Positions 1 to 64,000 of a DNA stretch of 64,000 bases are shown here, in pieces; the stretch's first letter is position 1, and every line of letters starts with the position of its first letter. The stretch spans positions 1 through 64,000 of the forward strand of contig LWTL01000113.1 in the NCBI GenBank assembly GCA_002101235.1, written 5' to 3'. Under the pieces are notes generated by a model, which had not been told where the DNA came from, made no database searches, and saw only the letters and a program-made list of their open reading frames with translations. Both the position numbers and the translations under genes were made by a program. This stretch comes from Cycloclasticus sp. symbiont of Bathymodiolus heckerae (GTDB taxonomy: Bacteria > Pseudomonadota > Gammaproteobacteria > Methylococcales > Cycloclasticaceae).

Positions 1-116
1 CTAAATCCTGAACCATCAAATAAGCTATAAACTAAGAAAACTACTCCTATGCCAAAGAATATTATGAAAATAAGTATGGGAATAGATAGTGAAGCTATGA
101 TTATGCTACGAATCAT
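1..116 (-). CDS. Partial small membrane protein (3' end outside window)
   Basis: An ATG at 116-114 on the minus strand opens a frame that stays open to the window edge, giving about 38 residues. An AGG-type ribosome-binding site lies some 8 bases upstream. After a short MIRS start, the peptide is almost wholly hydrophobic (runs of I, L, F and V) for about 30 residues, which looks like an N-terminal membrane segment or signal anchor. Function is not recognisable. A strong hairpin sits just upstream in the putative leader. It could be a chance frame, but the start context and hydrophobicity favour a real gene. Confidence 0.5.
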   Translation of the reverse strand, partial: MIRSIIIASLSIPILIFIIFFGIGVVFLVYSLFDGSGF

Positions 117-433
117 TTTTTAAACCTAACGGACAGGTCGCGATAGCGAGCGGTCCGTTTAACAGTGTTAATAAGGAGAAGCATTGTTCCACGTATTAAA
201 TAGATATAGGCGGACACCACTTCCATGTATTGTCATATTAAAAGCTAAACATGGGTATATTTGTTAGCTAATAACATAAACATAATACAGCCTTTTATGA
301 AGCTTTGGTTACGTGGTATTTACGCGCTTAGTGATGATTCGTTAGGGTGCGCAGGGAAGAGCTGAGTTTAAATCAATAAAAACCATCTGTTACGATTTAA
401 AAATCGGGGTTCATAAGTAAAGTATACATCTTA
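117..433. other. Intergenic region with a leader hairpin
   Basis: No convincing gene is seen here. The main structure is a dyad at 128-159: outer arms AACGGAC (128-134) and GTCCGTT (153-159), and an inner stem TCGC-gata-GCGA at 138-149. It lies immediately upstream of the minus-strand frame starting at 116, so it could be a 5' leader structure or the terminator of the HD-GYP gene read from the right. There is no clear U-tract on either strand. A smaller AT-rich dyad (CGATTT-AA-AAATCG) lies near 392-406. Confidence 0.4.
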
Positions 434-1741
434 CTATGCTGCGGCTATTTCAAACCCTTTGCTGATAACCCCTTCTTGAAAGTGCTGCTCCCGATTAATA
501 TTAAACGCATCGGGGGAGATAATGCTTTGAATGCGTAGAGGGTTCCCTTTCGCATCCGTTAACACCTTATCAAGGTTAACAACCCTTTCTTTAATGGGGT
601 TCATATAGCAATCCATAATGGCCATGACTCTTGGGCGTAGTTTTGATTCCTCGTTAACTTCAAGCACTAAGGCAATGCGCTTATCACTGAGTTGAACATA
701 ACAACCTGGTGGAAAAACGCCTAAGCTTTCTATGAATTTACTAACCAATGGGCGATTGAACTGCTCACCTGCTTTCTGGTAAAGAACTTGTGTCGCTTCA
801 AGGTGCGTCATCGCTTTTGTATGGCCTCTATCACTCGTTAACGCATCATACGTATCAACAATTGAAACAATATTTGAATAAAACGAAACACCTGAGTCTT
901 TTAAGCCGGAAGGGTAACCCTGGCCCTTAACGCGCTCGTGATGCGTTAATGCGGTTTCTATTGCGCCATGAAACATATTCTCACTAGACTTTAATAATTC
1001 AGCCCCCAGTGTCGTGTGCGTTTCTCTAATTTTTTTCTCTTCCGCCGTTAATTCAGTCGCCTTATTTAAAATAGCTGATGGTATTAACATAAGTCCCATA
1101 TCGTGCATCATTCCACACAAGCCTAGGTCCCGAAGATCACTCTCAGCCAACCCAATGTGCCGCCCTAGAACGATTGATAACATGCTGACGTTTAGGCTGT
1201 GTTGCGCCGTATATTCATCTTTCTTTTTTAATTGCATTAACCATAAGTGTGCATCTGGCGACTGCAATATACTGTTAACCGATGAGGCAACTGCTTCTTT
1301 AGCTAGCTTTGTATCAATGCTGCCGCCGTTTTTTACTTTTTGCATGAAGTCAGACACCAACTGCCCGGTTGCGCGGTAGTGACTGGTTGCTCCTTCTATT
1401 TCATTTCTAAACGAGCCTTGTTTTTTTGGTGGCTTACCAATTGCCAACGATTTATTAACCTCTCTACTCTTCGCTAATAAACTTAATTTACTTTCTCTAG
1501 CACGGTCGATATAGACGTAATAGCATTCATTTTTTAACGCTTGCAACTCACGTTCCGTCGCAAGAGTAAATCCCTGTAATTTAAATGGTGAATCAAGCCA
1601 AGGGCAGTCAAGTTCGGCAATATACATACCTAACTCTAAATTTGCCGTTCTGACATACGTCAGTTCAGAATCCATCATGCTCTTAGCTGTTTTCTCAACA
1701 GTCCGTTTTTTGCCGAATAATTTTAGTAACCAATTAATCAT
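434..1741 (-). CDS. HD-GYP domain cyclic-di-GMP phosphodiesterase
   Basis: Predicted cytoplasmic phosphodiesterase hydrolysing cyclic di-GMP, 435 residues. Residues about 25-110 resemble the DUF3391 domain that often precedes HD-GYP. The HD-GYP domain runs from about 165 to 345: H181 in the helix before the HD pair, H213-D214, paired histidines 267-268 and the G-Q-G-Y-P signature at 273-277, so the metal and substrate residues look complete. The C-terminal 90 residues resemble the tail found after HD-GYP in such proteins. A TAAGGT ribosome-binding site precedes the ATG. Transcribed divergently from the HPP-CBS gene. No linked receiver domain is present, so the input signal is unknown. Confidence 0.9.
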   Translation of the reverse strand: MINWLLKLFGKKRTVEKTAKSMMDSELTYVRTANLELGMYIAELDCPWLDSPFKLQGFTLATERELQALKNECYYVYIDRARESKLSLLAKSREVNKSLAIGKPPKKQGSFRNEIEGATSHYRATGQLVSDFMQKVKNGGSIDTKLAKEAVASSVNSILQSPDAHLWLMQLKKKDEYTAQHSLNVSMLSIVLGRHIGLAESDLRDLGLCGMMHDMGLMLIPSAILNKATELTAEEKKIRETHTTLGAELLKSSENMFHGAIETALTHHERVKGQGYPSGLKDSGVSFYSNIVSIVDTYDALTSDRGHTKAMTHLEATQVLYQKAGEQFNRPLVSKFIESLGVFPPGCYVQLSDKRIALVLEVNEESKLRPRVMAIMDCYMNPIKERVVNLDKVLTDAKGNPLRIQSIISPDAFNINREQHFQEGVISKGFEIAAA

Positions 1742-2088
1742 TACCTTACTTTCCCTATGCGTTTAAATAACGCATACATGTTTGCTTGAACTAAAGTATA
1801 AGACGGATATTGACTACTACTGCGCAACTTAACGCTTAAGGTTAATAACCAAGAAGTAGCGCACAGAAAAGCTCATATTCAAGCAAAGGGGCTGGCCATG
1901 CATGCTGTTAGAAATAGAACAATACAACTCCCGCTTACCATTTAACAAACGCCTCGGCAACATGTTCTGCTTATGGTGTTAAAATAAATACTACAATGAA
2001 AATACATAAAAAACGTCTGTTGAGAATTTCTTGAAATCAACAGTATTCATTCAGCCATTACGTTAGAAAATTCGACTGTAGAAAATTA
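1742..2088. other. Divergent intergenic region
   Basis: This region separates the HD-GYP gene (minus) from the HPP-CBS gene (plus) and must hold both promoters. On the minus strand TATACT, about 50 bases from the HD-GYP start, is a possible -10. No gene is seen. Confidence 0.4.
2017..2043 (+). promoter_or_regulatory. Dyad upstream of HPP-CBS gene
   Basis: CTGTTGA at 2017-2023 is repeated in inverted form as TCAACAG at 2037-2043, with a smaller TTTC-TT-GAAA dyad between. It ends about 46 bases before the ATG at 2089, a position suited to an operator or a 5' UTR hairpin. Function is inferred only from symmetry and position. Confidence 0.35.
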
Positions 2089-3240
2089 ATGAATATATTG
2101 AGATACCTTGCTGTTGACCCCGTCAATTTCAGCACAAAAGCAAAACTAATTTCTCTTGCTGCCTGTTTCTTTTCCATCTTTTTTATTGCACTCACAACCA
2201 AAGCTTTAACACCTTGGCCTAGCTACCCCCTACTAGTCGCTTCTATGGGCGCGTCCGTTATTATTCTATTTTTCATCCCTAGCAGCCCTCTCGCTCAGCC
2301 TTGGCCATTTGTTGGCGGGCACCTTATTTCAGCGGCCGTGGGCGTGTTTTGCGCATTGAATATTAGCGACCCAACCACTGCGCAAGCATTTGCTGTTGGC
2401 GGCTCAATTTTATTAATGTTATTAACGCGCTGCTTGCACCCACCTGGGGCGGCGACAAGCTTAACCCCTGTCATGGCGGGGCCAGCCATTAGCACACTGG
2501 GCTATTCATTCATTCTTGTTCCCGTCGCTATTAATGTCGTTATTTTATTGCTACTAACTATCATTATTAATCGCTGGATATTAAAAAGAAGCTACCCCAG
2601 CCCCCTTCCGGTTGAAAAGAAAGCGAGGCAACGTTACACAAATGCTGTACCTAGCCATCAAATTGGTTTTTCGGTAGACGATATTGATTTAGCGCTTAAA
2701 GACACCGACACGTTCGTTGATATGACGCCCGGCGAATTAAGCCATTTACTGGCTAAAGTAGAAACCAATGCGTTTAAACGTATAAAGGGTAACTTGGTCT
2801 GCGCTGACATTATGATCAAAGACGTTATATCCGTTGAATTTGGTACTGAAGTTGAACACGCTTGGGAGCTCATGCGTAAACACGACCTTAAAGTCATTCC
2901 TGTTATTAACAAACAAAAGCGTATTGTTGGCATTTTGACGTGGAATGACTTTTTCAAATTTATTGATTTACACGCCTACGAAAATGTACAAGAAAAAATA
3001 CGGCGTTTTATCCAGCGAACAAATGACGTAACCGCCAATAAACCAGAGTTTGTGGGGCAAATTATGACTGTATCTGTCACAACGTTAACCGACTCTACCC
3101 ATATTGTTGAACTGATAAACTTAATGTCTTTGCACGGACACAGGCAAATCCCCATTGTTGATTCAGAGCAACGTTTGGCCGGCATGGTGTACCAATCAAA
3201 TCTTATAGCGGCGCTCTATAATCAGCAACTAGCTAACTAA
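2089..3240 (+). CDS. HPP family membrane protein with two CBS domains
   Basis: 383-residue inner-membrane protein. Residues 20-165 carry four to five hydrophobic segments and the HPP-type signature (H-P-P-G-A-A after a C-L) that names the family. Residues about 235-290 and 320-378 are a pair of CBS domains, each with the G-I-L-T-W/N-D or G-M-V-Y type ending, likely binding an adenine nucleotide and gating or reporting on the membrane part. HPP members without CBS have been linked to nitrite transport in cyanobacteria and plant plastids; the substrate of HPP-CBS proteins is not settled. It stands alone, divergent from the c-di-GMP phosphodiesterase and followed by a 143-base gap. Confidence 0.85.
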   Translation: MNILRYLAVDPVNFSTKAKLISLAACFFSIFFIALTTKALTPWPSYPLLVASMGASVIILFFIPSSPLAQPWPFVGGHLISAAVGVFCALNISDPTTAQAFAVGGSILLMLLTRCLHPPGAATSLTPVMAGPAISTLGYSFILVPVAINVVILLLLTIIINRWILKRSYPSPLPVEKKARQRYTNAVPSHQIGFSVDDIDLALKDTDTFVDMTPGELSHLLAKVETNAFKRIKGNLVCADIMIKDVISVEFGTEVEHAWELMRKHDLKVIPVINKQKRIVGILTWNDFFKFIDLHAYENVQEKIRRFIQRTNDVTANKPEFVGQIMTVSVTTLTDSTHIVELINLMSLHGHRQIPIVDSEQRLAGMVYQSNLIAALYNQQLAN

Positions 3241-3383
3241 CTGCGACAAGTAAGTTCTTACCTAATATTGCACCCGCCCTTCCCCACAGGGTCGTTCCGC
3301 ACTGAAAGAAAACATATGGAGCCAAGGTCTTCTAGTAAGACAACCAGAGGTTATTTACTTTCACTAAAACGGAGTGCCGCCTT

Positions 3384-4130
3384 ATGAGCTCAACAGTACG
3401 TTTTTTACATCACCCCACATCCCAACCTTGCCGTGCAGTTCAGCAGTTAATGCTGGAAACAAACACACCCTTTGATGAACAAATCATCAATCTTATGGAC
3501 GGCGAAAACGAGCAGCAAAGCTTTAAAGACAAATACAACCCAACTGGGCAAGTCCCTATTCTTTGCGATGACGGCTTTGTTGTTTGGGAAAGTTCGGCAA
3601 TTGCTTTTTACTTAAACGAGAAATTTAATTTCCCTGAAAATTGGCTTGGTGTCTCTGCACAACAACGTGCCACTATTCAACAATACTGCCACTGGCACAC
3701 CTCTTTTTTACGCAGAGGTGCGGGTGCATTCTTTTATACACATTTTGCAGAATGTATTTGGGGCAAACAAGATTACTCCAAAGAAATAGCTAAAGGCCGA
3801 GCCATTCTTGACGACTCTCTTGGCTACTTAGAAAACTGGTTAAGCAAAAACATCTACCTCTGCGGCGATCAAATCAGTTTTGCTGATTTACAGGCATACC
3901 ATGAGCTTGTTTCCCATGTTGCTGGCGCTATTGTTAATGAAACCCATTGGGTTAAACACCCTCAAGTTAAAAACTGGTTCGATACTATCAGCGAGCGCCC
4001 TCATTCAAAAACAGTGAATGGCATGATTATGCAAGTCGGTGCTATGCGCTTAGCAGGCGATTTAATACCCATGACCCGCAAAACTTCTTTGGCCAAAGGG
4101 ACAGAAATAACACTAGAAAACTACCGTTAA
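3384..4130 (+). CDS. Glutathione S-transferase family protein
   Basis: 248-residue cytosolic protein with the two-domain GST layout. The N-terminal thioredoxin-like half (about 5-85) has the S-Q-P-C-R start near residue 14, the G-Q-V-P-I-L cis-proline loop near 55 and W-E-S-S-A-I near 67, which binds the glutathione gamma-glutamyl group. The helical C-terminal half follows, with the L-C-G-D-x-I-S-x-A-D-L motif at about 160-173. It resembles theta/zeta-like bacterial enzymes. The substrate is unknown; an alpha-haloalkane, an epoxide or a peroxide would be typical. Ribosome-binding site GGAGTG. A strong directional hairpin follows the stop. Confidence 0.88.
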   Translation: MSSTVRFLHHPTSQPCRAVQQLMLETNTPFDEQIINLMDGENEQQSFKDKYNPTGQVPILCDDGFVVWESSAIAFYLNEKFNFPENWLGVSAQQRATIQQYCHWHTSFLRRGAGAFFYTHFAECIWGKQDYSKEIAKGRAILDDSLGYLENWLSKNIYLCGDQISFADLQAYHELVSHVAGAIVNETHWVKHPQVKNWFDTISERPHSKTVNGMIMQVGAMRLAGDLIPMTRKTSLAKGTEITLENYR

Positions 4131-4136
4131 AATTAA

Positions 4137-4170
4137 CCCGTCTTAGATAACTTTAATTGTCTAGGGCGGG
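4137..4170 (+). terminator. Stem-loop after the GST gene
   Basis: A 14-base-pair stem (arms 4137-4150 and 4157-4170) with loop CTTTAA. Three or so pairs are G-U when read as plus-strand RNA and would be A-C mismatches on the other strand, so the structure favours the GST transcript. There is no U-tract after it, so it may stabilise the 3' end rather than terminate by itself. Confidence 0.5.
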
Positions 4171-4325
4171 GCTATTACAAAAACAAATCCGTCAAAAATT
4201 CACGCACTAATAAAGCACCCTTAATCCGCTCAAAATACGGTCTATTCAAAACAATGCTTTTCATATAAATACCTGCGAATAATTCGTTTAAACTGCTACT
4301 CCTTGACTCATCTTCACCACATGAC

Positions 4326-5267
4326 ATGCTTGAACAATTAATTACACTTGCTCTCGACTCTGGCCGAGCCGGTTTAGACATGGGTTTATATATCCTTATG
4401 CCCATCATGGTGATTATGCTCGCCATCATGAAGTTATTAGACGCAAAAGGCATTCTCAGTTGGGTCGCTAACAAACTAGCGCCTATCACGCGTATTTTTG
4501 GCATCCCTGGCTTAGGGGTTTTCGCGATGATTAAGATCTTATTTGTTGGATTTGCTGCCCCTATCGCCACCTTCGTCATTATGGATAAGGGCAACACATC
4601 ACGTCGCTACATTGCATCGACTTTGGCGATGGTCATGACAATGTCTCAAGCAAACGCATCGCTACCATTAACAACGGTGGGGCTTAATTTGCACGTTGCA
4701 CTACTCACTTCTATTTGCGCCGGTTTAGCGGCCGCCGCCTTTACGTATTACATTTTATGTAGAAACTTTGAAAACGAAGAAAATTTAACGATTGAAGTAA
4801 AGGGCTCTGCCGCAGAGGAGAAAAACAAAACCATTTTTCAAATTTTATCGGATGGGGGACAAGAAGGTTTAAAGATCGTTTTCAGCATGATCCCTATGCT
4901 TATTCTGGCCTTATTTGTCGTTAATATTCTAAAAACCAGCGGTGCGATCACAAGCATTACGCACCTGTTAGCGTCACCTTTAAGCGTATTAGGTTTATCT
5001 GAGTCAACAATCCTGCCTATCATCACCAAGTTTATCGCAGGAGGAACCGCCTTTACCGGCATAACGCTCGACCTTATTAACCAAGGCGCTATGTCACCCT
5101 TAGAGCTCAACCGTATTGCTGGATTTACTATTAATTCACTGGATATCGTTGGCGTGACAGTTTATGCCGCGATAGGAAAACGGCTTGGCGGTGTTATCCG
5201 CTTTGCAATATACGGTGCATTATTTGGCATTTTTCTTAGAGGCGTTGCGCACCTAATTATTTTTTAG
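4326..5267 (+). CDS. Nucleoside-recognition (Gate) domain membrane protein
   Basis: 313-residue polytopic inner-membrane protein with about eight hydrophobic segments in two halves separated by a charged loop (about 155-175). Each half holds the Gate-type pattern: G-x-x-x-x-x-F-A-M-I-K-I near 60-75 and a K-F-I-A-G-G-T-A-F-T-G-I block near 238-250. This is the domain of nucleoside transporters and of spore maturation proteins A/B. It is likely a small-molecule transporter or permease component with unknown substrate. The start has no clear Shine-Dalgarno; another ATG lies 5 bases upstream in a different frame. The SpoIIAA-like gene follows after 66 bases and may be co-transcribed. Confidence 0.8.
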   Translation: MLEQLITLALDSGRAGLDMGLYILMPIMVIMLAIMKLLDAKGILSWVANKLAPITRIFGIPGLGVFAMIKILFVGFAAPIATFVIMDKGNTSRRYIASTLAMVMTMSQANASLPLTTVGLNLHVALLTSICAGLAAAAFTYYILCRNFENEENLTIEVKGSAAEEKNKTIFQILSDGGQEGLKIVFSMIPMLILALFVVNILKTSGAITSITHLLASPLSVLGLSESTILPIITKFIAGGTAFTGITLDLINQGAMSPLELNRIAGFTINSLDIVGVTVYAAIGKRLGGVIRFAIYGALFGIFLRGVAHLIIF

Positions 5268-5333
5268 GCGACACGTGTCAGTTGTTGAATTATTAAATCG
5301 CTTAGCTGTCGAAGCCATTAGGAGGACATAGCG

Positions 5334-5723
5334 ATGGACACAACAAGACATGGTTTATCTATAGGTATAGATAGAATTGATAATGAATTTTTCCTTTCCC
5401 TTAAAGCGATTGGAAAGCTAACGCACCACGACTACGAAATCATCACACCCATGATTGATTCTGCGCTTGCAGCAGTAAAGCAACCTAAAGTTAAAGTCCT
5501 TATTGATGGAACCGAATTAGAAGGTTGGGAGCTGCGCGCCGCATGGGATGACTTTAAATTGGGCTTAAAACATGGCAGCGAGTTCGATAAAGTCGCTATT
5601 TATGGCAACAAGAATTGGCAAGAAATCACAGCCAAAATAGGCTCTTGGTTTATTTCTGGGGATGTTAAGTATTTTGAATGTTATGCCGACGCGATAAATT
5701 GGCTCAATGAGAAACGCCTATAA
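5334..5723 (+). CDS. SpoIIAA-like (STAS/CRAL-TRIO fold) protein
   Basis: 129-residue soluble protein resembling the SpoIIAA-like family (DUF3478): a G-L-S-I-G start, then D-Y-E-x-I-x-P-M-I-D, then V-K-V-L-I-D-x-T-E-L-E-G-W, and a final strand pair F-E-x-Y-A-D-A-x-x-W. Such proteins are small, usually stand-alone and of unsettled function; some sit beside membrane transporters. A strong AGGAGG ribosome-binding site precedes the ATG, which makes the start secure. It follows the Gate membrane protein and converges on glpK with only 6 bases between the stops. Confidence 0.8.
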   Translation: MDTTRHGLSIGIDRIDNEFFLSLKAIGKLTHHDYEIITPMIDSALAAVKQPKVKVLIDGTELEGWELRAAWDDFKLGLKHGSEFDKVAIYGNKNWQEITAKIGSWFISGDVKYFECYADAINWLNEKRL

Positions 5724-5729
5724 AATCGC

Positions 5730-7214
5730 TCATACATCCAACCAACCTCTCGTTCGTTCGATAGCTTTCTTCCAACGATTAATATGCGTTAACCGTTGTT
5801 CCTCAGGCATACCCGATACAAAATCACATTCAATTTCATACTGTTGCTTTATAAAATCTTCTGTCCAAAAACCTACGCTTAACCCCGCCATGTAAGCAGC
5901 GCCTGTCGCTGTGGACTCTAAATTATGCGGACGCTCTATCGTCATATTCAATATATCAGCCTGAAATTGAGCAAGGTAGTTATTCGCTATCGCGCCACCA
6001 TCAACCTTTAACGTTTGGAGCTGGATACCGCTGTCTTTTTGCATGACCGTCAACACGTCATGCGTTTGGAACGCTATTGACTGCAATGTCCCTCGAGCCA
6101 ATTCCGCTTTCCCTGATCCCAAACTAAGACCAAACACTGCCCCACGCGCGCTCATATCCCAATATGGCGATCCGAGGCCAGCAAAAGCAGGTACAACCAC
6201 CACATGATCATCGTCATCAGCGGCATTTGCTAATTCCTCCGTCTCTTGTGCACTATCAATTATTTGCAACGCATCACGTAACCACTGTACAGCAGAACCG
6301 GCGATAAACACGCTGCCCTCTAGCGCATAAATCACTTCATTATTTATGCGCCAAGCGATGGTTGTTAATAAGCCCGAGTCGCTGACCACTCTTTCGTCTC
6401 CTGTATTTAACAACATGAAACAACCTGTGCCATAGGTGTTTTTCGCCTCACCTTTGCGCCAAGAAAGCTGTCCATATAACGCGGCTTGCTGATCACCTAA
6501 AACGCCCATAATAGGTACTTTAATATCGCCTATTTTATAATCGCCGAAATGCGCATTGGAGTCTTTAACCGTTGGCAATATAGTCGCGGGGATATCTAAC
6601 GCCCCGAGTAAATCATCATCCCATTGCGCTGAATTAATATTGAACAACATTGTTCGAGACGCGTTTGAACAATCTGTTGCATGAACCTCGCCCTGCGTTA
6701 AATTCCAAACCAACCACGTATCGATGGTACCGAATAACAAATGGCCTTCTTGTGCTAATTCGCGCGCACCGTCTACATTATCTAAAACCCACTTTATTTT
6801 AGTGCCTGAAAAATACGCATCAATGAGTAGCCCAGTTTTTTCACGAACAATAGGCTCCCAATCGTCATCGATCAACGCACTGCAAGTATCCCTTGTACGT
6901 TTATCTTGCCAAACAATGGCATTGTATATCGGCTTTCCTGTGCGCTTATCCCACAGCACCGTGGTTTCACGCTGGTTCGTTATGCCTATGGCCGCAATAT
7001 CCTTACCAGAAAGCTTATGCTTAGCCAGCAATTCAGTTAATACACCTAATTGACAGTCCCATATTTCAAGTGGGTCGTGCTCAACCCAACCTGGTTTAGG
7101 AAAATGTTGCGCAAATTCTCGTTGCGTAATATCAACGATATTCGCTTGATCATCAAATAGAACGGCGCGACTACTGCTGGTTCCTTGATCTAAAGAAATA
7201 ATGTACTGACGCAT
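5730..7214 (-). CDS. glpK: Glycerol kinase
   Basis: ATP-dependent phosphorylation of glycerol to sn-glycerol 3-phosphate; cytosolic FGGY kinase of 494 residues, a normal length for the family. The phosphate-binding start L-D-Q-G-T-S-S-S-R is at 8-16, the W-E-H-D/V-E-H-D-P type glycerol contact near 45, the G-D-Q-Q-A-A-L motif near 245 and the second FGGY signature with D-G-G-A near 405. No glpF or glpD neighbours are present. It is the last gene of a three-gene run, starting 10 bases after the cysteine synthase-glutaredoxin stop, so it is probably read from the decarboxylase promoter. Confidence 0.96.
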   Translation of the reverse strand: MRQYIISLDQGTSSSRAVLFDDQANIVDITQREFAQHFPKPGWVEHDPLEIWDCQLGVLTELLAKHKLSGKDIAAIGITNQRETTVLWDKRTGKPIYNAIVWQDKRTRDTCSALIDDDWEPIVREKTGLLIDAYFSGTKIKWVLDNVDGARELAQEGHLLFGTIDTWLVWNLTQGEVHATDCSNASRTMLFNINSAQWDDDLLGALDIPATILPTVKDSNAHFGDYKIGDIKVPIMGVLGDQQAALYGQLSWRKGEAKNTYGTGCFMLLNTGDERVVSDSGLLTTIAWRINNEVIYALEGSVFIAGSAVQWLRDALQIIDSAQETEELANAADDDDHVVVVPAFAGLGSPYWDMSARGAVFGLSLGSGKAELARGTLQSIAFQTHDVLTVMQKDSGIQLQTLKVDGGAIANNYLAQFQADILNMTIERPHNLESTATGAAYMAGLSVGFWTEDFIKQQYEIECDFVSGMPEEQRLTHINRWKKAIERTRGWLDV

Positions 7215-7223
7215 CTTTACACG

Positions 7224-8708
7224 CTATCTCGGGTGCAACCATGTGGGTAAAAAGCTATACGGTTCAGTTTTAACGTTTTTATTAAACGGTATTTTTTTCG
7301 CCGATAACTTATCCATAATGCTTCCGTCTACACAGCCATCAAACACATCAACTGCACCGCCCACAAAGTCCCCTTCTATGAAAATCTGAGGGAAGGTATT
7401 CCATGTTGTTTTATGACTAAGAGCCGCTCTTAACTTGCCGCCATGATTATTCTCTAAATATTCCACCGAATCTAAATTGACTGATTTAAAGGGAATACCA
7501 TACTCTTCAAATAATTTACGAATTGCCCAACAAAACTCACACCACTCCAAGGCAAACATCAACACTTCACCTTTCGATCCTGAAATTATTTCATCAACCT
7601 CTTGAGTAGACGCTTTATCTGGACCTGCTTGAGTAGACGCTGGCGCAACTGCATTGGGCGCCACATCAAACCGATAATTAGGTGTTGACCTTGAAAGCGC
7701 TTGTTCGACTTGCGTCATATCTGTTGCTACTCCATCAAACAGCATCGTACTTAAGTAGCGCTCACCCGTATCTGGCAACATACATAAAATATTTGTCCCC
7801 TCTGGCGCTGTTTCAGCTATTTTTATTGCCCCAGCTAATGATGCTCCAGCCGTTATACCAACAAAGATCCCTTCCTTTTGCGCCAAGCCTTTAGCGCACT
7901 GAAGCGCAAAGTTTCCATCAATGGGAACCAACCCATCAATATAGTTAGCTGCAACCGCTTGCTCTGTTAAGTTAGAGATAAAATCAGGCGTCCAACCTTG
8001 CATTAAGTGGGGTCGAAAACTGGGATGGCTTTGACTGTGCGAGCCATCATCATTTCTTGCTTGTGCTATATCACTACCTATTAGCTGCGAATTATCGGGT
8101 TCACACACCATGATTTTAGTCTTTGGGCTTTTCTCTTTCAGCACACGCGCAACACCATTCAATGTTCCGCCGGTACCAAAACCACTCACCCAATAATCTA
8201 AGTTGATATCAGAAAAATCATCCAATATCTCTATTGCTGTCGTCCGTGCATGCATATCTGCATTAGCAGGGTTATCAAACTGTTTTGACTGCCACCAACC
8301 ATGCTCCTTGGCTAATTCTTCTGCTTTTTTGACCATGCCCGTCCCTTTTTCTGAGGCGGGTGTCAACACAACTTTAGCACCTAAAAATCGCATCAACTTA
8401 CGGCGTTCCACACTAAAACTTTCAGCCATTGTAACCACTAAAGGGTAACCTTTTTGGGCGCAGACCATGGCTAAGCCAATACCCGTATTACCGCTAGTCG
8501 CTTCAACCACTGTTTGCCTAGGCTTTAATTCACCTGTCTTTTCAGCAGCTTCAATAACACCCAGCGCCAAACGATCTTTTACCGAACCCATGGGGTTAAA
8601 TGATTCGATCTTAACGAAAATATTGATGCCTTTCGGGCCTAATTTATTGATACGAACAACCGGTGTATTACCCACTGTCCCTAAAATATTGTCGTAACGT
8701 TTACCCAC
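7224..8708 (-). CDS. Cysteine synthase fused to a glutaredoxin domain
   Basis: 494 residues, about 180 longer than ordinary O-acetylserine sulfhydrylase. Residues 1-325 are a type II PLP enzyme: S-V-K-D-R with the PLP lysine K44, T-S-G-N-T-G at 71-76, and G-F-G-T-G-G-T at 176-182. Residues 330-375 are a low-complexity linker. Residues 380-475 are a glutaredoxin: dithiol motif C-E-F-C at 390-393, T-F-P cis-proline at 438-440 and a G-G at 450-451. Expected reaction: O-acetylserine plus sulfide gives cysteine. The attached glutaredoxin suggests redox control, or thiol or persulfide delivery at the active site (inference). It lies between a PLP decarboxylase and glpK. Confidence 0.92.
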   Translation of the reverse strand: MGKRYDNILGTVGNTPVVRINKLGPKGINIFVKIESFNPMGSVKDRLALGVIEAAEKTGELKPRQTVVEATSGNTGIGLAMVCAQKGYPLVVTMAESFSVERRKLMRFLGAKVVLTPASEKGTGMVKKAEELAKEHGWWQSKQFDNPANADMHARTTAIEILDDFSDINLDYWVSGFGTGGTLNGVARVLKEKSPKTKIMVCEPDNSQLIGSDIAQARNDDGSHSQSHPSFRPHLMQGWTPDFISNLTEQAVAANYIDGLVPIDGNFALQCAKGLAQKEGIFVGITAGASLAGAIKIAETAPEGTNILCMLPDTGERYLSTMLFDGVATDMTQVEQALSRSTPNYRFDVAPNAVAPASTQAGPDKASTQEVDEIISGSKGEVLMFALEWCEFCWAIRKLFEEYGIPFKSVNLDSVEYLENNHGGKLRAALSHKTTWNTFPQIFIEGDFVGGAVDVFDGCVDGSIMDKLSAKKIPFNKNVKTEPYSFLPTWLHPR

Positions 8709-8746
8709 TCTAAGTCTCCCTAATTCTGTGGTTAGTTAATCGTTCA

Positions 8747-10198
8747 TCACAAACTTTTTACCAATGAGTCACCTATTTTTATGACCTCCTCAACCAAATC
8801 ATCCGCATGATGCCAGTCGGTTCGTGCGCCCAAAAAACAGGGTCTAATAACAAAGTTATTATTTACTATCGTGGTACTTGGAATATTGACACCATTCGTC
8901 ATTAACTGGCGATGGATTTGCTTATTCAGCTTATCTAAATCACCCACTTTCTCATCAATATACCTAAAGCAACATACCGACAACATTGGCTCCAACGCGA
9001 GCTCTAATTTTGGGTGTTGTTTCACCAATTTTGCAACACGTCGAGCCATGGCGTTATGCCGACAAATTCTAGCGGTCATTCCATCAACACCTATTTCACG
9101 AATAAGCGCCCAAACAACCGCTCCACGTGTTGCTGCTGATAACTCAACACCTAAATCATGATAAGGAAAACCCATGCTATCCATAGAATTTCGAGCATGT
9201 TCATCTGCAACGGTTGTTGGCTCTAAATAACTCGCGACCCCTTGGTTAAATGTTTTAAACAACATGTCTTTATTTCGAACAAATGTCGCTCCTACACCTA
9301 CAGGCGCTCCTAACCATTTGTGCGCATCAACCGTTACCGAATCTGCTAAGGCTAACCCTTTATACAAGTCGTGTACTTGCGGATCTAATGTGCCGGGCAA
9401 ACCATAAGCGCCATCCACATGAAACCAAATATTGTACTCGCGCGCGATTTCGCCCATTTCTTGCAGTGGGTCAATAGAACCCGTATTTGTACTGCCGGCA
9501 TTCGCAACAATCGCAACTGGAACAGCATCAAGCTCTTTGTCTTTTTCTAACTGCTTTCTAAGCGCGCTTGGGGACAAACACATCATGTTATCAACCGGTA
9601 TGTGCACAACTGAATTTCGTCCCATACCAAGTACGGCTGCTGACCGGTGAATGGTATGGTGGCTTTGCTCCGTTGCGTAAATTTTGCATGCACGTTGCAC
9701 CCCGTCATCAGCAGGATTCAACCCTATTTTCTCAAACGCCCACTGCCTTGCTGCACCTAAACCAATTAAATTAGCCGTTGAACCACCACTGCTGAACACG
9801 CCTTGCATACCGCTAGGCAAATCAAACATTTCCGCCAACCAGTTTAGGGCCAAACCTTCTAAATGATTAAACGCAGTTAAACCAATACGCTGTGGCGAAG
9901 CTGTAATACCGGCTAAGGTAGCAATCGAACCAATGTCCGTTGCAGCCGACGTAATATAGGATGTGCAGCCGGGCTTCGCAATTTGCGACCCGTTAGGAAT
10001 GATGTGCTTCCCCATTTCCGAAATAACCTGTGTTGCACCAACTCCCTGTTGAGGCACTGTACCACTTAGTACTGAACGCCAGCTTTCAACACTCGCCATA
10101 GCATCTGCATGTTCAAAGCGCTGAAACTGTTCTAGATGTTCATTTAGTTGGCTTAAAAGTTGAGAAAGATTGTCGCACTCTGCTTGTTCTTCAAACAC
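8747..10198 (-). CDS. PLP-dependent group II amino-acid decarboxylase
   Basis: 483-residue fold-type I PLP decarboxylase of the glutamate/aromatic amino-acid/cysteine-sulfinate group. PLP lysine K294 is in V-D-A-H-K-W, preceded by the phosphate-binding S-S-G-G-S-T near 136-141, the ring-stacking H181, and D262-x-A264 in H-V-D-G-A-Y. The substrate cannot be read from the sequence. Candidates include aspartate, cysteine sulfinate and aromatic amino acids. The next gene, a cysteine synthase-glutaredoxin fusion, begins 38 bases downstream, so a sulfur amino acid is an attractive guess. First gene of the apparent three-gene unit. Confidence 0.88.
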   Translation of the reverse strand: MFEEQAECDNLSQLLSQLNEHLEQFQRFEHADAMASVESWRSVLSGTVPQQGVGATQVISEMGKHIIPNGSQIAKPGCTSYITSAATDIGSIATLAGITASPQRIGLTAFNHLEGLALNWLAEMFDLPSGMQGVFSSGGSTANLIGLGAARQWAFEKIGLNPADDGVQRACKIYATEQSHHTIHRSAAVLGMGRNSVVHIPVDNMMCLSPSALRKQLEKDKELDAVPVAIVANAGSTNTGSIDPLQEMGEIAREYNIWFHVDGAYGLPGTLDPQVHDLYKGLALADSVTVDAHKWLGAPVGVGATFVRNKDMLFKTFNQGVASYLEPTTVADEHARNSMDSMGFPYHDLGVELSAATRGAVVWALIREIGVDGMTARICRHNAMARRVAKLVKQHPKLELALEPMLSVCCFRYIDEKVGDLDKLNKQIHRQLMTNGVNIPSTTIVNNNFVIRPCFLGARTDWHHADDLVEEVIKIGDSLVKSL

Positions 10199-10270
10199 GA
10201 AATTTACCTTTTATTAACCCCGTTAGTCATACCCTTATACTAACGCTATATGGCTAACTTTGCCTAGCAG

Positions 10271-10465
10271 CTAAAGGCGCATTCCCGTATGTACCGCTGT
10301 CCCAAATATACCAAATAGGATACTGCCAACAATCGACAAAATAATAAAGGCGGGAATTGCTGCGATTGATAATTTGACTAAAAAAACAACCATTGAGATA
10401 AACGGCATTTTCACATCAATAACCCTTACTTCTGTTATGTCTTGTTTATCCACTTTAAAGTCCAT
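10271..10465 (-). CDS. Small membrane protein, unknown function
   Basis: 64 residues with one long or two short hydrophobic segments (about 24-55: V-V-F-L-V-K-L-S, then I-P-A-F-I-I-L-S-I-V-G-S-I-L-F). Its ATG overlaps the stop codon of the methyltransferase gene in a TAATG junction, the usual arrangement for translational coupling. That overlap is the best evidence that it is real. No family is recognised. Confidence 0.65.
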   Translation of the reverse strand: MDFKVDKQDITEVRVIDVKMPFISMVVFLVKLSIAAIPAFIILSIVGSILFGIFGTAVHTGMRL

Positions 10466-11193
10466 TACTCGCTCCCTTTAAACGTCAATTTTGCCAAGTA
10501 GTCGTAATGCGGCCCTTGCTTAATAATCTCACAATCAAAACCATTTGCATCAGCCGCATCTTGCAACAGTTCTTCTGCTACATATAACCAATTAAATGGC
10601 TCACCGCTTATGCCTTTATACGACAAATTAAATTCTACTTCACCGTGATACTTACCGTTCATATCAATCAAATAAGAACCATCCTCTTCTTCAAACATGT
10701 AGATAAGGTCTGAACTATCTAATAGTATTTGCCCATCTGGGGCTAACAGCTTTTTTGCATGGGTGAAAAACTTATCAAACCCTTCAAGGGTTTTCACTAA
10801 GCCAATACCGTTCATCAAAAGTAACAACGTATCGAACGAGCCGTCTTGAAAGTCGTAATAATCAATCAGTTGCACATTGCGCAATCCGCGCTTTTTCATC
10901 ACCTCAACCGAATTCGGCGACACGTCTATCGCGGTTACATTCAAGCCTTTCTCTTGTAAATATAAGCTGTGTGATCCAGCCCCTGCACCTACGTCTAAAA
11001 CCTTACCCTTTGCATTTTGCATGGCTAGCTGTTCTAACTCGGGGCACTCATCGTAGGTTCTAAAGAAATAGCTTGGCGATAACGTATCGTCATCCGCTAT
11101 ATCCATTTTTACCGTAATCGGTGCATTTTCTGTTGTTTGGAAGTAATCCAGCAAAGCCGAACCAATAGGATCTTGTGCCTTATCTATCAGCAT
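10465..11193 (-). CDS. Class I SAM-dependent methyltransferase
   Basis: 242-residue soluble protein. The SAM-binding glycine loop V-L-D-V-G-A-G-A-G-S-H-S is at about 65-76, the acidic ribose contact T-A-I-D-V-S follows near 95, and a Methyltransf_25/11-like core covers about 60-165. The substrate is unknown. It starts 3 bases after the trhO stop and is coupled to the following small membrane protein, so the three form one unit with trhO first. Confidence 0.85.
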   Translation of the reverse strand: MLIDKAQDPIGSALLDYFQTTENAPITVKMDIADDDTLSPSYFFRTYDECPELEQLAMQNAKGKVLDVGAGAGSHSLYLQEKGLNVTAIDVSPNSVEVMKKRGLRNVQLIDYYDFQDGSFDTLLLLMNGIGLVKTLEGFDKFFTHAKKLLAPDGQILLDSSDLIYMFEEEDGSYLIDMNGKYHGEVEFNLSYKGISGEPFNWLYVAEELLQDAADANGFDCEIIKQGPHYDYLAKLTFKGSE

Positions 11194-11196
11194 TTA

Positions 11197-12189
11197 TTAA
11201 ACGCCTGCCTTTTCTTGGTCTGCTCGTTTCTTTTCTACTTTCTCTTGACGGTGTTGCTTTATCAATTCTTTCATTTCACCGCCAATGTGCTCTTCACCAC
11301 GCTCTTTTGCCAATTCAATTTGATGTTGCCGTTCAATATAACGCGCCTTTTGCTCATCATCCGTTTTATCGAAGCAATGATGGCAGCTGATACCTTGTTG
11401 ATAATGCGCGTGCAATTTATCCTGTTCAGTAATTGGCATCCTGCAGCCGTAGCATTGGTCATACTGGCCTTTGTCTAAGTTATGGTCGACTGATACGCGG
11501 TTATCAAAAACAAAACATTCGCCTTCCCACTGCGTTTCCTTTTCAGGCACTTCTTCTAAGTATTTTAAAATACCGCCTTCTAGGTGATAAACCTCATCAA
11601 ACCCTTGTTGCTTTAAGTAGGCCGTTGATTTTTCACAGCGAATACCGCCGGTGCAATACATCGCCACCTTCTTATGTTTAGCTGGGTCAAAATTTTCTTT
11701 CACATAATCAGGGAACTCACGAAAAGTCTCTGTTTCTGGGTTAATCGCACCTTTAAAGGCACCAATAGCCACTTCATAATCATTTCTTGTATCCACCAAT
11801 AACACATCAGGGTCGGTAATAAGTGCGTTCCAATCTTTAGGTTTTACGTACGTGCCAACAATATGGTTTGGGTCTATATCCTCAATGCCCATCGTTACAA
11901 TTTCTTTTTTAAGTTTAACTTTGGTGCGGTTAAACGGCTGCGTATCCACATAAGACTCTTTATGCACTAAATTTTTAAATTCATCTTTATTTTTTAACCA
12001 CTGCAACAAATGGTCAATGGCTTTTCGTTTACCGGCTACCGTGCCATTAATGCCTTCAGCAGCCAATAACAATGTGCCGCGAATACCATGGTGGTTCATT
12101 AGTTTAAGTAGGGGCTGTTTTAAGGTTGTATGATCATCCAAACGGACAAAATGATAGAGCGCACAAACAACGTAATCTTGATCTTTCAT
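11197..12189 (-). CDS. trhO: tRNA uridine(34) hydroxylase TrhO (rhodanese domain)
   Basis: 330 residues. TrhO makes 5-hydroxyuridine at position 34 of certain tRNAs, an O2-dependent route parallel to TrhP. Residues 1-95 form the N-terminal acylphosphatase-like domain. Residues about 120-215 are a rhodanese domain with the active-site loop C-T-G-G-I-R-C-E starting at C179. The C-terminal part has C-x-x-C and C-H-H-C pairs (about 247-272), probably a metal knuckle, and then a charged helix. Formerly called YceA. It leads the unit with the methyltransferase and the small membrane protein. Confidence 0.95.
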
Positions 12190-12259
12190 AGGTTTCCTTT
12201 GTTAGCTGGCTGGAACGTAAATCCAGTGCCAAGAACGGCTATTTTAACAAAAGCCTCCC

Positions 12260-12787
12260 TTATCGGTACTCTTCTGTACGTATAACGTGATTTATATCAT
12301 CATCCGCCAGATACATTTCGCCATCTTGAATACTGCATTGTAACGCCATTGTTCGTTTCACCATTTCGTCTACACCATCAGCACGGATATGAAGAACGCG
12401 GAGGTTCTTAAAGCGCGCTAATTTTTCACGTTGTTGTTGCCACCAAACAGAGGCTTTGCCTTCATGATAGGTATAAATAATCACTTCCCTAGCGCGGCCA
12501 CATGCTTTGCGTATACGCTTTTCATCTGGCTGCCCGAGGTCAATCCATAATTCAATTTCACCGGTTAAAGACTTTTGCCATAGCTCCGGTTCATCATCTG
12601 TTGATAGGCCTTTAGTAAAACTCAGCCTCTCGTGCGCATTCGCCATAAATGCAATAAGCCGCACCATGAAACGAAAATTATTCTCTGATGGGTGCTGCGC
12701 TATCGTCAATTCATGCTGGTGATAATAATGCCGGTCCATATCCGAAATATTGACCGATACTTTATTAATGGTTGAGCTAATTGCCAT
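12260..12787 (-). CDS. yaeQ: YaeQ family protein
   Basis: 175 residues, matching the YaeQ family in length and key motifs: D-x-D-R-x-Y-Y near 17-22 with H-x-L-T-x-A-x-H-P-S-E, F-x-x-G-L-S-T-D-D-E-P-x-L-W near 60-72, and W-I-D-L-G-Q-P-D near 82-89. YaeQ has a PD-(D/E)XK nuclease-like fold with no firmly assigned role; the old link to RfaH suppression is not well supported. Monocistronic by spacing. Confidence 0.9.
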   Translation of the reverse strand: MAISSTINKVSVNISDMDRHYYHQHELTIAQHPSENNFRFMVRLIAFMANAHERLSFTKGLSTDDEPELWQKSLTGEIELWIDLGQPDEKRIRKACGRAREVIIYTYHEGKASVWWQQQREKLARFKNLRVLHIRADGVDEMVKRTMALQCSIQDGEMYLADDDINHVIRTEEYR

Positions 12788-13063
12788 ACATAAAAATTCT
12801 CTTGGATTTAAATAATAGAGAGGAGCTTATCAAGCGACTGCGTTGATAACTAAATTTCCTTAACCAGAAAAGGAACTTTATATCGACTAACTAGAGAAAA
12901 CTACAATTATTTTGCTGCTATAAATATAATGAGAGTGACAATTTCAGCAGGCCCTGTTGTTAAGTCATCGATAACTTTATGCGAAGAATCGTTTATTTGA
13001 AGTATGCCCTAAGCTCCGTTTAATCGGGCTTAGCAAAGACTAGCCTTCTCGCCTGTAGTATCT

Positions 13064-15403
13064 TCAACCTTTCAAAAGCAAATGGTCAATAGGCGCTGGT
13101 TTATGAATCCCATAACCCTGAAGGAAATCCACACCAAGTAAACGAAGCTTTTCTGCAATGGCATCATTCTCAACAAATTCAGCAATAGTTTTCATCCCCA
13201 TAACATGGCCAATATTGTTAATTGATTCGACCATCGCCGCATCAATGGGATCATCAAGAATATCCCTTACAAATAGACCGTCTATTTTCAACGTATCAAC
13301 ATTAAGGTTTTTAAGATAGCCAAATGAAGATAGTCCACTGCCAAAGTCGTCAAGGGAAAATCCACACCCATGCTCTTTTATAGCCTTAATAAAGTTATTT
13401 GCATCATGTAAATTGGCAATCGCCATTGTTTCAGTTACTTCAAAATGTATTCTTGATGGGCAAACCTTTCCAGAAGATAGCCAGCTCTCAATCTGCTCAA
13501 GCACATGAGAATCTCCCATTGAGCGACCCGATAGATTTAAGGAGAAATGCGTGTCTTTATGCAAGGAGTCAGCATGGCGCGCTACCCATTCAAACGTTTC
13601 ATTAATAACCCAATAATCAATTTTTGAAATCAGACCGTAACGTTCTGCTGAAGGTAAAAAGGCACCAGGGGGAATAATAGTCCCGTCATCATTAAGACGA
13701 ATTAAAACCTCATAATTAACATGCTCTAGTGACGAGTCCGTTGGGCTTATTTCTTGAACATATAAACAAAACTTATCTTGCTCAAGGGCGTCATTAATAC
13801 GAGCAACCCAGAGTAGTTCGCTATGTTGCAGCATAAGCTTCTCATCGGACTCTCTATAAACATGGACTCTGCTCCTGCCTGCATCCTTAGCTGCGTAGCA
13901 GGCTATATCGGCATACTTAAGTACATCCTGTTCCGTTGCTGTGTTTTTATCAATGAGAGATATGCCAATACTAACCCCTATGGTGAAGTGTTGATCTTCC
14001 CAAGGAAAGTGAAAATCACTAACTAAGGCAATAAGAGATTCGGCCTTCTCAACAGCATCACTCAAGTCGCAATTAATCATCAATACCGCGAACTCATCGC
14101 CTCCTAAGCGTGCCAATATATCTGTTTCTCGCAAATGAGATGTGAATACCTGACTAATTTGTTTTAACAGTTCATCACCAGCCGCGTGCCCTGATGTGTC
14201 ATTAACAATTTTGAACTGATCAAGGTCTAGAAAACAAAGAACGCTTTGCTGCTTTGTTCTTTTTGCAAGGAGGACAGTTTGTTTCAACTGAACCTCGAAT
14301 TCAGCACGATTCATTAGTCCGGTTAACCCATCATGCGTAGCTTGATAGGCTAGTTCTCGTGTGGTTTTATGAGCATCTGTAACATCTCTAATCGTAGCAA
14401 TAGCAACCTTATCTTCATCGTTACCTGCCATACTGAGGTTAATTGATACCTCTATCTCATCCCCATTCTTTTTAAGTGCAAACAATTCGGTTTTATCCGA
14501 CATTTTACGAGTCTTTGGGTGCTTAAAATATGAATCGCGAAGCTTTGGGTGAGGCGTTGAAAACCGGCGTGGAATTAGTGCTTCAACCTTCATGGTTAAC
14601 AGCTCTTGTGATGTATAACCAAACAAAGAAACCGCCTCATTATTAACTCGAATAATCTCTCCACTAGAATTAGAACAAATAGTTGCTTCAGGTGCTGTAT
14701 CAAGTAGCGTATCAACCCATTTTTGCGCCCTTACTGCCCCATCATTTGATTTTCTAATCTGCCTTATATAATAGATCAACAAGGCCGTTAATATGATAAG
14801 AGGAATAGCAAAAATCTGGCCTCTACTGAGCAATTGGTTAGCTTTAGAAAATGAGAGGCTCGTAGCTTTTTGTATCAGATTAGACCGCTTAACAATTTGC
14901 TCTCGTAAAGCCTCCAATGCCTTAAGAGCTTGTTTATCATCAACTTTTACCGTGTCATCTATATCTGCCAGGAGCTCTTCAGTTTGATACATCGAAAAGG
15001 CAACTTCGAGTTGCTCCTCATAATCATCGACAGTTAGTTTTATGGCTTTTAGTAGTCCTAGACTATCTAGATTCTTTACTTCTTGGCTAGAAGCACCTAA
15101 CAATTCCAACGTTTTAATATTGAGGTGTATATGAGAGACATCGTGTTTAAAAAGCTCTAGGTATTTTGAGTCACCACGAATTACATAATTCTTAAAGTTA
15201 TGGATCATCCCCCCATACCCAAGGTGTGCATTAAGCGCTAGTAGCGTTTCGGTTACTTTGGTTTCATGCTCAATATATAGATTCCAGCTATTATTAACTT
15301 GAGAATACACCTTCCCCGTTGACTGAATAAACCATAGCCAACCTGATGTTAGAAATAAAATAGCAACTAATATTACAATTTGGATCAGTTTGAGTTTTTT
15401 CAT
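13064..15403 (-). CDS. Membrane sensor with PAS, GGDEF and EAL domains
   Basis: 779 residues. A transmembrane helix at about 7-25, a periplasmic helical sensor region 26-190, a second helix at about 194-214, PAS about 228-345, GGDEF about 350-520 and EAL about 530-775. The diguanylate cyclase motif G-G-D-E-F (434-438) is intact. The phosphodiesterase domain has E-V-L rather than E-A-L at 565-567, but the metal and catalytic residues are present: E565, N623, E657 in V-T-E-T, D685-D686, K706 and E742. Both activities are possible; a GGDEF-EAL protein may use only one. It lies beside the decayed element that carries a separate EAL fragment. Confidence 0.92.
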   Translation of the reverse strand: MKKLKLIQIVILVAILFLTSGWLWFIQSTGKVYSQVNNSWNLYIEHETKVTETLLALNAHLGYGGMIHNFKNYVIRGDSKYLELFKHDVSHIHLNIKTLELLGASSQEVKNLDSLGLLKAIKLTVDDYEEQLEVAFSMYQTEELLADIDDTVKVDDKQALKALEALREQIVKRSNLIQKATSLSFSKANQLLSRGQIFAIPLIILTALLIYYIRQIRKSNDGAVRAQKWVDTLLDTAPEATICSNSSGEIIRVNNEAVSLFGYTSQELLTMKVEALIPRRFSTPHPKLRDSYFKHPKTRKMSDKTELFALKKNGDEIEVSINLSMAGNDEDKVAIATIRDVTDAHKTTRELAYQATHDGLTGLMNRAEFEVQLKQTVLLAKRTKQQSVLCFLDLDQFKIVNDTSGHAAGDELLKQISQVFTSHLRETDILARLGGDEFAVLMINCDLSDAVEKAESLIALVSDFHFPWEDQHFTIGVSIGISLIDKNTATEQDVLKYADIACYAAKDAGRSRVHVYRESDEKLMLQHSELLWVARINDALEQDKFCLYVQEISPTDSSLEHVNYEVLIRLNDDGTIIPPGAFLPSAERYGLISKIDYWVINETFEWVARHADSLHKDTHFSLNLSGRSMGDSHVLEQIESWLSSGKVCPSRIHFEVTETMAIANLHDANNFIKAIKEHGCGFSLDDFGSGLSSFGYLKNLNVDTLKIDGLFVRDILDDPIDAAMVESINNIGHVMGMKTIAEFVENDAIAEKLRLLGVDFLQGYGIHKPAPIDHLLLKG

Positions 15404-15804
15404 TGCAATAACAACTTATGTTTTGAGTCATTGATCAGGTGCACAAACATCCATTTAAGCTACAGTTACATTAAATGATAGTCGAAAAAATTAGGTTGTG
15501 TGTCTGTAGCGGGTTTTATCGTAACTAGTTGCCAACTCCAAACTGGGTCAACAAATATACATCGGAAGGTATGCTATAAAGCATCAAAAGATGCACGGCG
15601 GAGCAAGGCAAGGCCACGATAACCTTTATTCATAAGGGCGTTGGTGGAGAGAGGGGCTTCCTTATATTTACACCTATACAAATCAATAACTTATGCGGCA
15701 TTTTTCGCCAAACCCCACACTTTCAAACCACGCTGTTTTACTGGTTATTTCTGTATTTATTTACAAAAAACACTTTTCAGAACCGACTACTGTTGATCAT
15801 TGGG
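15404..15804. other. Intergenic region at left edge of decayed element
   Basis: No gene is seen. The only informative sequence is the partial copy of the tRNA-Ser 3' end at 15642-15653. The DNA left of it reads as the upstream region of the GGDEF-EAL gene; the DNA right of it is AT-rich non-coding sequence leading to the EAL fragment. Confidence 0.5.
15642..15661 (+). repeat. Degraded att-like copy of tRNA-Ser 3' end
   Basis: TGGTGGAGAGAG at 15642-15653 matches 18164-18175, the last 12 bases of tRNA-Ser(GGA) including CCA, in the same orientation. Allowing loss of one GA unit extends the match by two or three more bases, followed by partial similarity to the T-arm. It lies 2.5 kb from the tRNA with an integrase remnant between, as expected for the distal att site of an integrative element. 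The GA-rich sequence makes chance similarity possible. Confidence 0.55.
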
Positions 15805-16053
15805 TCACCGGCTTGAAAACAAGTAACCTTGATAATTAGAACAGCCATATTCCAATAGCATCTCTTGCTGCTGCGTGGTTTCCACGCCTTCGGCTATAAC
15901 ATTTAGACCTAACCCACGCCCCATCGCGATAGTGGTTTTTACAATAGACCTGTCTTGTTTGTCATGCTCTAAATCACGCACAAATGATTGGTCTACTTTC
16001 AACTGATCTAACGGCAAATGTCGAATTATGTTGTTTGCAGCAACATCTACGGT
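15805..16053 (-). pseudogene. EAL-domain fragment (truncated phosphodiesterase)
   Basis: About 80 codons. They match the C-terminal third of an EAL domain: R-H-L-P-L-D-Q-L-K-V-D-Q-S-F-V-R-D, then A-M-G-R-G-L-G-L, A-E-G-V-E-T, and Y-Q-G-Y-L-F-S. The upstream frame has a stop (TAA) just before the fragment and shows none of the earlier EAL motifs (E-x-L, D-D-F-G-T-G). The end is cut at F-S-S-R where a K-P usually follows. A TTG at 16015-16017 could start it but has no ribosome-binding site. A remnant of a larger protein, inside the proposed decayed element. Confidence 0.75.
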
Positions 16054-16205
16054 GTTAGCAATAGCTTACAGTGTTTCGGTGTTCGTCATCGTAGTTGAAG
16101 ATGTATAGATTACTTTGTAGTGGCTTAAAATCTACAGCTGTTTTCATGATTAGCGACCTAACGCCTCTTTTTACAGTCAACTGGATTGGACTGTTAGAAT
16201 GTGTT

Positions 16206-16661
16206 TTACAGTGCAGAAGCAATTTTTTCTGCCTCAAATCTTTTACCTATCTGGTGTAAAGACAAAACATCCTTCTTAATTTTAGTCGATGAGTTTCTTG
16301 GATTATATTGAACTTGAACAACCTTTTTACCTTGAGATTTTAGAAAGTCTTCAACATCTTGATTATGAGGCTTTCTTCCCCAGTCTTCGCCAATAACAAA
16401 AATATCGGCCTTAACTTCCTTACAAACCGCAATATAATCCAACTCGTGATATGGTAATACAATATCTACACAGCGTAGTGCCTGAAGCATTTCTATACGT
16501 TGTTCAAGTGGAATGACGGGGATATTAGGCTTATACAATTTCACTACTTCATCAGAAGCAACACCAACAGCGACAGTATCACCTAATGTGGCGCAATATT
16601 CCAATAATGCAAGATGTCCAACATGTAATAAATCAAAGGTGCCTACCGTATATACAACCAT
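16206..16661 (-). CDS. Cytidylyltransferase (glycerol-3-phosphate/phosphocholine type)
   Basis: 151 residues, a single nucleotidyltransferase domain. The start T-V-G-T-F-D-L-L-H-V-G-H gives the HxGH motif at 13-16. G-E-D-W-G-R-K-P lies near 103-110, and N-S-S-T-K-I-K-K near 131-138 replaces the usual R-T-x-G-I-S-T-T. Members transfer CMP from CTP to an alcohol phosphate such as glycerol 3-phosphate or phosphocholine. The neighbour 42 bases upstream is a CDP-alcohol phosphatidyltransferase, which uses CDP-activated alcohols or lipids, so the pair probably acts in one lipid or polymer head-group pathway. The substrate is not determinable. Cargo of the proposed element. Confidence 0.82.
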   Translation of the reverse strand: MVVYTVGTFDLLHVGHLALLEYCATLGDTVAVGVASDEVVKLYKPNIPVIPLEQRIEMLQALRCVDIVLPYHELDYIAVCKEVKADIFVIGEDWGRKPHNQDVEDFLKSQGKKVVQVQYNPRNSSTKIKKDVLSLHQIGKRFEAEKIASAL

Positions 16662-16703
16662 TATGTTACCTAATTCCTAGATTAAAGTGATTTTCGTTAT
16701 TTG

Positions 16704-17357
16704 TTATAACAGTTTTCCACCATAGATGGCTGTTATTCCAAGCGTGTAAATAGCAAGAATATAAACATTGACTGAGTTACCAGAAAGTTTTGGTGTTTTA
16801 ATTTGCGACACATTCAAAGCAGCGAGCCCTAAGCCACTAAAATAAAGAACGACCGAAAAGCTTCCCTCGTTAAACATACCTTCGAATAAAAATATGAAAA
16901 CGAGTATTAGGCTGTTGTTATCAAGCGCTAACCCAGTGTATTTCGAGCCACCAGCAAGACCGTATACACTAAAATAACTCAGCCTTATTGCACTAGCAGC
17001 GAGCATTAAAAAAGCACCGACTAAAAATATAGGCTCAAATTTCCCATAGCTCATTAAAAGAATGGCAGGAGCGACACCATAGCTCACGATGTCGATTAAG
17101 ACATCAAGTTGCCCGCCAAATGCTCTGTCGTTACCTGTTCGCCCTTTTAATCTTCGCGCAATGAGGCCATCCGCCCAATCAAATGCAACAGCCCAGACCA
17201 TGCCGATCATTGCGGCAGCGTAAATACCTAAAATGCTGAAGTAAATGGCTAATATTGTGCAAGCTAATCCTGCAAGTGAACACAGGTTAGGAATATCTTT
17301 CACATAGGAAAGAATAGTAGGTTGTAACTCTTGAGCTTCTGAATTGTCTGTAATCAT
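16704..17357 (-). CDS. CDP-alcohol phosphatidyltransferase
   Basis: 217-residue inner-membrane enzyme with about six hydrophobic segments. The catalytic motif starts at D60-x-x-D63-G64-x-x-A67-R68 and ends with G81-x3-D85-x3-D89. The stretch between A-R and G is 12 residues instead of the canonical 8, a small insertion in the substrate-binding loop. The following S-Y-G-V-A-P-A resembles phosphatidylserine synthases. It would join a CDP-linked lipid or alcohol to a second alcohol. Probably co-transcribed with the downstream cytidylyltransferase (42-base gap). Confidence 0.85.
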   Translation of the reverse strand: MITDNSEAQELQPTILSYVKDIPNLCSLAGLACTILAIYFSILGIYAAAMIGMVWAVAFDWADGLIARRLKGRTGNDRAFGGQLDVLIDIVSYGVAPAILLMSYGKFEPIFLVGAFLMLAASAIRLSYFSVYGLAGGSKYTGLALDNNSLILVFIFLFEGMFNEGSFSVVLYFSGLGLAALNVSQIKTPKLSGNSVNVYILAIYTLGITAIYGGKLL

Positions 17358-17684
17358 TTACGACCCTAACTAAATCGGAGGATTATAGCCTAAAGTTGGG
17401 AATAGGTTCTGGATACCTTTCTTTCCGACATTATATACAAACATAAGGCTTTTTAGCTGAGCTGTAAAATGCGGTTTGGCTTGCCTCGTTTTATGCCCAT
17501 TACCTAAACCTTATTCACTGCATGAGAGCCATTTTAATGAGTAGTGGATTTCACACCGATTAGTAGGCGCACTTAGCCACTAATAACCACCGCGTTTTTC
17601 ACTGCTAGATATGCTCATTATAGTGCGTACTAATTGAGTCTTTTTCATGAGATGAGCGAAAGGCACATTCATGCTAAATATTTT
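17358..17684. other. Non-coding stretch inside decayed element
   Basis: No supported gene lies between the CDP-alcohol phosphatidyltransferase start and the integrase fragment. This is probably where the integrase catalytic domain and other cargo once were; no recognisable remnant of the catalytic domain was found by reading the minus strand. Confidence 0.45.
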
Positions 17685-18130
17685 TTATCGATTACTGGTG
17701 ATCCATATATCTTCGAGGATATGCTCGATATGTGCAGGCTCTATGCTATCAACTGGCAATTTTCCTGTCGTTGGAAAGGCGTACGTTTTAAGGCTGCTGA
17801 TCCATTGATTACAATGTCTGACGTTCTTAAACTCGTGCTTTTTGATGTTATGGACTTTGACAGCCATATCAGCAAAGCTGGTTTGCTGTAATTGCGCTTT
17901 AATCAACGCTTGCTCATTGAGTCTTTTTTTTGCAGGATCGGGGCTTTGCCGTCTTTAATGGTTTGTTTGGTGGCACGGGCTTTTTCTCGCGCTTGAGCAA
18001 GTAAAACTTCGGGGAAGCCGCCTAAACCTATATCTTTGCGCTGACCACCAACGGTGACACGTTGCAACCAACACTTCGCCCCTGTTTTTGGAGACTTGCA
18101 ACATTAAACCGGGCGCCCCACCTACGGTGT
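17685..18130 (-). pseudogene. Broken P4-type tyrosine recombinase (integrase), N-terminal part
   Basis: Reading across frames gives the N-terminal half of a tRNA-targeting integrase. First G-G-A-P-G-L-M-L-Q-V-S-K-N, then after a frameshift near 18070 W-L-Q-R-V-T-V-G-G-Q-R-K-D-I-G-L-G-G-F-P-E-V, then L-A-Q-A-R-E-K-A-R. After a second frameshift near 17940 come D-P-A-K-K-R-L-N-E-Q and the Y-A-F-P-x-x-G-x-x-P-V core-binding segment, ending at a stop at 17685-17687. The catalytic R...HxxR...Y domain is absent. The arrangement beside tRNA-Ser, transcribed away from it, is typical of such elements. Dead by frameshift and truncation. Confidence 0.85.
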
Positions 18131-18163
18131 AGCGTTATTTTGCGTTCTGAAATATAGCGTAAA

Positions 18164-18251
18164 TGGTGGAGAGAGAGGGATTCGAACCCTCGGTACCTTT
18201 CGGTACACACGCTTTCCAAGCGTGCTCATTCGGCCGCTCTGACATCTCTCC
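18164..18251 (-). tRNA. tRNA-Ser (anticodon GGA)
   Basis: 88 bases including an encoded CCA. The acceptor stem GGAGAGA pairs with TCTCTCC. The anticodon arm CACGC-TTGGAAA-GCGTG shows anticodon GGA. A long variable arm (GTACC-GAAA-GGTAC) and the T-loop GGTTCGAATCC are present, as expected for a class II serine tRNA. The base before CCA is A where tRNA-Ser usually has G. The 3' end served as the attachment site of the decayed integrative element on its left. Confidence 0.96.
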
Positions 18252-18326
18252 GGCATCGTTCTTTTAAAACGCTATCATCGCGTTTTGAGGCTATGAATTA
18301 TATCAGCATTTTTTAATTCTATAGGC

Positions 18327-20195
18327 TTATTCTGCCATCGACTCAAGCTCATCCCACCGTTGGTATGCGGCTTGTAGCTTTTTATCTATGGCAGCTAATT
18401 CATCCATCTTATTTTGTATCTCGTCGCGATCACCCGAGTGAAAATCTGCTGAACAAGTAAGCTCTTGTAATTTAGCTAAGTTATTTTCTAAATCTTCGAT
18501 TGTTTTTGGCAGCTCATCCAGCTCTTTTTTAATCTTGAAGCTCAGCTTTGGCTTTTTCTTTGGGCTTACTACTGCCTTTTCTACTTTTTGTTTTACCGCT
18601 CCACCTTGGCTATTACCTTTGATAATTTTTGCCCAATCAGGTATTTCACCCACGTAATCTACAATTTCACCATCACCTTCAAACAGCCAAAAGTTTGTAA
18701 CAACATTTTCTAAGAATTTACGATCATGGCTTACAAGGATCAACGTGCCATCATAATCTACCAATAATTCTTCTAACAATTCTAGTGTTTCAACATCCAA
18801 GTCATTTGTTGGCTCATCCATCACAATGAAATTGGCTGGCTGACTGAACAACTTAGCTAACAATATGCGGTTGCGCTCTCCGCCTGATAACACTTTGGCC
18901 GGTGATCGTGCGCGTTCTGGTGCAAATAAGAAATCACCCAGATAGCTGATGATATGACGGTCCCGCCCATTAATGGTGATGCTATCTCTGCCGCCGGACA
19001 CTAGATCAATCACTGTTTTCTCAAGATCTAATGAATCTCTGTGCTGATCAAAATACGCTACTTTTAGCTTGGTACCGTGCTTTACATTGCCTGAGTCTAC
19101 CTCTATATTTTGCAACAGGGCTTTTATCAACGTGCTTTTACCCACGCCGTTAGGGCCTACTAAACCTATACGATCACCTCGCATTAATCGGCATGAAAAA
19201 TCATGCACCATGCGTTTTCCATCGTAAGCTACCGCAATATCTTCGGCCTCTAGAACCAACTTACCGGACTTCTCGCCTGTTTCTACTTCTAATTTTGCGG
19301 GGCCGGCTAAACTCCTGCGTTCTGCTCGGTCGCGTCTTAATTGCTGTAAGGCCCTTACACGCCCTTCATTCCTAGTACGTCTGGCTTTTATTCCTTGCCT
19401 TATCCAAACTTCTTCACGCGCGAGTTTTTTATCAAATTCTGCGTTGGTTTTAGCTTCAGATTCCAAGGCTGCGGCTTTGCGCTCAAGGTATTGTTCGTAT
19501 GTGCACGACCAACTGGTTAATTGGCCACGGTCTATTTCTATAATGCGTTTGGCTATATTTTGTAAGAAGACACGATCATGCGTAATGCAGACAACAGCCC
19601 CTCTAAATGTTTCTAGCTGTTTTTCTAACCAAACGATAGTTTCCATATCGAGGTGATTCGTTGGCTCATCCAACAGCAATACATCGGGTTCTACTACTAA
19701 AGCACGGGCTAAGCCTACACGGCGTTTCCAGCCGCCGGACATTTCACTTATCTTTTTATCTGCCGGTAAACTCAACCGACTTAAAACAGAATCGACTCGC
19801 TGTTGTATTGTCCAACCATCCAATGCCTCAAATTGATGCTGTAACTTTCCTAGCGCATCTAAATCTACGTTGGGGTCGAGTAACATATCGTGATACTGCG
19901 CGATTAGGTGGCCTACTTCGCCCAAGCTATCTGCAACAGCTTCGTACACGGTGGATTCTTCTGGTAAAACGGGAGACTGCTCAAGTGTCGCAACAATAAC
20001 GCCAGCTTGGCGCCAAACTTGACCTGAGTCGGGTAAGACCTCTTTGGCCAACAGTTTTAGTAGTGTGGACTTCCCTTCGCCGTTTCGGCCAATGAGTCCC
20101 ACACGTTCTTGTTCATCTATTTGCAGGTTAGCTTTGTCCAGCACGGGTTTTAAGCCAAAAGCGATACTGGCATTATCAAGTTTTATTAAAGGCAT
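18327..20195 (-). CDS. uup: ABC-F family ATPase Uup
   Basis: 622-residue cytosolic protein with two ATP-binding cassettes and no membrane domain. Walker A sites are G-R-N-G-E-G-K-S-T (36-44) and G-P-N-G-V-G-K-S-T (about 350). Signature motifs M-S-G-G and L-S-G-G-E-R-N-R precede the D-E-P-T-N Walker B ends. The charged C-terminal tail (about 540-622), rich in K and E with heptad-like spacing, matches the Uup coiled coil that binds branched DNA. ABC-F proteins act on ribosomes, and Uup is also linked to precise excision of transposons. Its start lies 2 bases from the cinA-like stop, so it is probably the last gene of that run. Confidence 0.92.
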   Translation of the reverse strand: MPLIKLDNASIAFGLKPVLDKANLQIDEQERVGLIGRNGEGKSTLLKLLAKEVLPDSGQVWRQAGVIVATLEQSPVLPEESTVYEAVADSLGEVGHLIAQYHDMLLDPNVDLDALGKLQHQFEALDGWTIQQRVDSVLSRLSLPADKKISEMSGGWKRRVGLARALVVEPDVLLLDEPTNHLDMETIVWLEKQLETFRGAVVCITHDRVFLQNIAKRIIEIDRGQLTSWSCTYEQYLERKAAALESEAKTNAEFDKKLAREEVWIRQGIKARRTRNEGRVRALQQLRRDRAERRSLAGPAKLEVETGEKSGKLVLEAEDIAVAYDGKRMVHDFSCRLMRGDRIGLVGPNGVGKSTLIKALLQNIEVDSGNVKHGTKLKVAYFDQHRDSLDLEKTVIDLVSGGRDSITINGRDRHIISYLGDFLFAPERARSPAKVLSGGERNRILLAKLFSQPANFIVMDEPTNDLDVETLELLEELLVDYDGTLILVSHDRKFLENVVTNFWLFEGDGEIVDYVGEIPDWAKIIKGNSQGGAVKQKVEKAVVSPKKKPKLSFKIKKELDELPKTIEDLENNLAKLQELTCSADFHSGDRDEIQNKMDELAAIDKKLQAAYQRWDELESMAE

Positions 20196-20197
20196 AA

Positions 20198-21409
20198 TTA
20201 GCTGTTTAAAAGGTATTTTCGTAATAAATTAAGGGCGGCGGCAGAAGCAATCGTACGCTTTCGCTCGATACGGCCCTGTATTGTTTTTGATGCGGATAAC
20301 GTTCGTTTACCATCTACAACTACTATAAAAATTTGCGTTTCGTTGCTAGCTGTTTCTTCGTATAACTGCACAAGCGTTAGTGTTGCCGCCGTGCTTGCAT
20401 GTTCTTGTTTAGCTATTTTAATAGCTAGACTTTCATCAATGCTTACGCCCAACAATGCGAACGACGACATTATGCCAGACACCTGCGGAAAAACGGTCGA
20501 TTTAATCAGGTATTTACTATCGCATTGTTGTGCAATATCACCTTGCGATAACGTTTCTAGCACATTGAGCGTATATCCTTTATTTTGCATTAACTGGCTG
20601 ACATAGGCCGGCAAGCTTTTAATCGATTGCCCTAGGCCATCAACTGCAAAGACGCTATCACTCAACACCTCTTTTACACGGTTAACTGTTGCGTGCATCT
20701 CACCTTCATTAGCCCCATGGGGAAAAACAAGCTTTAGCTCATTTTCTGGCAACCCTGCTCTAAAGCTAATACGCACATCATCGGCAAGGGCTAACTTATC
20801 TATTTCTTGCTGCATCGCTGATTCGCCCATGCCCATTGTTCGTAGTGTAACTAGCGTTGTTTTTTCTACCGTAAAGCGCGTACGTAAATCATCTAATACA
20901 ACAGTCTCCAGCATGTTTTTCATTTCATACGGCACCCCGGGCATGCAATAAAAAAGACAGTTTTTACCGCTAGCGACAAACCCCGGGGCTGTACCCCAAT
21001 GGTTATCAATACGTGTTGAATCTGCTGGCAAATAAGCCTGTTTGCGGTTAAGCGCTGGCATATCAACGTGTAGCTTGGCGAAATAGTCTTTCATCATAAC
21101 GAGAGCCGTTTCGTCAAATATTAGCTCTGTTTTAAATGCCTTAGCAAACGCTTCAGTTGTTAGATCGTCTTGTGTTGGGCCCAGTCCGCCTGTGCAAAGG
21201 CAGATATCAGCCTGCTCATCAATATCCTGCAGTACTTGCACCAAGTCATCCAGCTCATCGGCCACGGTGATATGACGAATAATATCAAACCCTAACGCGC
21301 TACAGTGGTCGGCAAGGTAAGCAGCATTTGTGTCCACTGTTGCGCCGGTGATTACTTCATCACCTTGAGAAAAGATTACCACTTTGGGCCTGTTTGTTTT
21401 AGGCATCAA
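20198..21409 (-). CDS. cinA: CinA-like protein (competence/damage-inducible protein A)
   Basis: 403 residues. Residues about 8-175 are a MoaB/Mog-type (COG1058) domain, beginning V-V-I-F-S-Q-G-D-E-V and holding the T-G-G-L-G-P-T-x-D-D motif near 78-87. Residues about 255-400 resemble the CinA C-terminal NMN deamidase domain but look divergent, lacking the clear A-E-S-C-T-G-G start. Full CinA hydrolyses ADP-ribose and deamidates NMN in the pyridine-nucleotide salvage cycle. Here the first activity is better supported than the second. The start overlaps the end of the DUF2797 gene by 11 bases. Confidence 0.82.
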   Translation of the reverse strand: MMPKTNRPKVVIFSQGDEVITGATVDTNAAYLADHCSALGFDIIRHITVADELDDLVQVLQDIDEQADICLCTGGLGPTQDDLTTEAFAKAFKTELIFDETALVMMKDYFAKLHVDMPALNRKQAYLPADSTRIDNHWGTAPGFVASGKNCLFYCMPGVPYEMKNMLETVVLDDLRTRFTVEKTTLVTLRTMGMGESAMQQEIDKLALADDVRISFRAGLPENELKLVFPHGANEGEMHATVNRVKEVLSDSVFAVDGLGQSIKSLPAYVSQLMQNKGYTLNVLETLSQGDIAQQCDSKYLIKSTVFPQVSGIMSSFALLGVSIDESLAIKIAKQEHASTAATLTLVQLYEETASNETQIFIVVVDGKRTLSASKTIQGRIERKRTIASAAALNLLRKYLLNS

Positions 21410-22217
21410 ACCGTAAGTTGTAGCTGGTGAATTTGCGGATATTCAATACACCGCTATCTAAAATCAAATACTGACCTTTTATACCCAATAACACCCCTTC
21501 AATTTCGGGTGTTTTATCAAAATTAAAGGATTTAATCTTTTCTGGATACTCCAATACAGGAAAGTTAATATCCACCTGTTTTGCATTCGTTAGCAATTCA
21601 ATATCGCCCACTTTATTTTTTGCTTGAATAGCATTTAACTCGGATTCTGCCTCCGCCAACAAACGATCTCTTTCTTGTAATAAGTCTTTCGCTTCTGCCT
21701 GTCCTTTTAGCATTTTTCGCCAATCCGTTTTATCCCCTACATATTGCTTTAACGCCATTTCAACTTGACCTGACTGCAACCGCGTTTTAACTTTAAAAAT
21801 AGGCAATGCCTGTGTTGCGCCTTGATCGATCCACCGCGTAGGTATTTGTGTATGACGAGTTATGCCGACTTTTAAACCGGATGAATTCGCTAAATAGACG
21901 ATATGGTCTTGAAAACAAAAGTCTTCGCCCCACTTTGGGTCTCGGCATGTGCCTAAATGATAGTGGCAGGTTTCGGGTTTCATAATACATAAATCACACT
22001 GCGGTAATTTCATCATGCAGGGGTAACAAAAACCTTGGCTGTAACTTTTTTTGGTTTTTTTACCGCAATTTGAACAATGAATGTCGCCCAAGTGCGTGAG
22101 TTTAATAGGCTTTCCTAAATACGGGTTAAGCGGCACAAGCTCATCGCCAATCGGTAAACTATACTCAACGGATTCGCCTAATATGGCTTGCATTTTTTTT
22201 ATGTGACCTTCAGCCAT
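21399..22217 (-). CDS. DUF2797 domain protein
   Basis: 272 residues matching DUF2797 in layout. An N-terminal half carries three cysteine pairs (C-S-N-C-G-K-K, C-Y-P-C, C-D-L-C with a following C-H-Y-H, about 48-88), likely a zinc-binding knuckle. A middle region G-I-T-R-x-x-Q-I-P-T-R-W-I-D-Q-G-A (about 137-153) resembles a GIY-YIG-like core. The function is not established. It sits between the YqiA-like esterase (2-base gap) and cinA (overlap), so it is part of the same transcription unit. Confidence 0.85.
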   Translation of the reverse strand: MAEGHIKKMQAILGESVEYSLPIGDELVPLNPYLGKPIKLTHLGDIHCSNCGKKTKKSYSQGFCYPCMMKLPQCDLCIMKPETCHYHLGTCRDPKWGEDFCFQDHIVYLANSSGLKVGITRHTQIPTRWIDQGATQALPIFKVKTRLQSGQVEMALKQYVGDKTDWRKMLKGQAEAKDLLQERDRLLAEAESELNAIQAKNKVGDIELLTNAKQVDINFPVLEYPEKIKSFNFDKTPEIEGVLLGIKGQYLILDSGVLNIRKFTSYNLRFDA

Positions 22218-22219
22218 TG

Positions 22220-22789
22220 TTATGTCCTTTGTAAAAATTCAAATGTTGTGTCTAAGTATTGCTCGTAGTCTGAAAAACCATGGTCGCCTCCCTCTATAAC
22301 GACTTGCTCACAGCCTTGGTAGTAATTTACACCTTGTTTGTAGTCCAGCACTTCATCACCTGTTTGCGTTAGTAACAAGATGTTTTCTAGTCGCTTAATA
22401 GTTGGCACATGCATAGCCTCTAACTGATCTAAATGCTGTTGCGTGAAGTTGAAAACTTCGTCGCTGTGGTAGTTTTTATTCTCGCCTAACAGTTTCGACA
22501 ATAACTCGTATGCAAACACCGCTGGATTAATGAGCACGCTCTTCTTACTGTATTTTTCACCCAAGTGCGTTGCATAAAAACCACCAAGGGAACTGCCAAT
22601 TAAACCCCAGTCTTTATCACTCAGTGTCGCTATATGCGCCTCAACAGTCTCCATTGCATCCGCTGGACAATACGACAGGTCTATAAGAAAAAGCGTATGC
22701 TTTCCGTCACGCTCAACATACTGTTTAACCAACTGCGCTTTAAACGATGCGGTCGAACTACAAAATCCGTGTAAATAAATGGTGTGCAC
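22220..22789 (-). CDS. yqiA: YqiA-like alpha/beta-fold esterase
   Basis: 189 residues, the length of YqiA/YcfP proteins. The start I-Y-L-H-G-F is the oxyanion strand, the nucleophile elbow G-S-S-L-G-G is near 63-68, and the final histidine lies in G-G-D-H-G-F near 168-173, with D140 or a nearby acid completing the triad. E. coli YqiA hydrolyses short-chain thioesters and esters. First gene of the run yqiA, DUF2797, cinA, uup. Confidence 0.86.
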   Translation of the reverse strand: MHTIYLHGFCSSTASFKAQLVKQYVERDGKHTLFLIDLSYCPADAMETVEAHIATLSDKDWGLIGSSLGGFYATHLGEKYSKKSVLINPAVFAYELLSKLLGENKNYHSDEVFNFTQQHLDQLEAMHVPTIKRLENILLLTQTGDEVLDYKQGVNYYQGCEQVVIEGGDHGFSDYEQYLDTTFEFLQRT

Positions 22790-22878
22790 TAAAAAGCCAG
22801 ACTTTCAAGAAAACGCTAGAATAACCGACCCATTGCAGGCCTACCATCATTACATTCCGTTTATATTAAGAATCGGCG

Positions 22879-25800
22879 TTAATGCAAGTGCTTTTCATCA
22901 TCAGAAGGCAGCATATATTCAGTTACAAAAGCTTCTTCAGATAGCGGTTTATTAATAAAGTAACCTTGGATAAGGTCACACTTGTGATCTGTAAGGAAAT
23001 CATACTGCTCCTGAGACTCGACACCTTCTGCGACTACTTTCATACCGAGGTTATGCGCTAGTACAATCATACCGTCGACTACCGCCTTGTCCGCTTCATT
23101 TTCGGGGATATCTTTAATAAACTCCATATCCAGCTTTAAGGTGCTCGCAGGCAGTTTTTTAATGTAACTAAATGACGAATATCCTGTACCGAAATCATCA
23201 ATGGAGATACTGACACCCATATCTTTAATTTGATTTAATTTCTCAAGCATTGAATCAATATTTTCTAAAACCATCGTTTCAGTTACTTCTAACTCGAGAT
23301 ACTTCGGGTCTAACTCGTATTTATCCAAGCAGGTTGCAACGAGAGAAACAAAATTCTCTTCTGCCATTTGTACTGCAGAAACATTAACCGCTACCGAGCC
23401 ATAATAACCGTGCTCATCCTGCCACTTTTTAGTCGTTGCACAGGCAGTATCCAACACCCATAAACCAATTTCTTTTATCAGACCCATTTCTTCTGCCACC
23501 GGTATAAACTCAGCTGGCGATACCATCCCTCTCAAATGATGATGCCAACGAACCAGTGCTTCCGAACCGATAATTTTGTGGGTCGTCGTATCTTGCTTCG
23601 GTTGAAAATATAGCGATAGTTCATTATCACAAAGAACCTTTCTAAGTTCTGACTCAATGCGCATCCGCTGCTCCAAAACTTCGCTCATTTCTTGTGTATA
23701 CATACGGTAGGTATTTCGACCGGCCGACTTGGCTCGATACATCGCTGTATCAGCATTCTTCAATAAAGTATCTTTTGATAAACCGTCATTCGGATAAATA
23801 GCGATACCAATACTAACACCCGCAAACACTTCATTGCCCACCAAGTTAAATGGGTCTTTCAATGCAGTAAGCATCGATCTAGCAACCAGATCTGGCGTCG
23901 ATATATCCGTCATATTACTGAGTACGACAACAAACTCATCTCCACCGATTCGTGCCAGCATATCGCCCGAACGAATACAGTTTGCTAACCGCCCAGACAA
24001 GGCTTTTAAAAGAACATCACCCGCTTCGTGGCCTAGGCTGTCGTTAATATTTTTAAACCGATCAAGGTCAATAAAAAATATAGCTGTTTTAGTGTTATTT
24101 CTTTTAGCGTGCTCTAACTCTTGCTGGAATTGTTCAACAAAGGCCGCACGATTCGGCAGCCCCGTTAAGCTATCTTTATACGCTAATTTTTGCACATGTT
24201 TATCAGCCGATTGTTTTGCTAACAAACGTTTAACGCGCTGCCTAAGAACTGATAAATTAATAGGCTTAGGAACAAAATCAGCAGCACCACTTTCAAACGC
24301 TAAGTCCACCGCCTTTTCACTTTCTAATGCCGTGGTTATTAAAATAGGCACACTCTCACCCCCAGGCATCGCTTTAATTTCTCGACACGCTTCGAAACCA
24401 TCTTTTATAGGCATCATCGCATCCATAATTACCACGTTAGGCCTTAGGATTTCAAACAACCTAACCGCATCTCGGCCATTCGCACCTAACTCAACTTGGT
24501 AGCCTTCTCGCTCTAAGACATTAGCCACTGTCATACGAGTGCTTTGGTCATCATCCACAATCAATACAACTTCTTTATTGCGTTTCGCTTGGCCTTGTAT
24601 GGACATCTCTAATGTTGCCAGCCTTGCATTCAATGCCGCTTCTACAAGTGAGAACTCAGATTCCAAGCGCTCGTTTAAAGTGGTAATTTGGCTATCACCC
24701 ATCAGTTTTTGTGCCCAAGTCTCTTCAACTTCAATACAAACTGAAACAAGGTCTTCTGCGCCTAAATTACGTGAACTACCTTTGATTTTATGCGCCAAAT
24801 CTAAGCATTTTGTTGTGTCGCCGGCTTCCATTGCCGCCGTTAACGTCACGATATAAATGGGCATATCCAATAAATAAGAGTGAACAATTTGTTGAATGCC
24901 GCTACCTGTATTAACAACCAGTGCTTTAAATACTGAGTCTACTATTATCGACCCGTCAACTGATTCCAATTCAATATCGGACAAACCATCTTCGCTTAGC
25001 GGGTAACCAAACTCTTTTTCGAGCACCGCTAATAATTCAGATAATTGGAATGGCTTCGACAAACAGTCATTCATACCACTCTTAATGCATGCGTCCAATT
25101 CAAGCTTTTGCTCTTTCGCAGTTAAGGCAACAATAACCGGCTGCTTTACTGCGCTATCTAGACCCCTTATAGCTTTAGTTGCTTCATGACCGTCCATTAC
25201 TGGCATATTGCAATCCATTAAAATAAGGTCGTAGCCTTTTTCTTTAAACATTCTCAATGCTTCTTTCCCGTTATCGGCTACTTCGTTAAGCATTGCTGTT
25301 GCTACCAGTTGATTCGTCGCGTTGTCATCCACAACTAATACATTCAAGCTTTGCAACATAATATTTGCATTCGTTTTCGTTTTAACCTCAGCTTTCGCTC
25401 GATCTTCATTACCTGCAAACACATCAAGCAAAGTCATTCTTAATTTGTCATAACGAACAGGTCGGTCAATTGAACCAGTAAAAGGAACCTCTTCACCATC
25501 AACCGAACTAATTTTGCTTCCAAATCTGATCATTGGAATTAGTTGCGTCTCTGAGAAACGCTCTCCATTTTTGAAGTTTTCCAAAAACGAACTCATATTA
25601 CCTGCGCTGTAATCAACATTGAATAAACAAATATTCGGCATTTGCCCAGATTCTAATTCAAGATTCATCGTCACCGTTGCCTCGTCTAGGCTCTCAACTA
25701 CTTGATACGATATATCCCATCTCTTAAACATGCCCTCTATATATATTCTTGTTTCTTTGAACGGCTCAATTAATAAAACACTTTTACCCGCCAACAGCTT

Positions 25801-27276
25801 AACTTCACTTACTGACTCTTCAAGCGCGATACTGTGCGCTTGCATTGGTATTAATAATTGGAAACGAGAGCCCACACCTAGTTCACTCGTCACCGAAACT
25901 GACCCACCCATTAACTCTGTCATCTCGCTAACAATCGTCAACCCTAACCCTGTACCGCCATACTCATTAGTTGTCTCAGCGCTCACTTGACCAAATGGCC
26001 TGAATATTTCCTCCAAGGATTCATCGGGAATGCCTGTACCGGTATCGGTCACACTTATATTTATCAATGCAGTGCCCTTAGCTTGCGATACAACATGCGC
26101 AGACAACGTAATATGCCCATCAGATGTGAACTTGATGGCGTTGTTTAATAGGTTACTAACAACTTGACGAATGCGTGTCGAATCTCCGCGCACAAACAAG
26201 ACCTCGTCTGTTGGCAAATCCAAGCATAATTCCAAATCCTTCACCTGAATTTTCTCTGCATACAACAAAGCAAGCTGTTCCAGTAACAACCTCAAGTCTA
26301 AATCTTTCAATTCCAGCTCAAAGTGTCCAGCTTCTATTTTGCTAAAATCCAATACATCATTGATCATTTGCAATAATGAATCGCCTGACTTACTCGCGAC
26401 CTCAAGATATTCATGCTGGTGCTGTGGCAAACCCATTTCTTTCAATAAATTAACCATGCCTAAAATACCGTTTAACGGCGTTCTAATTTCATGGCTGACA
26501 TTGGCTGCAAAGTCTGATTTCACCTTTGCTATTTGAACGGCTTGATCCCTTGATGTTTCTAATTCTAGGTGCTTCTTTTCAATCATATCCATCATTTGAT
26601 TAAATGATTCAGACATGTAATTCAATTCTGCCGAAGCATCATGGTATGTTCGCAACCCCGTTTCACCCGATGCGGCTTGAATCATCATTGATGAAAATGC
26701 TTCTAGCGGCTTGGTTAAACGTCTAATAACCAAATTGAGTGCCCCCAATAACAACAACGCTAGTAATAGAATAATGCCTGCATTAGTGAAGAAAATAGTT
26801 TTAGCATAGCTTGCAACAGATCGCTTATCTAAAATCAGCATCACGTAAGCTGCAGAGCCATGAGTAACACTTGCTGTAAAATAAAACCCGTGTTCAGTTT
26901 CACGCTCGAAGTGAGCGGCTCTGGTTTTAACATCCTGCCAGCCACTAATCAGCTCATAATCCTTATCTCTTTTTAGGGCAAATGTTTTTTTGAAATCTTC
27001 GTCAAAAATAACTAACTTTTGCACACCTGTGAATTCTAGAGACGATTTAAAAGAATAACTCAATAGTTCTTCTAAACTACCTGAGAAAGGAACCGACAAT
27101 TGATTATTTAACGCATTTAAAACAGCCTTACCATGATCAATGTAGGCCGCTCTTTCTCGCTCATAAGTAACATAGGAAATAAATGCAGCCGAAGCCAACG
27201 ACATAAAAATAACGCCAATCAAAAACGCCATATTTAACTGCTGACTAAATCCTTTTTTTTCTTGTTTAGTGTTCAT
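22879..27276 (-). CDS. Giant hybrid histidine kinase with REC, Hpt, GGDEF and EAL domains
   Basis: 1465 residues. Transmembrane helices at about 16-36 and 162-185 flank a periplasmic sensor. HAMP-like 186-240, HisKA with H262 in S-H-E-I-R-T-P, and HATPase to about 475 (G-G-T-G-L-G-L at 440-446). Then a degenerate receiver 498-620, a second receiver 645-755 (D650-D651, D688, K741), and Hpt with H829. A third receiver 903-1020 (D908-910, D952, K1004), GGDEF at 1111-1115, and EAL starting at E1239-A-L. It joins a BarA-like phosphorelay to a c-di-GMP output in one chain. The second receiver lacks about 10 residues between its first helix and V-A-D-N-G. No response regulator or ligand gene is adjacent. 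Confidence 0.94.
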   Translation of the reverse strand: MNTKQEKKGFSQQLNMAFLIGVIFMSLASAAFISYVTYERERAAYIDHGKAVLNALNNQLSVPFSGSLEELLSYSFKSSLEFTGVQKLVIFDEDFKKTFALKRDKDYELISGWQDVKTRAAHFERETEHGFYFTASVTHGSAAYVMLILDKRSVASYAKTIFFTNAGIILLLALLLLGALNLVIRRLTKPLEAFSSMMIQAASGETGLRTYHDASAELNYMSESFNQMMDMIEKKHLELETSRDQAVQIAKVKSDFAANVSHEIRTPLNGILGMVNLLKEMGLPQHQHEYLEVASKSGDSLLQMINDVLDFSKIEAGHFELELKDLDLRLLLEQLALLYAEKIQVKDLELCLDLPTDEVLFVRGDSTRIRQVVSNLLNNAIKFTSDGHITLSAHVVSQAKGTALINISVTDTGTGIPDESLEEIFRPFGQVSAETTNEYGGTGLGLTIVSEMTELMGGSVSVTSELGVGSRFQLLIPMQAHSIALEESVSEVKLLAGKSVLLIEPFKETRIYIEGMFKRWDISYQVVESLDEATVTMNLELESGQMPNICLFNVDYSAGNMSSFLENFKNGERFSETQLIPMIRFGSKISSVDGEEVPFTGSIDRPVRYDKLRMTLLDVFAGNEDRAKAEVKTKTNANIMLQSLNVLVVDDNATNQLVATAMLNEVADNGKEALRMFKEKGYDLILMDCNMPVMDGHEATKAIRGLDSAVKQPVIVALTAKEQKLELDACIKSGMNDCLSKPFQLSELLAVLEKEFGYPLSEDGLSDIELESVDGSIIVDSVFKALVVNTGSGIQQIVHSYLLDMPIYIVTLTAAMEAGDTTKCLDLAHKIKGSSRNLGAEDLVSVCIEVEETWAQKLMGDSQITTLNERLESEFSLVEAALNARLATLEMSIQGQAKRNKEVVLIVDDDQSTRMTVANVLEREGYQVELGANGRDAVRLFEILRPNVVIMDAMMPIKDGFEACREIKAMPGGESVPILITTALESEKAVDLAFESGAADFVPKPINLSVLRQRVKRLLAKQSADKHVQKLAYKDSLTGLPNRAAFVEQFQQELEHAKRNNTKTAIFFIDLDRFKNINDSLGHEAGDVLLKALSGRLANCIRSGDMLARIGGDEFVVVLSNMTDISTPDLVARSMLTALKDPFNLVGNEVFAGVSIGIAIYPNDGLSKDTLLKNADTAMYRAKSAGRNTYRMYTQEMSEVLEQRMRIESELRKVLCDNELSLYFQPKQDTTTHKIIGSEALVRWHHHLRGMVSPAEFIPVAEEMGLIKEIGLWVLDTACATTKKWQDEHGYYGSVAVNVSAVQMAEENFVSLVATCLDKYELDPKYLELEVTETMVLENIDSMLEKLNQIKDMGVSISIDDFGTGYSSFSYIKKLPASTLKLDMEFIKDIPENEADKAVVDGMIVLAHNLGMKVVAEGVESQEQYDFLTDHKCDLIQGYFINKPLSEEAFVTEYMLPSDDEKHLH

Positions 27277-27473
27277 CCGATTTTTTAAACCATATTCCCT
27301 TTATTGAGAGGCACTCATTACAAAGCCGAGCATCCACTCAATCAACCTCCGCGCCAATAACTTCCTTAAGCATAGTCGATTTTTAAAATATTCCCATTAT
27401 CTATAGGCTCTCTTTAAAATATAACTGACCAAACTTGCTTAAAATTTCCTTCAGCATGAACTTTTTACACCGC

Positions 27474-27479
27474 TATAAT
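27474..27479 (+). promoter_or_regulatory. Candidate -10 box of pyrF
   Basis: TATAAT, a perfect sigma-70 -10 hexamer, 34 bases before the pyrF ATG. The -35 is weak: TTCAGC at 27450-27455 with 18-base spacing is the best candidate. Confidence 0.5.
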
Positions 27480-27513
27480 ACAATCCTAATTTATTATTTT
27501 GGAGTGACGCGAG

Positions 27514-28236
27514 ATGTCATGGATTTCAAACAAGCCCATCCCTGTTAACGAGCGCCTCATCGTTGCCTTAGACGTTCCTAATATTGCTAGCGCAAAAGCA
27601 CTAGTTACAACATTAGGAGATAGCGTTGTTTTCTATAAAATTGGTTTAGAACTGTTTATGTCAGGCAATTACTTTGAATTGATTGACTGGCTTAACGAAC
27701 AAAACAAACGCATTTTTATTGACCTTAAATTCTTTGATGTCCCCGCCACCGTTGGCCGCGCTGTAAAGCAGTTAAGCGATAAGAAGGTCGATTTCGTCAC
27801 CATTCATGGTAATAACGCCATTATGCAAGCCGCGGCTCAGCAGAAAGGCAACTTAAAAGTACTTGCTGTAACTGTGTTAACAAGCTTAGACCGTGGCGAT
27901 TTGGATGACCTGGGTTTCCAATGTGACGTTGAAAAGCTCGTCACATCACGCGCAAAACGTGCCATTGAATTAGGCTGCGACGGTGTTATTTCATCTGGCT
28001 TGGAAGCGCCTGGACTTCGTGAATCGTTAGGTACAAACTTTTTAGTCGTTTCGCCAGGCATTCGCCCTGTCGATAATCGCCCAGAAGATGATCAAAAACG
28101 AGTAGTCAGCGTTGAACAAGCGTTCTACAATGGAGCTGACCATATTGTTGTAGGTCGTCCTATTCGTGATGCTAAAGACCCTCGACAAGCGGCCTTGGAT
28201 ATACAACAAAGTATTAAGACAGTATTTAGTAGTTAA
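27514..28236 (+). CDS. pyrF: Orotidine 5'-phosphate decarboxylase
   Basis: Final step of UMP synthesis: OMP to UMP plus CO2. 240 residues, full length. The catalytic D-x-K-x-x-D lies at D70, K72 and D75 in F-I-D-L-K-F-F-D, and the phosphate-binding G-R-P-I end of the barrel is near 212-216. GGAG lies 10 bases before the ATG. The first phasin gene follows after 17 bases, an unusual partner for a pyrimidine gene. Confidence 0.97.
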   Translation: MSWISNKPIPVNERLIVALDVPNIASAKALVTTLGDSVVFYKIGLELFMSGNYFELIDWLNEQNKRIFIDLKFFDVPATVGRAVKQLSDKKVDFVTIHGNNAIMQAAAQQKGNLKVLAVTVLTSLDRGDLDDLGFQCDVEKLVTSRAKRAIELGCDGVISSGLEAPGLRESLGTNFLVVSPGIRPVDNRPEDDQKRVVSVEQAFYNGADHIVVGRPIRDAKDPRQAALDIQQSIKTVFSS

Positions 28237-28253
28237 ACAACAAGGAGATACTC

Positions 28254-28610
28254 ATGGTAAAGAACTTTGATGGATTCACTCAACCAGTTTCAAAACTAGT
28301 AGAGCTTAACACTCAACATTTTGATACGTTGATGGAAGCTCAAAAGAAAGCAGCTGATGATTACCGCGCTCTGGTTCAACAACGTATGCAAACAGCATCA
28401 GAAATTAAAGACCCTGTTGCTCTCGCTAGCTTCGTCACTGATCAAATGGCATTGGCCCAAAGCAGCTATGAAAAAATGGTTACGAATAGCCGTTCAATGT
28501 TTGAAAGCATGACCGGCTATAACGCAGAAGTTATTCAACTATTTCAAGAAAGCACGGTGCAACTTAAAAAAGAGATTGAGAAAGAAGCTTTACCAGAAAA
28601 AGAGAAATAA
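28254..28610 (+). CDS. Phasin family protein (copy 1)
   Basis: 118 residues, almost entirely amphipathic helix: A-x-x-K-A-A-D-D-Y-R-A-L near 32-43, then K-D-P-V-A-L-A-S-F near 55-63, then S-x-x-M-F-E-S-M near 81-88. Phasins coat polyhydroxyalkanoate granules and stabilise them. A clear AGGAG precedes the ATG. The gene follows pyrF by 17 bases and is 97 bases before a paralogue. No PHA synthase is in the window, so the PHA link is from family knowledge. Confidence 0.85.
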   Translation: MVKNFDGFTQPVSKLVELNTQHFDTLMEAQKKAADDYRALVQQRMQTASEIKDPVALASFVTDQMALAQSSYEKMVTNSRSMFESMTGYNAEVIQLFQESTVQLKKEIEKEALPEKEK

Positions 28611-28707
28611 CTCTTTCTCTATACTCTCTCTTTCATCTTATGTTGCGTCGCAATAATTTATTGTGTATACTAACCGTAACTTAAATAAATCCTATTGGAG
28701 ATATCAC

Positions 28708-29031
28708 ATGAATGACTTTAGCGCATTTTCTGCACCGATCACTAAACTTATCGAATTAAACAAAGCTCAGTTTGAAAAAATGGCTGCTGCACAACAAGAA
28801 GCGGCTAAAAATTACGCTCAACTAACTGAAGAACGCATTAAAGCTGTTTCAGGCATTAAAGACCCTGAAGCTCTTAACGCTTTCGCTAAAGAGCAAGTAG
28901 AACTAGCTCAAACTGGTCTAGAAAAAGTTGTTGCTGACAGCAAATCTTTATTTGAAGACGCTAAAGCTTACAACGAACAAGTATTAGAACTTGTTAAAGA
29001 AAGCGCTTCTTCTTTCACACCAAAAAGCTAA
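28708..29031 (+). CDS. Phasin family protein (copy 2)
   Basis: 107 residues from the ATG at 28708, chosen because TTGGAG lies 8 bases upstream and the product then begins M-N-D-F-S-A-F, aligning with copy 1. An earlier in-frame start at 28663 adds 15 residues with no homology. The shared order is P-I-T-K-L-I-E-L-N, A-A-A-Q-Q-E-A-A-K-N-Y-A, I-K-D-P-E-A-L-x-A-F and S-K-S-L-F-E. It is a tandem duplicate of the upstream gene. A strong intrinsic terminator follows 28 bases after the stop. Confidence 0.85.
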   Translation: MNDFSAFSAPITKLIELNKAQFEKMAAAQQEAAKNYAQLTEERIKAVSGIKDPEALNAFAKEQVELAQTGLEKVVADSKSLFEDAKAYNEQVLELVKESASSFTPKS

Positions 29032-29058
29032 GCGACTTTTTAGCTAAGCAGTATTTTA

Positions 29059-29089
29059 AAAGGCCTCTACTTCGGTAGAGGCCTTTTTT
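29059..29089 (+). terminator. Intrinsic terminator after phasin genes
   Basis: A perfect 9-10 bp stem, AGGCCTCTAC and GTAGAGGCCT, around a TTCG tetraloop, followed by six or seven T residues on the plus strand. Confidence 0.93.
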
Positions 29090-29230
29090 ATTACCCATCA
29101 TTTCACTAGCCTAAAAAAATCATTCCATAAGCGAATTACAATAGTAACCTCCCGCCATAAAAGTTAAACTAACTCGATAGCTGACAGTATCTCAGCAACA
29201 ATCAACATACATATTACAAAGGGGTTTCAA

Positions 29231-30295
29231 ATGGCTTTAATTTCTCTACGCCAACTACTCGATCACGCTGCAGAAAATAATTATGGCGTACCTGCTTTTA
29301 ACGCAAACAACATGGAGCAAGTTCATGCTGTTATGCAAGCTGCTGACGTCACCAACAGCCCAGTTATTATTCAAGGTTCAGCAGGCGCAAGAAAATACGC
29401 TGGTTCTTCATTTTTAAGACATTTAATTCTTGCTGCTGTTGAGCAATATCCACATATCCCTGTTGTTTTTCATCAAGATCACGGTACTAGCCCCGCAATT
29501 TGCCAGCGCTCTATTCAGTTAGGCTTTACATCTGTAATGATGGATGGCTCATTAGAAGCGGACGGTAAAACACCTAGCAGCTACGAATACAATGTGGAGG
29601 TAACCCAAAAAACCGTTGAAATGTCCCATGCTTGTGGTGTTTCTGTTGAAGGTGAATTAGGCTGCTTAGGGTCTCTTGAAACAGGTGAGGCAGGCGAAGA
29701 AGATGGCGTAGGCGCCGTTGGCATTCTCACACACGAGCAAATGCTAACAGACCCAGAAGAAGCCGCTGACTTTGTCAAAAAGACTGGCGTTGATGCGCTG
29801 GCCATTGCCATTGGTACAAGCCATGGTGCTTACAAATTCACCAAGCCACCAACAGGTGACACATTAGCCATTCAACGCATCAAGGAAATTCATACGCGAA
29901 TCCCTAATACACACCTCGTTATGCACGGTTCATCATCTGTACCTCAAGATTGGTTAAAAATCATAAATGAACACGGTGGTGATTTAGGAGAAACTTACGG
30001 CGTTCCCGTTGAAGAAATTCAACAAGGTATTAAATACGGTGTTCGTAAAGTCAATATCGATACCGATTTACGTTTAGCCAGCACTGGTTCTATACGTAGA
30101 CACCTCATCGAAAACCCTAAAAATTTCGACCCAAGAAAATTCTTAAAAGTATCCACGGATGCCATGCAAAGCATTTGCGAAGCGCGTATGAATTCATTTG
30201 GAACATCGGGCCAAGCCAGTAAAATTAAAGCTGTAAATTTAGAAGATATGGTTCTTCGCTATGATTCTGGTGAACTTGATCAAGTTATTAACTAA
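29231..30295 (+). CDS. fba: Fructose-bisphosphate aldolase, class II
   Basis: 354 residues. Zinc-dependent aldol cleavage or condensation of fructose 1,6-bisphosphate in glycolysis, gluconeogenesis or the Calvin cycle. It begins [13 protein letters not shown], has the zinc and substrate residues in V-F-H-Q-D-H-G near 78-84, E-L-G-C-L-G near 142-147, and the second zinc histidines in G-T-S-H-G-A-Y and M-H-G-S-S-S. The CbbA/Calvin subtype fits best by length and motif style. Ribosome-binding site AAAGGGG. Confidence 0.95.
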
Positions 30296-30372
30296 AACTA
30301 AATAAAGCCAAAACTAGCGTGCAACTTTTTAAGTTGTTTGCACTCCAATGTAAGTATTTAAAAGGAGGCTCA

Positions 30373-31194
30373 ATGCGTTCACTTATAACGTTCACGTTAG
30401 TTGTTTTTTTATCGGCATGCTCACAGCCTGTTGATAAAAGTCTATTACAAGCAAGTAGCTTTAATTACCCAAAAGCAACTAAAACTACTTGCCCATCTGA
30501 TAAAACAGGAATATCAGGCAACTCTGAGGATAACAAAACAAGCGCTGGCGCCACATATAATTTACGCACACCGTCTAACTATGACCCTTCCGTTGCTCAC
30601 CCTTTAATAGTTGTTTTCGCTCCTGCTGGAACTAGCGCACGAAAATCAGAACGTCATGTCCACCTCACTAAAGAGGCGACGGAAGCCGGTTTCATAATCG
30701 CCTTTGCAAAAAACAAACGCTTATCCTTAAGAGCGCTTAAACAACTATCATCCATACCAAACGATATTAAAAACAAGTGGTGTATAAACCCCGAACGCAT
30801 TTATTACACAGGCCATTCTGATGGTGGAACCATCACCAATGCACTCACCTTCTTACCTTCTTCAGAAGCAAAGCCAACGGCCATTGCTCCAAGTGCAGCA
30901 GGTATGGACAGTAACAGCCTAAAGCAATACAGTTGTCCAAAGCCCCTACCTGTTATGGTGTTTCATAATAAAGATGACTCTCATTTCGAGGGTTTTGGAA
31001 AACAGGCCGCCGATTGGTGGGCGCAATGTAACCAATGCAGTGATGAGTTAAGCCCCCCTGATAGTAACGGCTGCCGCTCTTACAATAACTGTTCGGCTAA
31101 TGCACAAACTTATTATTGCGAGTCACCCGGATCCCATTCTGATTGGCCAAACAAAAATAATCGGCTCATCACGTTTTTTAATGCCACTCTCTAA
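30373..31194 (+). CDS. Esterase/PHB-depolymerase-like lipoprotein
   Basis: The ATG at 30373 is preceded by AAAGGAGG, so it is preferred over an upstream frame extension from 30319. 273 residues. A lipoprotein signal ends L-S-A-C with the modified C16. The alpha/beta-hydrolase (LpqC/PHB depolymerase-like) nucleophile motif G-H-S-D-G-G has S149. A late H-S-D-W near 258 could supply the catalytic histidine. Many cysteines (about 10) suggest disulfides in the periplasm. Together with phasins nearby it could degrade a polyester or an acyl ester; the substrate is unknown. Confidence 0.78.
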   Translation: MRSLITFTLVVFLSACSQPVDKSLLQASSFNYPKATKTTCPSDKTGISGNSEDNKTSAGATYNLRTPSNYDPSVAHPLIVVFAPAGTSARKSERHVHLTKEATEAGFIIAFAKNKRLSLRALKQLSSIPNDIKNKWCINPERIYYTGHSDGGTITNALTFLPSSEAKPTAIAPSAAGMDSNSLKQYSCPKPLPVMVFHNKDDSHFEGFGKQAADWWAQCNQCSDELSPPDSNGCRSYNNCSANAQTYYCESPGSHSDWPNKNNRLITFFNATL

Positions 31195-31203
31195 TTCTTC
31201 CTC

Positions 31204-32364
31204 ATGAAGGCACATCTTAAAAGTATTTTGTATATGGCCATTTCCGGCGCACTTATTTGGTTATTCCTACCCGAGAAGTACGCCGTTAATATGCCAATTA
31301 CGTTGGCCCATTCATTAAGTGAGCAAGAGACTATAGATCGTTTACAAGTACCCGACGGGTTCTCAATAACGTTGTATTCCGATAATCTATCAGATGCTAG
31401 AGCGTTAGCAATAACAGAAACTGGCGACATTATTGTCTCTAGGCCGAACATCGGTCAGTTAACACTCATTTATAAAGATAATGATAATGACGGAAAGTCC
31501 GACGGTGAAAAACTGTTAGTAGGTAATCTCAACAAACCCCACGGTATCACCCTGCATAACGGTTGGCTTTATATTGCAGAAACAAATGCTGTTTTACGCA
31601 TTAAGTACAACGCTGCTGAACGTAAGTTTATAGGCATACCGCATTACATAATCAGAAACAGCTTCCCTGGCGGTGGCAATCATTGGGTTAGAGGCTTAAA
31701 AATAGGGCCTGATGAAAAACTTTATGTCAGCGTAGGGTCCAGTTGCAATGCATGTATCGAAGATACACAAAAAAGAGGCAGTATTTTACGATACGACCTC
31801 GACGGTAAAAATGAAGTTTTATTTGCTCGCGGGTTAAGAAACACAACAGGGTTCGATTGGCAAAAAACAACTCAACTTATGTTCGGTGTTGATAATGGAC
31901 GCGATTTTTTAGGCGACAACCAACCACCTGAAGAACTTAATCAAATAAACCTCGGCCATCACTACGGCTGGCCTTATAAGTACGGCAACAATATCAACGA
32001 TTCAGAGTTTTCTAAGGTATCCCCTAGCGGTTTAACCATGACAAAACCTCACCACCAAATAACAGCCCATAGCGCCCCGCTAAGCATCTTGTTTACACAA
32101 TATAATATAAACCTCCGTAATTCCGCCTTAGTCAGCTTGCACGGTTCATGGAATAGGTCAGAAAAATCAGGGTATAAAGTCATCAAACTTAATTTTTCAG
32201 CAGACAATAATATTAGTCAACAGGATTTCTTAACTGGTTTTGAACACAATGGAGTCGTCATCGGCCGCCCAGTTGATCTGGCTGAAGATAAGCACGGAAA
32301 TATCTATCTAAGCGATGACTATATCGGTAGAATTTACAAGATTAGCCCAATAAAAAAACACTAA
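31204..32364 (+). CDS. Sorbosone dehydrogenase-like beta-propeller (PQQ type)
   Basis: 386 residues. An N-terminal hydrophobic segment (about 6-24) anchors or exports it. The rest is a glucose/sorbosone dehydrogenase beta-propeller: P-D-G-F-x-I-x-L-Y near 55-65, A-L-A-I-T-E-T-G-D near 71-80, L-N-K-P-H-G-I-T-L-H near 110-120, G-N-H-W-V-R-G-L near 160-168, D-N-G-R-D near 230 and G-R-P-V-D-L-A-E-D near 355. Family members oxidise sugars or aldehydes with PQQ in the periplasm. It starts 9 bases after the esterase stop. A role in oxidising alcohol or aldehyde products of the nearby monooxygenase is speculative. Confidence 0.82.
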   Translation: MKAHLKSILYMAISGALIWLFLPEKYAVNMPITLAHSLSEQETIDRLQVPDGFSITLYSDNLSDARALAITETGDIIVSRPNIGQLTLIYKDNDNDGKSDGEKLLVGNLNKPHGITLHNGWLYIAETNAVLRIKYNAAERKFIGIPHYIIRNSFPGGGNHWVRGLKIGPDEKLYVSVGSSCNACIEDTQKRGSILRYDLDGKNEVLFARGLRNTTGFDWQKTTQLMFGVDNGRDFLGDNQPPEELNQINLGHHYGWPYKYGNNINDSEFSKVSPSGLTMTKPHHQITAHSAPLSILFTQYNINLRNSALVSLHGSWNRSEKSGYKVIKLNFSADNNISQQDFLTGFEHNGVVIGRPVDLAEDKHGNIYLSDDYIGRIYKISPIKKH

Positions 32365-32379
32365 CCAGAGTCCTCAACT

Positions 32380-32937
32380 ATGAATCTTTTTAAAAGCTTA
32401 TTACTCACTGCATTTTTAATCCTAGCCTTATCTGGTTGTTCCGATGAATCATCCACATCAAACCCTAATAAAGTGTACAAAATAAGCAGTATTTTTGGTT
32501 TGAAAATAGGTGACAAGGGGCCAGGCTTACCCACTGGCTACCTCGAAGACAACAAAGCATTCGACTTCACACCCGACTCAATTCACAAATACTTCGTGTC
32601 ATATACCTTTTCCGTAACGCCTAATACGCAGCGTATTTACGGCATTAAAATGAAAAGCGATAAAGAGCTCCTAACAGCCAGCTGTAAAGAGCAACGTATT
32701 GAAGTAATTAATGAAACCTTAGCAGCTCTTGGTGACACTTCAATGCTTAAGATTAATGAGGAAGGCAACCAATGGAAAATTCGTGAAGACAACCAACGCT
32801 CTATTACCATAAATTGCGAACAAACATTAAAGGCTACGACTCGCCAACTCGTCATGACATACACTGACACTCCTTTAAGCAAAGTAAGCTACGTTGAATG
32901 GTCTAAGCATCAAGATGATATTACTAAGCCCCAATAA
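32380..32937 (+). CDS. Lipoprotein of unknown function (tandem copy 1)
   Basis: 185 residues with a lipoprotein signal ending L-S-G-C (C20). The mature part is related along its whole length to the next gene: I-F-G-L-K-I-G near 39-45, F-D-F-T-P-D-S near 61-67, I-Y-G-I-K-M-K-S near 85-92, A-L-G-D-T near 115-119, W-K-I-R-E near 130 and a conserved cysteine pair (about C102 and C145). No family is recognised. It lies 15 bases after the sorbosone dehydrogenase-like gene, in one apparent operon. Confidence 0.75.
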   Translation: MNLFKSLLLTAFLILALSGCSDESSTSNPNKVYKISSIFGLKIGDKGPGLPTGYLEDNKAFDFTPDSIHKYFVSYTFSVTPNTQRIYGIKMKSDKELLTASCKEQRIEVINETLAALGDTSMLKINEEGNQWKIREDNQRSITINCEQTLKATTRQLVMTYTDTPLSKVSYVEWSKHQDDITKPQ

Positions 32938-32976
32938 AGGCTTAGACATACTTAACCTTAAAATAAATAACGCCTT

Positions 32977-33537
32977 ATGAATATTCTCCGAATTCTACTC
33001 GTTACCTCCATATTCACGCTTCTACTAGGTTGCGCGGGAGATGAAGACGCACTAAGCAAGATCAAAAAAGACTTTACCATTAACGGTATTTTTGGCATAA
33101 AGCTCGGTGTTATTAATAAAGAGTTACCTGAAGGCTATATCATTGAAAACAAAGAAATTTCCTTCACTCCTGATAAAGCAGATGATCGTTTTGTTCAATA
33201 CCAATATTCTACAACCCCTAAGTCTCACGTTATTTATGGTATTAAGGTTAAAAGCCACAGAGAACTCTCTAAGGAGAACTGTTTGTCTCAACGTGATGCC
33301 TTAATAAAATCAACACTTGAGACCTTAGGTGACACACCTTCAATCAGAATATTCGAAGAAAAGAACAAGTGGAAAATTCGTGAAGGTAACCAACGAGAAA
33401 TAACCATTGATTGTGAGCCCGCCGTTTCATCTAACACTTTACAACTTGTAATGATTTGTCAGGATACCGCGTTAAGCTTATTGGCTTTTAAAGAGTGGAA
33501 AAAGCGTCAAACAGAAATAACCTTAATCCGCTTCTAG
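32977..33537 (+). CDS. Lipoprotein of unknown function (tandem copy 2)
   Basis: 186 residues, lipobox L-L-G-C (C19). It shares with copy 1 the blocks I-F-G-I-K-L-G, F-T-P-D-K, V-I-Y-G-I-K-V-K-S, L-E-T-L-G-D-T-P, W-K-I-R-E-G-N-Q-R and both conserved cysteines, so the pair arose by tandem duplication and has since diverged widely. Last gene of the plus-strand run that converges on the copper monooxygenase region. Confidence 0.75.
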   Translation: MNILRILLVTSIFTLLLGCAGDEDALSKIKKDFTINGIFGIKLGVINKELPEGYIIENKEISFTPDKADDRFVQYQYSTTPKSHVIYGIKVKSHRELSKENCLSQRDALIKSTLETLGDTPSIRIFEEKNKWKIREGNQREITIDCEPAVSSNTLQLVMICQDTALSLLAFKEWKKRQTEITLIRF

Positions 33538-33554
33538 AGCATAAAAAAACCTAT

Positions 33555-33598
33555 AAAAATAAGCCTGTCTATAGCTTATATAGGTAAGCTTATTTTTT
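33555..33598. terminator. Bidirectional terminator between convergent runs
   Basis: Arms AAAAATAAGC (33555-33564) and GCTTATTTTT (33588-33597), with a smaller CCT..TATA/TATAGG dyad inside. A-rich on the left and T-rich on the right, so it can act for both strands. It overlaps the stop codon of the minus-strand methyltransferase gene. Confidence 0.6.
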
Positions 33599-34501
33599 CC
33601 TAGCAGAAAATAAGCCATAGCAACCAATACCATCGTGCAACACATGGTATTGCCCAAAGCAAGCATCAAAGTTCCCGCTTTGAACAGAGCTTCTTAACCG
33701 CACAAAGCTCATTATTTTTTCCATTGGATACGTTAGCAAAGCTGTATAATAAAGGCGCTTTGAAGACGGCAATGTGTTTTTAGTAATGTCTCTATAGCTA
33801 ACCTCAGTAAACCCAACATCGTTCATAAAACCTTCAAACTCGGCTGGCATAGCCATGTTTGGCATAGCCCAACCATTGAGTACTTTCATTACGTACCCCC
33901 ACTCTTTTTCGGTCAAGTCACGCTTACTCGCAAAGCCATCTGCAACGGCAAAGCAGCCGCCATTCTTTAAGACTCGATAAGCTTCTTTTACAAAGTCTGA
34001 TTTTTTAAGCGCATAGCAAACACTTTCTAGCCCCCAGATATGGTCAAACGATTCATCTTCAAAAGATGTCTCTGTATAGTCTTCTAGCTGAAAATTAACT
34101 AAATGGTCTACACCACGTTTCTTTGCGTTTTTATTAGCTTGCTCAATCTGCGTTGGAGATATGGTAATCCCCGTGACTTTAACGCCAAATTTTTCAGCTA
34201 ACCAAATAGAACTACCCCCAATACCACAACCTGCATCCAATACATGGTCACCAGGTTTTAAATCTAACTGACTGGCTAGAACCTCGTTCATCTCCAATAA
34301 CGAGTCACTGTGCGACTGTGTATCTTTAGTCCAATAACCGTAATGAATCGCGAGATTTTCACTGTTTAACCAAGACGTTCTATAGTCCCAATAACTTTGA
34401 TCGTAATAATCCGCTATATCACTGCGTAAATCGTCGCGAGTTTTTGTTCTATGGTCGATATCTGGTTCAATAAATAACAAATTTTCAGCGCTTTTAGACA
34501 T
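33590..34501 (-). CDS. SAM-dependent methyltransferase of the copper monooxygenase region
   Basis: 303 residues. The core is of the sterol/tocopherol/cyclopropane-type C-methyltransferase group. A Y-Y-D-Q-S-Y-W-D-Y start near 32-40, H-Y-G-Y-W near 52-56, SAM loop V-L-D-A-G-C-G-I-G-G-S-S near 88-99, G-I-T-I-S-P-T-Q near 110-117 and a G-L-E-S-V-C-Y-A block near 158-165. Soluble. The substrate is unknown; a quinone, lipid or peptide copper ligand would be possible. It lies 6 bases downstream of the VTT-like membrane gene and appears to be the last gene of the accessory operon. Confidence 0.85.
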   Translation of the reverse strand: MSKSAENLLFIEPDIDHRTKTRDDLRSDIADYYDQSYWDYRTSWLNSENLAIHYGYWTKDTQSHSDSLLEMNEVLASQLDLKPGDHVLDAGCGIGGSSIWLAEKFGVKVTGITISPTQIEQANKNAKKRGVDHLVNFQLEDYTETSFEDESFDHIWGLESVCYALKKSDFVKEAYRVLKNGGCFAVADGFASKRDLTEKEWGYVMKVLNGWAMPNMAMPAEFEGFMNDVGFTEVSYRDITKNTLPSSKRLYYTALLTYPMEKIMSFVRLRSSVQSGNFDACFGQYHVLHDGIGCYGLFSARKK

Positions 34502-34507
34502 AGTAAA

Positions 34508-34942
34508 CTAACTTAACATAAGTGAAATTAAGGAATAACGGGCAAGCTTTCCTAACGAAATAAAACACATGGATTTTATAACATTCAACCTCACCCAACC
34601 AGCAGCTAAACACAATACATCACCTATAACGGGTAACCAGCTGAATAAAAGTGCGACACTACCAAAACGTTGAATATAAATATTCGCTTTGGCAAAGTAC
34701 TTTTTATTTATTCCATCAGGCGGGTATTTGGATGATGCAATATAACCTAGGTAATAGGTTGTTAATGCACCGAGTGAATTGCCAGCTGTAGCAACTAAAA
34801 CAAGGTATAGCGGCGTATCATCGCCATTCAAGAGCAAATAAGCTAAAATCGCCTCTGAGCCACCAGGAGCCAGCGTTGACGATATGAAAGCACTAACAAA
34901 CAACCCTAGCGCGCCATATGCCTCAACTAGGCTATCAATCAT
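34508..34942 (-). CDS. VTT/DedA-like (YqaA family) small membrane protein
   Basis: 144 residues with about four hydrophobic segments. The first part A-L-G-L-F-V-S-A-F-I-S-S-T-L-A-P-G-G-S-E, followed by A-x-x-G-N-S-L-G-A-x-T-T-Y-Y-L-G, is the pattern of the YqaA subgroup of the DedA/SNARE-associated family, shorter than full DedA (about 200 residues). Members are thought to move lipids or support membrane homeostasis. It lies 14 bases after the cupredoxin gene and 6 before the methyltransferase, so it is in the accessory operon. Confidence 0.82.
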   Translation of the reverse strand: MIDSLVEAYGALGLFVSAFISSTLAPGGSEAILAYLLLNGDDTPLYLVLVATAGNSLGALTTYYLGYIASSKYPPDGINKKYFAKANIYIQRFGSVALLFSWLPVIGDVLCLAAGWVRLNVIKSMCFISLGKLARYSLISLMLS

Positions 34943-34956
34943 CTATATGGTACAAA

Positions 34957-35586
34957 CTACTTCTTTCGTTGAATAACCAAAAATATAGAAATTACAAAGC
35001 CCAATAAAAATAACACTGCAATAATTGCTAAATTCGATATGCTTGTATCTAAGTCATACCTGTCTTTATTTAATTGCCCAGTAATTCCTGGAATTGACGG
35101 CAAGTTTCCACTGCCTCCACCAACAAGCACTTGAGCTTTCATCCCTTTTTCCATATGTTGCGCAATATCGCAATGAGCAAGATATGTTTCTTCGGTTTTA
35201 GGCGTAATAAACGAACCCTTAGTTTCTCCACGCCCGTATAGCTCCATATGGAACATTCCTTCTGAATGAAGGTACGTTGGTAAACCATGGATCATAAATT
35301 GATGGCGAATATCATCTTCATTGATAAAGGTAACATTAACTTTTGTACATTTTGGAAACTTAAACTCATGTTGACTATACCCAAAGATCGTACCCGGAAA
35401 TTCTTTAGCGTACTCACGACCCGCCTTAATAGTAATATTTTCTTCTCCAGCAATTTCAGCACAGCCTTGTGGTAATTTGTCATGGTTTTCATTCATCACC
35501 ATGCCCCATTCCCCCATACGCATACCGGCTTGGCTCGTTGTTGTAAGAAAGAGCAAAAACAATAGCAACAGAAACTTATTCATCAT
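34957..35586 (-). CDS. Membrane-anchored cupredoxin (type 1 copper protein)
   Basis: 209 residues. Signal peptide 1-20 (ends S-Q-A). The cupredoxin domain is about 50-157 with type 1 copper ligands readable as H95 (or H100), C139, H144 and M149 in the pattern C-x4-H-x4-M. A glycine-rich linker and one transmembrane helix at about 184-205 with an R-K-K end follow, so the copper domain faces the periplasm. The start overlaps the multicopper oxidase gene by 11 bases. Two ATGs are adjacent, and the second has better spacing from AGGAG. Probable one-electron carrier to or from the multicopper oxidase or the monooxygenase (inference). Confidence 0.85.
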   Translation of the reverse strand: MMNKFLLLLFLLFLTTTSQAGMRMGEWGMVMNENHDKLPQGCAEIAGEENITIKAGREYAKEFPGTIFGYSQHEFKFPKCTKVNVTFINEDDIRHQFMIHGLPTYLHSEGMFHMELYGRGETKGSFITPKTEETYLAHCDIAQHMEKGMKAQVLVGGGSGNLPSIPGITGQLNKDRYDLDTSISNLAIIAVLFLLGFVISIFLVIQRKK

Positions 35587-37291
35587 TCACTCCTGCGCTA
35601 TTTAACTTAATCGCTATGCCACGGAAAAAACCATAGAAAGCAACCAATAATAGAAACAGAACTGCAGCCAGCGCCCCTAAAACAATGACAAGAAGAACAT
35701 CTTTATAATTATCTATCCGTCGGTCACCAACGTCATCAAAAAAGCCAAACGCATCCGATAATGTCCAAGAAGGAATCTCACGATTATAATATTCAGGTGT
35801 AAAGTAAGGCGTTAGGTTCACACCTTGCCCGCTAGGCATTGCATCTTTATTTAAGTATTTTCGATAGACAATTTGAGAGACATTTCCACCTGGCGCCATG
35901 CCATCTGTAGTAATAGCCCGCTCTGCATGGTCATGCATTAGCCACATACCCGCGCCATAACTATGTAAGCCATCGTCTTTTGTGTATAAATCTAAATCTA
36001 TACGCTGTGCTGCAGTAACTGAATAAACATCACGTGTTATCTGCGCCAGTGGATTCACATCCACACCATCATAAGCAGTAATCGTTGCCTTGTGCCCATG
36101 TGTATGCAAAGACAACGTATCTGGCATGCCATTTAATATGCGTAGTTTCGTGTGCTGATTCGGCTCAACTGTAATCAAAGATTCTCTTAATGTATAAGGG
36201 AATGAACGTCCATTAAGCATAAAGTAATCATCTGTCCCATCTGTAATATCATATAAACGATTCATGCTTTTTGCCAATTGACGTACATCATTTGACTCTT
36301 GAATCATGTCACTTAGGTCAGTATCTATCGCTTGATAATGTAAGTCATATTCTTGCGCATAGTCTTCAAGAACCGCTACAGAGGGTTTTCTTACCTTACC
36401 AGCGCCTACGTTAAATGTTTGCACCCAGTTATTAGGTTTGTTTTCTTCAACAATAAAGAAGCCTTGTAAGCCCATCATCATATGTACTTGTACTTGCACA
36501 TGGCAGTGATACAGCATCGTGCCAGCGTGACGCGGCTTAATCTTATAGATGTGTTGCTCACCCGGCATCGTCATTTCTTCACTGGTCTGAGGGACGCCAT
36601 CATTATTCTCAAAAGAATGATCAACCCCGTGTAGATGTATCGTGTGTGGGAAATAATGCGTATTTTCTAAAATCAACGTAACGTTATCGCCGGCCTCTAC
36701 ACGAATAGGTGCTGAAGGTAGCCTCAATAGGTGATTAGCATTTAAATCATCCCTATTTACCGTCGACATTCCACGACTCTTTGGCGCAAAAACCCACGCC
36801 CCAGGTTTAATTCCCGGCGCTATTTCAAAACCTGGAACAAGCTCTGAACTATCAGGTGAACGACCGTTAAGCTCAACAACCTCAATTCGAATGATAATAT
36901 CATCTGGGTCCCCATCACCATCTCTATCATTAGTCTTTATAACCGCATCATCGGACAATTGAGTTCGCATTAATACTGGCATGATGACATTATTAGTTCC
37001 CCTAACAAAAGCGGCAACTTCATAAGGGTTATCAGGGTTACAAGCATCTGATGCTTGTATATTCACCCCACCAATTGTGTATGCCTTTCGCCACTCTGGG
37101 TAATCCTCGTCACAAATAATTGCCGGAGGTATTTCAGGCTTAGGTTTTGAGTTAGGAGCCGCCTGATAAGCCGGCATACCTGTATATTCAAAAAACCTCG
37201 CGTAAACTAAAGAAGGATCATAAAGAAAAAGCGCAACAGTACTCAGTACCATTGCGCTTATAACTAATCCAATAACAGGAATTTTTTTCAT
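35576..37291 (-). CDS. Two-domain multicopper oxidase, membrane-anchored
   Basis: 571 residues. N-terminal anchor at about 5-24 and a C-terminal transmembrane helix at about 531-556. The four histidine-pair motifs of the trinuclear centre are present: H219-L-H221-G, H262-C-H264, H396-T-H398-G-H400 and H453-D-H455. The only type 1 site is in the first domain (C263, H270, M271-273); the second domain has no cysteine at the matching place. This resembles the type C two-domain group that includes the Nitrosomonas blue copper oxidase. Residues 122-131 form a D-R-D-G-D-G-D calcium-type loop inserted before the first cupredoxin. Substrate unknown: O2 reductant, Cu(I) or nitrite. Confidence 0.9.
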   Translation of the reverse strand: MKKIPVIGLVISAMVLSTVALFLYDPSLVYARFFEYTGMPAYQAAPNSKPKPEIPPAIICDEDYPEWRKAYTIGGVNIQASDACNPDNPYEVAAFVRGTNNVIMPVLMRTQLSDDAVIKTNDRDGDGDPDDIIIRIEVVELNGRSPDSSELVPGFEIAPGIKPGAWVFAPKSRGMSTVNRDDLNANHLLRLPSAPIRVEAGDNVTLILENTHYFPHTIHLHGVDHSFENNDGVPQTSEEMTMPGEQHIYKIKPRHAGTMLYHCHVQVQVHMMMGLQGFFIVEENKPNNWVQTFNVGAGKVRKPSVAVLEDYAQEYDLHYQAIDTDLSDMIQESNDVRQLAKSMNRLYDITDGTDDYFMLNGRSFPYTLRESLITVEPNQHTKLRILNGMPDTLSLHTHGHKATITAYDGVDVNPLAQITRDVYSVTAAQRIDLDLYTKDDGLHSYGAGMWLMHDHAERAITTDGMAPGGNVSQIVYRKYLNKDAMPSGQGVNLTPYFTPEYYNREIPSWTLSDAFGFFDDVGDRRIDNYKDVLLVIVLGALAAVLFLLLVAFYGFFRGIAIKLNSAGVNDE

Positions 37292-37306
37292 TTCTAAATA
37301 GAATTT

Positions 37307-37900
37307 TTAGTCTTGCTTCTCATTAAATGCAACTGGTTTTCTACGTAAAAACCAAACCATCACAATAACCACCACAAAAAAGAAAGCGATAGGGATCTTC
37401 AATGCTTCAGGAATGCCTTTAGGAGGGTAACCAACTGAAAAAGGGAACCTTGAAATAAATTTTTCATTCTCGCCTTCTACAATCACATAACCAACGAAAT
37501 GACCTTTCTCTGTAAAGTTTTGGCTCACGGTCATTGTGCCAGTTGGGTATTCTTTCGCTGGTATTTCAAAAAATGGTGTCTGAGCTAATTCGGCATCATT
37601 AACTACTCCATCTTCAGCAGTACCTAACGCAGCTTCCGTCGCTTTAATAACTCTAAAGTTAACAGTCATATCACGTAACTTTCTATCAATGAAGTCTAAA
37701 ACAATAATAGATTTACCTATCGTAGGCATGTCGTCACAAAACTGTTTAGAATCATTATTTTCTGGCTGATAGCCTGAAAAGTTCATGACATAAGGACCTA
37801 CGCGTAATTTACACTCATTGCCCTCATTCATAACGCCACCATGGCCCCATGAAACTGTACTTACTAGAACTAACAACAATGCATTTATACCTTTAAACAT
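37307..37900 (-). CDS. Membrane-anchored periplasmic protein next to monooxygenase (PmoD-like position)
   Basis: 197 residues from the ATG at 37900, chosen because GGAGAAG lies 4-10 bases upstream and it gives a clean signal peptide; earlier in-frame starts lack this. Cleavage after S-W-G would leave H20-G-G as the mature N-terminus. Two cysteines (C30, C55) could form a disulfide, with several methionines (M24, M39, M58, M78). One transmembrane helix at about 172-192 is followed by R-R-K. Layout and position recall PmoD/AmoD copper-site proteins, but I do not recognise their motifs, so homology is not claimed. First gene of the accessory operon behind its own candidate promoter. Confidence 0.75.
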   Translation of the reverse strand: MFKGINALLLVLVSTVSWGHGGVMNEGNECKLRVGPYVMNFSGYQPENNDSKQFCDDMPTIGKSIIVLDFIDRKLRDMTVNFRVIKATEAALGTAEDGVVNDAELAQTPFFEIPAKEYPTGTMTVSQNFTEKGHFVGYVIVEGENEKFISRFPFSVGYPPKGIPEALKIPIAFFFVVVIVMVWFLRRKPVAFNEKQD

Positions 37901-37942
37901 TTTCTTCTCCATTATTTGTAGCATTTAAAAACAATCTGACAG

Positions 37943-37969
37943 ATTATAAATGATTTAGTTCGTCTTCAA
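37943..37969 (-). promoter_or_regulatory. Candidate promoter of the accessory operon
   Basis: On the minus strand TTGAAG (37964-37969) and a perfect TATAAT (37943-37948) are 15 bases apart, a little short. They lie just behind the pmoB terminator and about 42 bases before the ATG at 37900. Confidence 0.5.
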
Positions 37970-37981
37970 TTAATAATATGC

Positions 37982-38010
37982 AAAAAAAAGCCCCGCTTAG
38001 CGGGGCTTTT
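37982..38010. terminator. Intrinsic terminator after pmoB
   Basis: A perfect 8 bp stem AGCCCCGC-TTA-GCGGGGCT, with eight A residues on its left (U-tract for the minus-strand pmoB transcript) and four T residues on its right. Confidence 0.92.
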
Positions 38011-38031
38011 CTGACTTACATCAAGCTACCT

Positions 38032-39267
38032 TTAGATAAATACAGGTAGTAATGGTCCACCAATAGCAACTACTGAACGTGTACCTTCTTCATCAAAGAA
38101 GAACACTAATCCACCAAAGCGACTGTCTGGATCATAGATCAATTTAGCTAAACGGTAAGTTTCCCAAGCAGCATCAGTACATGAAACTTTAAGAAGCTTT
38201 GTTTCGCCAGGCATAACCGCACCACCTTCATATTTCAGACCATTAACAGCCACTGGATCATGGCTATCTGCAGGCTCTGCAACAGAAACTTCAGGGTTCA
38301 TCCAACGAATGTTAGCAGCTGTGTACTCACCAATTCTAATAGGTGAGTTCGTGTTGTTCGTTACTTTAAGAGTGAACTCTAAAGAACGACCAGGAACACG
38401 GTACTTCGCATCAACCATTTCAGCATTCACACCACGAGCAGCATCAGGTAATGCTGGTATCGAGACTTGTCCGCTTTGTAGTGGAATTGTCACAGGGTAC
38501 TGTTTATGCGCATCGTAATAACTCCACACAACAACAACCATAGTACCAATCAACATTACTAAACCAAGAGTACGTTGGAATGGAGTAACCATGTCATCCG
38601 CATCTTCACCCAATAATTTCACTGTTTTGTAACGTGGAATTAAGATAGGGCCTTGGAAGATCCAATATAACAACCATGCTGCGGCAATAACACCCCAGAA
38701 CACGTGCCATTTAATAGCATTTGCTAAACCATAAGTTTCAAGATCAATTGTTTCACCCGTTAGTGTTGTCACTTCGTTTGTGAAATCTGATTGATTACCT
38801 GTTACTTCAACCCAACGTCCAGGACCAATTAATGGACCCGCTTCAGACACATTCATTAATGCATGCATATGAACTCGAGCTGGACGACGCGCTTTAAGAA
38901 TAACCTTAAATTCGTACGTTGCGCCAATATCGAAGCTTGTTGAGTTAGTACCACTAACACCATTAATATAAGAAGCTTTTCTTACAAAAACAGGGCCTGG
39001 AATACCAATGTTTAAGAATGCTAGATCTGGCTTAGCAATGTTTTGTGGCCAATCATAAAACCAGTAAAACTTACCAGTCATGACCAACTCTTCATTAACC
39101 TTAAGCTTCACTGTCGATACTTCAACGTCATACCATAATAAAGTACGCATTCTTAGGTAAGCAGCCTGTGACTTCTCACCGTGCGCCATTGCTGGCGCAG
39201 CATACAATGCTATACAAGCCGATGCTACTGCAACGAGTATGGCGATTGCTTTTTTAATATTTAACAT
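38032..39267 (-). CDS. pmoB: Copper membrane monooxygenase subunit B
   Basis: 411 residues from the ATG at 39267, which has GAGGAAA at the right distance; a TTG 12 bases upstream is less likely. The signal peptide ends A-M-A, making H29 the mature N-terminus. CuB ligands H29, H133 and H135 (H-M-H) have the same spacing as H33, H137 and H139 of Methylococcus. The second site of that enzyme (H48, H72, Q404) is replaced by L44, Y68 and A401. Two transmembrane helices (about 190-210 and 235-255) separate two cupredoxin domains. Subunit of a pMMO/AMO-family enzyme that hydroxylates methane, ammonia or short alkanes in the membrane. Confidence 0.96.
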   Translation of the reverse strand: MLNIKKAIAILVAVASACIALYAAPAMAHGEKSQAAYLRMRTLLWYDVEVSTVKLKVNEELVMTGKFYWFYDWPQNIAKPDLAFLNIGIPGPVFVRKASYINGVSGTNSTSFDIGATYEFKVILKARRPARVHMHALMNVSEAGPLIGPGRWVEVTGNQSDFTNEVTTLTGETIDLETYGLANAIKWHVFWGVIAAAWLLYWIFQGPILIPRYKTVKLLGEDADDMVTPFQRTLGLVMLIGTMVVVVWSYYDAHKQYPVTIPLQSGQVSIPALPDAARGVNAEMVDAKYRVPGRSLEFTLKVTNNTNSPIRIGEYTAANIRWMNPEVSVAEPADSHDPVAVNGLKYEGGAVMPGETKLLKVSCTDAAWETYRLAKLIYDPDSRFGGLVFFFDEEGTRSVVAIGGPLLPVFI

Positions 39268-39358
39268 ATGTTTCCTCAATCTTTAAAATTATATATGTGT
39301 GAGTCTTTAATTTATTTCATTTTGCCAAACTTAATTATTTTAGCAAAAAGATATAAAT

Positions 39359-40102
39359 CTATAGACGTTTCACCCATGTTGTTCTTGACAATACTTTACC
39401 AAAACCAAGCCAGATGAAATACATGAACACTGAAATAAACCCTGCGAAGAAAGCCGATACTGGCGTTACATCTTCACCGAATGTACGTAATGTACCTTCT
39501 TCAATAATACGGATATATTCTGGTGTACCTGTTCTTACATAGTTATAACCAATTAAATCGGCAACTGACATCATTACGCCATTGTTTTCAATAGGAACAT
39601 GGAATGGTGCAATAAGAGCCCAGTTAGCAGGGTAAAAGATAACACCCCAAACCATTGAACCGATAATACCGGTAACAGTTAAACTACGGCTAATAAGAAG
39701 AATTGCATCTAAAATAAGCGCCATTGGGATAATCTCAGCAGGAACAACCATGTTAAGAGGGAAGTAAGCCCAACCAACAAAGTTAATAACTCTATTCATC
39801 CATTCGCCAATCAATAGGCCTGCACAACATAGCGTCGCACCAAATGGTAGTCTGAAGTTTGTCCATAGCAAATAATGCAAGGCTGCTGGGAAGAATATTA
39901 ATGTAATTGGTGTAACTGTTACCCACCAACGTCTATCTTTCCAATCAATCCAAAAATCCCAATCTCCACCCGTTAACATAAAGTGAATGTGGAATGCTCC
40001 AATTAATACTAAAACTACGATTGGTATAACGATCCAATCAAAAGCTTTATAAACCCGATGCTGTTGCTCAGCAGTGGTAATAGCAGATTGTACTGCGCTC
40101 AT
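39359..40102 (-). CDS. pmoA: Copper membrane monooxygenase subunit A
   Basis: 247 residues, about seven transmembrane helices. It has the family's diagnostic G-D-W-D-F-W at 46-51, D-W-K-D-R-R-W-W just after it, L-P-F-G-A-T near 86-91, N-F-V-G-W-A-Y-F-P-L-N near 107-117 and the late P-E-Y-I-R-I-I-E-x-G-T-L-R-T-F-G. It reads as a member of the PmoA/AmoA/hydrocarbon-monooxygenase superfamily; which branch needs a tree. Strong AGGAGG ribosome-binding site. 91 bases separate it from pmoB, and a 290-base gap with a terminator separates it from pmoC. Confidence 0.97.
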   Translation of the reverse strand: MSAVQSAITTAEQQHRVYKAFDWIVIPIVVLVLIGAFHIHFMLTGGDWDFWIDWKDRRWWVTVTPITLIFFPAALHYLLWTNFRLPFGATLCCAGLLIGEWMNRVINFVGWAYFPLNMVVPAEIIPMALILDAILLISRSLTVTGIIGSMVWGVIFYPANWALIAPFHVPIENNGVMMSVADLIGYNYVRTGTPEYIRIIEEGTLRTFGEDVTPVSAFFAGFISVFMYFIWLGFGKVLSRTTWVKRL

Positions 40103-40154
40103 CTCGACCTCCTAATTATTATAAAAAATTATTTCTTTACCGCTCATGCCTCTT

Positions 40155-40176
40155 TACCAAGCATTTTGCTTCGGTA
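40155..40176 (-). other. Hairpin in pmoA leader
   Basis: On the minus strand ACCGAAGCA-AAA-TGCTTGGT forms a stem with one bulged G right after the candidate -10, so the pmoA transcript would begin with a hairpin that could stabilise the mRNA. Confidence 0.4.
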
Positions 40177-40205
40177 ATATTAAACTTATGCGCCCAACAA
40201 AGCAA
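40177..40205 (-). promoter_or_regulatory. Candidate promoter of pmoAB
   Basis: Minus-strand TTGCTT (40200-40205) and TAATAT (40177-40182) with a 17-base spacer, about 75 bases before the pmoA ATG and downstream of the pmoC terminator. Moderate matches to sigma-70. Confidence 0.45.
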
Positions 40206-40341
40206 CACTTGCTTGCGTCATTTTGTCGCACTATCAACTGCCCCTTAAGCTTAATGGCATAAATTAAATATCTACCGCTAACCCTAGTAAAACCCTTGCA
40301 TGGAAAAGAACTCTAAAACACTGCATATAAAATTTCAACGC

Positions 40342-40370
40342 AAAAAAAAGGGTGCCTAAGCACCCTTTTT
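40342..40370. terminator. Terminator between pmoC and pmoA
   Basis: Stem AAAGGGTGC-CTAA-GCACCCTTT with A residues on the left and T residues on the right, symmetric and able to act on both strands. It lies 22 bases after the pmoC stop, so pmoC would be made in excess over pmoAB unless read-through occurs. Confidence 0.9.
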
Positions 40371-40392
40371 AGTACAACTAAGTAACTAAAGA

Positions 40393-41169
40393 TTAGTCAT
40401 TCATATCTTCTGTTACTAACACTTCGCCTTCGATTTTAGTTAACTGAATCATACGTAAGATGATTTGAATTAACAGTCCGCCTAATGCTAGTGCTGACCA
40501 GCCAAGAACCACAAAACCCCAATGTAAAGGTGCAGTAAATAACTCTTCCATAAACCAGAAAGTGTGACCCCATTCGTTCAAGCCAACATTTGGAAGAATC
40601 ATGAAAGGACCAACAACAGCGATAACAAACGGCATTGAGATGTTTTCTGCATACTGAGGTAAACGAGTACGAGCATACAAGAATGAAGCAACACCGATTA
40701 AGATGTAAGCAGGCATTGTACCGTAGAACAATACGATGTGACTTGGTGTAAAGTCAGTATCACGTACTGTTACTTGGTGCCAAGATGCATCTTGCTCTGC
40801 GAAGAAGCTAGCAGCCCAATATACGATAAACACATATGCAAACAACCATGCAAGTAATGTAAAGAAGCGTTTAAGTTCTTCTTGTGGTGAAATATTAAAT
40901 ACGTCTTTATCACGTGTTTTTAAAATCCAACCCCAAAGAACAGCACCAATTACAAACTCAGCAATCCACTGCGCATATAAAAGGTTCATCCAATAAACCT
41001 GAAATTCAGGCTCAAAAGAATCCATGCCTTTATCCCAAGCAAATAATTGCTGGTAAATTCGCCATGCTGTCATTACTGCCAAAATACTTAAAGTGATGAT
41101 TGTAATTCTCTTCCAGCCAACTAGGCCTTTGGATATATCACCACCCATTTCTACTGAAGGTGTACTCAT
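40393..41169 (-). CDS. pmoC: Copper membrane monooxygenase subunit C
   Basis: 258 residues, about six transmembrane helices. Metal ligands of the CuC site are D127, H131 and H144 (spacing 4 and 13, as D156, H160, H173 in Methylococcus). Those of the CuD site are N198, H202 and H216 (as N227, H231, H245). W-H-Q-V-T-V-R-D-T-D-F-T-P-S-H is the recognisable core. Full length, slightly short at the N-terminus relative to methanotroph PmoC. AGAGGAAA ribosome-binding site 8 bases before the ATG. First gene of the cluster, followed by a terminator. Confidence 0.97.
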   Translation of the reverse strand: MSTPSVEMGGDISKGLVGWKRITIITLSILAVMTAWRIYQQLFAWDKGMDSFEPEFQVYWMNLLYAQWIAEFVIGAVLWGWILKTRDKDVFNISPQEELKRFFTLLAWLFAYVFIVYWAASFFAEQDASWHQVTVRDTDFTPSHIVLFYGTMPAYILIGVASFLYARTRLPQYAENISMPFVIAVVGPFMILPNVGLNEWGHTFWFMEELFTAPLHWGFVVLGWSALALGGLLIQIILRMIQLTKIEGEVLVTEDMND

Positions 41170-41201
41170 AATATTTTCCTCTTATTATTTAATTAAAATT
41201 A

Positions 41202-41219
41202 ACTTTTTTGCAAAAAAGT
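41202..41219. promoter_or_regulatory. 18-bp perfect palindrome in pmoC leader
   Basis: ACTTTTTTGCAAAAAAGT is its own reverse complement. It ends 33 bases before the pmoC ATG, downstream of the candidate promoter. With no loop it is an unlikely terminator and a plausible binding site for a dimeric regulator. The role is inferred from symmetry and place only. Confidence 0.45.
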
Positions 41220-41237
41220 GTTGTTTCCAACGAGTCG

Positions 41238-41267
41238 ATGATAACACCATTGCGTCGGATTCAACAA
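41238..41267 (-). promoter_or_regulatory. Candidate promoter of pmoC
   Basis: Minus-strand TTGTTG (41262-41267) and TATCAT (41238-41243), spacer 18. The -10 is a 5 of 6 match; the -35 is weak. Confidence 0.35.
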
Positions 41268-41594
41268 GCCCCGCTTGCTTTTAACAGCTCACTGAGCTTG
41301 CTAGATTAGTCACATCTGTTTCTATATAGTTCATTTTTTATAATCCTATTTTTAAGCAATACTTAATATATGTATTCTTTTTTGTTATAAGCGGTTTCTT
41401 CACCACTTGTACAACCATCCTCAAACACCTTGTTCTAATTGATGTTTTTCACTTTCATGTCGCTAATTTTCACTTCATTATTCCGACTATCAGTGTTTTT
41501 TAAATTTGCTTCTTCTTTAAAATGCATAGCTACCCCACCAAAATAAATTTATTTACGCCACCTAATATACGTAAATTCTACTAATCTATACTTT

Positions 41595-43016
41595 ATGTAT
41601 AGAATGACTTTCCTTAATTTAGCGCTCGCTATTCTTTTTTCTTGTTTTTTAGCAAGTTGCTCGAAGCCTCCTTCAGCCCTTGAAAAAGTTCTTCTTCGCA
41701 ACGAGCTAGTTGTCCTAACTCGGATTGATCCTACTACATATATTACCGATGAGTTTGGCGCACACGGGTTTGAGTATGAACTGGCATCTTTATTTGCTAA
41801 GCACCTAGGCGTAGGCATTCGTTTTACTCTTCCCGAACAGTTTCATCATCTTTTGCAAATAACGGACGGTCATGAAGCCGATTTTTCTGCAGCAGGGTTA
41901 ACTGTAACGCCAGAACGCGAACAAACCTTACGTTTCACACAACCATATTATGCCGTCACTCAACAGTTAATTTACCACTATAGAACCCGTCGACCCAAAA
42001 CAATACAACGCCTCAATGATTCTTTTTTTGAAGTACTTGCTGGCACAAGTCACGCTGAAAACCTTCGACAACTTAAAAAAAAATCTCCTGAATTAAGCTG
42101 GGTTGAAAGCTATGACACGAATGTTTCTGAATTACTCTCAATGGTGAACGACAACTTACTTGATTACACGATTGCCGACTCAAACCAATTCCAGATGGCT
42201 CGAAGTCAGTTTCCACAATTGAACGCAGCATTCGATATTTCCAAACCGGAACACATCGCATGGGCATTCCCTAAAAGCATTGATAGCAGCTTGTATGATG
42301 AAGCTGTAAAGTTTCTTTCTATACTTAAAGAGGCAGGCACTCTTGAACAACTCCAAGATAAACACTTTGGTTATTCTAAACACCTAAATTACGTTAGCAT
42401 CTGCACTTTCAGGCAACACGCACAAACTCGGTTACCACAGCTTCGTGAGTTTTTTCACTTATCCGCTAAGAAATATAACATTGACTGGAAGCTTCTTGCT
42501 GCTGTTGCATACCAAGAATCTCACTGGAACAAGCACGCCGTATCACCGACCGGAGTCCGCGGTATTATGATGCTAACGCGTGCAACAGCCAAACAAATGA
42601 AAGTCGCGGATCGACTTGACCCTGTTCAAAGTATTGATGGTGGTGCGCATTACTTAAAAACTCGTACATACAAAATACCTAAAAGAATAGCTGAGCCTGA
42701 CAGGACCTGGATGGCGCTTGCTTCTTATAATATAGGCTTGGGTCATCTGGAAGATGCTCGCGTTATAACCCAGACTCAAGGCGCCGATCCTGATAAATGG
42801 ATTGACGTTAAACAGCGGCTTCCTCTTCTCAGCCAAAGAAAGTGGTATAAAAAAACCAAATACGGCTACGCTCGCGGGAAAGAGCCAGTGACATATGTAG
42901 AAAACATCCGCCAGTACGTAAAAATGCTAGGCCAGCTAGAACCATCTACAGATAACTCTAAACCTATCGACATAAATGGCTACCATGCCTTAGAGATTTC
43001 GCCACACGCTCTATAA
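41595..43016 (+). CDS. mltF: Membrane-bound lytic murein transglycosylase F
   Basis: 473 residues. Lipoprotein signal with lipobox L-A-S-C (C22). Residues about 35-262 are a periplasmic solute-binding-type (SBP_bac_3) regulatory domain, and about 290-420 are the SLT lysozyme-like domain with catalytic E308 in Y-Q-E-S-H-W and the G-V-R-G-I-M-M-L motif (normally G-x-x-G-x-M-Q/M-L). It cleaves peptidoglycan glycan strands to 1,6-anhydro products at the outer membrane inner face. The N-terminus could start at the ATG 9 bases later; no strong ribosome-binding site for either. Converges on the next gene with a 6-base overlap. Confidence 0.94.
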   Translation: MYRMTFLNLALAILFSCFLASCSKPPSALEKVLLRNELVVLTRIDPTTYITDEFGAHGFEYELASLFAKHLGVGIRFTLPEQFHHLLQITDGHEADFSAAGLTVTPEREQTLRFTQPYYAVTQQLIYHYRTRRPKTIQRLNDSFFEVLAGTSHAENLRQLKKKSPELSWVESYDTNVSELLSMVNDNLLDYTIADSNQFQMARSQFPQLNAAFDISKPEHIAWAFPKSIDSSLYDEAVKFLSILKEAGTLEQLQDKHFGYSKHLNYVSICTFRQHAQTRLPQLREFFHLSAKKYNIDWKLLAAVAYQESHWNKHAVSPTGVRGIMMLTRATAKQMKVADRLDPVQSIDGGAHYLKTRTYKIPKRIAEPDRTWMALASYNIGLGHLEDARVITQTQGADPDKWIDVKQRLPLLSQRKWYKKTKYGYARGKEPVTYVENIRQYVKMLGQLEPSTDNSKPIDINGYHALEISPHAL

Positions 43017-43844
43017 TTTACGCTTCATCCAATCTATACAGTAATTGAATACATCCTCTTTTTCAGGCTCATGATGGAGCTCATGATAAAAATCCTCCCA
43101 TATCTTCAATGTGCATTCCGAACCCGCGCACTCAGCGAACACTGCACTCGCCTTATGACAGGTCAGAGCATCCGCATTGCCATGCATCATCAGTAAAGGA
43201 AAATCCACTAACGACGCTTCCGCCAACAACCTCTCGCCCTCTTCAAGCAACTGCGTGCCAAATTTCGCAGAAATTCTATCGTGATTTAAAGGGTCGCTCC
43301 GATGACTTTCTAACGACGCTTCATCTCGACTTAAAGCATTCAAATCCACCTCATTAGATAATGACAACGTCGGCCAAATTGACTGTATATAGCGACCCAA
43401 CATAACCTTCCATTTTGGCGGTTCAAACGCTGGCTTAAACATTGGCGCACTTAAAATAACGCCTTTATACTCACCAGGGTGCGACAAAGCGTACTTTATC
43501 GTTAAAGTGCCCCCTAGACTATGGCCGTAAATAAAGTGTGGCTTATTGATATCAATTTTTGATGCTTCATATAAAAAAAGATTAATATCCTTCATCATTT
43601 GAGAGAAGTCATTACTATGACCGCGTTGCCCCTCAGACCTACCGTGCCCTCGAAGGTCAAATGACACCACTTCCACACCAAAAGAAGCGTAATACGCGGC
43701 CATCTCTTCGTATCGCCCGCTATGTTCGCCCAAACCATGAATAAGACACATAACCATTACAGGCTCAATATCTGGCTCCCATCTAACTGCATGCATTGGC
43801 GTTCCATCACACGCCAACCACTTTGTTTCACTACGTTTCGCCAT
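43011..43844 (-). CDS. Monoacylglycerol lipase-like alpha/beta hydrolase
   Basis: 277 residues, Hydrolase_4/lysophospholipase family. Oxyanion strand L-I-H-G-L-G-E-H-S-G-R-Y at 34-45, D-L-R-G-H-G-R-S-E-G near 63-72, nucleophile S109 in G-H-S-L-G-G, acid D near 220 in H-G-N-A-D, and a late H-H-E-P near 257-262. Likely splits a monoglyceride or lysophospholipid. It sits between tadA and mltF, which are direct neighbours in many gammaproteobacteria. Confidence 0.88.
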   Translation of the reverse strand: MAKRSETKWLACDGTPMHAVRWEPDIEPVMVMCLIHGLGEHSGRYEEMAAYYASFGVEVVSFDLRGHGRSEGQRGHSNDFSQMMKDINLFLYEASKIDINKPHFIYGHSLGGTLTIKYALSHPGEYKGVILSAPMFKPAFEPPKWKVMLGRYIQSIWPTLSLSNEVDLNALSRDEASLESHRSDPLNHDRISAKFGTQLLEEGERLLAEASLVDFPLLMMHGNADALTCHKASAVFAECAGSECTLKIWEDFYHELHHEPEKEDVFNYCIDWMKRKL

Positions 43845-43956
43845 TCTTTAAAAACCTTCAGCCACATGACCGCTACTTAAACATCGTTATAAAAGTATAG
43901 AGGGTTTAAACGAGGTTACCTAGGGTTTTAACAACACCATAAGTAAGAAAGCGACT

Positions 43957-44403
43957 TTAACGTTTCTTTTTGAAGAACGAGCGTAGTATTTGCGAACACT
44001 CATCAGCAAGAATACCTCCCGACCACTCCACATGGTGATTTGCATAATCTGCTTCTGCTAATGACAATGCGCTACATACTGCTCCACGCTTGGGGTCTTT
44101 AGCACCAAACACAATGCGCTTAATACGTGCATGTTGAATAGCGCCCATGCACATAACGCACGGCTCTAGCGTTATATATAAAGTAGCATCAACAAGTCGG
44201 TAATTTTCAATCTGTTTGCTAGCTGCACGAATAGCAACTATTTCAGCATGCGCGGTAGGGTCACTATTTTTAATCGGTAAATTAAACCCTTCGCCAATAC
44301 ACTCGTCGTCTTTAACAATTAAAGCACCAACTGGCACTTCGCCAACGGCTTCAGCTTCATGCGCTAAAGCAATAGCTTTGCGCATCCAAGCTTCATCATC
44401 CAT
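43957..44403 (-). CDS. tadA: tRNA-specific adenosine deaminase
   Basis: 148 residues. Deaminates A34 to inosine in tRNA-Arg(ACG). Zinc ligands and catalytic residues: H52-A-E54 and P-C82-x-x-C85, the cytidine/deoxycytidylate deaminase signature. Full length. It starts 9 bases after the guaA stop, so it is probably read with guaBA. Confidence 0.96.
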   Translation of the reverse strand: MDDEAWMRKAIALAHEAEAVGEVPVGALIVKDDECIGEGFNLPIKNSDPTAHAEIVAIRAASKQIENYRLVDATLYITLEPCVMCMGAIQHARIKRIVFGAKDPKRGAVCSALSLAEADYANHHVEWSGGILADECSQILRSFFKKKR

Positions 44404-44412
44404 TAAAACAGC

Positions 44413-46002
44413 TTATTCCCATTCAATCGTAGCAGGCGGTTTTCCTGAAATATCATAAGTAACACGAGAAATGCCTGATATTTCGTTAATGATACGGTTA
44501 GACACATGTCCTAAAAAGTCGTAGGGCAAATGCGCCCAACGCGCGGTCATAAAGTCGATGGTTTCTACGGCACGCAAAGCAATAACGTACTCATAACGTC
44601 TACCATCGCCCGTTACACCAACTGATTTGATCGGCAAGAACACAGCAAAAGCTTGGCTGGTTTTATGATACAAATCGTGCTTATACAATTCGCTAATAAA
44701 AATATCATCAGCAAGGCGTAATAACTCTGCGTATTCTTTTTTAACTTCACCTAAAATCCGTACACCTAAGCCTGGGCCAGGGAATGGGTGGCGATAAACC
44801 ATATCTGACGGCAAACCAAGCTCAACACCAATTTCACGCACTTCATCTTTAAACAATTCGCGTAACGGCTCAACTAACTTAAGCTTCATATCTTTAGGTA
44901 AACCGCCCACATTGTGGTGCGACTTAATCAGATGTGCTTTGCCTGTTTTAGCACCAGCAGATTCAATAACATCTGGGTAAATAGTCCCTTGTGCTAGCCA
45001 CTTGGCATTGCTTAGTTTTGCAGATTCTTCATCAAATATTTTAACGAATAAATTACCTATAATAATGCGCTTCTTTTCTGGATCAGACACGTCTTTCAAC
45101 GCATCAAGGTAGCGCTGCTCTGCGTTAACACGTATGACATTAACGCCCATATGTTCTGCAAACATCGCCATCACTTGGTCACCTTCGTTCAAGCGAAGCA
45201 AGCCGGTATCCACAAATACACAAATCAACTGCTCACCAATCGCTTTATGTAACATCGCCGCAACAACTGAAGAGTCCACTCCACCAGACAGGCCTAAAAT
45301 AACTTGATCCGAACCCACTTGTTTCTGAACAGCAGTGATACTGCTATCAATGATGTTTTTTGATGTCCATAGCGCTTCACACGCGCAAATATCCAACACA
45401 AAGCGGCTTAAAATACGCCCGCCTTGTTTTGTATGCGTTACTTCTGGGTGAAACTGTAACCCATAAAAGTGCTTGTCTTCATTCGCCATGCCGGCAATCG
45501 ATGCGCTATCGGTACTCGCCATTAATTTAAATCCGTCTGGCAAATCAACCACCTTATCGCCATGGCTCATCCATACGTCCAACATGCCATAACCTTCTGG
45601 CGTAGCGTGATCTTCTATATCTCTAAGCAACTCAGTATGGCCGCGTGCACGAATACTGGCATAGCCAAATTCTTTATCGGCAGATGCTTCAACTCGACCA
45701 CCCATTTGAACCGCCATCGTCTGCATGCCGTAACAAATACCTAAAACTGGCACTCCTAGTTCAAAAACTACCGACGGTGCTTGTGGCGCATCATCACCTG
45801 TAACGGTTTCTGGCCCACCGGACAATATAATACCATTCGCTTTGAAATCACTAACCGCTTGAGATTCAACATCGTAAGGGTAAATTTCACAGTACACGCC
45901 AATTTCACGTACGCGTCTTGCAATAAGCTGCGTGTACTGCGAACCGAAATCCAGAATAAGGATTTTATGTGCGTGAATATCGCCGTGCTGCTGTGTAGTC
46001 AA
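44413..46002 (-). CDS. guaA: GMP synthase (glutamine-hydrolysing)
   Basis: 529 residues. XMP plus glutamine and ATP gives GMP. Class I glutaminase domain 14-205 with nucleophile C90 in G-I-C-Y-G-M and a later H-P-E pair. ATP pyrophosphatase domain with P-loop G-L-S-G-G-V-D-S-S near 239-247. C-terminal dimerisation domain ending T-x-E-W-E. Second gene of guaBA. Confidence 0.98.
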
Positions 46003-46085
46003 ACCGAACCTCTTTATGTCTAAACCCTATAAAGCACACACTTTCATCGCATGCGTTTAAGAATGTATTATTTTACGAATATTAC

Positions 46086-47552
46086 TTATCGCTCAATACG
46101 ATAATTTGGCGCTTCTTTCGTAATCATCACATCGTGCACATGGCTTTCACGCATACCTGCACTACTCACACGAACAAATTTTGCTTTGTGACGCATCACT
46201 TCAATACTTTCGCAGCCTGTATAACCCATACTTGCACGCAAACCACCAACCAATTGGTGAACGATGCTCACCATTGTGCCTTTATAAGCAACACGGCCTT
46301 CAATACCTTCTGGAACCAATTTCTCAGCTTCACTGGTATCTTGAAAATAACGATCACTTGAACCTTCTTGTTGCGCCATAGCACCTAACGAGCCCATTCC
46401 TCGGTAACTTTTATACGAACGCCCTTGGAATAATTCAACTTCACCCGGCGCTTCTTCCGTACCGGCTAGCAAACTACCCAACATAACGGTGCTTGCACCC
46501 GCCGCTATAACTTTGGCGACATCGCCTGAAAAACGCACGCCACCATCTGAAATAACCGGAACACCAGTTCCTTTTAGTGCTTGAACTGCATTATCCACCG
46601 CTGTTATTTGCGGCACACCAACACCAGCAACAATACGAGTTGTACAAATTGAACCGGGGCCAACACCCACTTTAACCGCATCTGCTCCAGCCTCAACCAA
46701 CGCCAATGCCGCTTCTCCTGTAGCTATATTGCCACCAATCACTTGTAAATCTGGGTATGTTTTTTTAACCCATGCCACACGATCTAATACGCCTTGAGAA
46801 TGGCCATGCGCAGTATCAACAATAATCACATCCACTCCAGCTTCAACCAATGCTGCAACACGTTCTTCCGTACCAACACCCGTTCCAACTGCTGCGCCTA
46901 CACGCAACTGCTCTTGGCTATCTTTACAAGCTTGAGGGTAATCTTTAGCTTTTTGAATGTCTTTGACAGTAATCATGCCGCAAAGCTGGAAATCATCATT
47001 CACCACCAATACTTTTTCAATGCGGTGCTTATGCAGTAATTTGATCACTTCTTCTTTGCTTGCACCTTCTTTAACAGTGACAAGGTCTTCCTTCGCTGTC
47101 ATGGCTGATTCAATAAGAGCATCTAAGTGTGTTTCGAATCGTAAATCACGACTGGTAACAATACCAACTAAGTCACCCTTATCAAGAACAGGAACGCCTG
47201 AGATATTATGTTTTTGGGTTAACGCCATCACGTCACGAATACTCGTACCCGCTTCAACCGTAATAGGATCTTTAATAACACCACTTTCAAAACGTTTTAC
47301 TTTCGACACTTCAGCCGCCTGCTGCTGAGTCGTCATGTTTTTATGAATAATACCTATGCCGCCTTCTTGAGCCAAAGCAATCGCCAAGCGTGCTTCAGTC
47401 ACCGTATCCATTGCTGCGGAAAGTACTGGGATATTAAGAGAAATGCCGCGAGTGAGCTGTGTTCGTAAACTAACGTCACGGGGAAGTACCGTTGAATGTG
47501 CCGGTACTAGCAAAACATCGTCAAATGTTAAGGCTTCTTGTTCGAATCGCAT
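46086..47552 (-). CDS. guaB: IMP dehydrogenase
   Basis: 488 residues. NAD-dependent oxidation of IMP to XMP, the first committed step to GMP. Barrel with the catalytic loop G-P-G-S-I-C-T-T-R near residue 305, a flap near 400-430, and a CBS pair at about 93-205. Divergent from xseA and 83 bases upstream of guaA. Confidence 0.98.
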
Positions 47553-47636
47553 ATTATTGTCGCTGGTCGTAGAAAAAGCAGTTCATTATAAGGTATGCTC
47601 CGTTAATTATCATCTATATGGATATTTTTCTGCTTT

Positions 47637-48983
47637 ATGCGCGATAGTCAGTACATCTATAGTGTCTCGCAACTATGTCACGAGACCCGCCTTCTTCTCG
47701 AAGGGACATTTTTAATACTACAAATTGAAGGCGAAATATCAAATATATCGCGCCCTGCTTCCGGCCATATTTATTTCACGTTGAAAGATGAAAAAGCGCA
47801 AGTTCAATGCGCGATGTTTCGCTCCCAAGTAAGAAAAATAGGATTCAAACCTGACAATGGCCTACGCATTCTATTGAAAGCACGCGTTAGCTTGTACGAA
47901 GCACGTGGCAACTTTCAATTAATTGGCGAGCATATGGAAGCCGCCGGTGAAGGCGCACTTCGCCAGCAATTTGAAGCATTAAAACAAAAACTCTCTTTCG
48001 AAGGACTTTTTAATGCTGATACAAAAAAGCAACTCCCTGAATTAGCTAAAAAAATCGGCATTATTACCTCCTCTAGCGGTGCGGCCGTGCATGACATTCT
48101 AACCGTACTTAACAAACGCTTTCCTGCACTACCAGTGCTCATTTATCCCGTAACAGTGCAAGGTGATACGGCTAAGCACCAAGTTGTCGCAGCAATAGAG
48201 CTTGCCAATAAACGTAAAGATTGTGATGTTTTAATTCTTGCAAGAGGCGGCGGTTCATTAGAAGACCTGTGGGCATTCAATGAAGAAATTGTCGCTCGCG
48301 CCATTCATTACTCAAGTATCCCCATCGTAAGCGCAATCGGGCATGAAGTGGACTTCACTATTGCTGATTTTGTGGCAGACCACCGTGCTCCAACTCCCTC
48401 TGCGGCGGCGGAACTCATCAGCCCAGACCAACACCAATGGTTGAATCACTTTAATTATTTAGCTAAACAATTAAGCGAGCATCTAACAAGCGAACTACAC
48501 GAAAAACAACTATATCTAAAGCAATTACAACACCGTCTAAACCGTACACATCCCGGCGCTCAGCTGCAAAATCATGCGCAACGATTGGATGATTGCCAAA
48601 CACGGTTATTACAAACACCTAAACACGCTCTACAACGACACCAATTACGCCTTTCTGAATTAAGCTCTAAACTGCAAAGCAACAACCCTAGGCAACAAAT
48701 TAACGGCCTACAAAAACACCTAACGATATTGCAACAGCGCTTATCTTCACCCATCCAACACAAGTTACAACAAGCACAGATCCGCTTTTCAGCATCCAAT
48801 AAAGGCTTAGAAACCTTGAGTCCCTTAGCAACATTATCCAGAGGTTACAGCATCAGTAAGCGCGCTTCGAATGACGACATTCTAACCAGCGTTAAGCAAC
48901 TTCAATTAGGTGATAAAATCAACATCCAACTAATGGATGGAACATTAGAAACTCAAGTAGATGGAATCAAAAAAAATGCGTAA
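47637..48983 (+). CDS. xseA: Exodeoxyribonuclease VII large subunit
   Basis: 448 residues. OB-fold start L-E-G-T-F-L-I-L-Q-I-E-G-E-I-S-N near 20-35, catalytic domain with G-I-I-T-S-S-x-G-A-A-V-H-D near 140-152, A-R-G-G-G-S-x-E-D-L near 200-209 and G-H-E-V-D-F-T near 240-246. A long coiled-coil-like Q/L/H-rich tail (about 275-400) and a final G-Y-S-I segment follow. With XseB it degrades single-stranded DNA. xseB is not in view. Confidence 0.95.
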   Translation: MRDSQYIYSVSQLCHETRLLLEGTFLILQIEGEISNISRPASGHIYFTLKDEKAQVQCAMFRSQVRKIGFKPDNGLRILLKARVSLYEARGNFQLIGEHMEAAGEGALRQQFEALKQKLSFEGLFNADTKKQLPELAKKIGIITSSSGAAVHDILTVLNKRFPALPVLIYPVTVQGDTAKHQVVAAIELANKRKDCDVLILARGGGSLEDLWAFNEEIVARAIHYSSIPIVSAIGHEVDFTIADFVADHRAPTPSAAAELISPDQHQWLNHFNYLAKQLSEHLTSELHEKQLYLKQLQHRLNRTHPGAQLQNHAQRLDDCQTRLLQTPKHALQRHQLRLSELSSKLQSNNPRQQINGLQKHLTILQQRLSSPIQHKLQQAQIRFSASNKGLETLSPLATLSRGYSISKRASNDDILTSVKQLQLGDKINIQLMDGTLETQVDGIKKNA

Positions 48984-49815
48984 TGTTTATATTCTATTAG
49001 TCAGCTTCTTAGCGACAAATATTGTTCACGCCTTCCCACAACAACATCTCGTGCCCGGCGGCATTGCACTTGTTGAACTTAACAGTGAAGTACAGCCCGA
49101 ACTCTATTACCGTGAACGCAAGGTATTGAGTATTTTAAAAAATGGAACATGGTTAGCCATTGTTGGTATCCCGCTATCATCTAAAGCAGGAACCCATTCA
49201 ATTCTTGATAAAAACACATCCGATAAAACTATTTTCTCTGTCATCGACAAAGAATATCCGGCTCAATACATCACGTTAAAAAAGACGCCTAAAAACAAGC
49301 GCATGATCAACCCCAACAAGGTGGATATGGATCGCATCAACCGAGAAAGAAAAACACTATCCCGTGCATTAGCAACATGGAGCAACGGCACGCCTTATGT
49401 TGATTTCATTCTTCCTGCTCACGGCCGGCTTAGTAGCCCATTCGGATTAAAGCGTTTTTTCAACAACCAAGCACGAAAACCGCACAGTGGTTTAGACATT
49501 GCTGCCCCAAAAGGAACCACTGTTCAAACACCCGCTAACGGCACTATTATTGATGTTGGTGATTATTTCTTTAACGGTAATACTGTACTTGTTGACCATG
49601 GGCAAGGGCTCATTAGCGGCTATTTCCATCTGAGTAAAACACTAGTAAATATTGGCGACAAGGTAGTTCAAGGGCAAAAAATTGCTGAAATTGGCGCAAC
49701 AGGCCGTGTAACTGGCCCGCACTTACATTGGAATGTTTATTTAAACAAAACGAAGGTTGACCCTGCCTTTTTTATTAGCGACCATATGCAACAACTAAAA
49801 ACCAATAAAAATTAA
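48961..49815 (+). CDS. M23 family peptidase (LytM-like), periplasmic
   Basis: 284 residues. An ATG 15 bases further in (48976) gives a cleaner signal peptide ending V-H-A and may be the true start; both overlap xseA. Residues about 160-265 are the M23 domain: S-S-P-F-G-L-K-R, zinc ligand H in K-P-H-S-G-L-D-I-A-A, V-L-V-D-H-G, and the final G-P-H-L-H-W motif. The metal residues are intact, so it may cut peptidoglycan cross-links rather than act as an inert activator. An N-terminal region of about 100 residues precedes it. Confidence 0.88.
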   Translation: MESKKMRNVYILLVSFLATNIVHAFPQQHLVPGGIALVELNSEVQPELYYRERKVLSILKNGTWLAIVGIPLSSKAGTHSILDKNTSDKTIFSVIDKEYPAQYITLKKTPKNKRMINPNKVDMDRINRERKTLSRALATWSNGTPYVDFILPAHGRLSSPFGLKRFFNNQARKPHSGLDIAAPKGTTVQTPANGTIIDVGDYFFNGNTVLVDHGQGLISGYFHLSKTLVNIGDKVVQGQKIAEIGATGRVTGPHLHWNVYLNKTKVDPAFFISDHMQQLKTNKN

Positions 49816-49818
49816 ATC

Positions 49819-50091
49819 ATGCAAATTAAAGACCTTTGTACTAGCTGCGACTGTTGGACTATAACAACCATAGAGAACGACAGTACAACCGCTACGTTCA
49901 CCTGCACGCATTGTAAGAATTCTTTTGAAATGCCCTGGAACACTGAAACACGCACGATTATTCGTTCAATACGCCATAGTCTTAAAAAACGCACAAAAAA
50001 ATACCCCGAACTTCAAGAATTAAAGTTTGCGGGGGATTTTGTAAAACTGGAAGAGAGACCTGACCCTAAACCTGGAACAGGTTGCAAGTAA
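49819..50091 (+). CDS. Small cysteine-rich protein, unknown function
   Basis: 90 residues, starting 3 bases after the M23 gene. C7-T-S-C10 with C12, and C-T-H-C near 29-32, give a likely zinc ribbon at the N-terminus. A basic middle (R-S-I-R-H-S-L-K-K-R-T-K-K near 49-61) and a proline-rich end with a final cysteine follow. No family recognised. Converges on der. Confidence 0.65.
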   Translation: MQIKDLCTSCDCWTITTIENDSTTATFTCTHCKNSFEMPWNTETRTIIRSIRHSLKKRTKKYPELQELKFAGDFVKLEERPDPKPGTGCK

Positions 50092-50101
50092 GCGTTGAAC
50101 C

Positions 50102-51511
50102 TTAACGGTGTTTCTTTGCCTTTGGTCGCTTTTTGTCTCTCACCTTAACTTCCTTACCTTTAGCAATATTCGTCGCTGACTTTCTCGTTTTTTTCGCATA
50201 AGGATTATCAGGCGATTTAAACTCGATCCGTATCGGCGTACCCACTAAGCCAAGCTTTTCTCTAAAGGCATTCATTAAGTAACGCTTATAACTGCCTGGA
50301 ACAGCTACCGTCTGGTTCCCATGAATAATCACCACTGGTGGGTTTTGGCCGCCTTGATGTGCAAACTTCAGCTTAATTCTGCGGCCGCTCACTAAAGGCG
50401 GCTGATGCGCACGAAGCGCGTTTTCTAAAATCTCTGTCAACCGTGGAGTCGACATATCAATCATGGCAGAACGATACAACGCGCCGATTGATTCAAATAA
50501 CTTACCAACACCACTGCCATGTAAAGCAGAAATAAAATAACGCTCGGCATACTCTAAAAAACTCAGTTTAACGTCAATTTGGCGTTTAACTTTCTCGCGC
50601 TGATCTTCGCTTAAACCATCCCATTTATTCAGGCCAATCACTAACGCTCGGCCTGTTTCTAGCACCATGCCTAACAAACTGGCATCTTGATCCGTAACGC
50701 CTTCACTGGCATCAATTAAATAAATAACAACATGCGTATCATCAATCGCGCGCAGGGTTTGAACAATACTGAATTTCTCAATAACTTCCGACACTTTAGC
50801 GCGGCGACGGACACCGGCAGTATCAATTAATGTGTAGTTAGTTCCATCGCGTTCAAAAGGAATAAATACGCTATCGCGCGTTGTGCCTGGCTGATCAAAA
50901 ACGACCACGCGCTCTTCACCCAACAAGCGATTAATTAGCGTTGATTTACCGACATTAGGGCGACCAATAACCGCAACACGAATACCATCACCAGCTAATA
51001 CGTCGTTAAAAGATTCGATTCTCGGTAATATGTCGAACACATGTTTCAACAATTCCATCACGCCCCGACCGTGTGTCGCCGCGACTGGCCAAGGCTTTTC
51101 AAAGCCCATTTTATGGAATTCTGCGATATGCGTATTCGCATCAAGGCCATCAACTTTATTCGCCACCAAGACTACTTGCTTACCTAGCTTACGAAGGTTT
51201 TTGGCAATTTCTTCATCAATAGGGTGAATACCATGACGCGTATCCACCATAAACAAAACAACATCTGCTTCTTCAAGCGCTCGTTCTACTTGCTCTACAG
51301 CAACACCGTCAATACCTTCTGAGGTAGCTGTTATGCCACCTGTATCCACAACCAGTGAACGAATATCACCTCGTTTCACAAGCCCATACTGACGATCCCT
51401 CGTTAAGCCGGGGTAGTCGGCAACAAGCGCATCACGCGTACGTGTTAAATAATTAAATAAGGTAGACTTACCGACATTGGGTCGGCCAACTAATGCAATA
51501 ACCGGTAACAT
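50102..51511 (-). CDS. der: Ribosome biogenesis GTPase Der
   Basis: 469 residues, two tandem GTPase domains and a KH-like C-terminal domain. P-loops G-R-P-N-V-G-K-S-T at 8-16 and again near 181-189, each followed by T-R-D, D-T-G-G/D-T-A-G and N-K-x-D. A basic tail follows. Needed for 50S subunit maturation. 3 bases downstream of bamB. Confidence 0.97.
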
Positions 51512-51514
51512 ATT

Positions 51515-52741
51515 TTATTCTTCTGCTTCCGGTTGTACACCGATGCGTAGGGCAGTTATTTCGCCTTTTACATTCTGTATATAAATCAAACCATCATCAA
51601 AAACAGGCGCTTCAATAACGGCGTTATCACTCACTTTTAATCGCCCAACTAATTGCCCATCTGATACGTTTAACACGTGTAGATAACCTTCATAATCAGC
51701 CGTTAACAAGTATTCATCAACCTTTACCAGCGGTGTTAACTGTCTATTTTCGAGTGCATCTTGCTCCCAGTTAAGCCTCCCATCACTTTGATCTGCCGAC
51801 CAAATATGGTTATTAACATCAACAACAAAAATAGACACCCAGTCAGCAACCATCTTTTTAAAGGACGACATCTCTGAACGACGCCATGCAATCTGACCGG
51901 ATCTAACATCTACCGCCACAACGCCACCATTAAACGTTGCTGCATAAATAAAGCGCTCTCCTGCTAATGGGTCAGAATCCACATCCACCATGCGCGACAA
52001 CGCACCTCGCCCTCTAGGAACGGCGACACTGGTTTCCCAAATTTGCAACCCATCCTTTAAACGCAACACCACTAACTTGCCATTAGCGTAACCACTAATA
52101 ACACCGCCACTTTTTACAACCGGTGAACTCGTACCGCGTAAACTAAGCGCAGGCACATCTCTAATGTATGACCATAATTCATTCCCAGTTGCTGCATCTA
52201 GAGTATTAACAGCGCCATCGATACTACGCACGACTAAAAAACCATCTGAAAAACGTGGTATAGACAGTACTTCGCTCGACACCTGGGTTGTCCATGCTGT
52301 ATCGCCATCAGCCATTTTTAGAGCAACGACATCAGCATCCGTTGTTCCAAAGAACACGTGCTCAAAACCAACTTCTAAGCCTCCAGAAATGGGTAGGTTT
52401 GTTTCCACCTCCCACAACGTTGCGCCCGACTTTTGGTCCAATGCAACCACTAACCCTTTATTATCCGCTACAAAGATTTTACCGTCAGACACAACCATTT
52501 CTAATCTAAGAAATCGATCGCCTTGACCAGCGCTCACCTTCTTTCGCCACAGTTCTGTAAGCCCCACTTCTGTGGTTATCTCTGTTAATTCTCGCGGCAA
52601 TGCAGTTTCATCTTCTTCAGAGTAAGTCATCATCTCAATGATGCTACTCTCCATGCTTTTACCTACCGACTTGGTGGATTCCACCATACCGGCACAACCA
52701 GACAGTACTAGGAAAAAAAAGATTAGAGATAGTCTAATCAT
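51515..52741 (-). CDS. bamB: Outer-membrane assembly lipoprotein BamB
   Basis: 408 residues. Lipobox L-S-G-C (C16). The rest is an eight-bladed PQQ-like propeller with repeated W-x-x-x, L-D-x-x-T/S-G-x-x-L-W units. Part of the Bam complex inserting outer-membrane beta-barrels. The start overlaps the yfgM stop by 4 bases (ATGA). Confidence 0.95.
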   Translation of the reverse strand: MIRLSLIFFFLVLSGCAGMVESTKSVGKSMESSIIEMMTYSEEDETALPRELTEITTEVGLTELWRKKVSAGQGDRFLRLEMVVSDGKIFVADNKGLVVALDQKSGATLWEVETNLPISGGLEVGFEHVFFGTTDADVVALKMADGDTAWTTQVSSEVLSIPRFSDGFLVVRSIDGAVNTLDAATGNELWSYIRDVPALSLRGTSSPVVKSGGVISGYANGKLVVLRLKDGLQIWETSVAVPRGRGALSRMVDVDSDPLAGERFIYAATFNGGVVAVDVRSGQIAWRRSEMSSFKKMVADWVSIFVVDVNNHIWSADQSDGRLNWEQDALENRQLTPLVKVDEYLLTADYEGYLHVLNVSDGQLVGRLKVSDNAVIEAPVFDDGLIYIQNVKGEITALRIGVQPEAEE

Positions 52742-53430
52742 TTTTCTGCTGCTTCAACTTCTGTCGTATTACCAGCAAAACTCGCAGGCGGCGGGCCTAA
52801 ATCATCCAATTTAAGCTGAATCAAACGATGGTCTAATGTTGCATTTCTTAACGCAGCAATATAACCATGGCGCGCCTTTTCGACATCGCCTAATAAACGG
52901 TAAGCATCCCCTTTTAAAGCCTCGTACTGACCAATAAACTCACCTGGGTTAATACCGCCCTCCTCAGCTATAACAGAGTCAATATCTGCAATAACTGCCT
53001 TCATCTCTCCATCACCTACCCGAATTCTAAAAGCTCGTACTCGCGCCACATGACGTATAGAACTATTACCATCTGCAACTGCCACTCCTTCAAGAGTTGA
53101 TATTGCTCCTTTTCTATCCCCTGTTTCAACCTGCGCTTTTGCTTTTTGCATACCAGCCAACGGCCCATAAGCCGTATCAGCATAAGATGTCGAAATCTCA
53201 TTCGCTAATAGCAATGCCGCATCAAACTTTGAGTCTTTCATTGATTGCGCCAACTGTTGGTAAAGGTCTGACGCTTCCAATGCATGCGTTTGCGTTTGCT
53301 CTTTCCAGCTTTGCCAGCCAAAAATAGCAAATAAGCTTAGACCTACACCAAAAAAGATGGCTCGAGAATTCTCGGCCCACCATTTCTTTAAACTTTCTAC
53401 TTGCTCTTCTTCTGTTTGATAAACGTCCAT
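52738..53430 (-). CDS. yfgM: YfgM family Sec translocon-associated protein
   Basis: 230 residues. A short cytoplasmic start E-E-Q-V-E-S-L-K-K-W-W, one transmembrane helix (about 24-43) and a periplasmic TPR domain. YfgM joins SecYEG and chaperones such as PpiD. Canonical place between hisS and bamB. Confidence 0.92.
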   Translation of the reverse strand: MDVYQTEEEQVESLKKWWAENSRAIFFGVGLSLFAIFGWQSWKEQTQTHALEASDLYQQLAQSMKDSKFDAALLLANEISTSYADTAYGPLAGMQKAKAQVETGDRKGAISTLEGVAVADGNSSIRHVARVRAFRIRVGDGEMKAVIADIDSVIAEEGGINPGEFIGQYEALKGDAYRLLGDVEKARHGYIAALRNATLDHRLIQLKLDDLGPPPASFAGNTTEVEAAEK

Positions 53431-53443
53431 CGTATCTTCCGTA

Positions 53444-54709
53444 TTAACTGTTATTTTTTAAAAACTGCTCTATTTCATTTTGTGGTACTTTCTGCTGTTC
53501 CTTGCGCTCACGCAGAAATTTGATAGCCACGGTATTTTCTTCAATTTCTTGTTCACCCAAAATAAGCGCTAACTTAGCCCCTACTTTATCCGCCTTTTTA
53601 AATTGACTTTTTAAGCTAGCCTCTCCGCAATGTAAAACAATGGTGGATGCTGGCAATTCATCACGCAATGTTTCCGCCATTTGTATGGCTTTACATTTAG
53701 CCACATCACCTTGATAAACAATATACGCGAGCGGCTTTGTTGTCGACCATTCATGCTGTTCCAACAACAACACGAGCCTTTCTACACCCATCGCAAGGCC
53801 AACAGCCGGAGTTTGTTTCCCGCCTAGTTGTTCAATCAACCCATCATATCGCCCACCTGCACACACTGTACCTTGCGCACCCAGTGACGTCGTTGTCCAC
53901 TCAAACACCGTATGTGAATAATAATCTAAACCACGAACCAAGCGCGTATTATGCGTAAAACTAACGCCTGCATCATTCAAATAGCCTTGTAACTGTTCAA
54001 AATGCAAACATGATTGCTCATCTAAAGAATCCGCTAAACGTGGGGCTCGTTCTATTAGGTCTTGCATCGCTGGATTCTTACTATCCAAAATCCGTAAGGG
54101 ATTTGTTAGCAAGCGACGCTTGCTATCCTCGTCTAATTGCTCTGTATGTTGCTCGAAATACCGCACCAAAACATCTTTATATACTACTCGTTCTTCGCTA
54201 GTTCCTAACGAGTTTATTTCCAATGACAACTCAGCGTCTAAACCTAGCTTCTTCCACAAACGGTACGACATGAGAATGATTTCTGCTTCAATTTCTGCAC
54301 CGGACATACCAAAGCATTCAACGCCTATTTGATGAAACTGCCGATAACGCCCTTTTTGGGGCCTCTCATGACGAAACATCGGACCTTGATACCATAATCG
54401 TTGGATTTGATTGTAAAACAAGCCGTGCTCAAGCCCTGCTCTAACACAACTTGCCGTACCTTCAGGGCGTAAACTTAATGAATCCCCATTACGGTCTTCA
54501 AAGGTATACATTTCCTTACCGACAATATCAGTTTCTTCGCCAATAGAACGGCAAAAAAGATCTGTGCTTTCAACCAGTGGCATACGAATTTCTGAATAAC
54601 CATACTGCTGACATACGTCAAACATTGCTTTTTCTAACCGCTGCCAGAGCGGTGTTTTGTCCGGTAATATATCGTGCATACCACGAATGGCTTGTAACTT
54701 TTTACTCAT
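53444..54709 (-). CDS. hisS: Histidyl-tRNA synthetase
   Basis: 421 residues, class II synthetase. Motif 2 region [16 protein letters not shown] near 109-124, HisA motif L-V-R-G-L-D-Y-Y near 255-262, motif 3 G-L-A-M-G-V-E-R near 305-312, and an anticodon-binding end. Starts 5 bases after the pilW stop. Confidence 0.97.
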
Positions 54710-54714
54710 AACGA

Positions 54715-55503
54715 TTAAGGCTGGACTAAACGGTTAAAGCGACTTTTTTCCAGTAAGGCCACTTCGTGCGAATCAGGGTACAGTCGCTTTAGTTGCAATA
54801 CATAACTTGTAACAGCACCTAGGTCGCCAAGCTTATCTTCTGCCTGAACGGCCAACCATAATGACGCAGGCGTATGCTTATTTACATCTTTAAAGCGTTG
54901 AAGATAAGCGCGGACAGACAAATAATTTTGCTGCTCAAACTTTAATTTCGCCATTTGCAGCAAAGTAACCGAATAACGTTTATTACGCTGCAACGCTGTT
55001 CGATAATATGCTTCAGCTTTATCTAAATTTCCCGATTTCCAAGCACATGTGCCGGCATTTGTAAGCGCCAACAAAGGTGATTTGTATAATGGGTTTTTAA
55101 GCGCCTTATTAAAGTGCTTATCTGCTAAATCATATTTTTTTATACCACACAAATAACGCGCATAATTATTCTGGGCACCTGAATTAGCAGGACTCAACTT
55201 AACAGCTTTTTTATAATGCTCCCCTGCTAACGCCCGCTCACCTAGCCTATCGTATAACACAGCAATAACATTGTGCGCATTGCTGGATGAGCGATCAATT
55301 TTTAAGGCTTTTTCTAATTTTTCTAACGCCACGTCATACATGCCTCGGTTCATGTACTCTACGCCAAGTGAAATATAAACATCTGCAGGGCTTTTTTCTA
55401 CGCCTCGTAAGTTTGAACTTCCTTCCCTTGTTAGCTGCGTTTGACACGCACTAAGAAGTAGTAGCATAACTAACACCAGTAAACGTGCCATTCCATCTCT
55501 CAT
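54715..55503 (-). CDS. pilW: Type IV pilus biogenesis lipoprotein PilW/PilF
   Basis: 262 residues. Lipobox L-S-A-C (C20). About six TPR units, with the first helix pattern [17 protein letters not shown] near 48-64. Helps secretin assembly in the outer membrane. Overlaps rlmN by 4 bases. In relatives rodZ and ispG lie between pilW and hisS; here they do not. Confidence 0.92.
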
Positions 55504-56579
55504 GAGGCCATAACCTGTTCCCGCTTTAGCTGCCTTTTTGTTTTATCTTTGACCTTACCCACTAACTGCCCGCATGCGGCATCAATATCATCACCACGTG
55601 TTTTACGTGTTGTTGTTATTAAACCAGCCTCTTTCAACACGGCTGTAAAACGATGGATAGCATTGTTACTTGAACGTTTATATTGCGTATTAGGAAACGG
55701 GTTAAAGGGAATTAGGTTAACTTTTGACGGTACATCAACAAGCAATTTCGCTAACTCATGCGCTTGCTCCACCGAATCATTAATTCCACTTAACATAACG
55801 TATTCAAAGGTTATCTTTCGACGCTTCTCGTCTTTAACGTAGTGCTTACACGCTTCTAGCAGCTCGGCTATCGGGTATTTTTTATTCAATGGCACCAATA
55901 CATCACGCAACTCATCATTAGGTGCATGTAAGGATACTGCCAAACTTGCATCACTCAACTCAGCAAGTCGATACATAGCTGGTACAACACCTGATGTACT
56001 CACTGTGACGCAGCGCTTTGCTAGACCATACGCAAAGTCATCCATCATTAAGTTCAGCGATATAATGGTATTTTTAAAATTAAGTAAGGGCTCGCCCATA
56101 CCCATCATCACTACGTTGGTTAAGTTTGCTTTGCCTTCCAGCGCTCTAGCAGCCACCCACACTTGACCAATAATTTCAGCTGCAGATAGGTTTCGATTAA
56201 AACCTTGCTGCGCTGTTGAACAGAACGTACACTCCAAGGCACAACCTACCTGCGATGAAACACATAAAGTCCCGCGACCTTCTTCAGGAATGAAAACCGT
56301 TTCAATTCGGTTTTGACCATCTAACTCGAGCACCCACTTATAGGTTCCATCATCAGACTTTTGTTCAAAAACAATTTCTGGAACACGCACTTCAGCAACT
56401 TCAGCAAGGCGCGTTCTTAGCACCTTGCTGAGGTTTGTCATCGACTCAAAGTCGGACACACCCATTTGGTGAATCCACTTTAAAACCTGCGTTGCACGAA
56501 ATGGCTTTTCGCCAATGTCAGCAAAAAATTCTTCCAGACCTTCACGGTCTAAATTCAGCAGGTTTTGTTTTTCAGTCAT
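55500..56579 (-). CDS. rlmN: 23S rRNA/tRNA m2A methyltransferase RlmN
   Basis: 359 residues. Radical-SAM enzyme methylating C2 of A2503 in 23S rRNA and A37 in tRNAs. Iron-sulfur cysteines C113-x3-C117-x2-C120 in G-C-A-L-E-C-T-F-C, the S-L-N/M-G-M-G-E-P motif near 165, and the methyl-carrying cysteine in A-A-C-G-Q near 339. Confidence 0.97.
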
Positions 56580-56585
56580 GAAATA

Positions 56586-57017
56586 TTAACGAAGACGTTC
56601 ACAAAGCTCTTCATCGCTGAAGAAGAACTTAATTTCTTCAGCCGCTGTTTCAACAGCATCAGAACCATGAACAGCATTTTCATCAATGCTATCAGCAAAA
56701 TCTTTACGGATAGTACCCGCAGCTGCTTCAGCTGGGTTTGTTGCGCCCATTACTTCACGGTTTTTAAGAATAGCACCTTCGCCTTCAAGCACTTGAACCA
56801 TAACAGGGCCAGAAACCATGAAGTCTACAAGGTCATTATAAAAAGGACGCTCTTTATGAACAGCATAGAAGCCTTCAGCTTGCTCACGTGAAAGTTGTAA
56901 CATTTTAGACGCTACGATCTTCAAACCAGCTGTTTCAAAACGTGCATAAATTTGCCCAACAACATTTTTTGCAACGGCATCCGGTTTTACAATAGAAAAA
57001 GTACGCTCAAGCGCCAT
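56586..57017 (-). CDS. ndk: Nucleoside diphosphate kinase
   Basis: 143 residues. Balances NTP and dNTP pools. K-P-D-A at 11-14, the phosphohistidine H117 in N-A-V-H-G-S-D, full length. 6 bases before rlmN. Confidence 0.97.
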
Positions 57018-57182
57018 AGTATTACTCCAACAATAAATTTAATTTTAGAAAAACCGTGTAAATTCACGGCATTAGGCTATCTGGCAGCAGGCTACCATAC
57101 ATAAGTGTAGTTTACAGATTACAGCCGCGACTAGCAACGAAAGTAACGGCTAAGCGCCGTTTACTGTGTGCTGCGACTAAAA

Positions 57183-57512
57183 TTAAGGCTCTACAGTGAA
57201 GCTTTCACCACAACCGCATGCGTCTTTCACATTTGGATTGTTAAATTTAAAAGCTGAATTAATCCCTTCTCGTGCAAAATCCAGCTCCATACCATCTAAA
57301 AAGCTCAGCGAGTCTTCATTGATAATGACTTTAACGCCGTGCTCTTCAAACACTGAATCATTGCTTTCAACTTCATCAGCAAAATCAATAACATACGCAT
57401 AACCTGAGCAACCTGACTCACGAACACCTAAACGCAAACCGAGACCTTTTCCACGTTTATCTAATTGACTCTGCACCTGAACAGCAGCACTTTCAGTTAA
57501 TGTAATCGACAT
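57183..57512 (-). CDS. iscA: A-type iron-sulfur carrier IscA
   Basis: 109 residues (107 is usual for IscA). It begins S-I-T-L-T-E-S-A-A; cluster ligands are C35 in S-G-C-S-G and C99/C101 in C-G-C-G-E-S. F-L-D-G-x-x-L-D-F and F-N-N-P-N-V-K-D are IscA rather than ErpA features. The rest of the isc operon is not adjacent: the upstream gene is an unrelated membrane protein. 165 bases separate it from ndk. Confidence 0.9.
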
Positions 57513-57566
57513 AATTTCCTCACTATAAATATTTACTCACGTTAGAGCAGCTAATAACAAATAGGT

Positions 57567-58022
57567 TCACGATGCTACATCAGACAACTCAAGTAACGCA
57601 TAACCCAACACGCCGCCTGTTACCAGACCCACAAACACATGCGAATAAATTAACATAGCAGATCTATTCTTTCTCAACCTATTACGCCAAATAAAGCCAC
57701 CCAAGCAAAGCATAACTAATGAAAGCCACAAAGCCTGAGGCAATAAGCCCGACTCATGCGGATGCATAGGGTCTCCACTAGCACTACCAGCCACTAACTG
57801 CATAACAAGCATCATAAATACGGTTGCACCACTTGCGAAATGCAACAACGTTATAAACATACCATTTTCTTTCTTTTGCAATACTTGCGTGAACATGTAA
57901 ATCCCCATTAATGCTGCAAGTACAAAAAACACACCACCAGCATAACCCATAAATGGGTTAATTCCTGCCAAGGCATCTGTTGTCTTCTCCATGCTATAAC
58001 CCCAGTCCCACCAGTCAAACAT
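57567..58022 (-). CDS. Membrane protein, unknown function
   Basis: 151 residues with four hydrophobic segments (about 27-47, 58-78, 95-112, 122-143) and short loops. An H-P-H in the second periplasmic or cytoplasmic loop (near 89-91) is the only notable polar group. GGAGAAG precedes the ATG at 58022. A later in-frame methionine at residue 11 is possible. Not recognised. 54 bases upstream of iscA, same strand. Confidence 0.72.
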   Translation of the reverse strand: MFDWWDWGYSMEKTTDALAGINPFMGYAGGVFFVLAALMGIYMFTQVLQKKENGMFITLLHFASGATVFMMLVMQLVAGSASGDPMHPHESGLLPQALWLSLVMLCLGGFIWRNRLRKNRSAMLIYSHVFVGLVTGGVLGYALLELSDVAS

Positions 58023-58180
58023 AGCTTCTCCTTATTTTTATATTTATTCAGTAATGTCCATTTTAACCCATACCACTTTTAATAGGTATTTATAACAAAA
58101 GGATTTAAATAACACCCTTTGTCAACTCGAAGTCGTTTAATCTATACTGACTCAACAACTCTTAACTCATACTTACTTTC

Positions 58181-58483
58181 ATGCTTGATATCGGTTTTTT
58201 CGAAATATGCCTTGTCGCTATCATTGCCCTTTTGGTTATTGGACCAGAAAAACTCCCTCGCGTAGCAAGAACAACAGGACTATGGCTCGGGAAAGCACGC
58301 GGCATGGTAAAAACTGTTAAATACGAAATTGACGAACAAATTCGCATGGAAGAATTAAAACAGTCCTTAGAAAAGGTAAACAGTGAGATTAAAGAAGCCG
58401 CTGAACCGCTGAAAGGCGACATAATCAAAACTCAAGACGAGCTAAACGAACTAACGAGCAATACAACGAAAGACGAACCTTAA
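58181..58483 (+). CDS. tatB: Sec-independent translocase subunit TatB
   Basis: 100 residues. Short transmembrane helix with E8 (M-L-D-I-G-F-F-E) and the G21-P22 hinge, then an amphipathic helix and a charged tail, as in TatB rather than TatA (which lacks E8 and has F-G at the hinge). It recruits folded Tat substrates with TatC. No tatA or tatC is adjacent. A terminator follows. Confidence 0.88.
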   Translation: MLDIGFFEICLVAIIALLVIGPEKLPRVARTTGLWLGKARGMVKTVKYEIDEQIRMEELKQSLEKVNSEIKEAAEPLKGDIIKTQDELNELTSNTTKDEP

Positions 58484-58542
58484 CAATCAAGAATTCTAAA
58501 GAAGAAGCCCTCTGCGCAATCTAAGAATCAAATATTTAACGC

Positions 58543-58573
58543 AAAAAAAAGCCTCGCAATGCGAGGCTTTTTC
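58543..58573. terminator. Bidirectional terminator, tatB and csp
   Basis: Stem GCCTCGC-AAT-GCGAGGC (58551-58567), flanked by eight A residues on the left and five T residues on the right. It serves both convergent genes. Confidence 0.93.
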
Positions 58574-58589
58574 CATAAACTTGTAGAAC

Positions 58590-58790
58590 CTAAGCAGTTA
58601 CGTTAACAGCTTGTGGGCCTTTAGGACCGTTTTCTACGTCAAAGTTCACTTCTTGACCTTCGTTTAATGTACGGAAGCCTTCACTTGCGATAGCTGAAAA
58701 ATGTACGAATACATCTTTAGAGCCGTCTTCTGGAGTGATAAAGCCGAAGCCTTTAGATTCGTTGAACCATTTAACTGTTCCTGTTGCCAT
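58590..58790 (-). CDS. Cold-shock family protein
   Basis: 66 residues, one cold-shock domain. RNP1 K-G-F-G-F-I near 13-18 and RNP2 V-F-V-H-F near 27-31. An RNA chaperone. It has a GAGGTAA ribosome-binding site. Whether it is cold-induced cannot be told. Divergent from rhlE with 330 bases between. Confidence 0.95.
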
Positions 58791-59120
58791 GATAATTACC
58801 TCAAATAAAATTAAAATTAAAAAAATGTTACAAATCTTACAAGGAAATTAACAAGAGCAGATCTTACAAAAACCAGTAGAGAATGTAGCGAGAGGGAGTT
58901 TAACCCACTTCTCACAGAAAAACACCCCTTTATAAAAGATTCCCGCTGTTATCTTACCTAGAACACTTGTTTACTATATAATGCACTGCACAATTCGTCG
59001 TGTACATCGGTCTACACGCTATTAACGCGGACAGCTCAAACGCTTACCTCGAACATACATTACCTTGACCGTACCTGCTGTGCTTATAGCACCAGGAAGG
59101 TAGTCTAAGGATTAAAAATC
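58791..59120. other. Divergent region between csp and rhlE
   Basis: No gene. It contains the leaders of both genes. The plus-strand rhlE leader has the large hairpin at 59061-59102 and a small GTGTA/TACAC hairpin near 59000-59017. The csp side is AT-rich with no clear cold-box match. Confidence 0.4.
59061..59102 (+). other. Hairpin in rhlE 5' leader
   Basis: Outer stem TACCTT (59061-59066) with AAGGTA (59097-59102), a 7-base bulge, then CCTG/CAGG and GTGC/GCAC with loop TTATA. It ends 18 bases before the ATG, next to the TAAGGA ribosome-binding site, so its folding could affect translation or mRNA life. Confidence 0.45.
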
Positions 59121-60470
59121 ATGTCATTTGAATCACTCGGCTTACATGCCGACATACTTCGCGCTGTATCTGAAAAAGGTTACACCACTCCAACCCCTAT
59201 TCAACAACAAGCCATCCCGCCTGTTATGGAAGGTAAAGACTTAATGGGCGCAGCCCAAACGGGCACAGGCAAAACAGCCGGTTTTACGTTACCTTTGCTG
59301 CACCGTTTAATGGAGTCACGCAAAAGCACTAGCAGTAAACGCCCTATTCGCGCACTCGTATTAACCCCTACCCGCGAATTAGCCGCACAAGTGGCCGAAA
59401 GCATTAGCCTGTACGGCAAACATTTACCTTTACGCTCTGCTGTGATTTTTGGTGGTGTGAAAATCAACCCGCAAATCCAAAAATTGCGCCAAGGTGTTGA
59501 TATATTAATAGCGACACCCGGCCGTTTACTTGATCACGTTAGCCAAAGAACCATCGACTTATCCACCGTTGATATCCTCGTGTTAGATGAAGCCGACCGC
59601 ATGTTAGACATGGGCTTTATCCATGACATTCGTAAAGTATTAGCGATTGTTCCTAAAAACAAACAAACTTTATTATTCTCAGCGACCTTCTCCCCAGATA
59701 TTAAGAAACTAGCCAACGGCCTAATGGACAAGCCAACCTTGATTGAAGTTGCGCGCGAAAACACAACCGCTGAAATGATTTCTCAAGTTATTCACCCCGT
59801 TGATAAAAAACGAAAACGTGAATTACTGTCATTTCTTATCGGCTCAAACAACTGGAAGCAAGTGCTTGTTTTCACCCGTACAAAACATGGCGCAAACAAA
59901 CTAACTGAGCAATTGAATAAAGACGGAATAACGGCCGCAGCTATTCACGGCAACAAGAGCCAAGCAGCTCGTACTAAAGCTCTAGCTAACTTTAAAGCAA
60001 ACAGCATTAGTGTATTAGTAGCGACTGATATTGCAGCACGTGGCATTGATATTGACCAACTGCCTCACGTTGTAAACTTTGAACTACCTAACGTACCAGA
60101 AGATTACGTTCACCGCATTGGCCGTACTGGCCGTGCCGGTAGCGAAGGCGAAGCTATTTCTCTCGTTTGTGTAGATGAGCTGAAGTTATTAAAAGACATT
60201 GAACGTCTAATTAAAACAAACATTGAAAAAGTAACATTCGAAGGTTACGAGCCAGACCCAAGCATTAAAGCTGAGCCTATTAGAAATGGTCGCGGTGGCC
60301 CACGCCCTCAAAAAAAATCAGGCGGACAGCCGCGTTCTAATAGAAATAAACCACAAGGGCAAAAGCAAGGTGCGCCAAAGCGTAAAAATGCATCTGCACA
60401 AAAGCCCCGCAGCAATACAAACCGCAACGCTAATTCAAGCAGCCGCCCTGACAATTTCGGCAACCGCTAA
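59121..60470 (+). CDS. rhlE: DEAD-box RNA helicase RhlE
   Basis: 449 residues. Q motif F-E-S-L-G-L near 3-8, motif I A-Q-T-G-T-G-K-T near 44-51, DEAD near 155, S-A-T near 187, H-R-I-G-R-T-G-R near 333-340. The tail from about 385 is basic and rich in G, K, R, N and Q, an RNA-binding extension. Acts in ribosome assembly and RNA turnover. ybiT follows 38 bases later. Confidence 0.94.
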
Positions 60471-60508
60471 CCCTTTACAACTTACACTTTAAGAACGGAA
60501 AACCACTT

Positions 60509-62104
60509 ATGTTAATCAGTGCAAACATCACCATGCAGTTTGGTGCTAAGCCATTATTTGAAAACGTTTCAGCCAAATTTGGTAATGGCAATCGTTACGG
60601 CCTTATCGGCGCAAACGGTTGTGGCAAATCAACGTATATGAAAATTCTTGGTGGTGACTTAGAACCATCCGCCGGCAACGTATCAAAAGATCCCGGCGAA
60701 CGTATTGGTAAACTGGGGCAAGACCAGTTTGCTTTTGAAGACTTTAGCGTTGTGGACACCGTTATTATGGGCCACGCTGAGCTATGGGACATTAAACGTG
60801 AACGCGAACGTCTCTATTCGTTACCTGAGATGACAGAAGACGAAGGCATGAAAGTAGCCGAGTTAGAAGTTGAATTTGCTGAAATGGATGGCTACAGCGC
60901 AGAAAGCCGTGCTGAAGAGTTGCTGATGAGCGCAGGTATTGATCAAGAACTTCATTACGGCTTAATGAGCAATGTTGCACCAGGCTGGAAGCTACGTGTA
61001 TTACTGGCTCAAGCACTATTCTCCGAGCCTGACATCCTGTTACTTGATGAGCCAACCAACAACTTGGACATCAACACCATTCGTTGGCTTGAAGGCGTTA
61101 TCAACCAATCAAAAAGCACCATGATCATCATCTCGCATGATCGTCATTTCTTGAATGCTGTTTGTACGCACATGGCTGATATTGATTATGGCGAGCTGCG
61201 TATTTACCCCGGTAATTACGATGCTTTCATGACCGCATCAACGCAGGCACGTGAATTATTACAATCTGAAAATGCCAAAAAGAAAACCCAAATGGCCGAA
61301 CTACAACAGTTTGTTAGCCGTTTTTCTGCCAATGCATCTAAAGCAAAACAAGCAACCTCTCGCGCTAAGAAGTTAGAGAAAATTGAACTGACGGACATTA
61401 AGCCTTCTTCACGCATGAGTCCATTCATTCGCTTTAGCCAATCTAAAAAACTGCACCGAGAAGCGGTAACACTCGACGCTATAGGCCATGGCTTTGAAGA
61501 CAGCCCGTTATTTGAAAATTCATCCATGATCATCGAAGCCGGCGCACGCATTGCCGTTATTGGTGAAAATGGCGCCGGTAAAACGACCTTTTTACGCTGT
61601 TTGATGGGCCAACTAACGCCTAACAGCGGTTCCATTAAATGGGCAGAAAATGCGACTAAAGGCTATTGCCCGCAGGATTCCAGCGATGACTTTAACGTCG
61701 ACATGACCTTGTTCGATTGGATGAGCCAATGGCGCAAACCTAACCATGATGACCAAGTCGTTCGTATGACCCTTGGCCGCATGCTGTTCTCATCAGAAGA
61801 TTTTAATAAGAAAGTCGCTGTTTGCTCCGGTGGCGAAAAGAACCGTTTATTATTCGGCAAACTCACATTGGGCGAAACCAATGTATTGCTAATGGACGAG
61901 CCAACCAATCACTTAGACATGGAATCCATTGAATCACTTAACTTAGCACTGGAAAACTACGATGGCACGTTAGTGTTTGTAAGCCACGATAGAGAGTTTG
62001 TTGCCTCTCTTGCCACCCGTATTGTAGAAATAACACCGAATGGCGTTGTTGACTACCATGGTACTTATGACGAATATTTAAAAAGCCAAGATATAGCAGG
62101 CTAA
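60509..62104 (+). CDS. ybiT: ABC-F family ATPase YbiT
   Basis: 531 residues, two ATP-binding cassettes with no membrane part. Walker [10 protein letters not shown] near 34-42 and G-E-N-G-A-G-K-T-T near 352-360. The signature in the second half is C-S-G-G-E-K-N-R. Walker B D-E-P-T-N-N and D-E-P-T-N-H. The linker (about 245-300) is a charged helical arm. YbiT modulates translation at the ribosomal E site. Second ABC-F gene in the window besides uup. Confidence 0.92.
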
Positions 62105-62130
62105 AAAAGTAAGTTTTCCTGCGTTTAATA

Positions 62131-62163
62131 CTAAAAAGCCCGCATCTACAGCGGGCTTTTTAT
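62131..62163 (+). terminator. Intrinsic terminator after ybiT
   Basis: AAAAAGCCCGC (62133-62143), loop of seven bases, GCGGGCTTTTT (62151-62161). Confidence 0.92.
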
Positions 62164-62227
62164 TGTTTTCTACTCAGCTAGGCATAGTCGTTTGTAACTC
62201 AAATAGGCTCAACCTCGTAAAAAGAAA

Positions 62228-62779
62228 CTAAGACTTACACTTATTCAATAATTCTTGCATTTCACCAGCGCCCTTTTTTCTCGCAAATTCAATGTTTCTA
62301 CTGGGGATTTTTTCGGGGTCCGTTACACCGCTTAATACTTCTTCAATACTGTCTTCTCGCAAGAGGTGCAACATTGGGTACGGTGAACGATTGGTATAAT
62401 TCGCCGCATCATCATACTGCGAACCATCAAAACAATAGTCTGGATGGAAGCTTGCCAATTGATAAACACCATCAAACCCTTCCACAGACAGCAACTCTTC
62501 CGCAACAGCAACAAAGTCTAAGTAATCGTTAAAGGCTTCAAACCCTAGTGGATAAATAAGCAGTGCCGTTTCAATGGAGGTATTTTCATCTAAACAACTG
62601 ACTTGTGTCATTAGTGCCGTTAAGCACTGCTCCAATCCCTGTTCGTTTACAACCGTATAACTAAGCCCGCCAGCTGCAATAACCGGCTTGGCAAACGGAC
62701 AAAAATTCAAACCAACAACAACGTTGTCTACCCACCATTTGCTGTGTTGAATAATCTCAACGTTACTAAAATCTACCAC
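62228..62779 (-). CDS. DUF1415 family protein
   Basis: 183 residues matching DUF1415 in size and pattern: W-V-D-N-V-V-V-G-L-N-F-C-P-F-A near 17-31, L-L-I-Y-P near 69-73, F-H-P-D-Y near 105-109 and N-R-S-P-Y-P-M-L-H-L-L-R near 124-135. Function unknown. Overlaps the DUF2058 gene by 7 bases. Confidence 0.86.
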   Translation of the reverse strand: MVDFSNVEIIQHSKWWVDNVVVGLNFCPFAKPVIAAGGLSYTVVNEQGLEQCLTALMTQVSCLDENTSIETALLIYPLGFEAFNDYLDFVAVAEELLSVEGFDGVYQLASFHPDYCFDGSQYDDAANYTNRSPYPMLHLLREDSIEEVLSGVTDPEKIPSRNIEFARKKGAGEMQELLNKCKS

Positions 62780-63312
62780 ATCAAATCATCAGGCACGGCG
62801 TAGTCAGCATATTCGTCATCAACCACCAGCGTTTCAACATCATCTAAATAAATTACTCGTTGCGCATCGCGTTGAGCAATTTTCTCTGCCACAACAGGCG
62901 ATACAACCTCATACGTTTTGCCCAAATTAACAATAACCGCACGGCCTGAAACAAGCCTATTACGCAAGTCATCGCCAACGTAGATAACTTTTATTTTGTT
63001 ATCGTCTGTAAAGTTAAAGGCATCACCCTCATCGTCTTTTTCAAGTTTATTCAAATTAATCAGCTGGGTTATTTGCCCTGAAATTTGATTCTTCTCTGCT
63101 TGCTGATTACGCTTTTGATTTAATTCACGGTCTTTTTCCAACTGCTTTGCTTTTGCTGCATTGGCTAAGCCGGCCGCTTCATTTTTCACTTCAACTTTAT
63201 TTTTTTGCTGTTGTTGGCGCTGCTTGTTTTTTTGTTTTTTCGCCTTATCCGCTTTTGACTTACTGGTTAAGCCCGCTTTTAATAATTGGTCTTGTAGGGA
63301 AATATTCTTCAT
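62773..63312 (-). CDS. DUF2058 (YaiL-like) protein
   Basis: 179 residues. A lysine/glutamine-rich coiled N-terminus (about 14-75: S-K-A-D-K-A-K-K-Q-K-N) and a compact C-terminal domain with F-N-F-T-D-D-N-K-I near 98-106 and the R-L-V-S-G-R-A-V-I-V near 118-127. The basic start suggests nucleic-acid or ribosome contact. Function not established. Confidence 0.86.
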   Translation of the reverse strand: MKNISLQDQLLKAGLTSKSKADKAKKQKNKQRQQQQKNKVEVKNEAAGLANAAKAKQLEKDRELNQKRNQQAEKNQISGQITQLINLNKLEKDDEGDAFNFTDDNKIKVIYVGDDLRNRLVSGRAVIVNLGKTYEVVSPVVAEKIAQRDAQRVIYLDDVETLVVDDEYADYAVPDDLMW

Positions 63313-63344
63313 TTCATTATCTTATTTTGTATACGAATAAGAGC

Positions 63345-64000
63345 CTAGCTTTCACACAGCTCATTTAAACTCTCTTTATTAATAATTAACTGATGCGCTG
63401 AAACCAGTTTTATAAAACCTTTACGTTTAAAATCGGCAATCACTCTGCTAGCAGTTTCAGTGGTCATTGCTAACATGGCGCCTATATCTTCACGTGTTGG
63501 CAAATAACATTCGCCATCATCATTGCCGTCTGACAAATACAACAAAAGATAAGCAACGCGTTGCTTGGCAAAACCACTAGACAGCTGTGAAAGCCAAACG
63601 TCCGCATCAAAAATAACACGCTGCCACCGTGCTGTTAATTGTTTGGATAAGTGCGGCGAACGTTCATTCAGTTCTTTTATTTGACTCACAGGAATGCGAC
63701 AAAAGGCCGCCTCTTCCAAAACCACCGCATGATGCAGGTAATGTTTATTATCCAATGCCTCCAAACCAACAACATCGCCTTTTTTTATAATCCGCACAAT
63801 TCTTACGCTGCCATCAGCTAAGTAGCTAACAAGCTTAATCAAACCTGAGCGTAACGTAAAAATAAAGTCGGAACAGTCGCCTTGATTATATAAGGTCTCA
63901 CCTACTGCCAATTCAAACTCATTAATCGGGCGATGAATCAGATCAAAGTCATTCTTATCCAAGTCTGCAAACAAAACGAGGTTACGAATGGCGCATTGCT
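63345..64000 (-). CDS. Crp/Fnr-family transcription regulator, 5' end outside window
   Basis: The frame stays open to the window edge. The first in-frame possible start inside the window is a TTG (63972-63974) without a ribosome-binding site. The residues before it (C-A-I-R-N-L-V-L-F-A-D-L) match the FNR-type N-terminus, so the gene continues beyond 64000. A cyclic-nucleotide-binding-like beta roll covers about the first 120 visible residues, then the HTH T-R-E-D-I-G-A-M-L-A-M-T-T-E-T-A-S-R-V near 160-180. One N-terminal cysteine is visible; whether a full iron-sulfur cysteine set exists cannot be seen. Confidence 0.88.
   Translation of the reverse strand, partial: QCAIRNLVLFADLDKNDFDLIHRPINEFELAVGETLYNQGDCSDFIFTLRSGLIKLVSYLADGSVRIVRIIKKGDVVGLEALDNKHYLHHAVVLEEAAFCRIPVSQIKELNERSPHLSKQLTARWQRVIFDADVWLSQLSSGFAKQRVAYLLLYLSDGNDDGECYLPTREDIGAMLAMTTETASRVIADFKRKGFIKLVSAHQLIINKESLNELCES

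Follow-up and report, generated by a model that had tools for sequence, protein, structure and literature searches.

Genes of the operon

The locus raises two questions: which substrate is oxidised by the copper monooxygenase (CuMMO) of a Cycloclasticus symbiont of Bathymodiolus heckerae, a marine bacterium of oil seeps, and what the genes following its pmo genes contribute to the enzyme. The window that we analysed is a stretch of 64,000 nucleotides (contig LWTL01000113.1, positions 1 to 64,000). Eight open reading frames with short spacing lie on its minus strand (Table 1), and the frames of the single-domain cupredoxin (CUP) and the multicopper oxidase (MCO) share an 11 bp overlap. The original prediction of full-length pmoC, pmoA and pmoB with five tightly spaced genes downstream on the same strand was borne out by the ORF coordinates, and the Pfam/NCBIfam matches (E 4e-104 for PmoC, 3e-109 for PmoA and 5e-143 for PmoB) and the metal ligands agree with it. 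Subunits C, A and B are all present as members of the AmoC, AMO and Monooxygenase_B families. Motif checks and PDB alignments indicated that the CuB ligands of PmoB (H33 and HxH at 137/139) and the CuC/CuD ligands of PmoC (DxxxH-x12-H and NxxxH-x13-H) are intact. In the same searches MCO matched its family at E 7e-23, CUP consisted of one Cu-oxidase_2 cupredoxin domain, the VTT domain scored barely above cutoff, and the last product was a SAM-dependent methyltransferase (MT). The stem core of a terminator-like hairpin between pmoC and pmoA is the same in five of the six Cycloclasticus operons examined.

Table 1. Features of the CuMMO operon and of the surrounding presence/absence block
Feature	Position	Strand	Basis or remark
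Whole block, fba to mltF	30296..41594		Comparison with pmo-less relative
Esterase, PHB-depolymerase-type lipoprotein	30319..31194	+	Relatives next to CuMMO genes, three further genomes
GSDH, glucose/sorbosone-dehydrogenase-type beta-propeller	31204..32364	+	Weak similarity to PQQ sugar dehydrogenases
LP1, small lipoprotein	32380..32937	+	ORF, block comparison
LP2, small lipoprotein	32977..33537	+	Like LP1; convergent with operon
SAM-dependent methyltransferase (MT)	33590..34501	-	Family match
VTT-domain membrane protein, small	34508..34942	-	VTT domain match
CUP, membrane-anchored single-domain cupredoxin	34957..35586	-	HC-x4-H-x4-M type-1 motif
Multicopper oxidase (MCO), membrane-anchored	35576..37291	-	Two cupredoxin domains, C-terminal TM
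PmoD	37307..37924	-	Predicted periplasmic copper protein, C-terminal membrane anchor; Cx8M motif, not CuA Cx7MxH
pmoB-type subunit	38032..39279	-	CuB ligands H33, H137, H139
pmoA-type subunit	39359..40102	-	Type 1 (Cycloclasticus has three CuMMO types)
Terminator-like hairpin, pmoC/pmoA interval	40345..40370	-	Comparison across Cycloclasticus operons
pmoC-type subunit	40393..41169	-	CuC/CuD ligands intact; family match

The unit had been delimited as 33590-41169; its genes stood, but its extent did not, as the presence/absence block reaches down to about position 30296. This block of 11.3 kb is missing as a whole in a pmo-less relative, where the flanking genes fba (29231-30295) and mltF (41595-43016) are adjacent with a 282-bp gap. 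A predicted tRNA-Phe within the esterase gene might have marked an integration site; we discarded this idea because the tRNA is called at none of nine related loci and because a search for flanking direct repeats of at least 12 bp gave none. At 39%, the G+C content of the block is near the 42% of the remaining window, which gives no compositional sign of recent import.

Judged by its sequence, the operon enzyme is the known Cycloclasticus pHMO, a member of the CuMMO family that probably oxidises short alkanes. Orthologous Cycloclasticus operons share 84-93% PmoA identity and keep the gene order. Since Cycloclasticus pHMOs are already published, neither the enzyme nor the host is new. Type 1 probably corresponds to the "unknown" PmoA clade of pHMOs from this same genus, which the source paper describes as distant from pMMO, not validated for substrate and expressed on n-pentane (Arrington et al. 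2024, PMC12510462). The main text of that paper names neither a multicopper oxidase nor accessory genes, which are described here beside type 1.

PmoD, the multicopper oxidase and the cupredoxin

The first gene after pmoB had been taken to encode a membrane-anchored periplasmic protein. Anchor and location were upheld and the identity was amended: the 205-aa product matches PDB 6cpd (E 1e-14) and on this similarity is PmoD, a known partner of pMMO/AMO. As in PmoD/AmoD (PMC6189053; PDB 6cpd), there are a signal peptide, two invariant Cys residues and a C-terminal TM. Its motif is Cx8MN, whereas the 6cpd class has the CuA-forming Cx7MxH, and the subclass motif Cx7MxHxnC is absent. PmoDs of the Cx8M class are reported to bind copper without forming CuA and to be encoded near MCO genes (Fisher et al. 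2018, PMC6189053); the text of that paper notes this proximity but not an MCO-cupredoxin module, and our literature search found no paper describing the MCO-CUP pair. Within the scope of that search, the suggestion that the accessory set had not been described for pMMO stands for this pair; it fails for PmoD and for its proximity to MCO genes. Extended methanotroph and nitrifier operons of the form pmoCABD-copC-copD-PCuAC also carry copper-handling accessories after pmoB; here MCO and CUP fill that place, and the block has no CopC, CopD or PCuAC.

MCO is a two-domain protein with the type-1 site and all histidine motifs of the trinuclear cluster (HxH, HCH-x5-H, HxHGH and HxH), and the type-1 Cys and trinuclear His motifs are invariant in 22 of 22 sequences. 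Its best PDB match is the two-domain Nitrosomonas MCO 3g5w (E 4e-26), with which these motifs align; it differs in having two additional membrane anchors and about 130 conserved N-terminal residues, a region with no Pfam match. Plasmids yielded no MCO at 1e-40. An AlphaFold2 model based on six sequences was set aside (pLDDT 39).

The mature N-terminus of CUP is Met-rich, and those of its relatives are rich in His and Met. Across 19 sequences H95, C139 and H144 are invariant and M149 nearly so. The CUP model is of low confidence (pLDDT 60), and its best Foldseek matches were auracyanin and laccases, none with E <0.001. The blue copper proteins around archaeal CuMMO (PMC9038741; PDB 9cck) resemble the module in being copper redox proteins whose genes lie near amo/pmo and cox; they come from archaea, and the sequence similarity is only remote (46 bits to 9cck).

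Distribution of the accessory genes

The order pmo-PmoD-MCO-CUP-VTT-MT is the same in seven of the eight Cycloclasticus genomes with type 1; in the eighth, pmoCAB and PmoD-MCO-CUP-VTT-MT are both intact, at two separate sites. No MCO-CUP pair was found near the type 2 or type 3 CuMMO of Cycloclasticus, which do have PmoD. Among 273 other Gammaproteobacteria, CuMMO was detected in 8 genomes, MCO in 8 and both in 6 (Fisher p 1.4e-9; ~1e-7 after collapse to families), which supports an association of accessory genes with CuMMO far above chance. The order PmoD-MCO-CUP after pmoAB is repeated in two other families (genomes G048 and G289 have it), and an alphaproteobacterial contig carries PmoD-PmoD-MCO after pmoAB. 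The five accessory families do not always travel together: PmoD, MCO and CUP make up a widely distributed core, VTT and MT are mostly local, and the gene-neighbourhood evidence rejects a single obligate set of all five.

MCO is not essential to CuMMO, since CuMMO genomes without it exist (G251, G486, Methylocapsa and comammox). MCO without CuMMO occurs in G082 and G202; in G082 the neighbour of the module is a cytochrome c oxidase operon, and its link to CuMMO is therefore not exclusive. An AOB-like genome has the module beside norCBQD-type genes. PmoD-MCO-CUP may be a widespread, undescribed accessory system common to alkane oxidisers, to methanotrophs and to at least one genome of ammonia-oxidiser type, loading copper or delivering electrons and perhaps helping to explain the low activity of purified CuMMOs; we put this forward as possible rather than probable.

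Proposed role of the module

The best explanation, which we hold to be moderately probable, is a pHMO operon joined to a copper-handling module, with C2-C5 alkanes as substrates. Redox-coupled periplasmic copper loading is the most likely role of the module. PmoD, MCO and CUP would form one membrane-tethered periplasmic unit, in which PmoD and CUP would bind copper, the latter by means of a Met-rich N-terminus and a putative type-1 site. MCO would oxidise Cu(I) with O2 and thereby keep the redox state of the copper pool as required, and copper would be handed on to the PmoB/PmoC sites. The family assignments, copper-ligand motifs, membrane anchors, gene order and association with CuMMO are read from sequence; copper transfer, the way in which electrons flow and any contribution of VTT or MT are predicted elements. 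The cytochrome c oxidase operon next to the module in the CuMMO-free G082 fits the expectation of a copper-loading aid.

Carrying electrons is the classic task of type-1 copper proteins, and an electron-transfer role therefore suits the components nearly as well as copper loading. CUP and MCO might move electrons between the monooxygenase and either membrane quinol or a dehydrogenase of the periplasm (PedH, or the neighbouring GSDH), or vent excess to O2, similar to what is proposed for blue copper proteins around archaeal AMO. Two predicted membrane-tethered type-1 sites and an intact MCO in one operon point in this direction, as do GSDH inside the same presence/absence block, the cytochrome c oxidase and norCBQD-type neighbours in G082 and the AOB-like genome, and the co-location of the archaeal blue copper proteins with amo/pmo and cox genes (PMC9038741). 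We nevertheless consider such a relay rather doubtful, given a PmoD without the CuA-forming Cx7MxH, the His/Met-rich CUP N-termini, which are typical of copper binding and not of electron transfer, and a module that can sit away from pmoCAB.

The pair could also be a generic CueO/CopA-like detoxification system, co-occurring because CuMMO cells import much copper. Its presence without CuMMO in G082 and G202 and a weak similarity to the CopA and CueO models agree with copper tolerance, but MCO scores far under the NCBIfam cut-offs (42 of 479 bits for CopA, 27 of 525 for CueO). The pair is rare in the class (8/273) whereas copper tolerance is common, it is repeatedly linked in operons with pmo genes, and the block is without an export pump; tolerance therefore appears unlikely.

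Substrate of the enzyme

In an alkane-oxidising pHMO with a copper-loading module, PmoCAB would turn dissolved C2-C5 alkanes into alcohols, and a PQQ alcohol dehydrogenase of the PedH type, whose gene lies elsewhere, would oxidise these further. C2-C5 alkanes are the likely substrates of the type-1 enzyme, a range that we infer. In two free trees PmoA and PmoB fell outside the methanotroph, nitrifier, Pxm and mycobacterial clades. The actinobacterial hydrocarbon monooxygenase of Mycolicibacterium NBB4, the CuMMO of a C2-C4 alkane oxidiser, is distant from type 1 in both the PmoA and PmoB trees, and its neighbourhood has no MCO, CUP or PmoD annotated, whereas the Cycloclasticus operon has all three. 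Among the PQQ alcohol dehydrogenases of the genome only a PedH-like protein scored above cutoff (878 bits versus 370 for XoxF), and no methanol dehydrogenase (MxaF/XoxF) was found above it. PMC12510462 reports that Cycloclasticus consumes short-chain alkanes and not methane, and that proteomics found pHMO expressed on n-pentane. The tree positions and the PedH-like enzyme support the original prediction of short alkanes over methane or ammonia as likely, and the heterotrophic lifestyle is supported as well. That the enzyme is a divergent methane monooxygenase working as an ordinary pMMO is very improbable: PmoA and PmoB adjoin the methanotroph clade and an AU test did not reject their placement with methanotroph pMMO (p 0.17), but both free trees leave them outside this well-supported clade (100/98 and 100/99), and neither the dehydrogenase nor the reported growth substrates are those of methane oxidation.

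Significance for CuMMO biology

The copper and electron supply of CuMMOs is poorly understood, and most of the activity is lost on purification. The MCO-CUP pair predicts the presence of CuMMO across several families, and in some of them its place behind pmoD is fixed. The module is also present in a Methylococcus-like genome, which makes it testable in a methanotroph without cultivating pHMO-bearing Cycloclasticus. The pair gives concrete candidate proteins for how CuMMOs may obtain copper or electrons.

Genes of the operon and their products

The eight minus-strand open reading frames of the original prediction are present as described. Family scans place the identity of PmoC, PmoA and PmoB beyond doubt, and PmoB and PmoC retain intact copper ligands; for the accessory genes, the scans returned a multicopper oxidase (MCO), a single-domain cupredoxin (CUP), a SAM methyltransferase (MT), and a VTT-domain protein (VTT) whose score lies barely above the Pfam cutoff. 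The 205-aa protein encoded between pmoB and the MCO gene was assigned no Pfam or NCBIfam name; it matches the PmoD structure 6cpd (E 1e-14) and has the PmoD layout of a signal peptide, two invariant cysteines and a C-terminal anchor. Its motif is Cx8M, followed by N. According to Fisher et al. (PMC6189053), PmoDs of the Cx8M kind commonly have MCO genes nearby, and they bind copper without forming CuA.

Between its N-terminal and C-terminal anchors the MCO has two cupredoxin domains, preceded by a conserved N-terminal region that Pfam does not match. Among 22 sequences, its type-1 cysteine and the histidines in the motifs for the trinuclear cluster vary little or not at all; Nitrosomonas 3g5w is its top PDB match. 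CUP is similar to the final domain of three-domain MCOs, but has HCD in place of their HCH, and should therefore keep the type-1 site alone. The mature N-terminus is Met-rich in the window's CUP and His/Met-rich in its relatives.

A strong terminator-like hairpin lies 3' of pmoC. Its stem core, GGGTGC-loop-GCACCC, and T-run were found in five of the six Cycloclasticus pmoC-pmoA gaps of this operon type examined, which suggests attenuation after pmoC.

Features discussed in the text and their coordinates
Feature	Location	Strand
Presence/absence unit between fba and mltF	window, about 30296-41594	
PHB-depolymerase-like lipoprotein esterase	window, 30319-31194	
tRNA-Phe call (ARAGORN) inside the esterase gene	window, 30811-30898	minus
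CUP	window, 34957-35586	minus
MCO	window, 35576-37291	minus
Operon as originally predicted	window, 33590-41169	minus
Hairpin 3' of pmoC	window, 40345-40370	minus
PedH-like PQQ alcohol dehydrogenase, apparently lanthanide-type	L185 = G000:C123:139672-141306 (window's genome)	
Regions upstream of pmoA, pmoC not recovered	L058, before 8852; L059, before 9257	
PmoD-MCO-CUP after cytochrome c oxidase genes, G082	L138, 8545-17367	
PmoD-CUP-VTT cluster, G287	L148, 7885-12978	
CUP-MCO beside norCBQD-like genes, G402	L178, 1347-9024	

Association with copper membrane monooxygenases

An even draw of 274 genomes from the class (273 after leaving out the window's) was searched for copper membrane monooxygenases (CuMMO; marker PF02461) and for strong scores with the MCO profile. 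CuMMO was found in eight of the 273 genomes and MCO in eight, with six having both; in a further CuMMO genome, G066, CUP lies at a contig end, about 11 kb from pmoCAB-D on the same contig. Fisher's exact test gave p 1.4e-9 for MCO alone and p 1.4e-11 when CUP was counted too, and collapsing by family gave 5/6 versus 2 of 120-170 (family total estimated; p about 1e-7), with relatedness only partly removed in all three tests. MCO and CUP thus clearly associate with CuMMO more often than by chance, in keeping with the original prediction.

A second draw, of 398 phylum genomes, contained an ammonia-oxidiser-like genome (G402) with three equal-scoring CuMMO copies, MCO and CUP, a genome with CuMMO and no MCO (G486), and one with a divergent MCO and no CuMMO (G680). 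In G402 the CUP-MCO pair lies beside norCBQD-like genes, identified by eye only. Methylocapsa and comammox genomes have CuMMO and lack an MCO of the window's kind. Neither PmoA nor PmoB was found in G082 (99% complete, one contig), where PmoD-MCO-CUP directly follows a cytochrome c oxidase gene cluster; G202, also without CuMMO, is weak evidence because it is only 87% complete. The PmoD-MCO-CUP module is strongly linked to CuMMO, yet neither sufficient nor necessary for it.

Gene order was C-A-B-PmoD-MCO-CUP-esterase in G048 and A-B-PmoD-MCO-CUP with a convergent esterase gene in G289, while an alphaproteobacterial contig (L010) carries A-B-PmoD-PmoD, a small membrane-protein-like ORF, and MCO at the contig end. 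G174, with a PmoA nearly identical to the Methylococcus capsulatus protein, carries PmoD-MCO-CUP away from pmo. VTT (52% identity) adjoins CUP and PmoD in the methanotroph-like G287, which belongs to the same order as Cycloclasticus. That cluster is near tadA-guaA-guaB; as the Cycloclasticus block also has tadA-guaA in its vicinity, the location may be an old one. A methyltransferase relative is divergent beside pmoCAB-PmoD in G176; other relatives are near unrelated genes.

Extent of the block in Cycloclasticus

CuMMO was found in 12 of the 18 Cycloclasticus genomes searched (the window's included), and the genes form three types, with eight genomes carrying the window's, type 1. The neighbourhoods of types 2 and 3 include PmoD but no MCO or CUP; the window's genome also carries a type-3 operon, on contig C101, in which PmoD is encoded twice. 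Of the eight type-1 genomes, seven share the order pmo-PmoD-MCO-CUP-VTT-MT. In two of these seven, pmoC was not recovered adjoining pmoA; it adjoins pmoA in the other six type-1 operons. In the eighth genome (G017), pmoCAB adjoins mltF, and a separate contig holds PmoD-MCO-CUP-VTT-MT, then two small lipoprotein genes (LP2, LP1), a glucose/sorbosone-dehydrogenase-type beta-propeller gene, the esterase gene and fba.

In G001, a Cycloclasticus genome that lacks CuMMO, only a 282-bp gap separates mltF from fba, and about 55 kb around the junction yielded none of the twelve genes of the block, so that the presence/absence unit is larger than the originally predicted extent, of which the operon genes stand. 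At 1e-10 the methyltransferase matched nothing in the whole of G001 or of G002, the other complete Cycloclasticus genome without CuMMO. Esterase relatives adjoin CuMMO genes in G048, G289 and G176 (L134, L135, L150), making the esterase a possible further CuMMO neighbour. The tRNA-Phe call within its gene is probably a false positive, since it is absent from the calls at nine related loci.

Phylogeny, host and substrate

The PmoA tree of 50 rows unites the eight type-1 sequences in one clade (support 100/99), which lies apart from the methanotroph clade (100/98), the nitrifier clade, the Pxm clade and the actinobacterial clade that includes the NBB4 hydrocarbon monooxygenase; the PmoB tree agrees. 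Type 1 is sister to a gammaproteobacterial clade of G048, G289 and G176 with moderate support (92/82 in PmoA, 90/86 in PmoB). As the original prediction requires, type 1 falls outside the known methanotroph and nitrifier clades in the PmoA tree, although joining it to the methanotroph enzymes was not rejected by the AU test (p 0.17; p 0.07 with gammaproteobacterial methanotrophs alone). A single origin of all Cycloclasticus CuMMO types was rejected by the same test (p 4e-7).

A TIGR03075 search of PQQ alcohol dehydrogenases found no methanol dehydrogenase in the window's genome (assembly of 2.13 Mb) and one enzyme above cutoff, which is closest among solved structures to the quinoprotein ethanol dehydrogenases 6zcv/6zcw (878 bits) and scores 370 bits against XoxF versus 327 against MxaF. 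It contains WDYDG, a mark of lanthanide-dependent enzymes such as PedH. Dehydrogenases of this type are common to G006 and G017, which bear the Cycloclasticus particulate hydrocarbon monooxygenase (pHMO); pmo-less G001 has a lower-scoring one.

The closest relatives of the window's PmoA (84-90% identity) are nearly all Cycloclasticus, including a poecilosclerid sponge symbiont. PMC12510462 describes several pHMO copies per genome, expression on n-pentane, cultivated isolates without pHMO, and one PmoA clade without a validated substrate, termed 'unknown', to which we infer that the window's operon belongs. Both the kind of enzyme and its host are therefore already known. That the search found no methanol dehydrogenase, together with the n-pentane data of PMC12510462, favours C2-C5 alkanes as predicted substrates.

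Proposed role of the accessory set

PmoD-MCO proximity has been reported (PMC6189053), as has, in archaea, the presence of blue copper proteins close to amo/pmo and cox genes (PMC9038741); in open-access papers we found no description of the MCO-CUP pair as a CuMMO accessory. With enzyme and host known, what is new is a variant of the accessory set. Its main rival interpretation, an electron relay, draws on the same parts as copper handling and seems to us less likely. We lean towards copper handling, which the parts list fits: PmoD would be the copper-binding component, MCO an O2-reducing copper oxidase, and CUP a tethered type-1 protein whose tail binds metal. Together the three may form a periplasmic copper-handling unit supplying the CuMMO or, in G082, perhaps a haem-copper oxidase.
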